IMG/VR virus record: IMGVR_UViG_3300034170_000105
Location: 1 to 41,659 of that record
Origin: a virus
Reading direction: 5' to 3' (one strand)
Length of the DNA: 41,659 nucleotides
Every line of letters starts with the position of its first letter. Position 1 is the stretch's first letter. The position numbers were made by a program, and so were the translations under genes. The notes under the pieces are model-generated. The model was not told the DNA's origin. It saw nothing but the letters and a program-made list of their open reading frames with translations, and did not search any database. Shown piece after piece: positions 1 to 41,659 of the stretch.

Positions 1-3
1 GCG

Positions 4-186
4 ATGGCGGATTCTCAGCTCGACTCGCAATCGCTCCAACGGATCGTGGCGCTCGACGCGACAGCGCAAGCAGCGATGGCGGAGGTGATGCGCGACGAGG
101 GCCGGAGAGCCTCGCCCGCCGCGATAGCAGCGGCGCAGGCTGCGCTGTCGGATCTCCTGGACTATCTCGCGGGCCTCCCGAAATGA
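4..186 (+). CDS. small hypothetical protein upstream of endolysins
   Basis: A 60-residue, Ala-rich, probably helical protein of unknown function. It has no signal peptide or membrane segment. Its stop overlaps the start of the next gene in an ATGA arrangement, so it is probably translationally coupled to the first lysozyme gene and belongs to the lysis operon. The ATG lies 4 nt from the window edge, so a longer form starting upstream cannot be excluded. Confidence 0.55.
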   Translation: MADSQLDSQSLQRIVALDATAQAAMAEVMRDEGRRASPAAIAAAQAALSDLLDYLAGLPK

Positions 187-803
187 CCGGCCTGGACGGC
201 GCTGTCGCCTTCACAGTGCGACAGGAAGGGTCGGAACTCGACTTGACGCCCAGCGACCCAGGCAACTGGACCGGCGGCGCTGTCGGGCGCGGCTCGCTGC
301 GGGGCTCGCGCTTTGGCATCAGCTCGGCGAGTCATCCGGGCGTCAATGTCCGCACGCTGACGCTCGCTGGCGCGCGGGCAATCTACCGCTCGCATTACTG
401 GCAGCCGATCGCGGGCGACGCGCTGCCGCCTGGGCTCGAGGTTTTGCTTTTTGACAGCTCTGTCCATCACGGATGGCCGCGGGCTGTCCGCTGGCTGCAA
501 GCCGCCATAGGTGCAAGCGAGCGTGGCGGGCAGGTCGGCCCGGTGACGCTGGCCGCGCTCAATTCCGCAATCGAGCGCGAGGGCGCCGCGGTCATCGCTG
601 CAAAAGTCCTGTCCGCGCGGGAGGCTTTCTTGAGGGCCTCGCCCGCGTGGCGGCGCTTCGGCCGCGGTTGGGCGCGGAGGCTCTGCGCGCTGCGGCAGCA
701 GCTCGGGCGCATGCCGGAGGAACAGGCGCAGCGGCTCTCCGCGCTCGCGCCTGGGCGGGCCGCCTGGACGCCAGAGCGTTGGGCTGACAATGGCAGCCAT
801 TGA
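183..803 (+). CDS. GH108-type endolysin, divergent paralogue
   Basis: Probable peptidoglycan-degrading lysozyme (N-acetylmuramidase, GH108 plus C-terminal peptidoglycan-binding region), 206 aa. The family signature (Glu near the N terminus, then DPG, then FGIS) is visible: Glu15 lies in QEGSELDLTPSDPG and RFGIS follows near residue 46. The usual EGG is EGS here. The C-terminal half carries WLQAAIG and a variant of the family's DG-IGP turn (GGQVGPVT). No signal peptide is visible, so export would depend on the holin. It overlaps its upstream neighbour by 4 nt and the second GH108 gene by 14 nt. It is clearly related to that neighbour, which keeps the more canonical motif. It may have altered activity or regulate the other copy. 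Confidence 0.85.
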   Translation: MTGLDGAVAFTVRQEGSELDLTPSDPGNWTGGAVGRGSLRGSRFGISSASHPGVNVRTLTLAGARAIYRSHYWQPIAGDALPPGLEVLLFDSSVHHGWPRAVRWLQAAIGASERGGQVGPVTLAALNSAIEREGAAVIAAKVLSAREAFLRASPAWRRFGRGWARRLCALRQQLGRMPEEQAQRLSALAPGRAAWTPERWADNGSH

Positions 804-1395
804 CGACGTGTTTTCGATTGTCGTCGGCCACGAGGGAGGGTTTTCCGTCACCCCGGCTGATGCAGGCGATTGGGAGGGCGGAGTCTGCGGCGGCGGCGGC
901 GTGCCGGGCGGCGGCGGTAAGTGCCTGGGAACAGCCTGGGGTGTTTCGACCGCGGCTTATCCGACCGATTGCCGCAAGCTGCCCGCGGTTCTACAGCGGT
1001 CAATGCCTCCGCTGGTCCGCGATTTGACGCTGACCCAGGCCAAAGAATTGTTTCGGTATAATTATTGGCTGCCGATGCAGGCAAACACAATGCCCGCGCC
1101 GCTCAGCTTGATTGTTACTGATGCAGCCTTCAACAACGGGACAGGCCGGGCGACGCAGTGGTTGCAGCAGGCAGTCGGCGCCGCGGTGGATGGCGCGATC
1201 GGCCCTCTCACCATGGGCGCGCTCTCCCGCGCGCTTACCGCAAGCGGGCCTGAGCATATCGCCATCGAAATCATGGCAAGGCGAACCACCTTCATGGCGG
1301 CGCTTCCGAAATGGCCGGTGTTCGGCCTGGGATGGTCGCGGCGTTTGTCCGCGCTGCCATATGAGGCAATGCGCCTCGCTGCGGCCGGAACATGA
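790..1395 (+). CDS. GH108 family endolysin (N-acetylmuramidase)
   Basis: Canonical GH108 phage lysozyme, 201 aa, expected to cleave the glycan backbone of the cell wall at the end of infection. The N terminus has GHEGGFSVTPADAGDWEGG with catalytic Glu15. A Gly/Cys-rich insertion (about residues 33-46) follows, then AWGVS. The C-terminal part has DGAIGPLT and RRxxF helices typical of the peptidoglycan-binding half. It follows a diverged paralogue and overlaps the holin start by 4 nt (ATGA), which fits a compact lysis cassette. The Gly-rich loop with two cysteines is unusual. Confidence 0.92.
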   Translation: MAAIDDVFSIVVGHEGGFSVTPADAGDWEGGVCGGGGVPGGGGKCLGTAWGVSTAAYPTDCRKLPAVLQRSMPPLVRDLTLTQAKELFRYNYWLPMQANTMPAPLSLIVTDAAFNNGTGRATQWLQQAVGAAVDGAIGPLTMGALSRALTASGPEHIAIEIMARRTTFMAALPKWPVFGLGWSRRLSALPYEAMRLAAAGT

Positions 1396-2033
1396 GCGAG
1401 TTTCTCGGCAAGGTCGCGGCCGGCGCGGCGCTCGGCTCCGCGCTCGGGCCTGTCGGCGCCGGGGCCGGAGCTGCGGCGGCAATCGTCGTCGAGCTGGCCG
1501 ATGCGACCGGGCTCAGCAGGTGGCTGTTCGGGCCGGGCGCGGCCGAGACAAGGGCCGCGGTCGCCCAGGCGGTCGAAGCCGCGACAGGCACGGCGGAGCC
1601 GGCCGCCCAGGCGGCGGCGCTGGCGGGCGATCCGGCAGCAGCGGCCCGGCTGCGCGAGGCCCTCGCGCGCATTGCCGCGCAGCGTGAGACCGAGCGCGAC
1701 GCGGCCCAGCTCGACGCGCTGCGGGCGGCGCTCGCCGACACTCAGAGCGCGCGGGCGCAGACGCTCGACCTCGCGCGCGCCGGAAGCGCCCTCGCCTGGG
1801 GTGCGCCGATCGTCAGCGTCATTACCTTGCTGAGCTATGGCATCATCAGCACGCTTGCGGTTTGGCTGACATCGCGCGGGGATCTCCCGCCGAATGCTGT
1901 CGCGGTGCTGTCGCTGGTGCTGGGAGCTGCAAGCAGCATGGCGGCGGCGGTTGTCAGTTATTGGGTCGGCTCGTCCGCAGGCTCCGCAAAAAAGTCAGAG
2001 CAGCTCGAAAGAATGACGACGCCGCCGAAATAA
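1392..2033 (+). CDS. holin, GTA-type three-transmembrane
   Basis: Membrane protein of 213 aa resembling the 3TM holins of gene transfer agents and alphaproteobacterial phages. It has an N-terminal hydrophobic Gly/Ala segment (about 6-35), a long Ala/Arg/Glu helical region (about 55-125), and two clear membrane helices (about 133-160 and 165-192). The tail YWVGSSAGSAKKSEQ is typical of small phage membrane proteins of this kind. It lies directly after the lysozymes with an ATGA overlap. It should permeabilise the inner membrane for the signal-less endolysins. Its stop is followed within about 10 nt by the first hairpin of the repeat array. Confidence 0.8.
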   Translation: MSEFLGKVAAGAALGSALGPVGAGAGAAAAIVVELADATGLSRWLFGPGAAETRAAVAQAVEAATGTAEPAAQAAALAGDPAAAARLREALARIAAQRETERDAAQLDALRAALADTQSARAQTLDLARAGSALAWGAPIVSVITLLSYGIISTLAVWLTSRGDLPPNAVAVLSLVLGAASSMAAAVVSYWVGSSAGSAKKSEQLERMTTPPK

Positions 2034-2043
2034 CCCAGACGTG

Positions 2044-2069
2044 GAAAGGGCACCTTGCGATGCCCTTTC
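2044..2069. repeat. array hairpin 1
   Basis: Stem gaaagggca (2044-2052) pairs with tgccctttc (2061-2069), 9 bp, loop of 8 nt. It starts about 10 nt after the holin stop codon. No T-run follows on either strand, so it is not an ordinary terminator. Confidence 0.85.
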
Positions 2070-2173
2070 ACCCCTGCCCTGCCGCGCCTGACCGGGCCGC
2101 ACCCCGCCGCGCAATGCCAGTCCCGGCCGTGCCGTGCGCTACCGTGCCGCGCCTTATTGCAACAATGCACATG

Positions 2174-2202
2174 GAAAGGGCGCCCGTCGAGAGCGCCCTT
2201 TC
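2174..2202. repeat. array hairpin 2
   Basis: Stem gaaagggcgc (2174-2183) pairs with gcgccctttc (2193-2202), 10 bp, loop of 9 nt. It is preceded by TGCACATG. Same stem family as hairpins 1 and 4. Confidence 0.85.
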
Positions 2203-2298
2203 ACCCTTGCCCTGCCATACCAGACGCATGCCGCACCCTACCGAGCCAAGCCCCGCCGATCCGAGCCGTGCACCGCCAGAATCGAAACCGTACATGCG

Positions 2299-2326
2299 GA
2301 GGGCGCACCTGTGAAGATGCGCCCTC
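2299..2326. repeat. array hairpin 3
   Basis: Stem gagggcgca (2299-2307) pairs with tgcgccctc (2318-2326), 9 bp, loop of 10 nt. It is preceded by GTACATGCG. Second stem family, shared with hairpins 5 and 6. Confidence 0.85.
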
Positions 2327-2426
2327 TCCCAAGCCCAGCCCTGCCGAGCCTGTCCATTCCTAGCCCGGCCGGTCCTCGCCTGACCATTCCATGTCCGGTC
2401 ATACCGAGAGCCCGACAATGGACATG

Positions 2427-2454
2427 GAAAGGGCGCCCGTAAAGACGCCCTTTC
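2427..2454. repeat. array hairpin 4
   Basis: Stem gaaagggcg (2427-2435) pairs with cgccctttc (2446-2454), 9 bp, loop of 10 nt. It is preceded by GGACATG. Confidence 0.85.
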
Positions 2455-2564
2455 ACCCTTGCCATGCCTAACCCGTCCGCGCCATACCGGGCCACACGAG
2501 GCCGAGCCTTTCCCCGCCAAACACTGCGTTGCGCTGCCGGACCCAGAATCAGACTGTACATGCG

Positions 2565-2592
2565 GAGGGCGGAGCCCGAAAGCTCCGCCCTC
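2565..2592. repeat. array hairpin 5
   Basis: Stem gagggcggagc (2565-2575) pairs with gctccgccctc (2582-2592), 11 bp, loop of 6 nt. The stem top differs from its relatives on both arms, a compensatory change. It is preceded by GTACATGCG. Confidence 0.85.
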
Positions 2593-2688
2593 TCCCATGC
2601 CGAGCCCCACCGCACCCCGCCATGCACTACCGTACACTGCGATGCCTACTCCAAACCGAGCCGCGCCGAGATGCACACTGTACAGGCG

Positions 2689-2716
2689 GAGGGCGCACCC
2701 CGAAAGATGCGCCCTC
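2689..2716. repeat. array hairpin 6
   Basis: Stem gagggcgca (2689-2697) pairs with tgcgccctc (2708-2716), 9 bp, loop of 10 nt. It is the copy nearest the RAMP-like gene. It is preceded by GTACAGGCG. Confidence 0.85.
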
Positions 2717-2806
2717 ACCCATGCCCTGCCGATCCTCGCCGAGCCACTCCGAGCCGCACCCTGCCGAGCCGTACTCTGCCCGGCCCTACCGTGCCGTCTG
2801 ATAAGC

Positions 2807-3457
2807 CTAGTTCCTCGGCCGCCCTTTGGCTACCTTCGCCACATCCGGAGCTTTTTCCGGAGCTTTCGGCGCCGCCTCGTTTATCTTTTCGACGGTGAAG
2901 CGGCCGAACCTGGGCCGCCAATCTCCGATTCCGATTTGCTCGCCTGCCGTGACCAAAAACGATTCAATGTCAGCCTCATTCAACAGGCTCGGCAGGAACC
3001 GCACGGTGATGTCCGCACTCCAATCGTCGAACCTGGGCCGCGTCCGCATGACGCGCGATGTTGTGACCCTCGCCGAAATCCGCAGGCGGAAGCTCTCATC
3101 TTTCCAGAGGGCATCCGGGCTCCGCGGCCCTTTGTAGAGCAGCGGCGAGTTGCTCTCGACCAGCAGGCCAGCCTTTGCGGCCGGGCCGCGCTTTTCCTTC
3201 ATGGCGCCTTTGATTAGGACAGCCTCTATCATCTCGGCAGGCAGGCAGGGCTCGCCATTCATCAGGTAGAGCCCGCCCATGAATTCGCGCCTTTCGATTT
3301 CCCTATGGTCTGCCTCAACTTTTTTTCGTTTTGATGTAAGGGCGGCAATGCTCTGTGAAAACTGGTTGAGCGGGTCTGCAAGTTGTCCGTTGTGCATAAG
3401 CAACGGTGCGGCGCCCGTGATCCGAAAGCTCAGGGGCTTGTATGCGGACATTCTCAA
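2807..3457 (-). CDS. conserved phage protein, possible RAMP/Cas7-like nucleic-acid binder
   Basis: 216 aa. I recognise the pattern from other phages but know no assigned function. The N terminus reads as a beta strand plus loop (LSFRITGAAPLLMHNGQ, about 9-25). A basic helical stretch follows (TSKRKKVEADHREIERREF, about 41-59), then GGLYL and a GPRSPDALWKDESFRLR segment. The end has GIGDWRPRFGRF (about 177-188), like the Gly-rich loop of RAMP/RRM-fold proteins such as Cas7. The tail is Lys/Pro/Ala-rich. That resemblance is by eye and tentative. The start is at 3457 or 3451; the domain begins straight after. The first 143 nt overlap the end of the HNH gene. The stop touches the pentamer array, so the array is probably its 3' tail. 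An alternative is a single-strand annealing or ssDNA-binding protein, a role not otherwise obvious in this window. Confidence 0.45.
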   Translation of the reverse strand: MRMSAYKPLSFRITGAAPLLMHNGQLADPLNQFSQSIAALTSKRKKVEADHREIERREFMGGLYLMNGEPCLPAEMIEAVLIKGAMKEKRGPAAKAGLLVESNSPLLYKGPRSPDALWKDESFRLRISARVTTSRVMRTRPRFDDWSADITVRFLPSLLNEADIESFLVTAGEQIGIGDWRPRFGRFTVEKINEAAPKAPEKAPDVAKVAKGRPRN

Positions 3458-3758
3458 CCTCGACTGCTGGGGTTATCCTCGCGACATCGGCGACCACAAT
3501 TTTCACGAGGGCGTACCGCTCCGCCCGCTGGCGGTTCGTAATCAAGTCATGACAGGGTGTGCAAAGGGTGGTCAGAGCGTCGAGACAATCGAGACTCCAC
3601 CTATTGGCGGGCGGATACCGACGATGATGAACCTCAAGGCTATCGTCCGAATCGCAAAGGCGACAGCGGCGCCCGTCGCGCTTCAAGGCTTTCTCCCTGA
3701 GCCGCGCCCACGCTGCCGACGCAATATACTGGTCGTAATTCAACCTTCCCGATCCCAC
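3315..3758 (-). CDS. HNH endonuclease
   Basis: 147 aa HNH-type nuclease. Visible motifs are a helical start (YIASAAWARLREKALKRDG), a zinc pair CRLC (about 33-36), the His-His of EVHHRRYP (about 45-46), the Asn/Asp-containing middle, and the second zinc pair CTPCH (about 68-72). This is the compact phage HNH fold that nicks or cuts DNA. Such genes often sit next to terminases, but this one precedes the RAMP-like gene on the minus strand and runs 143 nt into it. The C-terminal 47 residues, within the overlap, look less conserved. The GTG start at 3758 is preceded by AGGGG. Only 26 nt separate it from the divergent XRE gene. Confidence 0.82.
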   Translation of the reverse strand: MGSGRLNYDQYIASAAWARLREKALKRDGRRCRLCDSDDSLEVHHRRYPPANRWSLDCLDALTTLCTPCHDLITNRQRAERYALVKIVVADVARITPAVEVENVRIQAPELSDHGRRTVAYAQRTTCRPAQPVFTEHCRPYIKTKKS

Positions 3759-3784
3759 CCCTTAGAGAGCAACGGTCGCCGATA

Positions 3785-4060
3785 ATGGGCAACAATGCAA
3801 GGGTGCCTTGCTCTATTTCCGCCGCGCAGTGCCGGGCGGCGCGAGCCATGTTGAACTGGACAAGGGAGCAGCTTGCAGAGCGCAGCGGCGTTTCGCTGAG
3901 AGCCTTGAATGATTTTGAAACCGGCGCCCGCGTGCCGCGCGCTTCAACAGTTGCGCCGCTGCTCTCGACTTTTGGAAAGGCCGGAATCGGGTTCATCTTT
4001 ATTCATGATGCGGAGGGCGGTGTCATTATGATAGTTGAGACAAAATTCACCGCCAAATAA
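3785..4060 (+). CDS. XRE/Cro-family HTH regulator
   Basis: 91 aa DNA-binding protein with one HTH: AAQCRAARAMLNWTREQLAERSGVSLRALNDFE (helices about 13-46), then GARVPRASTVAPLL and GIGFIFI. It resembles single-domain repressors common in alphaproteobacterial phages and is related to the second XRE gene at 9628. It is divergent from the HNH/RAMP-like pair, with 26 nt between starts, so it could control that operon and itself. That role is inferred from position. Confidence 0.8.
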   Translation: MGNNARVPCSISAAQCRAARAMLNWTREQLAERSGVSLRALNDFETGARVPRASTVAPLLSTFGKAGIGFIFIHDAEGGVIMIVETKFTAK

Positions 4061-4085
4061 AGGCCGCGCCTTTACAGGAGTCGAA

Positions 4086-4250
4086 GTGCTCACCATCGTT
4101 CTTATCATTGCCGTGGTTCTGCTGCTCGGCGGCGGAGGCTATGCCGCGCGGGACAGGCTCGCGACCGTGCCGCTCGGCCCGGTGCTGATGGTCGTTCTCG
4201 TCGTGATGGTCTTCATTCTTTTGCTCCGGCCGAGCCTGTTCTACCTCTAG
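4086..4250 (+). CDS. small two-helix membrane protein
   Basis: 54 aa with two hydrophobic stretches: VLTIVLIIAVVLLLGGGG at the start and LGPVLMVVLVVMVFILLL near the end, joined by a short polar loop (AARDRLATV). I chose GTG at 4086 because AGGAG ends 5 nt before it. An ATG at 4035 in the same frame would add 17 polar residues and overlap the XRE gene. It resembles the short DUF3309-type membrane proteins. It could be an antiholin or a moron; nothing decides this. Confidence 0.6.
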   Translation: MLTIVLIIAVVLLLGGGGYAARDRLATVPLGPVLMVVLVVMVFILLLRPSLFYL

Positions 4251-4259
4251 GCCCGGCCG

Positions 4260-4472
4260 ATGCGCACGCCGGCTCAGATCGCAGCGCGCAAGGCGCTTTG
4301 GTATCAGGTCAACAAAACGACCATCACTCCGCAGCAGCAATCCTACCAGCAGTCACATCCGAAGCAGACCGCCGCGACGAAGCGCCGCTATTACCTCGCG
4401 CACAGGGCCGAGTGCATTGCGCGGTCGCAAGCCTGCGCCGCACGCGCAAAGACCGAAAAAAGCGACAGCTGA
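4260..4472 (+). CDS. small basic hypothetical protein
   Basis: 70 aa, rich in Lys, Arg, Gln and Ala, with a RRYYLAHRAECIARSQA segment of a type often seen before HNH domains in phage proteins. No HNH motif is present, so it may be a solitary DNA-contact helix or a remnant. Codon use fits its neighbours. It ends at the AT-rich palindrome at 4473. Confidence 0.5.
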   Translation: MRTPAQIAARKALWYQVNKTTITPQQQSYQQSHPKQTAATKRRYYLAHRAECIARSQACAARAKTEKSDS

Positions 4473-4490
4473 CTGTTTTGCACAAAACAG
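4473..4490. promoter_or_regulatory. CTGTTTTG-ca-CAAAACAG inverted repeat
   Basis: Eight-base perfect inverted repeat with a 2-nt centre, AT-rich in a GC-rich genome. The outer CTGT/ACAG halves recall LexA-like operators, but the spacing is longer than the E. coli box. Candidate operator or stem of a weak terminator. It lies at the 3' end of the small basic gene, in a convergent gap. Confidence 0.35.
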
Positions 4491-4561
4491 AAACAGGACA
4501 TGCCTGAAACCCCCGCCCTTTCGCCGACCTTTCGAGGGGGGTGGCGGAACGGAGGCGGAAC

Positions 4562-4593
4562 GCGGCCGGGCGCCTGCTCAAGCGCCCGGCCGC
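4562..4593. terminator. strong hairpin between convergent genes
   Basis: Perfect 12-bp stem (4562-4573 with 4582-4593) and 8-nt loop in the gap between the plus gene ending at 4472 and the minus gene ending at 4600. No T-run follows on either side. Position favours a bidirectional terminator. Confidence 0.55.
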
Positions 4594-4599
4594 CCAGGC

Positions 4600-5070
4600 T
4601 CAGGCGCCGTCGAGCAACGCCCAGGCGACGCACCGCTCAAGGTCGCCGGCCTGCATCAGAACATCAGGCGTCGCTATCAGCTCGACGACGTTTTCGTGGT
4701 CAAGCCACGCGGCGAGCCATGGCACCCCCCGCGGCCGACGAAGGACAACCCCGCCCTCCAACGGCTGTCCGCTCGCGTCCTCCCAGAGCTGGTCGGACAG
4801 CTCAGGGAGGCGGCAGAGCCAACATCGGACCACCCGGCGCCCGCTATGCAGAGCGTCGAACACCCAGCCCCCAGGCCCGGCGGCGTCGCGGCCGGGGGCG
4901 TCGGGCAGGATTGTCTCGACCGTCACCGACCACCCCGCCCAGAGGTCGCCCCCGGCCGCGATGCAGCGCGCGACCTTCGACGGGATGCCCGGCCCGACCT
5001 CGCTGCGGCGGGACATCCGCGTCGCACCGGTGGTCAGGGTGATATGCTCGAAAGCCTGGGCGCGACTCAT
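4600..5070 (-). CDS. hypothetical protein
   Basis: 156 aa, Trp- and Gly-rich, mixed alpha/beta by appearance, unknown function. Features include ARCIAAGGDLWAGWSVTVETILP, a Cys-containing VRCWLCRLPEL and repeated short acidic stretches. No signal or membrane segment. It is last in the minus-strand run that starts near 6893 and overlaps its upstream neighbour by 4 nt, so it is probably translated from the same mRNA. Confidence 0.6.
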   Translation of the reverse strand: MSRAQAFEHITLTTGATRMSRRSEVGPGIPSKVARCIAAGGDLWAGWSVTVETILPDAPGRDAAGPGGWVFDALHSGRRVVRCWLCRLPELSDQLWEDASGQPLEGGVVLRRPRGVPWLAAWLDHENVVELIATPDVLMQAGDLERCVAWALLDGA

Positions 5071-5504
5071 GCCAGCGGCCCCGGCTTCCTATCCGCTTGC
5101 GATCCGCTTGCAGGCGGATAGGAAGCCGGGCGGATCGCAAGCGGACGCCCTTCCGCATCCGGGGGCAGCAGCGCAAGCAAGGCCCGATTGAGCGGCCCGG
5201 CGACCTTGTCCGCAACCGGCTTGCCGCGGGCCTGGGCGAGCTGGGCGGCGGCTGCGATAGCCCGCTCGACCATTGCCAGCGCATCCGCTTGCGGGCGGGC
5301 CGCGCCATTCGTCGGCCCGCTTGCAGGCGGATCGGAAGCGGGCAGGCTCAGGTATTGCTCGATTGCGGCCGACACCAGCTCACCCACGAACATGCGCCTT
5401 TCCTCGGCCGCCTTGACTGCCGCGTCGCGGATGCGCGTCGGCATATCGTTGATACTCCACTTTTTTTTGCCCTCGCCCGCCTCTGATTCCGAAATGTCAG
5501 ACAT
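5067..5504 (-). CDS. possible ribbon-helix-helix protein with repeat-rich tail
   Basis: 145 aa. I placed the start at 5504, where CTGGAGG precedes the ATG by about 7 nt; the longer open frame upstream is low-quality sequence. Residues about 12-50 (KWSINDMPTRIRDAAVKAAEERR then FVGELVSAAIEQYL) look like the ribbon-helix-helix domain of phage and plasmid proteins. The C-terminal half is Pro/Ala-rich (PPASG, QADRKPG) because the DNA carries copies of the TTGCAGGCGGA repeat that also fills the gap upstream. Role unknown; DNA binding is inferred from the domain. Confidence 0.55.
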   Translation of the reverse strand: MSDISESEAGEGKKKWSINDMPTRIRDAAVKAAEERRMFVGELVSAAIEQYLSLPASDPPASGPTNGAARPQADALAMVERAIAAAAQLAQARGKPVADKVAGPLNRALLALLPPDAEGRPLAIRPASYPPASGSQADRKPGPLA

Positions 5505-5617
5505 CGCCCGCCTCCAGTCCGTTTGCAGGCGGATTCTGGCAGACTCCGTGCGGATCGTAAACAGATTGCAGGCGGAAAGCTGGCGGAAAGCAGCCGGAAG
5601 GCAGGCGGAAAGCGGCC
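5108..5617. repeat. dispersed TTGCAGGCGGA repeats
   Basis: Exact copies of TTGCAGGCGGA occur at 5108-5118, 5321-5331, 5523-5533 and 5566-5576, with degenerate relatives (GGCGGAAAGC) at 5581-5617. Two exact copies lie inside the coding sequence of the gene ending at 5067 and two in the 154-nt gap upstream of it. The mixture of coding and non-coding copies suggests recent spread of a short repeat. Confidence 0.65.
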
Positions 5618-5658
5618 CGATCGACCCGGCCGAGCGGGTGCCGGGCGCCTGGCTAAAT

Positions 5659-5883
5659 TCACCCGCGGCTGGTGTCGCGCTCGTCGCGCATGGCGCGCTG
5701 CACTTCCGGGTCAGCGGTATTGTTCCAGTCGCGCGAGTTGTCCACCTCCCTGATGGCGACGCGGGCCGCGCCCTGCCGGAGCCACGCCGCCCGGATCGCT
5801 TCCGCCTCCGCTCGGGTGTGGGCCGGCTGCGCCTTCGCCCCCAGGCTGCCGGGGCCTGACAGGCAATGCACAACGAACCTCAC
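5659..5883 (-). CDS. small hypothetical protein
   Basis: 74 aa starting at GTG 5883, which overlaps the stop of the upstream gene (GTGA), with GAGGAAA as ribosome-binding site. It reads VRFVVHCLSGPGSLG, then a helix with AEAEAIRAAWLRQG and VAIREVDNS. The arrangement resembles small phage proteins of unknown function. No membrane segment. Role unknown. Confidence 0.6.
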   Translation of the reverse strand: MRFVVHCLSGPGSLGAKAQPAHTRAEAEAIRAAWLRQGAARVAIREVDNSRDWNNTADPEVQRAMRDERDTSRG

Positions 5884-6101
5884 AACTCGCTTTCCTCGCA
5901 GGGCTCGTACGCGCCTTCCGGCAGCTCCCACTTCGGCAGGCCGAGAGCCTCGCGGTGGGTGTTGAGCCAGTCGAAGCAGGCCGGGCAGATCGGTTCCTTT
6001 TCCCCGGTCACCGCGCTACTTGAGGGCACGCGCACCGGGTTGAATCCGAAGGGCTGTCGGCAGCGGACGCATGGGGCGTAGGCGAGCGCGTAACCCGTCA
6101 T
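5880..6101 (-). CDS. zinc-ribbon protein of a conserved phage family
   Basis: 73 aa. Two Cys pairs (PCVRCRQPFGFNP near 9-21 and ICPAC near 36-40) should bind one zinc. The pattern, with FNPxRVPS between the pairs and a C terminus ending in GAYEPCEESEL, is familiar from many phages, but I know no proven function. The ATG at 6101 overlaps the previous stop (ATGA). It lies within a tightly coupled minus-strand operon. Confidence 0.7.
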   Translation of the reverse strand: MTGYALAYAPCVRCRQPFGFNPVRVPSSSAVTGEKEPICPACFDWLNTHREALGLPKWELPEGAYEPCEESEL

Positions 6102-6679
6102 GAGAACCGCCCGGCCCGCAGCTCGGCAAGCAGCTCGGCCGCGGGGGCGAAAGCGAGCCGCTCCACCTTCGCAGCGGCGTCGGCCCATATCAGCCGCATG
6201 TCGCCCTCGTCGGCGCCGGTGCTCATCAGCAGGCGCAGCACGCCCGCCATTGTCAGCGACAACGATATGATGGTTTCCGGTCCGTCGTTCTCGGTTGTCT
6301 CGCTCGCCAGCCTTTCGAGCACGGCATCTATCGCCCCGGCAATCAGAGCCTCGTCGCCTGCAAGCAGGCCCTCCGGTGTCTGCGCCTGGGCGAGCTTCGC
6401 CCGCGATTCCTCTATCTGCTGCCGCAGCTCATCCGGCGTCGAGAACGCCGCTTCCTCGGCCACGCGGCTCACCCAGCGGACATGCTCGCGCGCCTCGTCC
6501 TCGCTCTGCCCGCGGCGCAGCCTGTCGTGGGTGTCGGCAATCAGCATCGTCACAAGCGCGCAGAGCCCCGCGCCTTCCTCCGCCGGGTTGTATCCGACAT
6601 GGCGCACCGCGCGATGCAGGGCGCGCGAATGCCGGTGCAGCCGCTCCGGCGCTTCGGCCTTTGTTCCGAAATCAATCAT
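6098..6679 (-). CDS. hypothetical helical protein
   Basis: 193 aa, mostly helical, acidic, Ala/Leu/Glu-rich, without recognised motif. A central stretch (ELRQQIEESRAKLAQAQ) could form a short coiled coil. It overlaps the gene upstream by 8 nt and the gene downstream by 4 nt. Function unknown; probably an accessory or early cytoplasmic protein. Confidence 0.6.
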   Translation of the reverse strand: MIDFGTKAEAPERLHRHSRALHRAVRHVGYNPAEEGAGLCALVTMLIADTHDRLRRGQSEDEAREHVRWVSRVAEEAAFSTPDELRQQIEESRAKLAQAQTPEGLLAGDEALIAGAIDAVLERLASETTENDGPETIISLSLTMAGVLRLLMSTGADEGDMRLIWADAAAKVERLAFAPAAELLAELRAGRFS

Positions 6680-6893
6680 TGCCTCCCTCCATTGGGTAGA
6701 GCTTGTCTGCGGTCAGCTTCGCCTCGCGCTCGCTGGCAAGGGCCGCGCCGCAGCACGGGCAGAACATGATCGGGAACCGGCCCAGCGCGACGACGATCCA
6801 ACGCTCGCCGCCATCCGTGGCCGTGACCGGGGCGCATGCGACCGTCACGCCATCGGCCCGGCGGAGGCCCTTCCAGCCCGGAAGCTCGCTCAT
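6672..6893 (-). CDS. small protein with one CxxC motif
   Basis: 73 aa. Starts at ATG 6893 after a GGAGGGAGG ribosome-binding region. Beta-rich appearance, with MFCPCCGAALASER (CPCC near 47-50) suggesting half a zinc site or a metal-binding knuckle. Its start-site leader CCCAATGGAGGGAGG recurs near 6682-6697 before the next gene, so the two may have arisen by duplication of the initiation region. Function unknown. Confidence 0.6.
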   Translation of the reverse strand: MSELPGWKGLRRADGVTVACAPVTATDGGERWIVVALGRFPIMFCPCCGAALASEREAKLTADKLYPMEGGND

Positions 6894-7047
6894 CAAACCT
6901 TGCCTCCCTCCATTGGGAAATGTTTGCCTGATGCACGATAACCATAATTACCTTGCATCGTTCCGTGCATGCGATCGTATACAAAGCGGATTATCGCGGG
7001 GAAGCATCCCGCCGCCTTATTCCGGTGCAAGTCGGGCTCAGCCTCGG
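6894..7047 (-). promoter_or_regulatory. AT-rich intergenic region, probable minus promoter
   Basis: 154 nt without a gene. It contains the AT-rich stretch ATAACCATAATTACC near 6938-6952 and imperfect inverted pieces around TGCACG and CGTGCA. A minus-strand promoter for the 6893-to-4600 gene run would fit here. No convincing -35/-10 pair with standard spacing was found. Confidence 0.3.
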
Positions 7048-8037
7048 TCATACGTCCACCTTGTACTGCGCTGGTGCCGGCTCATGTCCCGCCTGCGGCT
7101 CGCCGCGGACATGCGGCGACCACCACCACACGCCGGTCTTGCGGATCTTGAAGTGCCCGCGGACAACATGCGCGCGCGAGGGATGGCGCGGGTCGGTTCC
7201 GGAATCCGTAGCGCGGGCCTGCATCGCTCGCGACAGCTTGACCCGTATCGTCGTGGTATCCATCAGCGGCGGCTTGCCGCTTTTGGCGCGCGCCCGATTG
7301 AGACGCTCCGGCGCCGGCCGATATTCCCGCTCGACCATGTTGCGGCTGTTGAGGACCATCAGCACACACCGGAGTATGTCGGGCTCGCCTTCAATGTCGC
7401 TCATAGATGCTTCCATGAGCTTTCGGTATCCGGCCTCGCCGCAGATCCGCAGCGCCGAAATCCAATGAGGCGACTCCACAAGCCCGAACCGAAGGTGGTC
7501 CGCGACCAGCGACTCATCGCTGGCGCGGCGGATGTCGGGCCGGCTGCCGAACTCCGCGCGAATGCCGGCCGCGATGTCATCAGGCGGCCGGCGGCGCCGC
7601 AGATCGGCGAGCGGCCCCGGCTCGTCGCGCCAATCGAATGTGACGCGGAGCGGGCAGACATTGACGCCGCCCGTCCATGCCTCGTCTTGCACCCAGGCGA
7701 AGTCCATCGACCCGCGCTGGCAGCTCTCGTCGACCAACACCAACGCGCCCAGGCGCCGCGGCGCCGGCCGATCGGCGCTGGCATCTTTCGAGAACCGCCC
7801 GCCGACGCGGCCCGGCCACTCGAACCAGCTCGACCGAAAGGGAAGCCGGGTCAGATTGAGCGCCCGCGCGCGAACGTCGATCGGGCTTTCGCGGACGGCA
7901 TGCGCCGCAAGGATGACCGCCGGGTCGAGGTCGAAGCGGGCGGCCCGCCGGATCTCGGCCGCGAAGGCATCGATCGCCACCCCGAAGCCGCGCGCCCAGG
8001 GAGCGCCCCCCGGCGCCGCCAGCTCATCAGCGAGCAT
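7048..8037 (-). CDS. conserved phage protein of unknown function
   Basis: 329 aa. I start it at 8037, where the ATG overlaps the end of the upstream gene by 11 nt after GGGGGTGG; the longer open frame upstream is Arg/Ser shadow sequence. The C-terminal region has a distinctive patch, RGHFKIRKTGVWWW followed by SPHVRG, which I associate with a family in alphaproteobacterial phages but cannot name. Other features are LVDESCQRGSMDFAW and the MVLNSRNMVEREY helix. No catalytic motif is evident. Function unknown. Confidence 0.7.
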   Translation of the reverse strand: MLADELAAPGGAPWARGFGVAIDAFAAEIRRAARFDLDPAVILAAHAVRESPIDVRARALNLTRLPFRSSWFEWPGRVGGRFSKDASADRPAPRRLGALVLVDESCQRGSMDFAWVQDEAWTGGVNVCPLRVTFDWRDEPGPLADLRRRRPPDDIAAGIRAEFGSRPDIRRASDESLVADHLRFGLVESPHWISALRICGEAGYRKLMEASMSDIEGEPDILRCVLMVLNSRNMVEREYRPAPERLNRARAKSGKPPLMDTTTIRVKLSRAMQARATDSGTDPRHPSRAHVVRGHFKIRKTGVWWWSPHVRGEPQAGHEPAPAQYKVDV

Positions 8038-8335
8038 GGCCACCCCCGCGCATATCCTGCGCCATGCGGCCGAGCTGCTCCGCCGTCGCCCTGCCGCCCA
8101 GCTCCGCCGCCGCGACGGCCGCAGCGACATGCAGCAACGCCCGCGCTGCCATCCTGGGCGGCAGGCTCTCCGGCGCTGTCGCGCAGAGCGGCCGGGCCGC
8201 CTCCGTCGCTTCCATCAGCAGCTCGACCTGCCCGCCCAGCAAGCGCGCGAGGATCGCCCGATAGGCCGGGCTCTCCCTGTCGATCTCCTCCGCCTGGACG
8301 GCTCTCCGGCCTAAGCCTCGCCACATCAGCAGCAT
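8027..8335 (-). CDS. hypothetical protein
   Basis: 102 aa, Ala/Leu/Arg-rich and helical. GGGAGGCGG precedes the ATG at 8335. A hydrophobic-looking Ala stretch (LLHVAAAVAAAEL) is too weak to be a membrane segment. It overlaps the start of the next gene and is likely its translational partner. Function unknown. Confidence 0.55.
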   Translation of the reverse strand: MLLMWRGLGRRAVQAEEIDRESPAYRAILARLLGGQVELLMEATEAARPLCATAPESLPPRMAARALLHVAAAVAAAELGGRATAEQLGRMAQDMRGGGHAR

Positions 8336-8389
8336 AGCTCCGCCTCCCTTGCCTTTTGTCTCAGCCGTGGATCGGAATTCTCGGTGGGC

Positions 8390-9136
8390 TCAGTGCGGCC
8401 CGGCGCGGCCCTCCTGAGCAATCGGCGGCAGTGCCATGTCGATTCGCCGCAGGATTTCGATGCGCTCGGCCTGCTGTCCGATCGCTTGCCCGCAGAGCGC
8501 GAGATACATCGTCCAGATTACAATCGGCGGCTGCGAGCCCGGCGGGCATAGAAAGAAGGAATCCGATTCGCTTTCTGACTCCGAGCTTATTGCCTCTGCT
8601 GAAGCAGGCCCTTGAATCTCCTGAGCCGGCCGCCGCCGCCGCCGGGGCTTGAGGCCGCGCGGGGCGGGCATCAGCAGCTCGTAGGCGCTCGCGGCCTGCT
8701 CCCGCCGCATGCGGCCCTTGGCGCCGCCCCCAGGCCACGGGACAAGGCGAAAGCGCCGCTGATGGCGGAGAGCCCCGACAGACTCGAGCTGCCGCAGGCA
8801 TTCGCGGGCGAGCCATTCGGGAATCGGCTCGGGCTCGGCGATCTCGACGCCGGGCGATGCGAGTCGCTTTTCTCGGATGTCCTTCGCCTGGGCCTGAGTC
8901 GCCTTTTCCGCCAGCTCGGCCGCATTGGCGATCAGCTCGCCCGACTCGTGGAGGCTGTCCGAAAGGGCCTTGCCGACGAATCGGCATTCGCCCCGGAGCC
9001 AATCTGACCCAATCAACTGCGCGACAGCCCCGTGCCACTGAATCCGCTCGACGCCGCTTAGCGGGCGTCTGGGGGCCGGTCCGTCTGTCGATCCTGCCAG
9101 AAAAGGACAGGGATGATAGATATTTAGCGCGTCCAT
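8390..9136 (-). CDS. hypothetical protein
   Basis: 248 aa from ATG 9136, chosen because GGAGGGTGG lies 4 nt upstream; the open frame extends further but with poor coding character. It has an N-terminal region with ERIQWHGAVAQLIGSDW, a middle basic linker (PRGLKPRRRRRPAQE), a Ser/Glu run (SSESESESDS) and a C terminus with QQAERIEILRRIDMAL. No domain recognised. It heads the minus-strand block after the regulatory gap at 9137-9627. Confidence 0.55.
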   Translation of the reverse strand: MDALNIYHPCPFLAGSTDGPAPRRPLSGVERIQWHGAVAQLIGSDWLRGECRFVGKALSDSLHESGELIANAAELAEKATQAQAKDIREKRLASPGVEIAEPEPIPEWLARECLRQLESVGALRHQRRFRLVPWPGGGAKGRMRREQAASAYELLMPAPRGLKPRRRRRPAQEIQGPASAEAISSESESESDSFFLCPPGSQPPIVIWTMYLALCGQAIGQQAERIEILRRIDMALPPIAQEGRAGPH

Positions 9137-9627
9137 GTTCCACCCTCCAAACGGGTGGCAGCCCCATGAACCCGACGTGACAGCGCAAACATGATTCCGC
9201 AACCGCACATACCCCCTTGCGCGATTGCCTCCGCTTGACCAAGATTGGGGCTGACGAGGCGCCCAATCCTGTAGTTTGTTTGCGCTGTGGTCTGCTCTGC
9301 TCCGGACGGGAATCCGGGGTGGGGCGGCCACTCTTTCCGTTAAACCGTTCGCATCTCCATTGCGCCCGGCAGCTCCCGCAGCCGAGTCGCGCCAATGCTC
9401 CGGCATTTCGTGCCACTTGGCAATGATCCCGCCGGAAGCCCACCCCAGGCACGTCAAACGTTACGTACAAGCCCGCAGCTTGTCCGGGTGTTGATGCTGC
9501 CATTACACGCGATGGCGGTCTAGGGGGCGAAGCATACCCGGACACTCGCTGGTCGGTTGCTGGAAATCCGTTTTTTCCGGAAGCAGCCGGACTTTGCAGC
9601 GATCCTGCCATGTATTAATGCGCGGTA
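9137..9627. promoter_or_regulatory. divergent control region with long inverted repeat
   Basis: 491 nt without a supported gene, between a minus gene (start 9136) and a plus XRE gene (start 9628). An 11-bp perfect inverted repeat, ACAGCGCAAAC at 9180-9190 and GTTTGCGCTGT at 9278-9288, lies 87 nt apart. A second hairpin (GATTGGG 9243-9249 with CCCAATC 9262-9268) sits between. These could be operator sites for the adjacent XRE protein. No clear promoter hexamers were identified. Confidence 0.45.
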
Positions 9628-9855
9628 GTGATAATAACCGCCGCTCAATGCCGGATGGCTCGCGCTGCGTTGACCTGGACTCTTGCCGACCTTTCCAGAA
9701 AAACAGACATCAGCGACAGCACAATACTTCGCTTCGAGCGCGGGCAACATGTGCCACGCAACCCGTATCTGCGGGCGATGCGCGCTGCATTCGAGGACGC
9801 CGGCATTGTATTTAACCAAGACGGCTCGGTCCGGCCGCCGCCTGGAACTTGGTGA
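9628..9855 (+). CDS. XRE/Cro-family HTH regulator, second copy
   Basis: 75 aa repressor-like protein with an HTH: ITAAQCRMARAALTWTLADL then SRKTDISDSTILRFERG (about 3-40), followed by the helix LRAMRAAFEDAGIVF. It shares the AAQC-xAR-A-L-WT pattern with the regulator at 3785. The GTG start at 9628 lies at the end of a 491-nt gap with inverted repeats, so autoregulation and control of the divergent minus gene are likely by position. Short for a lysogeny repressor; Cro-like size. Confidence 0.8.
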   Translation: MIITAAQCRMARAALTWTLADLSRKTDISDSTILRFERGQHVPRNPYLRAMRAAFEDAGIVFNQDGSVRPPPGTW

Positions 9856-9871
9856 ACCAAACCGCTTTTTT

Positions 9872-9888
9872 GTAGCCTTTTTGGCTAC
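9872..9888. terminator. GTAGCC-ttttt-GGCTAC hairpin in convergent gap
   Basis: Six-bp perfect stem with a T5 loop, preceded on the plus strand by TTTTTT. It sits between convergent genes (plus ends 9855, minus ends 9936). Weak terminator candidate; an operator is also possible. Confidence 0.4.
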
Positions 9889-9935
9889 GCCTGCTCCCTG
9901 CCATGCCTCCGCCTTTGTGACAACTAAGGGCTGAC

Positions 9936-10169
9936 TCACCATGACTGCGGCGGGGCTCTATCGCCGATGACCCAGGCTCGCGACTCAGCGGACCAGCGGG
10001 CCTCGAAATAGGCGTTGGGGCTCCGCCTGAGCGCCCGCAGCACATGCTCCGGCAGCTCCGCCATCGGCACCGTCACGGCATGGGTGCGGCGCTCGTCGTA
10101 CAGCAGGGCGGGCGGCGGCAGGCGCGCGGACCCGAGCGGCGCCTGCACCTTGATGATTTCCTCGGTCAT
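9936..10169 (-). CDS. hypothetical protein
   Basis: 77 aa. It starts TEEIIKVQAPLGSARLPPPALLYDERR, then a helix (LPEHVLRALRRSP) and a C-terminal beta segment (YFEARWSAESRAWVIGDRA). The pattern resembles small proteins next to recombination genes in related phages; function unknown. Its ATG overlaps the stop of the 58-aa gene upstream (ATGA), making it the last gene of the exonuclease/ATPase operon. Confidence 0.6.
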   Translation of the reverse strand: MTEEIIKVQAPLGSARLPPPALLYDERRTHAVTVPMAELPEHVLRALRRSPNAYFEARWSAESRAWVIGDRAPPQSW

Positions 10170-10342
10170 GGTTCCTCCCTGATGATTTCAGCCCGCCACC
10201 CCCGGCGGGCGAAGGCAGCGCGCAGCTCGCCGCGGGACTTCCCCACGGTCCACCGCAGGATCGGCGCCGCGATGACAGCCCGATCGCCCTGCATCAGCAG
10301 GCCCGCGACGAAATGCGGCGCCACCACCCGCACGAGCGTCAT
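10166..10342 (-). CDS. 58-residue conserved small phage protein
   Basis: 58 aa, reading TLVRVVAPHFVAGLLMQGDR then AAPILRWTVGKSRGELRAAF and ARRGWRAEII. It overlaps the preceding ATPase stop (ATGA) and the following start (ATGA), so it is firmly embedded in the operon. The VVAPHFVAGL...APIL...GWxAE pattern recurs in alphaproteobacterial phages and temperate elements as an unnamed small protein. Function unknown. Confidence 0.7.
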   Translation of the reverse strand: MTLVRVVAPHFVAGLLMQGDRAVIAAPILRWTVGKSRGELRAAFARRGWRAEIIREEP

Positions 10343-11442
10343 GGCGCCGCCGCCGCCGGGCCGAAGCTGATTGTCCGCGCCGCGAGGGCCTGAGAGATTT
10401 CCGCGTCGAGCGCGGGGAAGCTCTCGCGCAGCCGGTCGCGACCGTGGCGCACCCTGTCCAGTTCCATCAGCAGCCGCAGGGCCTCGCCGTTCTCAGCCTG
10501 TTCAATTTTGCGCCGCACGCTTGCCGCGAACCGCTTTGCCTGGGCGGCTGTCTCGGCGTCGCTGTCCGTCGCCTGGGCCGGCGGCGGCGCCGGAGCGGCT
10601 GCCGCTGCGGCAGGCTCGGCCGGGGGCTCGCTCGGCCTGGGCGCTGCCTGGGCGGGCGCTGCTGCCGCTGTCGCGGCCGGAGTTGCGCGGCCGGCGGCGG
10701 CGCCTTGGCTGTTCGCCCAGGCCCAGAGCCCGGCGCCCGCGCTCTCGCCTATCAGCTCGCCGGGCGGAAACAGCCTTGCGTGCTGGTCCTCCAACTTATG
10801 CGGCAGCGAGAGATCCACGCGGCCCGGCCTGTCCGGATGCAGCGTCAGCATCACCGTCAGCTCAAATTTGAGCCGCTTATCGCCGACCGGCACCCAGCCC
10901 AGGTAGACCGGTTTTTCGCCATCGGCGCCGGGCTTGGTTTTTTCCTCCGCGCGCAGCACGAAGATTATCGGTATGCGCCGCTGTTGAAATGAATTCATCA
11001 TCGCCTTGTGGCGGCGCTTGGGCTCTATCCATGAGGCCGACAAGGCCCTGTGGCGCTTTTTCTCGTCCTTGCCGGCCCTCCTGTCCAAGTCAGCGAGTTG
11101 CATGTCCAGCACGCCACCTTCGGCGTTCCACTCGCTGCTGAAATTGTCGATTATCAGCACCGCGAAGCCCTGCTTTTTTTCCGCGTCCTCCGCTGCCGCG
11201 GCGAATTGCTCCGGCGTGAATGGCGGCGCCAGCTCAGCGCAGCGAAAGCGAAACTTGTCAGCATAGTGCAGCGTCCTTCCTGCTTCGGTATCGAGCACGC
11301 CGATTTCGCCCCCGCCGCGCGCGGCAACGATTCCGCTCGCCATGCGGAGGGCCGAGAATGTTTTGCCCGAGCTGCTGCCGCCCGCCAGCGCGACAAAGAT
11401 CCCGACGCCCTCGCGCCGTGCCTCGCGCCATACCAGCGTCAC
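10339..11442 (-). CDS. AAA/RecA-like phage ATPase (recombination)
   Basis: 367 aa nucleotide-binding protein of the phage AAA type seen beside exonucleases. Walker A is GGSSSGKT (21-28), with IGVLDTEAGRTLHY after it and a Walker B-like VLIIDN (95-100). The core ends near residue 235. The C-terminal third is an Ala/Pro-rich linker followed by a helical segment (ETAAQAKRFAASVRRKIEQ). It may act as a Sak4-like annealing or recombination ATPase. GTG at 11442 overlaps the exonuclease stop (GTGA), which fixes the start. The family is inferred from motif layout. Confidence 0.75.
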   Translation of the reverse strand: MTLVWREARREGVGIFVALAGGSSSGKTFSALRMASGIVAARGGGEIGVLDTEAGRTLHYADKFRFRCAELAPPFTPEQFAAAAEDAEKKQGFAVLIIDNFSSEWNAEGGVLDMQLADLDRRAGKDEKKRHRALSASWIEPKRRHKAMMNSFQQRRIPIIFVLRAEEKTKPGADGEKPVYLGWVPVGDKRLKFELTVMLTLHPDRPGRVDLSLPHKLEDQHARLFPPGELIGESAGAGLWAWANSQGAAAGRATPAATAAAAPAQAAPRPSEPPAEPAAAAAAPAPPPAQATDSDAETAAQAKRFAASVRRKIEQAENGEALRLLMELDRVRHGRDRLRESFPALDAEISQALAARTISFGPAAAAP

Positions 11443-12395
11443 GACAGAGGGCCGCCACGCTCCCGACCGAACCGCTCCGCGACGGCTTGCACTGCCTCTA
11501 CGCGGGCGATGCTGGGCCGCCGGCTGACCTGCTCGATTGAGCGGGCGGTTTCCCAACGATGCAGGAACCAGCCCGGAAGTTCCGAATAGACCGTGCGCCG
11601 CGGATAGCCTCGCCAGATCCCGGACTCCAGGCTCGTCGCCCAGAGCCTTTCGGCGGTGTCGCATTGCTCCGCGGCCCAGGCCGAGACATCCGGGCTCGGC
11701 TCAAAGACGCACATGCCATAGGGCGGATGCGTCTCGCAGACAGGGAAGCGATAAGCCTGGGGGCGCACGCCGCGGACAGCCTCGAGCCCGCGCATGTAGA
11801 ACTCGGCGCGGAGGCCGTAGGTTTGCCACACATGCTTTTCCCAATCCTCCGGCGCCGCGCTCGCGCTCGTAAACTTCGGGTCGTACACTGGTGCTTCGGC
11901 ATTATCCGGCAGCCAGTCGGGCCTGATACGGCACCATATGTCATCCACTTGCCAGAGCACTGTCGCCTCCGGCCGCCCGGCCGAGAGCATGTCCGCGGCG
12001 TCCTCGTGCTCAGAAAGCTGAGATTGCATCGCATCAATCACCGCGGATAATTTTTCGAGACGCCGCGCCAGCACTGGAATGTTTCCGACTGCGCGCGCAT
12101 CCCGGCGCGCTTCCTGCGCCGCATTGGTGCGCCAGTCCGGCGCATCGACGATCACGATTCGGTGGTCGCCCGAGCCAAGCAGCAGGCTATGCAGCACCGA
12201 GCCGTCGTCTCTTTCGTCGCTGTGGTCATCATCTTTCGAATCAAGATTGAGACGCGGATGCGCATAGCGCGCATGCCTGGCTGATTTTGTCACCAGCAGA
12301 TTTGCAATGGATGCAGACAGGCTCGGCATCGGCGCCGGATCGGCATGATAGACTTTTGCTGGCACATCGAAATGGATACCGGCGGTCAGGACCAT
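11439..12395 (-). CDS. PD-(D/E)XK exonuclease, DUF3799/RecE-like
   Basis: 318 aa nuclease, probably the 5'-3' dsDNA exonuclease of the phage recombination system. Active-site pattern: RPDWL (Asp near 160) and VYDPKFT (Asp172, Lys174), followed by the helix QTYGLRAEFYMRGLE. N-terminal MPSLSASIANLLVTKSARHARY is the usual YHxxxxxSSS-type start of the family. I start it at 12395, preceded by GGAGGAAA; an upstream ATG at 12437 adds 14 unlikely residues. It is the first gene of the operon running to 9936 and is coupled to the ATPase. Confidence 0.8.
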   Translation of the reverse strand: MVLTAGIHFDVPAKVYHADPAPMPSLSASIANLLVTKSARHARYAHPRLNLDSKDDDHSDERDDGSVLHSLLLGSGDHRIVIVDAPDWRTNAAQEARRDARAVGNIPVLARRLEKLSAVIDAMQSQLSEHEDAADMLSAGRPEATVLWQVDDIWCRIRPDWLPDNAEAPVYDPKFTSASAAPEDWEKHVWQTYGLRAEFYMRGLEAVRGVRPQAYRFPVCETHPPYGMCVFEPSPDVSAWAAEQCDTAERLWATSLESGIWRGYPRRTVYSELPGWFLHRWETARSIEQVSRRPSIARVEAVQAVAERFGRERGGPLS

Positions 12396-12556
12396 CGGTG
12401 TTTCCTCCGGCGCGGCCCGCCCGCGCTGGGCTGACATTTGCGCAAGGCCGGCTGCGCTGCAACCGCCGGAAAAATTTGAATGCAGTACAGCTTAATTCTC
12501 GCGATATAGTGGATTGATTTGCCTCAAGTAAAAAAAATTCACACTTAAGTTCCGCC
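12396..12556. promoter_or_regulatory. divergent early promoter region
   Basis: 161 nt between the recombination operon (-) and the replication operon (+). It is AT-rich at 12470-12555 in contrast to its surroundings. A minus promoter is possible: TATATC (plus 12503-12508) and TTACTT (plus 12526-12531) with a 17-nt gap. The palindrome ACTTAAGT (12543-12552 region) near the plus gene could be an operator for the Cro-like protein encoded next to it. Confidence 0.4.
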
Positions 12557-12964
12557 ATGAACCGCATGAAATTAGCCGTTGAGATGGCTGCAATTCGCGC
12601 TCACCTTCCGCTCTCTCGCGCTGCCATGGGCGGGGGGGAAAAGGTGGGACCTGGATTGAATTGCGACGTGCGCAGCCGACCGCCAATCGAGATCCTACAG
12701 TGCGACGAGATTATCGACGCGCTTGGCGGGACCGCATACCTCGCGCGTGTGCTGTTTATTCAACAGAGCGCGGTGACAGCATGGCGACACAACGGCATTC
12801 CCGCCGGTCGCTGTCTCGCTCTGGCAGAAATCGCAGCCCGCAAAAAGCTCCCGCACTTCTCCGTCGAAGTGCTGATGCGGTCGCAGCCGCGCTCGGCCTT
12901 CGACCCTCTTCCTGGCAGCAAACCCAAAGTCAGGAGAGCGCGCGGTGGCACTGAAACTAGCTGA
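12557..12964 (+). CDS. Cro/YdaS-like HTH regulator
   Basis: 135 aa. The DNA-binding part is IIDALGGTAYLARVLFIQQSAVTAWRHNG (about 52-80) followed by IPAGRCLALAEIA, the typical Cro/YdaS signature. The N-terminal 45 residues before it are atypical and no good ribosome-binding site precedes the ATG at 12557, so translation may start further downstream. The C terminus is basic. Located first in the replication operon and divergent from the recombination operon, it probably switches one or both promoters. That is inference from position. Confidence 0.75.
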   Translation: MNRMKLAVEMAAIRAHLPLSRAAMGGGEKVGPGLNCDVRSRPPIEILQCDEIIDALGGTAYLARVLFIQQSAVTAWRHNGIPAGRCLALAEIAARKKLPHFSVEVLMRSQPRSAFDPLPGSKPKVRRARGGTETS

Positions 12965-13487
12965 GCCCAGCACCAACGTTCCAGACGACATAGTACAGAA
13001 GCACATGCGCCTGTGCACCGATGCGCGGACCCAGGCCGACGAGGCGGCCGGCGTCTATCGCCGCGCCATCAAGAAAGCGAAGCAGGACGGCGTCAACACC
13101 AAGCAGATGATTGCGGCCCTCGCCGCGAAAAAGCATGACGTGGACAAGGTGCGCGGCAATCTCCGCGACTACGTGCGGTATCTGTCTGTGATAAACATGC
13201 CGATGCACCAACAAGATTTGTTCGCCGCGGCGCCTGAGCCGGCCGCGCCCATTGTGACCGAGGGCGAGCACGCCGAATGGGAAGCCGCGACGGAGGGCCG
13301 CTCCGCCGGCCGGGCCGGAGCTGACCGCGCCATCAATCCGCACCCGCCGGGCTCAGCAACGTTCGCAGCCTGGGACAAGAGTTGGTCAACCGGGCAGGAG
13401 TCCATCGCGGCCGAGATGACACCGCAAGCGCGCGGAGGACGCCCCCGCAAGCGGCGCGAAAATGGAGCCCCCGGCCTGCATTCGTGA
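12945..13487 (+). CDS. GapR/RMF-like composite protein
   Basis: 180 aa. The N-terminal half (about 20-90) with AAGVYRRAIKKAKQDGVNT, MIAALAAKKHDVDKV and YVRYLSVINMPMHQQDLF resembles GapR (DUF2312)-like helices. The C-terminal stretch GRSAGRAGADRAINPHPPGS then AWDKSWSTGQ resembles ribosome modulation factor. It starts at GTG 12945 after AGGAG and overlaps the preceding gene by 20 nt. It might bind over-twisted DNA or ribosomes; both are speculative. The end is Arg/Lys-rich. Its stop overlaps the RuvC start. Confidence 0.5.
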   Translation: MALKLAEPSTNVPDDIVQKHMRLCTDARTQADEAAGVYRRAIKKAKQDGVNTKQMIAALAAKKHDVDKVRGNLRDYVRYLSVINMPMHQQDLFAAAPEPAAPIVTEGEHAEWEAATEGRSAGRAGADRAINPHPPGSATFAAWDKSWSTGQESIAAEMTPQARGGRPRKRRENGAPGLHS

Positions 13488-13978
13488 CGGCGGGCCGACC
13501 CGGCGCAATCCTCGCCCTGGACCTGAGCTTGACCACGGGATTTGCGCTCGGGCACGCCTGCGACCGTGAGCCGCTATCGGGCGTGTGGTCCCTGCCATCG
13601 GGCAACCAGGGCGCAGCCTTTGACGCCCTAGAGCATAACCTTGCTGATGCCATCGAGGTCCATGCGCCGTCGCTGGTTTTCATGGAAGCGCCGCTTGTCG
13701 CCATGGTCCAGACATCCGCCCGCCTGTTGCTCGGGCTGGCGGCCCATGTCGAAAGCACTTGCTGGCGCTACAGCGTTCCGTGCCGTGAGGAAACGGTGCA
13801 GAAGATTCGCCTTGTCGCAACAGGGCGCGGACATTTCAAAAAAGGCATGGCGAAAGCCCACGTTGCAGAGTGGTGCCGCAACCGTGGGTGGTCGCCTTGT
13901 GACGACAACGCCGCGGATGCTCTGGTCGCGTGGCAGTACGCCATCAGCGAGATGACGCGCCGCCGCGCAGTGGCTTAG
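13484..13978 (+). CDS. RuvC-like Holliday junction resolvase
   Basis: 164 aa of the RNase H-fold RuvC type. Acidic residues are placed as expected: ILALDLSLTTGFA (Asp13), SLVFMEAP (Glu68) and CDDNAADALVAW (Asp140/Asp141/Asp145). It would resolve four-way junctions made during phage recombination and replication. The start is GTG 13484, overlapping the previous stop (GTGA); the open frame extends upstream but with shadow-like sequence. Confidence 0.85.
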   Translation: MTAGRPGAILALDLSLTTGFALGHACDREPLSGVWSLPSGNQGAAFDALEHNLADAIEVHAPSLVFMEAPLVAMVQTSARLLLGLAAHVESTCWRYSVPCREETVQKIRLVATGRGHFKKGMAKAHVAEWCRNRGWSPCDDNAADALVAWQYAISEMTRRRAVA

Positions 13979-14007
13979 CGGAACCCCTAAAGACAGGAGA
14001 CTCCGTG

Positions 14008-15078
14008 ATGGCGATGGAAGGCCCTTTCGGGGGTGGCGCAGTCATTCCCATAGCGCGCGGCCTGGGCCTCGCCGGATGCGTCCAGGCGACGAGCTGGACG
14101 CCTCCCGCGGACATGACAGAGCGCGAATGGTGCGCGGCCGGAGAGCATCTCGGCAAAGTCGAGCGCAGCGTAATGTGGTGGCTCGGCGATTGGTGGGCTT
14201 TCGGCGAAGCGCGATACGGACAGCGCAAAGCCATCGTCCAGGCGGAGGGTTGGGAAGGGCCGAGCTTTCAAACGTGCATGGATGCGGCCTTTGTTTGTCG
14301 CGCGTTCGAAACCTCGCGCCGGCGCGATGTTCTGTCGTTCAAGCATCACCGCGAGGCCGCAGCCCTGCCGGCGCCGGAAGCGGACGCCCTGCTTGATTGG
14401 GCCGCGGAGCCTATCGCCAGCGCGGGCAAGCCGCGCAGCTCGCGCGAGCTGCGGGCCGAGGTCGCAAAGCGTCGCAACGCCGCCGCCATTGGCGCGCCGG
14501 CCGCCGGGGGCGGGACATGCACGGACATGGACCTGAGCGCCATGGCCGCAGCAGGACGCCGCTTTGGCTGCATCTATGCGGACCCGCCCTGGCTCTATGA
14601 CAATCAGGGCACGCGGGCCGCGACCGGGAATCATTATGAGGGCCTGACCGTCGCCCAGCTCTGCGAAATGCCGGTGCTCAGCCTCGCGGCCGATGACGCG
14701 CACTTGCACCTGTGGACCACAAACGCTTTCCTTTTCGAGTGCCCGCGGATCTTCGCTGCGTGGGGCTTCGAGTTCCGCAGCTCGTTCGTGTGGGTCAAGC
14801 CGCAGATGGGTATCGGCAACTACTGGCGGAACAGCCACGAAATCCTGCTGACAGCCATCCGGGGCGACGCCAAGCGGTTCAATGACCACTCCCTTGTATC
14901 CTGGCTTGAGTGCGACCGCGGCGCCCATAGCGCGAAGCCTGAGCAGGTTCGGAGCATGCTTGAGCGCGCGAGCCCAGGCCCGAACCTTGAGCTGTTCGGC
15001 CGCCTCCCCGCGGACAAGTGGACGGTCTGGGGAAATCAGATTGAACGCAATCTGTTCCAACCGGGCGAGGCCGCATGA
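14008..15078 (+). CDS. MT-A70-family DNA N6-adenine methyltransferase with N-terminal domain
   Basis: 356 aa. The C-terminal half (about 185-350) is an MT-A70 methyltransferase: FGCIYADPPWLYDN with DPPW at 192-195, HLHLWTTNAFL, FVWVKPQMGIGNYWRNSHE and the SAM-site strand NLELFGR. It should methylate adenine N6 in DNA. The N-terminal half (about 35-155) has WWLGDWWAFGEARYGQRKA and a helical basic region like LmbU/ParB-type HTH segments, perhaps giving site specificity. AGGAG precedes GTG 14005 and ATG 14008. Protection from host restriction is a likely role. Confidence 0.85.
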   Translation: MAMEGPFGGGAVIPIARGLGLAGCVQATSWTPPADMTEREWCAAGEHLGKVERSVMWWLGDWWAFGEARYGQRKAIVQAEGWEGPSFQTCMDAAFVCRAFETSRRRDVLSFKHHREAAALPAPEADALLDWAAEPIASAGKPRSSRELRAEVAKRRNAAAIGAPAAGGGTCTDMDLSAMAAAGRRFGCIYADPPWLYDNQGTRAATGNHYEGLTVAQLCEMPVLSLAADDAHLHLWTTNAFLFECPRIFAAWGFEFRSSFVWVKPQMGIGNYWRNSHEILLTAIRGDAKRFNDHSLVSWLECDRGAHSAKPEQVRSMLERASPGPNLELFGRLPADKWTVWGNQIERNLFQPGEAA

Positions 15079-15632
15079 ACGCCTTTGATGCAGCCTCGAA
15101 AGTTGAGGCGCTCGGGCTGGTGGCTCTCGGCCCATGGCTCGACGATCGCGCCTATCAAGGGCGGGTTGTCTACACCGCAAAGGGCGACCTTGCGCGCTTC
15201 CTCCAACAGACCGTGGGCGATGTCGTGATGAATGTCGGGCCGCGCGAAGTTGAAACCATCGAACTCAAATTCGAGCTTGTCCACACCGGAAACCTGTTCC
15301 TCGAAACGTGGAGCAACCGCAACCTCGAAAGCCGCGCCTCGCACGCCGAGCGCGGGATGAACCCCGGATGGCTGACGAAGATCCGCGCCAGCAAGCTGGT
15401 TTATTATTTCATCGGCAGCGATGACCTGTATCTGTCCGACCTGTTCCGGCTCAAGCAATGGGCGTTCGGGCACGGCGATATTGCAGGCAGGCTCAGTGAC
15501 TTTCGCGAGGTCGCGCAATCGAAATACAACCAGCTTAACGACACACTTGGCCGGCTCGTGCCGGTTGACGTGCTCTGTCGCGAGGCTGGGATGATGCACC
15601 TGAAAGGCAAGCAGCTTGCAATGCCGTTTTGA
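15075..15632 (+). CDS. PD-(D/E)XK-like protein
   Basis: 185 aa, overlapping the methyltransferase stop by 4 nt. Contains VGDVVMNVG then VETIELKFELVHTGNLFLET (about 48-76), matching the D...ExK active-site arrangement of restriction-like nucleases, then GWLTKIRASKLVYYF. The C terminus is helical. This family recurs in phage early regions without a proven role. A nuclease acting with the methyltransferase is possible but inferred from position and the ELK motif only. Confidence 0.6.
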   Translation: MNAFDAASKVEALGLVALGPWLDDRAYQGRVVYTAKGDLARFLQQTVGDVVMNVGPREVETIELKFELVHTGNLFLETWSNRNLESRASHAERGMNPGWLTKIRASKLVYYFIGSDDLYLSDLFRLKQWAFGHGDIAGRLSDFREVAQSKYNQLNDTLGRLVPVDVLCREAGMMHLKGKQLAMPF

Positions 15633-15642
15633 AAGCGCCGCC

Positions 15643-15849
15643 ATGGAAGATTCTCCGCACGACACTCCCGATCCGCTCGACTTCCTGCTGCTTGTTCGCG
15701 TGCTCGGCCGCCTGGATTGGAACGTGGCAGAGGCGGCGCGCCTGTCTCCTGAGCGAGACATTGCAGGCGACATCGCCAAGTCTCACGCGGCGGTCGTGCG
15801 GCTGACTGATTTCGCCCACGCCTTACAGCGCCGGGCTGCCGGGATATGA
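15643..15849 (+). CDS. small hypothetical protein
   Basis: 68 aa acidic helical protein. I chose ATG 15643, just after the previous gene, since an earlier start would overlap it. It reads DFLLLVRVLGRLDWNVAEAA then SPERDIAGDIAKSHAAVVRL, compatible with a small HTH-like fold but without certainty. It overlaps the next start (ATGA). Confidence 0.55.
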   Translation: MEDSPHDTPDPLDFLLLVRVLGRLDWNVAEAARLSPERDIAGDIAKSHAAVVRLTDFAHALQRRAAGI

Positions 15850-16139
15850 AGGCCGCGCGACAGCCCCGCGGGCCTCCGCCGCTGTCGCTCCCGCTGGCGG
15901 AGCCGCTGCGCTCGCTCTCCGCGCGGCTCGACGGCGCCGGCAGAATCACTTGCGGCAAGCTCACTCTTTCTGGACCTCACCCTATCGTTGCGCTCTGCCG
16001 TCGCCTGCGGCGTGCTGGCGTTCCCGATGTCGCCCTGCGGGTGTCGCATCCTGACCGCTCTCCGGCCGCGCTCGTGCTCAGCATCCACGCGACAGCGGGC
16101 TGGTCGAATGCCGCACTCAGCGGAGGCAAGCGACAATGA
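15846..16139 (+). CDS. hypothetical protein
   Basis: 97 aa, basic and Pro/Leu-rich at the N terminus, with a beta-like centre (RITCGKLTLSG) and PDVALRVSHPDRS. Coupled on both sides by 4-nt overlaps (ATGA). Function unknown. It lies immediately before the initiator gene and may be part of the replication operon. Confidence 0.55.
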   Translation: MKAARQPRGPPPLSLPLAEPLRSLSARLDGAGRITCGKLTLSGPHPIVALCRRLRRAGVPDVALRVSHPDRSPAALVLSIHATAGWSNAALSGGKRQ

Positions 16140-17083
16140 GCTGGCGCGCGACCATGTGGGTTCAAAGCCTGACGGGGGCGGATGGTGTCAATCTGGGACG
16201 CAAAATGGTGCTGTTCGGCCTCGCGAAATATGCCGACAGGGACAACGGAGTCGCGTTCCCGTCGATCGCGCGGCTTGCGGAATTCGCCTGCATCGACCGG
16301 CGCTCGGTGCGGCGCATGCTGACCGAGCTTGTCCAGGCGGGCCTTGTCGCGGCCGAGAGCGTGCGCAACGGCGGCCGGAAGCGGACGACGCCCTATCGCC
16401 TGCTGATACCGCCCGGCTTCGGCCGCAACGGCAGCGGCGGCCCGCCCGACTCGATAAACGAGGACTCAGAGTCCGCCTTTTCTGAAAACGAGGACTCAGA
16501 GTCCGCCTTTTGCGTCGAAAAGGAGGACTCTATGTCCGCGTTCGGTGAGAGAAAGGAGGACTCTATGTCCGCGTTTTCGGCAAAGGAGGACTCAGAGTCC
16601 GTCTTTATGCAGGCCGAAACAGCGGAAAGGAGGACTCATTACGGTCAAAAGGAGGACTCTGAGTCCTCCCAACCTGTAATTGAACCTAAGGAAGTAAGTA
16701 AGAAAGGGAGCGAGAGTCGCGGGCGGGCGCCCGCGCGCGCGCACACGCGAGATGTATTTTTATCTCGTTTTTCAAATGAAAATTGGGAGTTCACCGACGA
16801 GCGCCGAGCGGTCGCGGCGGATCTCGGGCTTGACCCCGACCCGGTGTTTCGGGTTTTCTCGGCATGGCACCGATCGCGACCCGGAGACGCCGGCCTCTCC
16901 GCCGACTGGGACGCTTCCTGGCAGCTCTGGTGCCTCCGCGAAGTCGGCCGCAACGAGCGCCGCGACCAAGGCCCCCAGCCTCGAGCGAGGCGCGAGACGC
17001 AGGCCGAGGCGCTGCTGCGAATGGCCGACGAGATCGACGCCGAAGCGGCGGCCGAAGCGAAGCGGCCGAAGGTGCTGCAATGA
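16136..17083 (+). CDS. replication initiator, lambda O-like, with internal iterons
   Basis: 315 aa. The N-terminal winged-helix domain (about 1-95) reads AKYADRDNGVAFPSIARLAE and DRRSVRRMLTELVQAGLV, the usual phage replication-initiator/O-type HTH. Residues about 105-185 are a low-complexity linker with five EDSESAF or EDSMSAF units and two partial ones, created by DNA repeats. The C-terminal domain (about 205-315) is helical with ERRAVAADLGLDPDPVFRVFSAW, as in the DnaT/O C-terminal part that binds a helicase or loader. The linker repeats encode near-palindromic iterons, as in lambda O, where ori lies inside the gene. The gene overlaps its neighbours by 4 nt. Confidence 0.75.
   Translation: MSWRATMWVQSLTGADGVNLGRKMVLFGLAKYADRDNGVAFPSIARLAEFACIDRRSVRRMLTELVQAGLVAAESVRNGGRKRTTPYRLLIPPGFGRNGSGGPPDSINEDSESAFSENEDSESAFCVEKEDSMSAFGERKEDSMSAFSAKEDSESVFMQAETAERRTHYGQKEDSESSQPVIEPKEVSKKGSESRGRAPARAHTRDVFLSRFSNENWEFTDERRAVAADLGLDPDPVFRVFSAWHRSRPGDAGLSADWDASWQLWCLREVGRNERRDQGPQPRARRETQAEALLRMADEIDAEAAAEAKRPKVLQ
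16461..16790. other. probable replication origin: iterons plus AT-rich segment
   Basis: Seven copies of AGGACTCAGAGTCC or variants begin at 16461, 16491, 16524, 16557, 16587, 16631 (left half only) and 16653. The last (16651-16669) is a perfect 9-bp inverted repeat around a central T. The first five are 30 or 33 nt apart, keeping the reading frame. Directly 3' the sequence becomes AT-rich (16676-16705 and 16751-16788, including ATGTATTTTTATCTCG), unlike the rest of this GC-rich phage. Iterons inside the initiator gene followed by AT-rich DNA match the layout of lambda ori. Confidence 0.7.
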
Positions 17084-17877
17084 GCACCGACACCGCCTCT
17101 GTCGGGATTATCCTCCGCTGGCTGTCCCGGCTCACCGATCTGACTCAGCACCACGCAGGCCAGCAAATCACCAATGATGGGTTGCGCGACATCGCCGAAA
17201 TGCTCGTGCGCGACCTTCCGAGCGCCGCCTTTACCAGCGACAGCCTGCATATCGTCGCCCAGGCCAGCGAGTGGTTTCCCCGCTACCCCGCTATCCGCCG
17301 CCTCGTCGCGGAGCACTGGCAGGCGTCCAAGCCCCGGCAGGCGCCCGGCCCCCGCGCGGCCCGCGGCCTGTCGGTCATGGACGAGCTTTGGGTCAAGTTC
17401 TGGCACACCCGGCAGGCCGAGCTGGCAGGAACCCCTGACCCTGGCTGGGATAGCCCCGACCCGCTCATCCGGCGCCGCTCCGCCCGCGGCAATCTGGAGT
17501 CGCTCATCCGCCAGCAATCGCCCGCCGCCTGGGCTGTCATTTCCGGCCGCTCAGAGCCCCCGCCGGGCGAGCGGACAGAGGGCGAGGCCGAAGCCGTCAG
17601 GGCAGCCGTGGCGGGCCTTGTCGCAAGCCGGCAGGCCATGCCCGGCGCAGCAGCTCCGGCGCCGCGGCTGCCGCGCGACGTGACCGCGAAGGGCGAGCAT
17701 CTCGACGCGCTGCGCCGCGCGACCCAGCGCACCGATCTGCCGCCGGCCGAGCCGGAGCCCGAGCCGGTCGATGACGCCGCGCCCTTCGCGAGCTTCGCTG
17801 AGCTGGTCGCCGGGATCGAGGCGGCCGGCATTGTCCCGCCGGAGGACCCAGAGCCCGATCCGGAGGCCCGGACATGA
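17080..17877 (+). CDS. possible helicase-loader (lambda P position), unknown family
   Basis: 265 aa following the initiator with an ATGA overlap. The N-terminal part (about 1-95) reads LRWLSRLTDLTQHHAGQQIT and EMLVRDLPSAAFTSDSLHIV then SEWFPRYPAIRRLVAEHW, similar in layout to phage proteins next to O-like initiators. The rest is Pro/Ala/Glu-rich and probably flexible. No Walker or zinc motif. A helicase-loading role rests on gene order and weak resemblance only. Confidence 0.45.
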   Translation: MSTDTASVGIILRWLSRLTDLTQHHAGQQITNDGLRDIAEMLVRDLPSAAFTSDSLHIVAQASEWFPRYPAIRRLVAEHWQASKPRQAPGPRAARGLSVMDELWVKFWHTRQAELAGTPDPGWDSPDPLIRRRSARGNLESLIRQQSPAAWAVISGRSEPPPGERTEGEAEAVRAAVAGLVASRQAMPGAAAPAPRLPRDVTAKGEHLDALRRATQRTDLPPAEPEPEPVDDAAPFASFAELVAGIEAAGIVPPEDPEPDPEART

Positions 17878-18116
17878 GCTGGCGCATGTGGTGGCAGGAC
17901 TGGACCGGGCACATGCTCGGCACCCCGGCGCCGAAGCGGCAGCACGAGGATTATCCGACCGACAGCGAGGCCCGCGCCGCGGCGAACAGCCTCCGCAAGC
18001 GACTCGGCGGCGACCTGGTTATCTCGGTGATGCGGACTCCACCGCCGCGCGCGCTGCCAAAGCGAAGAAATGCAGCACAGGTGAAGCACGATCGCGAGAG
18101 CCGCAAGCTGACATGA
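17874..18116 (+). CDS. small hypothetical basic protein
   Basis: 80 aa with a Trp-rich start (SWRMWWQDWTGHML), a middle helix (SEARAAANSLRKRLGGDLVI) and a Lys/Arg-rich tail. It overlaps both neighbours by 4 nt. Function unknown; nucleic-acid binding is possible from charge. Confidence 0.55.
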   Translation: MSWRMWWQDWTGHMLGTPAPKRQHEDYPTDSEARAAANSLRKRLGGDLVISVMRTPPPRALPKRRNAAQVKHDRESRKLT

Positions 18117-18514
18117 CGCCCGCCCAGGTGCGCCTGCACGCCGAATTCGTGCCGTGGGACAGACTACCCGTACCCGGGCTGGTGCCCGCCCTGCGGCGCT
18201 GGGTTGCCCTGGGCGTCGCCCCCGGCGGCTTCCTCGACGCGGCCTTGCGCAATGACCTCCGCTGGACGGTCATCAACGCGGACAGCGAGAACCGCCGGTG
18301 CATCCTGGCCTGGGTGCTATTCCTGCACCACGAGCTGCCCGCGCCGTGCTGGGGTTCGGCCGAGGCTGTCTCGGCCTGGGCGGCGCATCGCGGCCTTGCT
18401 GGGCTCGACGCGGCCCAGCTCGCCCAGGATGCGTCAGGGAGCGTCGCAGCGTCCCGCCTGCGGGCTCTGAGCGCGGATGATGCAGCAGACAACAGGGAGG
18501 ATTCCAATGGGTGA
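18113..18514 (+). CDS. hypothetical protein
   Basis: 133 aa, ATG at 18113 in an ATGA overlap. Ala/Leu/Trp-rich with LVPALRRWVALGVAPGGFLDAAL and ENRRCILAWVLFLHHELPAPCW. The pattern suggests a compact helical protein. No known motif. Part of the replication operon by position. Confidence 0.6.
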   Translation: MTPAQVRLHAEFVPWDRLPVPGLVPALRRWVALGVAPGGFLDAALRNDLRWTVINADSENRRCILAWVLFLHHELPAPCWGSAEAVSAWAAHRGLAGLDAAQLAQDASGSVAASRLRALSADDAADNREDSNG

Positions 18515-18776
18515 AATGGCCGACCTAGTGCTCTGCGGGCTGATGTGCGAGAGCTGCGGCGAGTGTTTCGAGGGCGACGCGCCGGGCTATCCGCGGCTCT
18601 GCGGCGCCTGCGAGCCGGCCGCGCCTGTCGCGCCGCGCGTGCCGTATCAATCGCGGCGCGCGGCGAAAGCGGCCACGCTCGTCGTGCGCTGCCCCGTTGT
18701 AGGCTGCGTCAGGATGTTTGCCACCAAAAGCGCCGCCGACCAGCATTCACGCGACTACCACTGGCGCGGCCGATAG
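18507..18776 (+). CDS. small zinc-finger protein
   Basis: 89 aa starting at ATG 18507 behind GGGAGG. It has an N-terminal Cys cluster (CGLMCESCGECFEG and LCGAC) and a C-terminal classical C2H2-like finger: CPVVGCVRMFATKSAADQH then SRDYH (Cys-x4-Cys-x12-His-x4-His). C2H2-type fingers are uncommon in phages but known in Ros/MucR-type alphaproteobacterial regulators. A DNA-binding regulator is possible. Last gene of the replication operon. Confidence 0.6.
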   Translation: MGEMADLVLCGLMCESCGECFEGDAPGYPRLCGACEPAAPVAPRVPYQSRRAAKAATLVVRCPVVGCVRMFATKSAADQHSRDYHWRGR

Positions 18777-18894
18777 CATGCCGACCGTCTGACAACCGGG
18801 TTGTGGCGGTCGTGGGCGGCGTCATTTTTTCAACGGGCCGCCGCCCTCTCGCGCCTCGTGGTCCTGATCGGCACGAGGCGCGAGGCACGAAGCG
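18777..18894. terminator. convergent gap with terminator hairpins
   Basis: A perfect 13-bp stem (18848-18860 with 18872-18884, loop 11) is a likely bidirectional terminator. Nearer the plus gene, ACAAC-cgg-GTTGT near 18792-18804 within a longer imperfect stem is followed by TTTTTT at 18825-18830, a second candidate for the plus transcript. Confidence 0.65.
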
Positions 18895-19272
18895 TCAGGA
18901 TGCGAGATTGAGCAGGATAGCCGCGGTGACTTGCAGCGGGTCGCTGTCGGCAGGGATGTTCAAAAACCGTTCGTAGTTTTCACCATGCGTCGATGTCGTG
19001 GCCGAGAAAACAACGCGCATCCACATTGCCTGTTCGGTGATGACAATCACCGGCACCTCGGGCGGCGCCGGGGGCGGAGGCGGAGGCGGCGCCGGCGGGC
19101 AGAACCCGAGCCCCCGCAGCATCGCAACGATAGCGTCGTCGTCGGCATCAAGGGCGATTGACAGCAGCGCGCCAGAGCTGCGCGGATAGCCTGCGGTGAT
19201 GTCCTCAAAATAAACCATCAGGTCGTTCCCGACCACGTTGCGGGCCGAGATGCTAATCCAGGGATCGGACAT
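18895..19272 (-). CDS. hypothetical, probably virion-associated
   Basis: 125 aa from ATG 19272 with AGGAGT upstream. N-terminal beta segment (DPWISISARNVVGNDLMVYF), then a helical part, a proline run (residues about 59-67), and a C-terminal domain with VPVIVITEQAMWMRVVFSAT. It lies 8 nt after the fiber-like gene on the same strand, so it is probably a tail-fiber chaperone or small virion protein. That is inference from position. Confidence 0.5.
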   Translation of the reverse strand: MSDPWISISARNVVGNDLMVYFEDITAGYPRSSGALLSIALDADDDAIVAMLRGLGFCPPAPPPPPPPAPPEVPVIVITEQAMWMRVVFSATTSTHGENYERFLNIPADSDPLQVTAAILLNLAS

Positions 19273-19280
19273 GTGGACTC

Positions 19281-21446
19281 CTATGGGGCTGAATAGCCTT
19301 GCGCCGACACATAGACGCTTGCGCCTGCCGTCACGCACGCGAAATTAAGCGCGGTGGCTGCTGTCGTCTTGAGCGGCGAGGGAAAAATGATGTTGGTCAT
19401 TGAAAAGTTTGCCGGCGCATAGCAGCGCCATATCACCGACGAACCATCCTTGATGACAATCTCGGTTGCGGTGGCATTCGTGTTCGCCACCTGAATCGCG
19501 GTCAGGTAGTTCTTGATCCCGGCCGCTCCGGCGGCTTTCAAGATGACGTCAGCCGTTGTGGATGTGACGCCGGCGGCCGGAGTAGACCAGTCGCCTTCCG
19601 GGATGCTGTAAGGCTTCGTGATGGGCACGCCGATCAGGGTTCCGATCGCGCGCTGGTGCTGCCCTGTCGTGCCCGCTGCCGGATTGGCGTTGACCCCCAT
19701 TGCCGAAGTCAAGACGGGGTTCGGCGCGGTGGCGCTGTTGTTGGCCTGCGTGCTCTGGACGTTCGTGCTGGCCGAGATGGCTGATGTGTTGACCATCGAC
19801 ACCGGCACCGCGGCGCTGACATCACCACGTTGCAGCCCGCCGTATATCTCCGCGACAAGCCGTGTGTAATCCATGGCGCGGACATAATGCAGCCGGAAAT
19901 CTGTCTGCTTGATGACAGTGCCGCTCATGTTGACAATAGTGAAGTCAGCAACAGGGGAAATCAGAGACGTTGCCACTAGTGTCAAGACAGTGGTGGCGGC
20001 GTTGCCGACCTTCCAGACGCCTTCGAGCTGCGCGAAGCTGTTGCCCGCCGTGTCATAGAGCCCATGCAAATAGACCGTTTCGCCGATGGCAATGCCGGTC
20101 CACGCCACATTGCCGGTGACGGTCAGCATCCCGCCGGCCTGCGAGATGGATTGCACGACCTGACCGAGCGGCGACGGGGCCTGCCCGCCATTGCTCCGGA
20201 ACACCGTCCCGCCGTGCGCAGTCGCGGTGACAGCAGAGCCCCAAACGACAGTGAATGTCGTGGCATCAATCACCGAGGCGACGACGGTGTCTGCTGCGAC
20301 ATTGGCAAAATTGGTCTGGTCATAGACGCCATAGAGCCGGACATAGTCCGTCACAGACAGCCCGTGCGCCGCGTCTGTCGTCACTGTTGCTGTTGTGGTG
20401 CCGGTCTTTGCGACCGTGACAATCCTGGCAACCGGCACGGTGCGCGACCGGCGGTTCCGCGCCCGGATCAGGACGGAGTAACTCAGTTTCTCGTCGGGAA
20501 GGTTTACCGTCCGCTTGAACGCGGAACTTGGCGCCGTCGAGACGGTGTCTGACGGGATCGTTTGCAGCGTCAGCGCGTCGAAACCCATTACCATGTCGAT
20601 CGACGCGGCCGGCATAAACGCGTAGGCGAACGCCGTGTTGAACGCGACAGGAGAGGAAGGAACCGTAGCCGTCGAAAACGATGTGGTCAGCCCAACCGCC
20701 GCGGACTTTTGTTCGCTCTCGCCCTTGCCGCGGTTGAAATAGATCGCGTTCGAGGCGGATGTGCCATCCATCAGAACGCCGACCACGTTCCTGTCGCCCG
20801 CGCCATAGCCGGTCCGGAGGAACTTCGCTCCGCCGGCCGGCGCCGATGTCACGGACGGCAGAGCGGCGTACGTCGTCGCTGTCGCGGTCCATGTCGTCGC
20901 TGTCGGGATTGTCGCCACCAACAGGGAGGCATAATTCAGGCGGCTGTCGGCGCAGCCATAGGTGTCAACGCGATCACCTGGCACAAGCCCGTGCGGTGCC
21001 GAGGATGTCGCGGAAAGCGTTGTTGTGGTCTGCGAGATTGTCGTCAGTGTTTGCTCGGCGCTCGCCGCGTCGATGCTGCGGGCGCCGGAGCTGTCCAGGC
21101 CGACCAGCTCGACCGTGCAATCCGCGCCTGCAGTCCGCTGCGACAGCGACACCGCGACAGCCACGCGCATCGGCATGTCAAACGTCGCGCGTGCGAGGAT
21201 GGCTGTCTCGGTGTCGGCGCTCAGGGCGTGCTTGCTGATCTTGAGATAGCTTGCGCCGCCGGCGTTGCCGTCGATCTCGACCAAATCTCCGGCGCCTGTC
21301 GAAAGCACGTTCCAGGCTTCCGGGTCCAGAGCAACGAAGCTCTCCCGAAAGCGCGTGGTGGCATTCGACACGATGCCTTCGACCGGCAGCGGTGTGTCAC
21401 CGACAAGCGAGAGCGTCTGAAACAAGGGAGTCGGATAATCGGTCAT
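19281..21446 (-). CDS. virion protein, tail fiber-like with repeated beta domains
   Basis: 721 aa, Thr/Ser/Ala/Val-rich and mostly beta, as in fibers and baseplate proteins. At least three copies of one small beta domain are visible: around residues 140-200 (APHGLVPGDRVDTYG), 355-405 (AAHGLSVTDYVRLYG) and 440-490 (GIAIGETVYLHGLYD). The HGL..GD.V..G pattern is like the FCCH-type beta domains seen in phage tail proteins. The C terminus (about 620-721) looks like a separate beta domain. No enzymatic motif. It follows the fiber-tail adaptor gene on the minus strand, opposite the main structural genes. Confidence 0.65.
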   Translation of the reverse strand: MTDYPTPLFQTLSLVGDTPLPVEGIVSNATTRFRESFVALDPEAWNVLSTGAGDLVEIDGNAGGASYLKISKHALSADTETAILARATFDMPMRVAVAVSLSQRTAGADCTVELVGLDSSGARSIDAASAEQTLTTISQTTTTLSATSSAPHGLVPGDRVDTYGCADSRLNYASLLVATIPTATTWTATATTYAALPSVTSAPAGGAKFLRTGYGAGDRNVVGVLMDGTSASNAIYFNRGKGESEQKSAAVGLTTSFSTATVPSSPVAFNTAFAYAFMPAASIDMVMGFDALTLQTIPSDTVSTAPSSAFKRTVNLPDEKLSYSVLIRARNRRSRTVPVARIVTVAKTGTTTATVTTDAAHGLSVTDYVRLYGVYDQTNFANVAADTVVASVIDATTFTVVWGSAVTATAHGGTVFRSNGGQAPSPLGQVVQSISQAGGMLTVTGNVAWTGIAIGETVYLHGLYDTAGNSFAQLEGVWKVGNAATTVLTLVATSLISPVADFTIVNMSGTVIKQTDFRLHYVRAMDYTRLVAEIYGGLQRGDVSAAVPVSMVNTSAISASTNVQSTQANNSATAPNPVLTSAMGVNANPAAGTTGQHQRAIGTLIGVPITKPYSIPEGDWSTPAAGVTSTTADVILKAAGAAGIKNYLTAIQVANTNATATEIVIKDGSSVIWRCYAPANFSMTNIIFPSPLKTTAATALNFACVTAGASVYVSAQGYSAP

Positions 21447-21459
21447 GGGCGCGCTCCGC

Positions 21460-21897
21460 TCAGGTGATGCACAACACGCCGCCGTTCGACCACACCGAGC
21501 CCGGCGGCAATCCGGCCGGCGCTGTCGGATAGCTCGCCATCACCGACACCGGCAGGCCCGGCAGCGCCGCCGCCTCGCCGATGCTGTTGACCGTGAGCGA
21601 GGTATCGACCGGCATTTGCCGACCGTCCGCGGCCGAGACAAGAAAGCAAAGGGTGCAGACAGATCCGGCCGCTCCGCCGCCGAGCCGGATCGTCGCGGCC
21701 TTCGGCGAATAGCTCACGGCAAGCAGCGTCAGGCCCGCAGCGGGCGGCGCAATCGCCACCGACAGCGATGCAATCGAGCTGGCGCCGACCCAGGCGGAGA
21801 GGTCGAGAATATAATCGTCGATCTGGGCTGCGGCTTTGTCAGGCCAGAGCATCGGGAGAAAGGCTGCCGCCGAAGGGCGGAACAACAGCGTGGGCAT
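21460..21897 (-). CDS. phage fiber-tail adaptor-like protein
   Basis: 145 aa. It has LWPDKAAAQIDDYILDLSAW, IASLSVAIAPPAAGLTLLAV and VCTLCFLVSAADGRQMPVDT, the pattern of the small beta adaptor proteins that sit next to phage fibers. The start at 21897 follows a terminator at 21957-21980. It is immediately upstream of the fiber-like gene (13-nt gap), which supports the adaptor role. Confidence 0.6.
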   Translation of the reverse strand: MPTLLFRPSAAAFLPMLWPDKAAAQIDDYILDLSAWVGASSIASLSVAIAPPAAGLTLLAVSYSPKAATIRLGGGAAGSVCTLCFLVSAADGRQMPVDTSLTVNSIGEAAALPGLPVSVMASYPTAPAGLPPGSVWSNGGVLCIT

Positions 21898-21956
21898 TGG
21901 CGCGCCTCGTGGTGCTGCGCGCTTCTATCACGCGCTCCGGCAGGCGGGCACGGAAA

Positions 21957-21980
21957 AGGCCCGCCGGAGCTGGCGGGCCT
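21957..21980 (-). terminator. rho-independent terminator (minus)
   Basis: AGGCCCGCC/GGCGGGCCT, 9-bp stem, 6-nt loop, followed on the minus strand by TTTT. It ends transcripts from the lipoprotein gene before the fiber-adaptor gene. Confidence 0.75.
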
Positions 21981-22012
21981 CTCGGGCAGGCGGCGGGCGG
22001 CGGGCGAGCGGC

Positions 22013-22312
22013 TCAGCAGGCCCAGCGCCGCCGACATGGCGCAAGCACAACATAGGTGGGCTCGGGCTGCGCCGCGGCGGCGGCAAGCGCGACGAAGCCA
22101 ACGATTAGGATCGGAAACAGGATTGCCTTCGCGGCATTCTCGGTGCGCTCTTTTGTCGCGGCATGTTCCCAGGCCGGGACCGCATTGCAGGCGGTCGCAT
22201 TGCCCGCGGCGCAATTGTTCTGCGCCAACTGGAGATTATCAAGCGTCGCCTGGGTGGCGCACCCAGACAGCAACGAAAGGGAGAGCAGGGCCGGCATGAG
22301 AAAGCGAGGCAT
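22013..22312 (-). CDS. lipoprotein with C-terminal membrane segment (u-spanin candidate)
   Basis: 99 aa. Signal peptide with lipobox: PRFLMPALLSLSLLSGCATQ, Cys18. The mature part is short (about 45 residues, many Ala, Asn and Glu), followed by a membrane helix AKAILFPILIVGFVALAAAA (about 62-81) and a short tail ending in RRRWAC. Lipid anchor plus C-terminal TM is the layout of one-gene spanins. The periplasmic part is short for crossing the whole periplasm. It is away from the lysis genes, so a moron lipoprotein is also plausible. The start at 22312 is preceded by GGAG. Confidence 0.6.
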   Translation of the reverse strand: MPRFLMPALLSLSLLSGCATQATLDNLQLAQNNCAAGNATACNAVPAWEHAATKERTENAAKAILFPILIVGFVALAAAAAQPEPTYVVLAPCRRRWAC

Positions 22313-22328
22313 GGCATCATCTCCGCAT

Positions 22329-22345
22329 CCGGCGCCTATCGCCGG
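22329..22345 (-). promoter_or_regulatory. shared leader hairpin, copy 1
   Basis: On the minus strand CCGGCGATAGGCGCCGG, stem CCGGCG/CGCCGG with a 5-nt loop, 16 nt before the lipoprotein start. The same element precedes three other genes (23018, 23432, 25837). Confidence 0.6.
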
Positions 22346-22359
22346 GTGGCGACCGCGAA

Positions 22360-22380
22360 GGCCCGCCAGAGCGGCGGGCC
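22360..22380 (-). terminator. hairpin terminator (minus)
   Basis: GGCCCGCC (22360-22367) pairs with GGCGGGCC (22373-22380), loop 5 nt, followed by TTC on the minus strand. It separates the 22471-22806 gene from the lipoprotein gene. Confidence 0.6.
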
Positions 22381-22470
22381 GAAGCGGAGTCACGCCATCA
22401 AAACACGATGGTATGACAGAATGGTTAAGCGCGGCGGCGGCGGGCCTGGGCACGGAGCTGGCGGAGCAGC

Positions 22471-22806
22471 TCAGGCGGGCAGCTTGCCCGAGCTGGCAAA
22501 GGCAGCCGCAGCCGCGAAGGCCGCTTCCGCGCTGGCGTACTGTCCGAAGGCATCGGACTCGCCCGATGCGCTCGGGCCGCTGTCGGAAAGGGCATGCCAC
22601 CCCGGCTCTATGTCCGAATACAGGGCAAGATTGACAGGCGCGCCGATCTTGATTTCCTCGCAATCGGCATCCCAGATGCAGGCGACAAGATCGGCGCCCA
22701 GGCGCTTGAAAGCTGCCTCTGCGCTTGCGCCTGGGCAGCCAGATTCGGCCGGGCAGAATTCCCAGCCATGCGAAGCGAAGTACTCGGGAGCGGAGAGCTG
22801 AGCCAT
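22471..22806 (-). CDS. hypothetical protein
   Basis: 111 aa with an Ala-rich C terminus. A plausible domain runs from 8 to 70 (EYFASHGWEFCPAESGCPGA then AFKRLGADLVACIWDADCEE and ALYSDIEPGWHAL). Unknown function. The start overlaps the stop of the upstream gene (ATGA). Part of an accessory minus-strand set between virion genes and the 23.4-kb gap. Confidence 0.55.
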   Translation of the reverse strand: MAQLSAPEYFASHGWEFCPAESGCPGASAEAAFKRLGADLVACIWDADCEEIKIGAPVNLALYSDIEPGWHALSDSGPSASGESDAFGQYASAEAAFAAAAAFASSGKLPA

Positions 22807-23018
22807 CAGATTTGACCCGGCGCGAGCTGGCTTCGGCCGGCGCGGAAAATGAATTGAGTCTCGCCGATGCTGGCGGAGGCGGCGGCGGGATTAGAGCGGG
22901 CGAAGCTGTCCATCTCGCGATGATCCTGGGCGGCCCTCATAGAGATTCGCTTGTAAGGCCGGCGGGCGATTGTCGCGAGGATAAGGCCGGCTGCATCGCG
23001 GATGATGATCGGCTTCAT
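22806..23018 (-). CDS. small hypothetical protein
   Basis: 70 aa, beta start (KPIIIRDAAGLILATIARR), then a basic helix. Its ATG at 23018 lies about 23 nt downstream of the shared leader hairpin. It overlaps the next gene by one nt-register (ATGA). No known motif. Confidence 0.55.
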   Translation of the reverse strand: MKPIIIRDAAGLILATIARRPYKRISMRAAQDHREMDSFARSNPAAASASIGETQFIFRAGRSQLAPGQI

Positions 23019-23040
23019 GGGGGAGGCCCTTCGCTTGTCG

Positions 23041-23063
23041 GGGCCGGCGCCAATCGCCGGCCC
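23041..23063 (-). promoter_or_regulatory. shared leader hairpin, copy 2
   Basis: On the minus strand GGGCCGGCGATTGGCGCCGG and CCC form a 9-bp stem with a 5-nt loop, then a base and GACAAG before the start at 23018. Part of a repeated leader used by four genes. Confidence 0.65.
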
Positions 23064-23075
23064 TTGCGACCTGAA

Positions 23076-23104
23076 AGGCCCGCCGCATTGCTGCGCGCGG
23101 GCCT
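23076..23104 (-). terminator. hairpin terminator (minus)
   Basis: AGGCCCGC (23076-23083) pairs with GCGGGCCT (23097-23104), followed on the minus strand by TTTC. It ends the 23127-23432 gene just before the leader of the next. Confidence 0.65.
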
Positions 23105-23126
23105 GGGCGGGAGCTGGCGGAGCAGC

Positions 23127-23432
23127 TCAGGCGCGGAAATAGCGGAGGCGGGCGGAGCTGCCATCCTGCTCAGCGCGGATTGCGAAATCAGCGCGCTTGC
23201 GAGCATTGGAAAGCTCGGTGCAGCCGCCATTGATTCCGAATTTCTCGGCGACCTCCGGAGCGGAGCAGCCGCGCTTGCGGGAAATCATGGCCAGGATGAT
23301 AGCGGCCCGGCTTCCCTTGGCGGGGGCGGCGGCTGCTGCCTTGGCGGCACCCTTGGCTGCGCCCTTGGGGGCCTTGGCTGCGGCTGCCTTGGCGGAGGGA
23401 GCGGAGGCGGAGGCGGAGGGCTTGCGAGCCAT
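23127..23432 (-). CDS. H1-like tail plus HTH-like domain protein
   Basis: 101 aa. The first 45 residues are Ala/Lys/Pro-rich (SAKAAAAKAPKGAAKGAAKA), resembling histone H1-type tails. The C-terminal domain (about 46-101) reads ILAMISRKRGCSAPEVAEKF then GINGGCTELSNARKRADFAI, an HTH-like fold. The same domain, with APEIAERFGTNGGCTD, ends the plus-strand gene at 23911-25245 just across the gap, so the two proteins are relatives. DNA binding is likely from charge and fold. Start at 23432 chosen because the domain and tail begin there. Confidence 0.6.
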   Translation of the reverse strand: MARKPSASASAPSAKAAAAKAPKGAAKGAAKAAAAAPAKGSRAAIILAMISRKRGCSAPEVAEKFGINGGCTELSNARKRADFAIRAEQDGSSARLRYFRA

Positions 23433-23451
23433 TTGGAAGAGTCCTTGTCCG

Positions 23452-23472
23452 GGCCGGCGCCAATCGCCGGCC
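23452..23472 (-). promoter_or_regulatory. shared leader hairpin, copy 3
   Basis: On the minus strand GGCCGGCGATTGGCGCCGG and CC form an 8-bp stem with a 5-nt loop, followed by GGACAAGGA and the start at 23432. Confidence 0.65.
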
Positions 23473-23910
23473 GCGCTCTCTACATAGAATGTTGGTGCGC
23501 GATCGCAAAGGAAATCCACCCACGCCGCGCAAACACTTTCGAGATGGCGTTGACGCAACATTTTCGTAAAGGCAGTGTCTACGACTAGACAAAATGCGTG
23601 CCACCAATGGCGTTGGTGAGGCGTTTTCTGCTATAGGCGTTCCGGCGGAGGGCGTGCTGCGATTGTCCGACGCCCAGGCCCGACCCTCTGGCGGGCCTTC
23701 CTGACGCCTCCGCGGCCCATGTCAGCAACGCATATTTTCCGGTTCCGATTTGAACGCCCCTTCATGCTCATTTCGCCGTCGAGCCATCGTCCCGGCGCAT
23801 GCTCGCGCGTTCTTGCGCCTGTCTGGGTGGTCGGCCTTTCCATTGCACTCCCGAGAGGCTAAGAAAGAGGCGGCTGCGGCGAATGGCGCCGGGGCCGCCG
23901 AGGACTCCAT
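23473..23910. promoter_or_regulatory. divergent intergenic region
   Basis: About 440 nt between divergent genes that share a domain. It holds one hairpin (AGGCCCG 23676-23682 with CGGGCCT 23692-23698) and moderately AT-rich DNA around 23545-23640 where promoters may lie. ORFs here look like shadows. No certain promoter was identified. Confidence 0.35.
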
Positions 23911-25245
23911 ATGCTTTACGATGCGCTCACGCGCTTTTCCGCCGCGAAGCTCGCGGAAATCCACAATTTCCTGTCGCCCGATCGGCATGTCCGCAAATTC
24001 GCCGATGCGGCGAAGGGCCGCGCCCGGACAGCAACAGCGATGCAGGCCGCCGGCCTGAGCTGCGCCGAGGCGCTCGCCCAGGCGGCAGCCGCGGGCATCA
24101 TCCCAGGCCCCGCAGCAGCTCCGGCAGCAGCTCCGGCCGAGCCCGCCGCAGCTCCCGAGCTGCCCGCCCCCGCCATTGTCGCGGCGCTGGCGGAGGCCCC
24201 CGCGAAGGCATGGGTGAATCTCGCGGATGGCAGCTCGATTGTCCTGCCGGGCCGCAATCTTGAGCCGCTCCGCAATCTGCCGGAGGGAGTCGAGCCGGAG
24301 CGGGCCGCGCGCAAGGCATCCAAGGCAGCGGCGGCGCCGACAAAGGCCGCGCGCAAGGCGGCGGAGGCGGCCGAGGCTCGGGCGCCAACATGGGTTACAG
24401 CCCCTTGCGATCCCGCGAGCGAAGGCATCCGCGGCAAGATAGATGCAGCGATTGCGGAGCAGCGCAGCGAGGCGCCGACAAAGGCGGCCCGCAGCGCGGC
24501 CGAGCTGGCGCGCATCGCCGAAATCGAGGCGCGCGGATTGCAGCGCGCGCGCGATGCAGCCGCCGGCCGCCCGGCCGCCGATGCGGCAGAGCAGCGGGCC
24601 GCCGATCTGGCGGAGCTGATTGCGATGCAGGAAGCAGGCGACAAGGCGACAGCTCCGGCCGCCCGGCGCGCGGCCGAGATGGCAGAGGCGGAGCAGATTG
24701 TCAGCGCCGCCCAGGCCCTCGCTGCCGCAAAGCCAAAGGATGCAGAGCGGCTCGCCGCAGCCTTTAACAAGCGGACAGCCGGCCGCCTCGCGCGCCAGCT
24801 ACAGGAAGCGGAAGCGCGGGCCGCGGAGCAGACAGGCGAGCTTGCGACAATCAAGGCGGCGCGAGCGGCGGAGGCCCAGGCCCGCCCGCCGCTGTCCGCA
24901 GCGGAAAAAGGCGCAGCCACCCGCGCCCGCCGGAAGGCGAATGAAGCGGAGAGCAAGCCGGCGGCCCAGGCGGCGCCGAAGGCCCCGGCCCAGGCAAAGG
25001 CCCCGGCGCCAGCTCCGAAGGCCGCAGCGCCGCCTGCTGAGCCCGCCCGCATCCCGGCCCGCATCGCGGAGATCCACAAAATGATGCGCCGCAAAAATGG
25101 GGTGAACGCGCCGGAGATTGCCGAGCGATTCGGCACAAATGGCGGCTGCACCGATTTCGCCCGCGCCGTCCAGGCTGCCGGGGCGCTCGGGCTTGATGTT
25201 GAAATTACAAAAGACAAAGGCCGGCAGCGGGCTTTCATCCGCTGA
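23911..25245 (+). CDS. large Ala-rich protein with HTH-like C-terminal domain
   Basis: 444 aa. The N-terminal domain (about 1-45) reads LYDALTRFSAAKLAEIHNFL then RHVRKFADAAKGRAR. Residues about 60-380 are Ala/Glu/Lys/Arg-rich, with many AARKAAEAAEA-type helices, probably extended or coiled. The C terminus (about 385-444) is the same HTH-like domain as the 23127-23432 protein (RKNGVNAPEIAERFGTNGGC). GAGGA precedes the ATG. It could be a DNA-bridging or nucleoid-like protein. The function is inferred from composition only. Confidence 0.6.
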   Translation: MLYDALTRFSAAKLAEIHNFLSPDRHVRKFADAAKGRARTATAMQAAGLSCAEALAQAAAAGIIPGPAAAPAAAPAEPAAAPELPAPAIVAALAEAPAKAWVNLADGSSIVLPGRNLEPLRNLPEGVEPERAARKASKAAAAPTKAARKAAEAAEARAPTWVTAPCDPASEGIRGKIDAAIAEQRSEAPTKAARSAAELARIAEIEARGLQRARDAAAGRPAADAAEQRAADLAELIAMQEAGDKATAPAARRAAEMAEAEQIVSAAQALAAAKPKDAERLAAAFNKRTAGRLARQLQEAEARAAEQTGELATIKAARAAEAQARPPLSAAEKGAATRARRKANEAESKPAAQAAPKAPAQAKAPAPAPKAAAPPAEPARIPARIAEIHKMMRRKNGVNAPEIAERFGTNGGCTDFARAVQAAGALGLDVEITKDKGRQRAFIR

Positions 25246-25366
25246 GCTTCCCTTTGCCAGCCCGGCCGGAGGACTCCGCCATGCCCTGAGCCGCGCCCTG
25301 TTCCAGTTCCCCGTGGGGGGTTTCCGGCCTGCATCCCGCGGGCCGGCAAATGGAAAGATTGAGCCC
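25246..25366. other. 121-nt spacer with partial copy of downstream sequence
   Basis: No gene. Near 25260-25290 it carries GGAGGACTCCGCCATGCCCT, almost the same as sequence at 25716-25738 at the end of the next gene, so a short duplication is likely. CCCC-gtg-GGGG near 25306-25317, followed by TTT, may be a weak terminator. Confidence 0.4.
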
Positions 25367-25738
25367 ATGTCTGATGAATTGCTGAGAGCCGGCCGCATTC
25401 TCGCCGCGCTGCCGCACCCGCTGTCCAAAAGCGAGGTCGTGCCCTTCGCCGAAAAGGTCGCTTATCAGGCCCTCGTCGATGTTGAGCGGCAGCCCGGCGC
25501 GATGGTCGAATGCCTCTCCGGCCTGATGCTGAGCGAGCTAAGCCCCCGCGGGGCCTCGCTTGAGCAAATCGAGGAAATCGCCCGGCTCACGCTCGCTGTT
25601 GTCCGCAAGCCGCCGGCCCTCTCTATCTCGCAGGCGAAGCATCTCGTGCGCGGGATCTGGCTGGGCGTACTGCTTGCCAAGCGGCCGAAGCTGCCCGCGG
25701 TGCGGCTTGTCAAGCCGGAGGGCTCCGGCATGCCCTGA
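25367..25738 (+). CDS. hypothetical protein
   Basis: 123 aa from ATG 25367; the open frame extends upstream with no coding character. Helical appearance: SDELLRAGRILAALPHPLSK, VAYQALVDVERQPGAMVECL and ASLEQIEEIARLTLAVV, ending in a basic LAKRPKLPAVRLVKPEGSG. No motif. It is followed by a clear terminator. Confidence 0.55.
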   Translation: MSDELLRAGRILAALPHPLSKSEVVPFAEKVAYQALVDVERQPGAMVECLSGLMLSELSPRGASLEQIEEIARLTLAVVRKPPALSISQAKHLVRGIWLGVLLAKRPKLPAVRLVKPEGSGMP

Positions 25739-25762
25739 GCCTCTCCGCCCGCTCTCCCGACT

Positions 25763-25785
25763 CACCCCGCCACGCTGGCGGGGTG
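25763..25785 (+). terminator. rho-independent terminator
   Basis: CACCCCGCCA pairs with TGGCGGGGTG, 10-bp stem, 3-nt loop, followed by TTT. It closes the 25367-25738 gene. Confidence 0.8.
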
Positions 25786-25797
25786 TTTCGGTGCCTT

Positions 25798-25813
25798 CGG
25801 CGATTGGCGCCGG
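25798..25813 (+). promoter_or_regulatory. shared leader hairpin, copy 4
   Basis: CGGCGATTGGCGCCGG on the plus strand, followed by GGGCC and GACAAGG, about 23 nt before the start at 25837. It is the only copy found on the plus strand; the other three are on the minus strand. Confidence 0.65.
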
Positions 25814-25836
25814 GGGCCGAGCGACAAGGCGACAAC

Positions 25837-26403
25837 ATGGCGAGCGACTTAGAACAAACGGCGCTCAGCGCAGCAGGCGAGGCAATCTGGGGTATGGAGG
25901 CTTTCGATTTCGAGGAATTCCGCGACAAGCTGCGATCGGGCTGCGCCCAGGCGGCCGAGGATGTCTGCACCTATGGCGGAGATTGCGCCGTCATCATTTC
26001 CCGGTACGAAAATGAGCCGGAGGCGGCCGATGCTGCCGAACATGCCAGCGAGGCCCAATTCTCGGCCGAGCAATGGGGCGAGGCGCGCGAGGCATGGGCG
26101 CGGGCTGTCGCTTATTGCGTGCTGTCCGCGAAGGCGGAGGAAATCGCAGAGCGCGTCAGCGAGCTGGCGGAGCATCTCAGCGAGGCGGCCGAGGGCTTCG
26201 GCGCCGATCTGGGCGAGCTGGGCGAGCCTCGAGTCTCGCTTTCCTGCATTCATGGCTGGGCTGTCCATGCGCGCGAGGACTCAGAGGGCGTGCATTTCTG
26301 GTATCCGGCCGAGCTTGAGGGCTGCCGGGCGGTCGCGATGGATGTAGGGCCGTTCTGGCTTTCTTATACATGGACAGCAAATACCGAGGCGGGGGCTGCA
26401 TAA
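25837..26403 (+). CDS. hypothetical acidic protein
   Basis: 188 aa, strongly acidic and Ala/Glu-rich. ATG at 25837 follows the shared leader hairpin. The middle (about 75-135) has helical repeats (AEEIAERVSELAEHLSEAAE). The C-terminal part (about 145-188) seems beta-like: SLSCIHGWAVHAREDSEGVH, FWYPAELEG. Acidic phage proteins can be inhibitors of host defence, but nothing here decides that. It abuts the next gene directly. Confidence 0.6.
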   Translation: MASDLEQTALSAAGEAIWGMEAFDFEEFRDKLRSGCAQAAEDVCTYGGDCAVIISRYENEPEAADAAEHASEAQFSAEQWGEAREAWARAVAYCVLSAKAEEIAERVSELAEHLSEAAEGFGADLGELGEPRVSLSCIHGWAVHAREDSEGVHFWYPAELEGCRAVAMDVGPFWLSYTWTANTEAGAA

Positions 26404-26811
26404 ATGGCGTTCTCTCTAAACAAAGCCGAGCGCGCGCGGCATGGCTCGATTGCGGCGGATCTGAGCATCTCGCATCAGGCTGTCGTCGAAGCCCTCGCCG
26501 AATGGTCCGCAGCGGTCGAAGCCGCAACAGCGGCTCTCAGGCCGGCGCTTGAGAGCTACAACACGACTCTCGCCGATGCGCGCGAGTTCGCCGAGGATGT
26601 CAAATCTCAGGCAGAGCAGGACATTTCGGAGAAATCGGAGAAATGGCAGGAAAGCGAGCGCGGCAAAGCAGCTCAGGAATGGGCCGATCTTTGGGGAGCC
26701 TGGGCGCCCGATGATTTCGAGATCGCCGAGCCGGAGGAAATAGAGCCCCCGAGCGAGGATGAAATAGAGGCGTTCGCCGAGCTGCCATCAAAGCCGGGCA
26801 GCGACGAATGA
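26404..26811 (+). CDS. acidic helical hypothetical protein
   Basis: 135 aa beginning one base after the preceding stop. An N-terminal helix (SLNKAERARHGSIAADLSIS), an Ala/Glu-rich coiled-coil-like middle (ATAALRPALESYNTTLADAR; QAEQDISEKSEKWQESERGK), then a very acidic tail with EEIEPPSEDEIEAFAELP. Function unknown; its composition is like that of the preceding gene product, and the two may work together. Confidence 0.55.
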   Translation: MAFSLNKAERARHGSIAADLSISHQAVVEALAEWSAAVEAATAALRPALESYNTTLADAREFAEDVKSQAEQDISEKSEKWQESERGKAAQEWADLWGAWAPDDFEIAEPEEIEPPSEDEIEAFAELPSKPGSDE

Positions 26812-27485
26812 GCGAAAAGCCAATCTTTCCGGATTGCGCCTTTCCTTTCGATTGCCAATGCGCGGTGCGCGGATATGGGCAGGAAAGGGAGTCCTGCGCT
26901 GTTCCAAATGTCGCAGCGGCAGCCGCCGCTCTGGGCCTCGATCCTGTCGATTTGTTCCATGAACAGGCGCGCAAGGGCGAGCCTGTCCGGACAGGCCCGC
27001 GGATTGCCCACGAGGCGCTTATGGGCAGCGTCACGCTCATAGGCAATTTGTTCGGCGATCTCGCTGCCGATCTGCGGGCGGCGCTGCGGGCGGCCGGGGC
27101 CTGGGATGGCGGGGTAATCCTGTCGCTGGACGAGCTGCGGCGCATCCATCGGCAGGAGAGCATTGCGGCCGGGCTGCAAGCGGAAGCTGGAGTCGGCTCC
27201 GGCTCTGTCACGATGATCCTGCATTATCGCGAGGAACCGCTTGCCAGCGGCGAAAAGAGTCGATGCTGGCTAACGGTCCGCAATCTCCCGAAAGGCGATG
27301 CGGTATTCTGGATGGTCGCGACAGGCCGCGCCGACTCTGTCGCTGTCTATTGCGCGACATGGCGCGATGCAGAGGCGTTGCTAAGCCTGCTGCGGGCAGC
27401 CGGCGGAGGATCGGCAGGCCCTATCGTCAATCGGCCGACAGCGGCGCCCAGCGATGCCGAGCTGCGCGCGGCGGAGGATTATTGA
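26808..27485 (+). CDS. hypothetical protein
   Basis: 225 aa, overlapping the previous gene by 4 nt (ATGA). It starts with a Cys-containing segment (PDCAFPFDCQCAVRGYGQER), has a helical middle (FGDLAADLRAALRAAGAWDG) and a C-terminal alpha/beta part (VTMILHYREEPLASGEKSR, WLTVRNLPKGDAVFWMVATG). No motif known to me. Part of a three-gene plus-strand operon. Confidence 0.55.
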   Translation: MSEKPIFPDCAFPFDCQCAVRGYGQERESCAVPNVAAAAAALGLDPVDLFHEQARKGEPVRTGPRIAHEALMGSVTLIGNLFGDLAADLRAALRAAGAWDGGVILSLDELRRIHRQESIAAGLQAEAGVGSGSVTMILHYREEPLASGEKSRCWLTVRNLPKGDAVFWMVATGRADSVAVYCATWRDAEALLSLLRAAGGGSAGPIVNRPTAAPSDAELRAAEDY

Positions 27486-27517
27486 TCTGAGCTAGCGCCC
27501 AGCTCGCCCACTCCCAA

Positions 27518-27547
27518 CACCCCCGCCAGCGCAAGCCGGCGGGGGTG
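27518..27547 (+). terminator. hairpin terminator
   Basis: CACCCCCGCC (27518-27527) pairs with GGCGGGGGTG (27538-27547), loop 10 nt. No T-run follows. It marks the end of the 25837-27485 operon. Confidence 0.55.
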
Positions 27548-27576
27548 CGTCGTCTCTGCCGCATGAAAGGCACGCC

Positions 27577-27846
27577 ATGAACCCCGATGAATTCCGCGAA
27601 GCCCTCGCCCGGCTCAATCTGTCGCAGGGCGCGCTTGCCCGCCTGTTCCGACACCTTGGCGACCCGGCGGAGGCGCAGACAATCCGAACCCGCGTCGAGC
27701 GTTGGGCCTCCGGCAAAGCCCGCGTGTCGGGCGAAGCCGTGGCCATGCTGGGCCTGTTCCGGTGCTATCCGAACGTGCTCGCCGATCTGCTTGCCGCTCT
27801 GGCAAAAACTGCACCGAAAAGAAAGGATGCAGCTCAGGTGAAGTGA
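27577..27846 (+). CDS. HTH regulator-like protein
   Basis: 89 aa. Pattern: NPDEFREALARLNLSQGALA, RLFRHLGDP, then TIRTRVERWASGKARVSGEA, with the LSQGALA helix-turn-helix and RVERWASGKARV recognition region of small phage regulators. The rest is helical. AAAGG precedes the ATG. It sits alone, before a terminator hairpin, and might control the modification cassette downstream. Confidence 0.65.
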   Translation: MNPDEFREALARLNLSQGALARLFRHLGDPAEAQTIRTRVERWASGKARVSGEAVAMLGLFRCYPNVLADLLAALAKTAPKRKDAAQVK

Positions 27847-27941
27847 AAGCCCGGTTGCGCTTGACTTCGCTCGCCTAAACCGGCCGCCTGTTGCTGAGCC
27901 TGCGCGTTTCCCGCCAACCGCCGCGGGCTCAGGCGACAAGG

Positions 27942-27977
27942 CAGGCCCGGCGCCTACAACACCCCAGGCCGGGCCTG
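27942..27977 (+). terminator. hairpin terminator
   Basis: CAGGCCCGG (27942-27950) pairs with CCGGGCCTG (27969-27977), with an inner GCCT/AGGC pairing. Followed by TCTTTC. It separates the regulator gene from the ParB-like gene. Confidence 0.65.
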
Positions 27978-28037
27978 TCTTTCCCGCCGCTGCTGCTCCG
28001 CCTGGGCGGGCCGCTGCGGGGCTTTGGGAGGCATGGC

Positions 28038-28706
28038 TTGCTCATCGAAAATGCGGACATCGGCTCGATCTTTCGCTTTCCGGGCAACCCGCGCAAAAAT
28101 GCCGCGGCGGTCGCGCCGGTCATCGCGAGCTTGCGGGCCTTCGGGTTCAGGCAGCCCATTGTCGTCGATGCAGAGCGGGTCATCGTTGTTGGCGACACGC
28201 GATTCCAGGCGGCCCAGGCGCTCGGGCTCGCTCAGGTGCCCGTGCACGTCGCGCTCGACCTCACGGCGCAGCAAGCCCAGGCTTACCGAATTGCCGACAA
28301 CAAAACGAATGAGTTCGCTATCTGGGACACCGACTTGCTCGCAATCCAGATCGGCGAGCTGCGCGACGCCGACTTTGACCTTGCTCCTATGGGCTTCACC
28401 GATGCGGAGCTGGCAGAGCTGCTTGCGCCGCCGCCCGACCCAGGCTCCGGAGATGCCATCCCGCCGGTGAGCCTCGCCGAGCGTTTCGGGGTTCCGCCGT
28501 TCTCAGTGCTCAATGCGCGCGAAGGCTGGTGGCAGGACCGCAAGCGGGCGTGGATTGCGCTCGGTATCAAGTCGGAAATCGGGCGCGACGTGAACCTGCT
28601 CCGCATGTCGGCGACCGCGGCCGGCATTACCGATCCGGCAGAGCGGGCGCGGTGGAATGCCACCCAGCGAGAGCAAGGCGCCCGCCGCCGCGGCGTCGCG
28701 ACATGA
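28038..28706 (+). CDS. ParB-like nuclease-domain protein
   Basis: 222 aa. The ParB/sulfiredoxin fold is at about 8-95: RFPGNPRKNAAAVAPVIASL, FRQPIVVDA, VVGDTRFQAAQALGLAQVPV (GDTR catalytic-type loop) and QAYRIADNKTNE. The C-terminal part has GWWQDRKRAWIALGI. Start is TTG 28038 with GGGAGG 6 nt before; it gives a complete domain, while the ATG nearby is out of frame. Such ParB-like proteins accompany phage DNA methyltransferases. It overlaps the methyltransferase start (ATGA). Confidence 0.75.
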   Translation: MLIENADIGSIFRFPGNPRKNAAAVAPVIASLRAFGFRQPIVVDAERVIVVGDTRFQAAQALGLAQVPVHVALDLTAQQAQAYRIADNKTNEFAIWDTDLLAIQIGELRDADFDLAPMGFTDAELAELLAPPPDPGSGDAIPPVSLAERFGVPPFSVLNAREGWWQDRKRAWIALGIKSEIGRDVNLLRMSATAAGITDPAERARWNATQREQGARRRGVAT

Positions 28707-29515
28707 GTCCCGATGCGATGCCTCCGCCTGGACCGGAAGCGCCGGGCGGCCCTGCCATGGCGGGCACGAGCATATTCGACCCGACCCTTTGCGAGCTGCT
28801 CGTGCGCTGGTTCGCGCCGCCTGGTGGTTTGGTGCTCGACCCGTTCGCCGGCGGCTCTGTCCGCGGGATTGTCTGCGCCCGGCTCGGGCGGCGCTATGTC
28901 GGCATTGACCTCTCGGCTTCCCAGGTCGAAGCCAACCGCGCGCAGTGGACGCAGATTGGGGCGAGCGGCGACGCAGGCGAGGCTCCGCAGTGGCTTGTCG
29001 GTGACAGCAAGGATCTGTCCGTCCTCGTCGGTGAGGCTGATGCTGACTTCATCCTCACGTGCCCGCCTTATGCCGACCTCGAAATCTATTCGAGCGATCC
29101 GCGCGACATCAGCAACATGCAGTTCGACGCCTTCATGGCGGCGCTAACCGACATCATCGCCCAGGCATGCGCGCGGCTGCGTCAGGACCGCTTTGCAGCC
29201 ATTGTCATCAGCGATGTGCGGGACAAGGCCGGGCTCTACCGGGGCCTGCCATGGCGCACCGTCCAGGCTTTCGAGGCGGCCGGGCTCAGGCTCTACAACG
29301 AGGCGGTGCTGGTGACATCAGCGGGCAGCCTCGCGATGCGCGCGGCCGAGGCATTCGTCAAATCTCGCAAGCTCGGGCGCACGCATCAATCGGTGCTCGT
29401 GTTCTGCAAGGGCAATCCGACAAAGGCGACCGAGGCAATCGGCCCCGTCGAGTTCGGCGAGCCAACCGACGAGGGCGAAGGCGCGCCCGTCCAGGCAATC
29501 GGGGGCGAAGTATGA
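28703..29515 (+). CDS. DNA methyltransferase, ParB-associated
   Basis: 270 aa SAM-dependent DNA methyltransferase. Motif I: VLDPFAGGSVRG (DPFAGG 46-51), then RYVGIDLS. Catalytic motif: ILTCPPYADLEIYS (TCPPY 119-123), with Cys where most N4/N6 enzymes have Asp, Asn or Ser. The later pattern VISDVRDKAGLYRG and KLGRTHQSVLVFCKGN is typical of the ParB-linked group in phages. Target base unknown. It lies between ParB-like and GNAT/oxygenase genes with 4-nt overlaps, so these three probably act on one modification. Confidence 0.85.
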   Translation: MSPDAMPPPGPEAPGGPAMAGTSIFDPTLCELLVRWFAPPGGLVLDPFAGGSVRGIVCARLGRRYVGIDLSASQVEANRAQWTQIGASGDAGEAPQWLVGDSKDLSVLVGEADADFILTCPPYADLEIYSSDPRDISNMQFDAFMAALTDIIAQACARLRQDRFAAIVISDVRDKAGLYRGLPWRTVQAFEAAGLRLYNEAVLVTSAGSLAMRAAEAFVKSRKLGRTHQSVLVFCKGNPTKATEAIGPVEFGEPTDEGEGAPVQAIGGEV

Positions 29516-30786
29516 CACCTGACAAGCCGGCCTTGCAGGAATGGCAGCACGGTTACACGCTCGACTCCCTGCGTGCATTCGCTGCGGTGTTCAAGGCGCA
29601 GCATAAGTCGCTTTGTTACGGTGCATTCTCGCTCGCGCGCGAGCGCGACATTGCAGCGTCGCTCGCTGTCTCAGGCGCGGTCTGGACAGGCAAGCCGCCG
29701 CAAGCCCTCGCCCTTGTCCGCAAGCTCGTGCGCGACAGCACACCCGCCGATTTCTCCGGTCGCCCTATCCGCCTGCGTGCGCCCGGCTTTCTGGTCACCG
29801 CGCTTGCAGGCTACAGCGCCGAGCTGGCGGGCAAGGTGCTGGCGTCGGTCATCTCGCGCGCGGGCGGCGCGCCTGTCTACGTCGAGACTTTCGAGGAAGA
29901 CGCCATCTCCCGCGCCGCAGTCAATGCCTGCGGCCTGCATTATCTCGGGACGAAGGTTCTTGCCTCGTCGGAAATCAAGGGCCTGTATGGGCCGCTGCCT
30001 GAGCGCGAGGCCCTGCCCGCGGAGGAACTCGCAACGCTGTCAATCATCGACCGCGACTTTCTCTCCGTCGATGACCTCGCGACAGTGCGGAGCGAGCTTG
30101 CCGCGGCAACCGCGAAGTTCGCTCAGCATTACTCGACCTATAACAAGAGGCAGTCATGGACCGCGCTTTCGCTGCGCGGATTCAGCGCCGACCCGCAGGA
30201 CATCACAAAGCCCGCCGAGATGGCGCAGAGCTGGCAACTTGAGCATCCCGCAGCCATGTCCGCGCCGCTGCAATGGAGTGCTGCCGCGCCGCAATTCGCG
30301 GGTACCATCGCGGCCCTTGAACGCCATGGCTGGACGTTTGAGCGGGTCCGTTTCATGGCGCTGCGGCATGGCAACGGCGAGCTGACTCGGCATGCCGACA
30401 TCACCAACAGGGATGCAGGAGTCGAGCCGGGCAAGCTGCTGCGCTTGCATGTCCCGATCTACAGCCCCGAGTCCTGCCTGTTCCGCGCCTGGGATGCGCG
30501 CGGACGCGAGCTGTCCCGCCACCTCCCGCACCGCGCGCTCTGCTACCTCGATCAGCGCAAGCCGCATGCGGTGCTCAACCCCGACCCGCGGCATGACCGC
30601 ATTCATCTCGTGCTCGATACCGCGAGCTGCACCGACTTGCGCAAGCGGCTGCGTGCCGTCGAGCAAGCGGAGCAGGCGGAGCGGGCGGCGCCCGCGCCAG
30701 CGGAGGCGCCGCCCGCCGAGCCAGCGCGGACAGGGCGCGCCCGGCGGGGCGGCGGGGCGGCCGAGCTGGCGCAAGGCGCGGCATGA
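29512..30786 (+). CDS. GNAT-like plus Fe(II)/2OG-type oxygenase fusion, possible DNA hypermodification
   Basis: 424 aa. The N-terminal half (about 30-165) has a GNAT-like pattern: YGAFSLARERD, LVTALAGYSAELAGKVLASV, then PVYVETFEEDAISRAAVNAC and GLHYLG. The C-terminal part (about 280-372) looks like an Asp/Asn beta-hydroxylase-type oxygenase: RHADITNRD (His294, Asp296), LRLHVPI, RKPHAVLN (His352) and RIHLVLD (Arg363). These would give the HxD...H...R iron/2-oxoglutarate site. The Pro/Ala/Arg tail is probably disordered. Coupled to the methyltransferase, it could build a larger modification on a methylated base. Both domain calls are by motif only. Confidence 0.6.
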   Translation: MTPDKPALQEWQHGYTLDSLRAFAAVFKAQHKSLCYGAFSLARERDIAASLAVSGAVWTGKPPQALALVRKLVRDSTPADFSGRPIRLRAPGFLVTALAGYSAELAGKVLASVISRAGGAPVYVETFEEDAISRAAVNACGLHYLGTKVLASSEIKGLYGPLPEREALPAEELATLSIIDRDFLSVDDLATVRSELAAATAKFAQHYSTYNKRQSWTALSLRGFSADPQDITKPAEMAQSWQLEHPAAMSAPLQWSAAAPQFAGTIAALERHGWTFERVRFMALRHGNGELTRHADITNRDAGVEPGKLLRLHVPIYSPESCLFRAWDARGRELSRHLPHRALCYLDQRKPHAVLNPDPRHDRIHLVLDTASCTDLRKRLRAVEQAEQAERAAPAPAEAPPAEPARTGRARRGGGAAELAQGAA

Positions 30787-30801
30787 ACGGACAGGGGAAC
30801 G

Positions 30802-31042
30802 ATGCGTTGGCGCGACATCCCGGCATGCGGACAGCCTTCGGACGCCAACCCGCAGCAGGGCGTCGCAGAGCCCGCCGGGCGGCGCCGGCCTGGGCGTGGC
30901 GGCGGCGCAAGGCGCATCGCCTGGGCTGCCATCAGCGCCCACCCTGGACGCCATGCGCGATTGTTTCGACGCCGCCGAGGGGGCGGGGGACCCTGGCGTG
31001 CCCAGGGATAATGAGGGGAGCAATCGCCCGTCGTTCCCCTAG
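30802..31042 (+). other. unclear small coding region, possible frameshift
   Basis: Just downstream of the fusion gene no single frame reads well throughout. The frame from ATG 30802 begins plausibly (RWRDIPACGQPSDANPQQGV), then becomes Arg/Gly-rich. From about 30880 another frame looks coding (GASPGLPSAPTLDAM, RDCFDAAEGAGDPGVPRDN), ending at 31042. A +1 shift would join them into about 80 residues. This may be a real frameshift, a sequence error, or a short gene from GTG 30896. Hairpins at 30991-31006 (CCCTGG/CCAGGG) and 31014-31040, with T-rich DNA after, may be a terminator. Confidence 0.3.
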
Positions 31043-31096
31043 CGCCACAGTTTTATTTTGGTTTTCCATTCTATTCAGTGGGTTACGGGCGGCAGC
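31043..31096 (+). promoter_or_regulatory. T-rich leader before terminase
   Basis: About 54 nt, with AGTTTTATTTTGG and TTTTCCATTCTATTCAG in a GC-rich genome. It could hold the late promoter for the structural operon, or T-runs after the 31014-31040 hairpin. No exact hexamer pair was found. Confidence 0.35.
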
Positions 31097-31729
31097 ATGA
31101 GCGAGGGCGCTTCCGACAAGATTCCGCCGGCTCCGGCCGCGGTGACTTACCCGCTCGGCACGATGGCAAAAGTGCTGCTGATGACTGAGAGAAACCTCAA
31201 TCTGCTGGTGCAGCGGGGGGTGATTCCAAGGGCCGAACGGGGGCGATATGAGCTGCTGCCCTGCGTCCATGCCTACATCCGGTATATCCGCGACCGCGGC
31301 GGCTTGAATGGCGATGCAGGCGCGGGCGGGCGCAGCGACGATGCCAGCTCGCCGAAGGGCCGAATCATCACCGCGCGCGCAAAGCTGGTCGAGACAGAGG
31401 CCGCGCTTATGACGCGCGAGGCTTTCCGCGCGCAGCATGTAGTGGCCGCCTGGGTGGGCATTCTCGACGCTGTCCGCACCCGATTGCGCGCAATCCCGTC
31501 CGCCGTCGCGCCGCTCTGGGCCTCCGCAATGACCGCGGCCGATGCTCAGGCGGCGGTATCAAGGTCCATCAACGATGTGCTCGGCGAACTCTCCCGAATC
31601 CCGGTCTACAACACCGAGGAAGCTTCCGCCGATCCGCCTGAAAGGCCCGGCGGAGCTGGCGCAAGCGGTGAGGACGGCGCTGTCGGCGCTGGCGCCGCCG
31701 CCGACCCTGACGGTATCGGAATGGGCTGA
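31097..31729 (+). CDS. terminase small subunit (Nu1-like)
   Basis: 210 aa. The N-terminal winged-helix pattern (YPLGTMAKVLLMTERNLNLL, VQRGVIPRAERGRYELLPC, HAYIRYIRDR at about 17-73) is the Nu1-type DNA-recognition domain of phage packaging. A helical middle (ARAKLVETEAALMTREAFRA) and C-terminal region bind the large subunit. ATG 31097 is preceded by a T-rich leader. It overlaps the large-subunit reading frame by some 60 nt. Role: recognition of the packaging site on concatemeric DNA. Confidence 0.85.
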   Translation: MSEGASDKIPPAPAAVTYPLGTMAKVLLMTERNLNLLVQRGVIPRAERGRYELLPCVHAYIRYIRDRGGLNGDAGAGGRSDDASSPKGRIITARAKLVETEAALMTREAFRAQHVVAAWVGILDAVRTRLRAIPSAVAPLWASAMTAADAQAAVSRSINDVLGELSRIPVYNTEEASADPPERPGGAGASGEDGAVGAGAAADPDGIGMG

Positions 31730-33596
31730 CCAATACAGGTATCTCTCGCCTGTCGCGAGCGCCGAGCCGGGCAAGTGGAACACCGGCCGGGCGGAATATC
31801 AGCGCGAAATCATGGATGCCATTTGCGACCCAGGCGTTGAACGGGTTGTGGGAATGCTGAGCAGTCAGGTCGGGAAAACAGAGGTGTTGCTCAACATCGT
31901 TGGCTATTACATCGACCAAGACCCGACATCTATACTCGTTCTTATGCCGACACTTAGTACGGCGGAGAGCTGGTCGCAGGACCGCCTCGCCCCGATGCTG
32001 CGTGACACGCCTTGTCTCGCCCGCTCGGTCAATGACCCGCGCTCGCGATTCAGCGGGAACACCATGCTGCATAAGAGCTTCGCGGATGGCCGCGGACAAA
32101 TCTCATTGGCAGGCGCCAACTCCGCCGCAAGCCTCGCCATGAAGCCGATTCGGCTGCTGCTCTGCGACGAGGTGGACCGCTATCCGCCATCGGCCGGCAC
32201 CGAGGGCGCGCCCATATCGCTAGCGACCAAGCGGACATCCACATTTTGGAACCGCAAGATTGTTGAGGTCAGCTCGCCGACGAATGCTGGCACAAGCCGC
32301 ATCGCCGAGAGCTACGAAGAGTCCGACCAGCGCAAGCATTGGGTGCCATGCCACGACTGCGGCGAGTTCCAAGTGCTGATGTTCCCCCAAGTTCGTTGGG
32401 ATGACAGCCTTTCGAGCGTCGCGGAGAAAGCCAAGACCGCGCGCTATCACTGCATCGCTTGCGATGCGCCATGGACCGACCAGCAGCGCATGGCCGCGGT
32501 GTCGAAAGGCGAATGGCGGGCGGAAAAAGAATTCCACGGCACCGCAGGTTTCTGGCTTAACGAGCTGTCGTCGCCCTGGCGCTCGGCCGCCCAGACAGTG
32601 GCTGACTTCCTGAATTCCAAGGGCGACCCGGACCGGCTGCGCGCCTTCATAAACACTGCGCTCGCGGAACTATGGCAGGTAGAGGGCGAGGTTCCGGATT
32701 GGGAACGGCTCGTCGAGCGGCGCGAGGGCTTCCCCATGGGAGTGGTTCCGCATGGCGCGCTCGTGCTGACATGCGGGATCGACAATCAGGACAACAGACT
32801 CGAGGCTTATGTCTGGGCCTGGGGGCCGGGCCTGCAATCTTGGCTGATAGACCATCGCGTGATTGTCGGCAGCCCTTCGGCCGCCGAGACATGGGACGAG
32901 CTGGCCGAGTTCCTCTCGACCGAATACCCGCACGCCGATGGCGGGCCGCCGCTTCGCATCCATCAGATCGGCATGGACGTGATGGGGCACCACACCGCGA
33001 CAATCTACGGGCACATCCGGCGGCTGCATGACCCGCGCTTGCTCGGGCTTCGCGGCGTCGATGGTCGCAACAGGCCCGCGCCTGTCACCGGACCGAGCCT
33101 CGTCGATATGTCGTTCAATGGGCAGCGGCTCAAAGGCGGTATGAAACTGTGGACCGTCTCGGTGTCGGTATTCAAGAGCGACCTTTATTCAAGGCTCTGG
33201 CTGACAAGGGGCGATGGCACTGGATTTCCAGACGGTTGGGTGCATTTGTCGGAGTCGCTTGAGAGCGAGCCCATTAAGCAGCTCGTCGGCGAGAAACTAG
33301 TGAAGATCAAGACGGGGAAAGGCTTCAGCAGAAGTGAATGGCAGAAATTGCGAGAAAGGAACGAAGCTCTGGACTGCGCTGTCTATGCGCGCGCCGCTCT
33401 GTCGGTGCTCGGCGTCGATCGCAAGGGGGCGCGCTTTTGGCATTCGTTCCGTCGCGACGTGGCGGGATTGCTCGACGGCGACCCGCTGGCAGCTCTCGCG
33501 CCTGCTGCTGAAATTGCCGCGGCAGCACTCGAAACACCGCAGCGCCCGGCCCGCAGAGTCGGTCGTTCCAACTATCTCACACGGCTAGGGCGTTAA
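31668..33596 (+). CDS. terminase large subunit (gpA-like)
   Basis: Lambda gpA-type packaging motor, 642 aa from GTG 31668; that length matches lambda gpA (641). ATP site: GMLSSQVGKTEVL (about 45-57) and LLLCDEVDRYP (Walker B). A Cys cluster (CHDCGEF, CIACDAPW) sits mid-protein. The nuclease domain begins near GIDNQDNRLEAYVWAWG. The ribosome-binding site is weak, and translation probably depends on the small-subunit gene it overlaps. ATG codons upstream in the same frame (31542, 31575) are possible but would overlap TerS more. Confidence 0.92.
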   Translation: MRTALSALAPPPTLTVSEWADQYRYLSPVASAEPGKWNTGRAEYQREIMDAICDPGVERVVGMLSSQVGKTEVLLNIVGYYIDQDPTSILVLMPTLSTAESWSQDRLAPMLRDTPCLARSVNDPRSRFSGNTMLHKSFADGRGQISLAGANSAASLAMKPIRLLLCDEVDRYPPSAGTEGAPISLATKRTSTFWNRKIVEVSSPTNAGTSRIAESYEESDQRKHWVPCHDCGEFQVLMFPQVRWDDSLSSVAEKAKTARYHCIACDAPWTDQQRMAAVSKGEWRAEKEFHGTAGFWLNELSSPWRSAAQTVADFLNSKGDPDRLRAFINTALAELWQVEGEVPDWERLVERREGFPMGVVPHGALVLTCGIDNQDNRLEAYVWAWGPGLQSWLIDHRVIVGSPSAAETWDELAEFLSTEYPHADGGPPLRIHQIGMDVMGHHTATIYGHIRRLHDPRLLGLRGVDGRNRPAPVTGPSLVDMSFNGQRLKGGMKLWTVSVSVFKSDLYSRLWLTRGDGTGFPDGWVHLSESLESEPIKQLVGEKLVKIKTGKGFSRSEWQKLRERNEALDCAVYARAALSVLGVDRKGARFWHSFRRDVAGLLDGDPLAALAPAAEIAAAALETPQRPARRVGRSNYLTRLGR

Positions 33597-33598
33597 GC

Positions 33599-33832
33599 AT
33601 GGCTTTCACTTTAGAGCAACTTGAAGCGTTGAAGGCCAGCATTGCAGCCGCGGGGAACGCCGCTGATGTCTCCTATTCAGACGGTGCGCGCGTGCGCTAT
33701 CTCTCCCCCGTGGAAGCATCACGTTTGCTCGACCTCATGACAGCCGATGTCCGCTCGGCAGCATCGGCAGCAGCCGACCCGACCGCTCGACCCATCCGCG
33801 CCTTTCGCGCTCAGCTCCGCTCGGGCTACTGA
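33599..33832 (+). CDS. gpW-like head-tail joining protein
   Basis: 77 aa. LEQLEALKASIAAAGNAADVSYSDGARVRYLSPVEASRLLDLM matches the small gpW fold of lambda head completion. It starts 3 nt after TerL stop and overlaps the portal start (TGATG). It would bind at the portal exit to complete the head. Confidence 0.8.
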   Translation: MAFTLEQLEALKASIAAAGNAADVSYSDGARVRYLSPVEASRLLDLMTADVRSAASAAADPTARPIRAFRAQLRSGY

Positions 33833-35439
33833 TGCAGGCAGACAAACCCCGCGTCCGTGTCCGCGCCGGCTCCGCGCCGCTGAGCATGTCGGGCAGCTCC
33901 GCCGGCGGCGCTATCAGCTCGCCGCTCGGCGCACCCAGCACGCTCCCGCTGACGCCTCCGCACTATGCCGCAAGCGTCGGCCGCCGCCTTTCGAGCTGGC
34001 GGCCGACGAGCATCGGCCCCAACAGCATCGTGGCGACAAGCGGGCCGGAGCTGCTGCGGCGCTCGCGCGACCTGCGGCGGAACAACCCCCACGCGGCCCG
34101 CGCCATGAGCCTGCTTGGCACCCATATTGTCGGCATGGGCATTAAGCCTCGCCCGCTCTGCCGCAATGTCCGCATGCGCGAGGCCCTCACCGAGCTTTGG
34201 GCGGATTGGGCCGGCGTCGCCGATGCTGACTCCGTGCTCGATTTCTATGGCCTGCAATCTCTTGCCGTGTCCGAAATGATAGAGGCGGGCGAGAGCTTTG
34301 CCCGCCTCCGGCCGCGCCGGCTGTCTGACGGGCTGCCGGTGCCCTTGCAGATCCAGCTCATCCCGGCAGAGCAGCTCCCGCTGGACTACAACCAGACAGC
34401 AGGCGGAACGATTGTCACCCAGGCGATAGAGCGAAATCCGATAGGTGCGCGCATCGCTTTTTGGGTTTACCCCGAGCATCCGGGCGACCGGACCTTTGGC
34501 CTGCAATCGCTCGCTGGTCTGACGCCGACGCGGGTTTCCGCCGCCGATGTCACACACCTGTTCGACGCAGGGCGCATCGGACAGCAGCGCGGCTTGCCCT
34601 GGCTCGCGCCCAGCATGACCAACCTGCATCAGCTCGGGCTGTATCTCGACGCCGAGCTGCTTCGGAAAGAGCTGTCCGCGTCAATCGTGGGCTATGTCCG
34701 CAAAGCACTCGCCGAGGACGCCATGCCCGCCAATCTTGAAGCGGCTTTCGGCACGGTCGATGCGGGCGAAGATGGCGGCCCGGTCAGCGTCACCCAGGAA
34801 CCGGGAACGATGCAATATCTCGACCCTGGGGAGGAAGTGACGTTCAACAATCCTCCTGATACCGGCAACAACTTTGACGCCTTCATGACCGCGGAATTCC
34901 GCGCCATCGCGGCCGGCGCCGGCCTGCTCTATGAAGACCTGTCGGGCGACTGGCGGTCGATGAACGACCGGACATATCGTGCCGCTTTCAACACGTTCAA
35001 GCGGCAGGTGCGGCAATGGCAGTGGAACCTCGTCTGCCAGCAATTCAACATCCCGATATGGAATCGGTTCGTGGATTTCGCTGTTGCCAGCGGGGCCTTG
35101 TCGCAGCCGAAATCGGTCGATGACGCGGATCTCCGCCGTGTCGAATGGCGGCCGGAACGGTGGGACTATATTCAGCCGGTGCAGGATCTTGAGGCGACCT
35201 CGCTCGCAATCGGGCTCGGCCTGACCTCGCGTTCGGCGGAGATTGCAGAGCGGGGCGACGACGCGGAGGTTGTTGACGCTCAGATTGCCGCTGACCGCGA
35301 GCGGGAAAAAACGCTCGACCTCGAATTCCCGGCCGGCACCGCGAAGGCCCTCGCGCAGCCGCCGCCGCCGGAGCCGGAAGCCCCCGAGCCCGACAGCCGC
35401 GGCGGCCCGGCGCAGCAGCCGCAGCAGGCCGCAGCATGA
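33832..35439 (+). CDS. portal protein (lambda gpB family)
   Basis: 535 aa, close to lambda gpB. Recognisable pieces: RSRDLRRNNPHAARAMSLLG, THIVGMGIKP, FYGLQSLAVSEMIEAGESFA, IQLIPAEQLP, VTHLFDAGRIGQQRGLPWLA, and EFRAIAAGAGLLYEDLSGDW. The C terminus is Pro/Ala/Glu-rich, as usual. Forms the dodecameric channel for DNA entry. Start overlaps the gpW-like stop by one base (TGATG). Confidence 0.92.
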   Translation: MQADKPRVRVRAGSAPLSMSGSSAGGAISSPLGAPSTLPLTPPHYAASVGRRLSSWRPTSIGPNSIVATSGPELLRRSRDLRRNNPHAARAMSLLGTHIVGMGIKPRPLCRNVRMREALTELWADWAGVADADSVLDFYGLQSLAVSEMIEAGESFARLRPRRLSDGLPVPLQIQLIPAEQLPLDYNQTAGGTIVTQAIERNPIGARIAFWVYPEHPGDRTFGLQSLAGLTPTRVSAADVTHLFDAGRIGQQRGLPWLAPSMTNLHQLGLYLDAELLRKELSASIVGYVRKALAEDAMPANLEAAFGTVDAGEDGGPVSVTQEPGTMQYLDPGEEVTFNNPPDTGNNFDAFMTAEFRAIAAGAGLLYEDLSGDWRSMNDRTYRAAFNTFKRQVRQWQWNLVCQQFNIPIWNRFVDFAVASGALSQPKSVDDADLRRVEWRPERWDYIQPVQDLEATSLAIGLGLTSRSAEIAERGDDAEVVDAQIAADREREKTLDLEFPAGTAKALAQPPPPEPEAPEPDSRGGPAQQPQQAAA

Positions 35440-36848
35440 CCCGCCGCATGCACCCGCTGTTCACCGCCCGTTTGCTCGGGCAGCCGCACTTGATTGCACC
35501 AGCCGCCGGCCGCGCGGTGCTCGACGTGCTGATGCCTGGTGCCCGCCTGGACGGCGCACCTGCATGCTTCGACGACGGGCCGCTGCCGCTGCCTGATGCC
35601 CGCAGCTTCATGATGGTGGGCGGCGTTGCTGTCGTGCCTGTCATCGGCGAACTGGTGCACCGCGGCGGGTCGATGGACGCGGCGAGCGGAGTCACGAGCT
35701 ATCAGGCCCTCGCAGACATGATCAGCGCGGCCCTCGAAAACCCGGCGGTAGAGGCGCTCTGTCTGGACATTGACAGCTATGGGGGCGAGGGGCCGGGCTG
35801 CCTTGACTTCGCGCTCTGGCTCGGCAGCAAGCGCGGCAGGAAACCGATTTGCGCCAGCATCAACCAAGCAGCTTGCAGCGCCGCCTACGCCATTGCATCG
35901 GGCGCCGACCAAATCTGCATCGGCGAGGACGGCACGGCAGGGAGCATCGGTGTCGTCGCCTATCACGCCGACCTGTCGGCAGCGATGGCGAGCGATGGCA
36001 TCGCGGTGGAATTCGTTTTCGCAGGCGCCCGCAAGATTGACGGCAATCAGACCCAGCCGCTGTCCGACCCGGCCCGAGCTGCTCTGCAAGCGCGGGTCGA
36101 TGCGATGTATGCGCGATTCTGCGCGGTCGTGGCTGCCAACCGCGGCATGTCGGCGGAGGCTGTCGCAGCGACGGAGGCGGCTTGCTTCCGGGGCCGGGAC
36201 GCTATCGCGGCCGGGCTCGCCGATGCCTGCACCACAATGGAGGATTGCGTAATGCAGCTCAACTCGCGCGCCGCCGCGCCGGGCTCGAGGATGCGTGCCA
36301 GCGCCGCGACGCTGAGCGCCGGCCCGACAGGGCGGGACTTGCCGCCCGCGCCGCAGGCGACGCCCAGCGACGGAGCTGGGCCGCCGCAGACAGATCCCGA
36401 GCTGCCGCCGCCCGCGGCAGAGCCGGAACAGCCACCGCCCGGCCTGCCGCCGCCCGGCCTGCCGCCGGTGGTCGAACCGCCGCCGCCTGATGCTCAGCGG
36501 GCCGCGCCGGAGGCCCTCGCCGATGCTTGCGCCGCCGCCGGCCTGCCGGAGCTGATTGCGCCGCTGCTGCGCGAGCGAGCCAGCATGCCCGCGGTGCAGC
36601 AGCGCATCACCGACGCCGGGACAATCATCCAAGCGGCTCGCCAGAGCGGTCAGCCCGGCATGGGCCGCCCGCTGATCCTGGCAGGGATTTCACCAGAGGC
36701 GGCGCGGGAAATCCTGTTCGCCGCGCGCGCGGAGGGCGCGGACGCCTCGCGCATCAACACCGCGCGGCCGGGCGACAACCAAGCCCGCTCCGCACCGGAC
36801 GTTTCGAGCATCTATCAAACATATAACAACCGCACGCGGAGGGGCTGA
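35436..36848 (+). CDS. capsid maturation protease (S49/gpC-like) with C-terminal scaffold
   Basis: 470 aa. The S49 protease domain spans about 55-275. Catalytic dyad: Ser148 in NQAACSAAYAIASGAD and Lys200 in FAGARKIDGNQ, matching the Ser/Lys spacing of short S49 enzymes. The C-terminal 198 residues are Pro/Ala-rich then helical, and can be translated separately as a scaffold from an internal start at 36252 (see separate entry). It overlaps the portal stop by 4 nt. It cleaves capsid precursors and scaffold during head maturation. Confidence 0.9.
   Translation: MTRRMHPLFTARLLGQPHLIAPAAGRAVLDVLMPGARLDGAPACFDDGPLPLPDARSFMMVGGVAVVPVIGELVHRGGSMDAASGVTSYQALADMISAALENPAVEALCLDIDSYGGEGPGCLDFALWLGSKRGRKPICASINQAACSAAYAIASGADQICIGEDGTAGSIGVVAYHADLSAAMASDGIAVEFVFAGARKIDGNQTQPLSDPARAALQARVDAMYARFCAVVAANRGMSAEAVAATEAACFRGRDAIAAGLADACTTMEDCVMQLNSRAAAPGSRMRASAATLSAGPTGRDLPPAPQATPSDGAGPPQTDPELPPPAAEPEQPPPGLPPPGLPPVVEPPPPDAQRAAPEALADACAAAGLPELIAPLLRERASMPAVQQRITDAGTIIQAARQSGQPGMGRPLILAGISPEAAREILFAARAEGADASRINTARPGDNQARSAPDVSSIYQTYNNRTRRG
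36252..36848 (+). CDS. nested in-frame scaffold (Nu3-like)
   Basis: 198 aa from an internal ATG at 36252 in the S49 frame, preceded by GGAGG at 36239-36243 (8-nt spacing). The product begins MQLNSRAAAPG, has a Pro-rich stretch (about 35-85, with a tandem PPGLP repeat) and a helical end (EALADACAAAGLPELIAPLL). This is the lambda C/Nu3 arrangement, where the scaffold shares the C terminus of the protease. Separate expression is inferred from the ribosome-binding site. Confidence 0.65.
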   Translation: MQLNSRAAAPGSRMRASAATLSAGPTGRDLPPAPQATPSDGAGPPQTDPELPPPAAEPEQPPPGLPPPGLPPVVEPPPPDAQRAAPEALADACAAAGLPELIAPLLRERASMPAVQQRITDAGTIIQAARQSGQPGMGRPLILAGISPEAAREILFAARAEGADASRINTARPGDNQARSAPDVSSIYQTYNNRTRRG

Positions 36849-36851
36849 GCA

Positions 36852-37226
36852 ATGGCGACCCAGGTAATCACCGAGCCATTCCGCATTGCGGAATTCCTCG
36901 TCAGCGAGGCTGGCGGCTACCAGAGCCGCGAGGTCGCAATCATCCAAGGCGGCGTCTACACCCCACCCGGGACCGTGCTGGGGCGGATCACCGCGACATC
37001 CGTGCTCGTGCCTGTCGCGCCTGCCGCGGCGGATGGCTCGCAAACCGCCTTCGGCGTGCTCTATCAGGGCGTGGCAGCAACCGAGCTGGCAGTGCAGCGG
37101 ACCTATATCGCGCGCTCCGCGGAGGTCAACGGCAACGTCATCGTGTGGCCTGCCGCCATCACCGCGCCGCAGAAAACCGCAGCCATCGCGCAGCTCGCCA
37201 CGCTCGGCATTCTCGTGCGGACGTAG
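36852..37226 (+). CDS. head decoration protein (gpD-like)
   Basis: 124 aa. TEPFRIAEFLVSEAGGYQSR, EVAIIQGGVYTPPGTVLGRI and FGVLYQGVAATE match lambda gpD-type capsid stabilisers, which sit as trimers on the shell. Located between scaffold and major capsid genes, as in lambda. Slightly longer than gpD (110). Confidence 0.85.
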   Translation: MATQVITEPFRIAEFLVSEAGGYQSREVAIIQGGVYTPPGTVLGRITATSVLVPVAPAAADGSQTAFGVLYQGVAATELAVQRTYIARSAEVNGNVIVWPAAITAPQKTAAIAQLATLGILVRT

Positions 37227-37237
37227 GGAAAACACCA

Positions 37238-38296
37238 ATGGTTGACAGCATCCTTGACGTTTTTGCGGGCGACGCGTTCACGAATATTTCGCTCACGTCG
37301 TTTGTGAATCGCACCCCGCCCTATATGCCGGGCTTCCTGTCGGGCCTGCCGGGGCTGTTCACAGGCGAGGGCATTTTCACCTTAGATGTTGCCTTTGACG
37401 AAATCGGCGGCGCTCTGCGGCTGCTCAGCACGACCGCCCGCGGCGGGCCGCCATCCCAGGCGGCGCACACGAAAGGTGCTGTCAGGCCCTTGCGGGCGAA
37501 GCACCTTGCCCGCGAAACCGAAATCAACGCGGACGAGGTTTTCGGAACGCGCTTGCTGGGCTCGCTCACCGCAGCGACCGCGGAAACGCTGCTTGCTCAG
37601 CGCATTGAAGGCGCAACCGGACTCAAGGCAGAAATGGCCTTGACGATGGAGCACTTCTACATGGGCGCCATCGACGGCGTTGTTTATGACGGTGACAATT
37701 CGACCGTGCTCTGGGATTACTTCGCATGGTTCGGAGTCGTCCGCCCAACAGCGGTGGCAATCGCCTTTTCGACCGAGCCCGCGACCAGCTCAACGATTGT
37801 CTATCAGGCTGCGACGACGCTTCGCCGCACCATGACGCTCGCGCTCAACGGAATGGCGCTCGGCGCCGCAAAGCCTGTCGTGCTCTGCGGAGACACGTTT
37901 TTCGACAAGCTCGTGATGTCGAAAGAGATTGCCGCAGCGCGCGCCGCGGGCGCTTTCAGCTCGCCGAACGCACTCAGCATCATTGCGCCCGATCTGGTCT
38001 ACGCGAGCTTCACCTATGGCGGCGTGACATGGGTGAACTACCGCGGCAGCGACGACTCGGTTGTCTCCGTGCCGACCGGCGAAGGTCGCGCGTTCATGTT
38101 GGGCGTGCCTGGGCTGTTCCAAACCTACTTTGCGCCAGCCGACACATTCGAAACGATTTCGAATGTCGGGTTGCCCTATTTCATGCTGCAACGGCCGGAG
38201 CGGCAGACATCCTCGCGCCGGGTGTTCGAAATCCAGAGCAATCCGCTCGTCGCTGTGCTGCGTCCGCGCTCGCTGATAAGGCTTACAGCCACCTGA
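37238..38296 (+). CDS. major capsid protein (gpE family)
   Basis: 352 aa (lambda gpE 341). Family features: FAGDAFTNISLTSFVNRTP, YMPGFLSGLPGLF, then GGPPSQAAHTKGAVRPLRAK, MALTMEHFYMGAIDGVVYDG and VTWVNYRGSD. It forms the HK97-fold shell. Starts at ATG 37238 after an 11-nt gap and overlaps the next start by one base (TGATG). Confidence 0.93.
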   Translation: MVDSILDVFAGDAFTNISLTSFVNRTPPYMPGFLSGLPGLFTGEGIFTLDVAFDEIGGALRLLSTTARGGPPSQAAHTKGAVRPLRAKHLARETEINADEVFGTRLLGSLTAATAETLLAQRIEGATGLKAEMALTMEHFYMGAIDGVVYDGDNSTVLWDYFAWFGVVRPTAVAIAFSTEPATSSTIVYQAATTLRRTMTLALNGMALGAAKPVVLCGDTFFDKLVMSKEIAAARAAGAFSSPNALSIIAPDLVYASFTYGGVTWVNYRGSDDSVVSVPTGEGRAFMLGVPGLFQTYFAPADTFETISNVGLPYFMLQRPERQTSSRRVFEIQSNPLVAVLRPRSLIRLTAT

Positions 38297-38613
38297 TGGA
38301 CGCCTTTGCCGCAGCCATGGCGAAGCTGTTCAACGACAGCAATCTGAGCGTGGCGGCGGTCTATACGCCGGCCGGCGGCGGCGCTTCGATTCCGCTGCGT
38401 GTCATCCTCGCCCAGCCTGGGCGGGATCTGCCGGGCATGGGCGCGCTGACCGCATCGGCGGCCGAGCTGACCGCGGACATCCTCACCGCCGACGTGCCCG
38501 ACAGGCCCAAGCGCGGCGCCTTGCTCGAAACCGCCCAGGCGAGCTACCGAGTTGGCGAAGCTCGCGCGGATGGCCGCGGCCTTCGCTGGCGCATGGTGCT
38601 GTCCAATGTCTGA
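38296..38613 (+). CDS. head-tail connector (FII-like)
   Basis: 105 aa. AAAMAKLFNDSNLSVAAVYT, GASIPLRVILAQPGRDLPGM and RPKRGALLETAQASYRV suggest the small beta head-tail joining protein in the position of lambda FII. Its start overlaps the major capsid stop (TGATG). The family is given by position and length. Confidence 0.7.
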   Translation: MDAFAAAMAKLFNDSNLSVAAVYTPAGGGASIPLRVILAQPGRDLPGMGALTASAAELTADILTADVPDRPKRGALLETAQASYRVGEARADGRGLRWRMVLSNV

Positions 38614-39055
38614 CGCCATCGCATCGCGCGAGCGCGTCATGCGGGCCTTGCTGGCGCAGCTCTCGGCCGCCCTCGCCCCGGCCGGCGTCGAGCGCAACAG
38701 GCGCACCGATGCGACGCCGGAGGACGCCCCCCTGCTTGTGATATGGGACGGGCCGCACTCGGCTGATGCGACCGACGCTTGCGGCGAAGTCGCTTACGAC
38801 ATGGAGGTCACTTGCGATGGAACCGTAACAGCCGTCAGCGATGCAGACCTGGGCTCGGCGCTTTCGGACCTCTATGCGCGGACAATCGAGGCGCTTGCAG
38901 CCGATCGCAGCCTCGGCGGAACCGCTGCCGATACCATCGAAACCTCGTTCGATGTCCGCGTTGCGACAGTCAATGAAAGCTCAGAACCGCTCGCTTTTTT
39001 CGCGCTGCTGCTCTCGGTGACTTTCCGCACCCCGATCGACGATCCATACGGTTAA
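38606..39055 (+). CDS. tail terminator/completion protein (gpU position)
   Basis: 149 aa. RVMRALLAQLSAALAPAGVE, YDMEVTCDGTVTAVSDADLG and TIETSFDVRVATVNESSEPL fit the small alpha/beta tail-terminator proteins that sit between connector and tail tube genes. Overlaps the preceding gene by 8 nt. Assigned mainly by gene order. Confidence 0.65.
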   Translation: MSDAIASRERVMRALLAQLSAALAPAGVERNRRTDATPEDAPLLVIWDGPHSADATDACGEVAYDMEVTCDGTVTAVSDADLGSALSDLYARTIEALAADRSLGGTAADTIETSFDVRVATVNESSEPLAFFALLLSVTFRTPIDDPYG

Positions 39056-39070
39056 CAAAGGAACGCACCA

Positions 39071-40243
39071 ATGGCTGTCGGAAACATTATCCGCAAAAGA
39101 AATTGCATCATTGCGGTGAAGCAGGAAACAACCTCCGGCGTCGATGCCTGGGCCGGCGGGCAGGCTGTCCCGGCAACCGATTGCATGCGCGCTGATGTCT
39201 CAATCCAGACGACTCAGCAGCAGGCGCAAAATACCGAGATGACCGGCTCGCTCGACGACGCGCCGCCGATTGCGGCCGGAACGAAAGGCGTCATCACCCT
39301 GACCCTGATGCTGCGCGGCTCCGGCACTCCCGCCACGCCCCCGAAGTTCGGCCTGCTGATGCCGCTCTGCGGATACATCCAGACAATCCAGGCTTCCGCC
39401 ATCGCGGCGACCGCGGCGACCGCGGCGACCGCATCGTCGGTGACGCTCGGCGCACCTTATGTCGCGACGCCGCAGCTCTACCGCGGCCTTCCCGCGCTGC
39501 TCACCGGCAATCCGACAGCCGGCGCGGTGACATTCATCCATGACCAGCCTTCGCTTGTCGCGAACCTCGCAACGACGTTCGCGCCTATCCTTTCGACCGC
39601 CACCTTGGTCAACATCCCTCCGAACGTGCTTTATTCGCCTAGCTCTGACCCGACGCTGGCTTTCACTGGCTCAGTGCTCGCCTATATCGACGGGCTGGCC
39701 TTCCGATTCACCGGCTGCGCCGGGACATGGACCGTCGATCTCGCGACAGCCGGCGCGGGCACCCTGAAATTCACGCTTACCGGAACATTCGTCGATGCAG
39801 AGGCCGCAGCCATGCCGGTCAATCCGACCGTCGATACCGGGCAGCCGCCCATCTTGATTAACAACGTCGCCCGCCTGGGCGGCTCGCTTGTCCGCATCAG
39901 CAAGGCGACGCTCGACGCCGGCCTGACCGTCGAGCAACCCGACAACCCGGAGGCCGTGCAAGGCTTTGACCCGTCCGTCATAACAAAGCGCAACTCCACC
40001 GGCAGCATCGACCCGCTCATGTCGGTAACAGACACCGTTGCGCGCATGAATAATTTTATGAACGGGACGATGGCGCCTTTCGCCATTGGCATCGGCAAGA
40101 CGGCGGGCAATCGCTTCGGCATTGTCGGGCCGCAGGCAATGATTACCGCGCTCTCTCCGGCCGACCGCAACAACGTCATGTCGGAAAGCATCAGCTTCGA
40201 CCTGACAGGCTCGAACTCAAGCCTGTATCTCGTGCAATTCTAG
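39071..40243 (+). CDS. tail tube / major tail protein
   Basis: 390 aa, beta-rich. It has NIIRKRNCIIAVKQETTSGV, DVSIQTTQQQAQNTEMTGSL, GVITLTLMLRGSGTPATPPK and a C-terminal VTDTVARMNNFMNGTMAPFA. Length and place (after the terminator, before the chaperone with frameshift) fit a siphovirus tail tube protein. Three 9-bp GCGGCGACC-type tandem units at 39404-39430 encode an Ala/Thr run in the middle. Confidence 0.8.
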   Translation: MAVGNIIRKRNCIIAVKQETTSGVDAWAGGQAVPATDCMRADVSIQTTQQQAQNTEMTGSLDDAPPIAAGTKGVITLTLMLRGSGTPATPPKFGLLMPLCGYIQTIQASAIAATAATAATASSVTLGAPYVATPQLYRGLPALLTGNPTAGAVTFIHDQPSLVANLATTFAPILSTATLVNIPPNVLYSPSSDPTLAFTGSVLAYIDGLAFRFTGCAGTWTVDLATAGAGTLKFTLTGTFVDAEAAAMPVNPTVDTGQPPILINNVARLGGSLVRISKATLDAGLTVEQPDNPEAVQGFDPSVITKRNSTGSIDPLMSVTDTVARMNNFMNGTMAPFAIGIGKTAGNRFGIVGPQAMITALSPADRNNVMSESISFDLTGSNSSLYLVQF

Positions 40244-40252
40244 GGAGTCACG

Positions 40253-40942
40253 ATGCCCGCAGTCATATCAAGGCAGAATCCCGACCGCTTCACCCCGGCG
40301 GCGCGGCAGGACGAGGACCGGCCGCCGGTCTACCTCATTGCGCCGCTGAGCTGGCGCGAAAAGGCCGAGTGGCAAAGCGACCTCGTGCTGGCAGGCGCCT
40401 CGCGCTGGCCTTCGGACCTCGCTGTCATCGACGCCGTGCGCTTGGCCGTGCTCGATGTGCAGCCGGACAACGAGGCCGAGCTGCTTTCGGCGATCGACGA
40501 ATTCCGCGACGCGGTTGTCGCCCAGGAAGCCGGAGCCGGGCAGGTGCCCGTCGCGCTGCGCGAAGCCTACGGAGCGGTAGAGGCGCGGCTGCGCGGCCAT
40601 CCCGGCGTTGCCCTGTTGCTGTCCGAACGCATCATGTTCGCCTTGCTGGCGCCACCGCTCTGCGCCGCCCGCGCCCTTGTCGGCTGGGAAAATGTGCCAC
40701 TCACATTCGAGCGCCGCGGAGGCAAGGTTCCTGACGCCCTGATAGGGTGCATTCCGGCCGATGACCTGACCGCGATCGGCGGCCGGGCGCTCGCCCTGAT
40801 GCGCGTCAGCGACGAGGAAAAAAAAGCCTCCGACTCGCCCTCGCTGTCTCCCGACGACCCCAAGATTTCGCCTTTACACCCGATCCCGGAGAAACATGGA
40901 CCGTCCTCGGAACGGAATACACGCAGAACCCGCGCGAACTGA
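40253..40942 (+). CDS. tail assembly chaperone (G-like), zero frame
   Basis: 229 aa. Pattern: RQDEDRPPVYLIAPLSWREK, AEWQSDLVLAGASRWPSDLA, then HPGVALLLSERIMFALLAPP and VPDALIGCIPADDLTAIGGR. It is placed between the tail tube and later tail genes, like lambda G. Near codon 190 it meets an A8 slippery run (40818-40825) where a fraction of ribosomes should shift to -1. The zero-frame end after the slip is Ser/Pro/Arg-rich and not conserved-looking. Confidence 0.75.
   Translation: MPAVISRQNPDRFTPAARQDEDRPPVYLIAPLSWREKAEWQSDLVLAGASRWPSDLAVIDAVRLAVLDVQPDNEAELLSAIDEFRDAVVAQEAGAGQVPVALREAYGAVEARLRGHPGVALLLSERIMFALLAPPLCAARALVGWENVPLTFERRGGKVPDALIGCIPADDLTAIGGRALALMRVSDEEKKASDSPSLSPDDPKISPLHPIPEKHGPSSERNTRRTRAN
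40819..40825 (+). promoter_or_regulatory. -1 frameshift slippery site A AAA AAA
   Basis: Zero-frame codons are GAA AAA AAA GCC, so A-AAA-AAA is a perfect X-XXY-YYZ heptamer. The -1 frame is open to 41118 with no start codon near its beginning, which means it is probably reached only by slippage, as in lambda G/GT. Confidence 0.75.
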
Positions 40943-41118
40943 TTGCCGACGACCTCTGGTTGGTCATCGGAACGTGGTCAGGCTGCCGCGGGGAAATGGG
41001 CCTGCTGCACCTTCCGGACCCAGGCGGATATAACGACCAACCCGCCTGGACACTGGAAGCTTTTGAGATCCTCGCGCGCGCGGAGGCTGAGCTGAGCAAG
41101 AAGGACGCCGATAAGTGA
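40825..41118 (+). CDS. tail chaperone -1 frameshift extension (GT-like)
   Basis: About 97 codons in the -1 frame after the slippery site, coding for PQDFAFTPDPGETWTVLGTE, LIADDLWLVIGTWSGCRGEM, GLLHLPDPGGYNDQPAWTLE and FEILARAEAELSKKDADK. The sequence has clear coding character with no AUG near its start. It would be the T part of a G-T fusion that loads the tape measure. The full fusion begins at 40253 and ends at 41118. Confidence 0.7.
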   Translation, partial: SLRLALAVSRRPQDFAFTPDPGETWTVLGTEYTQNPRELIADDLWLVIGTWSGCRGEMGLLHLPDPGGYNDQPAWTLEAFEILARAEAELSKKDADK

Positions 41119-41659
41119 GAGTCATCGCGCAGCTCGACGGCGACGTTCGGGCGCTTGTCGAGCGGCAGGAGAACGACGTTGCAGACGCTGTCCGCGCGGG
41201 CGTCCTCCGCGCTTCGACCCGGCTGCAAGCCGACCTTCGCGGACAGACCGCGGGGGCCGGGCTCGGGCAAGGGCTCAGCAAGGCGTGGCGGCTGCAAATG
41301 TACCCGACCGGGCGCAGCCTCAAGCCGGCCGGGCTTGTCTATTCAAAAGCGCCGCTGCTGCATCGCGCTTTCAGCGACGGCGCGGTCATCAGCTCCCGCG
41401 GCAGCCGCTTCCTCGCGATCCCCACCGCCGAAGCCATCGCCATGGGATTCGGCGATAGCACGCGCAGCCGCAAGGGCGGGACCGTGCCCGGCGGGCAGCT
41501 CCGCCGCGGCGCCCAGGTCCGCGCCGCCGAAAACCGCCTGGGTCGCGAAAACATATCGGTTGTGAAGCTGTCGGGCGGCCGGCGGCTCATTCTCTATACC
41601 GTGCCCTCCGGCCGCTCCCGCTATCTCACATATCAAGGGCGCAAGGGGCGTTCCCTGGG
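41115..41659 (+). CDS. tail/head-joining protein, truncated by window end
   Basis: At least 181 residues from GTG 41115, overlapping the frameshift-product stop (GTGA), open to the last base. It reads VRVIAQLDGDVRALVERQEN, LRGQTAGAGLGQGLSKAWRL, FSDGAVISSRGSRFLAIPTA. The FSDGAVISSRGSRFLAIPT pattern is that of phage DUF6441-type tail proteins. The end is missing, so length and C terminus are unknown. Confidence 0.65.
   Translation, partial: MRVIAQLDGDVRALVERQENDVADAVRAGVLRASTRLQADLRGQTAGAGLGQGLSKAWRLQMYPTGRSLKPAGLVYSKAPLLHRAFSDGAVISSRGSRFLAIPTAEAIAMGFGDSTRSRKGGTVPGGQLRRGAQVRAAENRLGRENISVVKLSGGRRLILYTVPSGRSRYLTYQGRKGRSL

Follow-up and report, generated by a model that had tools for sequence, protein, structure and literature searches.

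Positions 2034-2806 of the window (the whole stretch of DNA analysed, 41,659 nt, IMG/VR virus record IMGVR_UViG_3300034170_000105) together with the neighbouring genes are almost certainly a phage-borne VIPR locus with three guides aimed at the packaging genes of rival phages. According to PMC13142463 (bioRxiv 2026.04.26.720920), VIPR consists of the RAMP protein Vipr and of vrRNAs, which carry 9-16 GGY/NN repeats and a constant, structured 3' tail; the NN dinucleotides read DNA, and between one dinucleotide and the next a target base is skipped, in most cases the wobble base of a codon. In the paper RNA binding, the 1-nt skip, repression and phage defence are shown for the SUSP1 and P. fulva systems, and of its seven VIPR types only III and V, which are antiviral and especially frequent in defence islands, are said to have nucleases. 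The locus is phage-borne in that the window is listed as a virus in IMG/VR and carries terminase, portal, capsid and endolysin genes.

A pentamer array downstream of a RAMP gene

Autocorrelation of CC over 2034-2806 (plus strand) gave a clear peak at lag 5 (72 vs 26 in dinucleotide shuffles, z=10), with further peaks at lags 10, 15, 20, 25 and 30, and the 5-nt phase of the original prediction is thereby confirmed. When the whole window was searched for six CCs at 5-nt spacing with at most one mismatch, 54 matches were found where 1.4 were expected, 52 of them inside 2034-2806 and two outside. Read on the minus strand (2806-2034), the array lies directly downstream of the RAMP (Cas7-like) gene and is made up of six units, in each of which a GC-rich hairpin comes after a GGYNN pentamer tract (Table 1). 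Segmentation, partial units included, gave 83 of 105 units starting with GG, with 12-15 GG units in each of the six tracts; some pentamers are imperfect and there are 1-nt slips in two tracts (2670-2595 and 2278-2205), one more than had been counted from the letters. The tracts had been described as linkers in NNCCN phase (NGGNN on the minus strand). Their period stands, but function lies with the minus strand, on which the motif is GGYNN, and the preference for a pyrimidine at position 3 had been missed.

Table 1. Features of the VIPR locus and its candidate accessory gene (window coordinates)
Feature	Position	Strand	Description
HNH endonuclease gene, candidate accessory	3315..3758	-	PHROG HNH families; intact CxxC-HH-CxxCH
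vipr gene (RAMP/Cas7-like)	2807..3451	-	phrog_4652; PDB 36pp_D; AlphaFold2 model
vrRNA A	2689..2797	-	tract 2797-2719; tail hairpin 2716-2689; without convincing target
vrRNA B	2565..2670	-	tract 2670-2595, one 1-nt slip; tail hairpin 2592-2565; match to gpA-type terminase
vrRNA C	2427..2546	-	tract 2546-2457; tail hairpin 2454-2427; no target found
vrRNA D	2299..2408	-	tract 2408-2329; tail hairpin 2326-2299; match to PF06381 portal genes
vrRNA E	2174..2278	-	tract 2278-2205, one 1-nt slip; tail hairpin 2202-2174; match to terminase large subunit gene
vrRNA F	2044..2156	-	tract 2156-2072; tail hairpin 2069-2044; no target found

A 15-nt period equals five codons, and the tracts could be taken for the coding sequence, on the GG strand, of a low-complexity protein that repeats every five residues (G-x-A-R-x type). 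Long open frames do span parts of the array of this GC-rich phage, and open frames of like composition are present in relatives. However, none of the GG-strand frames of the window array is free of stops, and two other loci, L108 and L142, have at least 11 stops per frame. In addition, hairpins break up each tract, 1-nt slips occur, and the third base is constrained to Y in all codon positions. The protein-coding explanation is refuted by the stops and has practically no probability left.

Segmentation also confirmed the six hairpins, 124-138 nt apart. In an alignment of the six, the 11-bp stem pairs in 100% of the cells, and 6 of the 11 stem pairs show changes on both sides, a pattern that was absent when the partner was slid along. 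The claim of compensated stems under selection for structure is therefore upheld. The tail of a relative, L141, resembles those of the window. A pseudoknot is described for the SUSP1 clade, and no conserved one was evident in the six window tails. Searching the array against Rfam gave no matches at gathering scores and a single sub-threshold snoRNA match, and accordingly no hammerhead was recognised in the array.

Alternatively, the hairpins could be terminators between convergent genes, with the pentamers as a by-product, either as a 2-tier G-quadruplex RNA or as a decoy for a host RNA-binding protein. The array is indeed located between convergent genes (stops at 2033 and 2807), and GGs at 5-nt spacing fit the general formula for a 2-tier G-quadruplex. 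On the other hand, the six hairpins are without T-runs, a pyrimidine after GG is not required by a bare G-quadruplex, and the tight linkage to vipr in unrelated phages as well as the decoded targets (see below) would be left unexplained, which makes this explanation very improbable.

What points to VIPR is the neighbouring protein. The product of the vipr gene belongs to phrog_4652, a family without assigned function, but matched as a single sequence PDB 36pp_D, 'SUSP1 Vipr protein' (E=2.4e-29; 36% identity between the window and SUSP1 proteins), and the family profile matched one solved structure convincingly, the same 36pp chain D (E=7.9e-42). An AlphaFold2 model of the window Vipr (mean pLDDT 94) was nearest to the Csm3/Cas7 backbone proteins of class 1 CRISPR (Foldseek E 4e-05, Csm complex subunits), so the gene had rightly been called RAMP-like. 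Since the arrays lie beside a homologue of the SUSP1 Vipr (36pp), we assign the locus to the VIPR systems; in the SUSP1 genome, too, GGYNN tracts adjoin the vipr gene. The original prediction knew of no named RNA or repeat class with this architecture, which does match the VIPR vrRNAs as they are described in PMC13142463, a preprint of 2026. Class 1 CRISPR-Cas was considered as well and rejected, as the array has no near-identical repeats and no Cas family was found among 10 neighbouring proteins.

The same arrays in other phages

A blind scan of IMG/VR with twelve CCs at 5-nt spacing, and no other input, returned at least 120 stretches, which left at least 106 loci when simple repeats were removed. 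Among the matches listed, a vipr homologue was found in 80 of 106 array loci, mostly within a few hundred bases, and in these 80 loci the GG strand was the coding strand of vipr in all but a few tracts. The matches listed gave 290 tracts selected on GG alone, and in their 3930 pentamers position 3 was C or T in 92%, with positions 4-5 near random. In the reverse test, 19 new loci (some of them near-duplicates) were picked by the Vipr protein, and 16 of the 19 had tracts within 1.5 kb of vipr on the same strand, while none had tracts on the opposite strand. One of the three exceptions, L145 (5995-6561), has vipr broken into two frames and no tracts near, as a decayed system would, and from its sequence may be a decayed VIPR locus. 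Related arrays beside homologous genes, the absence of which would have spoken against the original prediction, were thus found from both directions. BLASTN of the window array against phages gave no match, as is expected when guides are hypervariable.

Other features were observed in these loci. Good pentamer tracts without a recognisable vipr in the stretch examined were seen in 26 of them (e.g. L037, L042, L062 and L065), which may be guide-only elements, have distant Viprs or lie on cut contigs. The spacers between tracts at L117:4357-5142 look like decayed copies of the vipr 3' end, which suggests that arrays may grow by duplication along with the end of the vipr gene. At L106:3251-5306, vrRNA-like tracts are scattered over several intergenic gaps and not gathered in one array, and some of them sit directly upstream of a ribosome-binding site.

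Decoding of the six guides

Each guide was represented by a core of nine dinucleotides in a row, separated by single wildcard bases, and IMG/VR was scanned for exact matches to it. The guide D core had 52 matches, all 52 in one gene and antisense to it; the skipped base falls on the wobble position, and the codons spell L-[ED]-W-[MI]-Y-R-G-S-W. Both targets tested are portal proteins (PF06381). For the guide E core, 18 of 19 matches were in one gene family, reading [IM]-A-L-D-K-P-[ED]-D-V, and the single target tested is a terminase large subunit. The guide B core matched five times, each time in a long open frame reading [DE]-P-A-P-[IM]-L-V-L-M, and the alignments read, for two of its targets, show homology to the gpA-type terminase of the window itself. 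Extended to 11 dinucleotides, guide D had one exact match in named genomes, in the PF06381 portal gene of Pseudochelatococcus contaminans (Hyphomicrobiales), and in 297 genomes of this order target D was matched twice. No target matches a guide over its full length, the best agreeing at 26 of 30 bases. Guides C and F had no exact 9-dinucleotide match in IMG/VR, and the one match of guide A (in L165, 26/30 bases) falls in a seemingly non-coding frame and was left out of the targets; the counts of 0-1 for A, C and F show what is obtained with an unmatched pattern of such size. The tracts do keep their period and vary in sequence, as had been noted, but they are more than periodic: the NN dinucleotides are the targeting code.

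It could be argued that the locus is a VIPR locus with other true targets, and that the decoded ones are coincidences with conserved motifs, as the exact matches span 9 of 10-15 dinucleotides, agreement is lower in the dinucleotides on either side, and only three of the six guides have target matches. This is unlikely, however, because 75 of the 77 matches from all six guides fall in packaging genes in a single antisense codon register with the skip at the wobble base, and guides A, C and F, scanned by the same design, gave 1, 0 and 0 matches. Moreover, the reversed-pattern control for guide D gave 0 matches in the 297 genomes. We therefore keep to packaging genes as the likely targets. An all-against-all test of the skip rule on the fetched loci showed no signal above shuffled guides, probably owing to few targets in that set, and motifs D and E did not occur together in any one fetched stretch. 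As the B, D and E motifs are conserved across many phages, the matches do not single out the actual rival.

The window phage has a portal of the lambda family PF05136 and a gpA-type terminase, and the D and E motifs are absent from the window. Its own terminase carries the site D-P-T-S-I-L-V-L-M, which is homologous to the guide B targets and ties for B's best place in the window, failing the nine-codon core only at the adjacent T and S codons. From this we infer that guide B, by its looks, is directed against a close competitor, with the phage's own gene just beyond reach.

Elsewhere in the window, two tandem, adjacent glycosyl hydrolase 108 endolysin genes were found at 183-803 and 790-1395. 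At 16456-16606, within the gene of an O-like replication initiator (16136-17083), a 30-bp unit with the core GAGGACTC...GTCC is repeated about five times; by this analysis the repeats resemble origin iterons such as those in lambda O.

The HNH neighbour and comparison with known systems

The end of the HNH gene lies about 140 nt inside vipr, overlapping the vipr start. HNH-profile matches in frames inside vipr were discarded and an intact CxxC-HH-CxxCH was required, and by this rule the same overlap, with different HNH sequences, was found in relatives of the window's Vipr, namely L141, L142-144, L149-151, L146-148 with L022, and L039; L145 has a related gene at the same place with its last zinc-binding motif off pattern. 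The Viprs with HNH overlap lie in one clade (support 0.91, FastTree), to which SUSP1 does not belong and in which other members have no HNH. Judged from sequence, the HNH enzyme may plausibly be the nuclease partner of Vipr. Divergent from the HNH-vipr operon is a helix-turn-helix gene (3785-4060), which has a similar stretch at 9634-9813 (42% identity) and a homologue (58%) near the vipr of L141.

As a tentative proposal, which we hold to be possible and rather doubtful, the locus could represent a phage-borne VIPR subtype in which an HNH nuclease and Vipr are coupled through the overlap of their genes, packaging genes of rivals are cut by the complex instead of being silenced, and one guide two codons away from the own terminase provides a simple self/non-self rule. 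The locus already has a name, VIPR, with decoded packaging-gene targets, and the HNH overlap may be a variant.

On the minus strand the locus reads HNH gene, vipr and the six vrRNAs, and the window copy is presumably expressed and active. Vipr protomers, probably one per pentamer, would coat the tract via GGY and leave the NN dinucleotides presented, which would pair with double-stranded DNA, passing over one target base for each dinucleotide. Three guides would be aimed at the portal and two kinds of terminase large subunit in competing phages or prophages. Silencing of the packaging genes would be the most likely outcome, or their cutting if Vipr has the overlapping HNH enzyme as a partner.

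Among systems of RNA-guided DNA recognition VIPR is very new, and it has been proposed to predate CRISPR. The window locus lends independent support to its code: a start from the bare letters arrived at GGY/NN arrays and a neighbouring protein like those published, and with the 1-nt skip rule of the paper three anonymous tracts could be read as phage portal and terminase motifs. The locus also makes packaging genes likely natural targets and contributes an HNH neighbour on a phage, as well as a guide close to self, by which self-avoidance becomes testable.

Like SUSP1 VIPR, the window system is phage-encoded, with a Vipr RAMP protein, GGY/NN tracts with structured 3' tails, an array downstream of vipr and 1-nt-skip matches to competing elements. 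Unlike in SUSP1, all six vrRNAs are downstream of vipr and none upstream, the tail is a simple GC-rich hairpin with no evident pseudoknot, a vap1 homologue is absent from the window and an HNH gene overlaps the vipr start, and the guides match portal and terminase genes, whereas those of SUSP1 match a satellite. With the RAMPs of class 1 CRISPR (Csm3/Cas7) it shares the fold, an RNA-coating protein and a guide with a constant handle, but the window has no CRISPR repeats or cas genes, and the pentamer guide is a non-contiguous code whereas class 1 CRISPR pairs contiguously. The TRAP protein, which binds (GAG/UAG-NN)11 RNA, is similar to VIPR in being a protein oligomer that reads triplets at a 5-nt period, although TRAP, unlike VIPR, is a ring protein of tryptophan attenuation.
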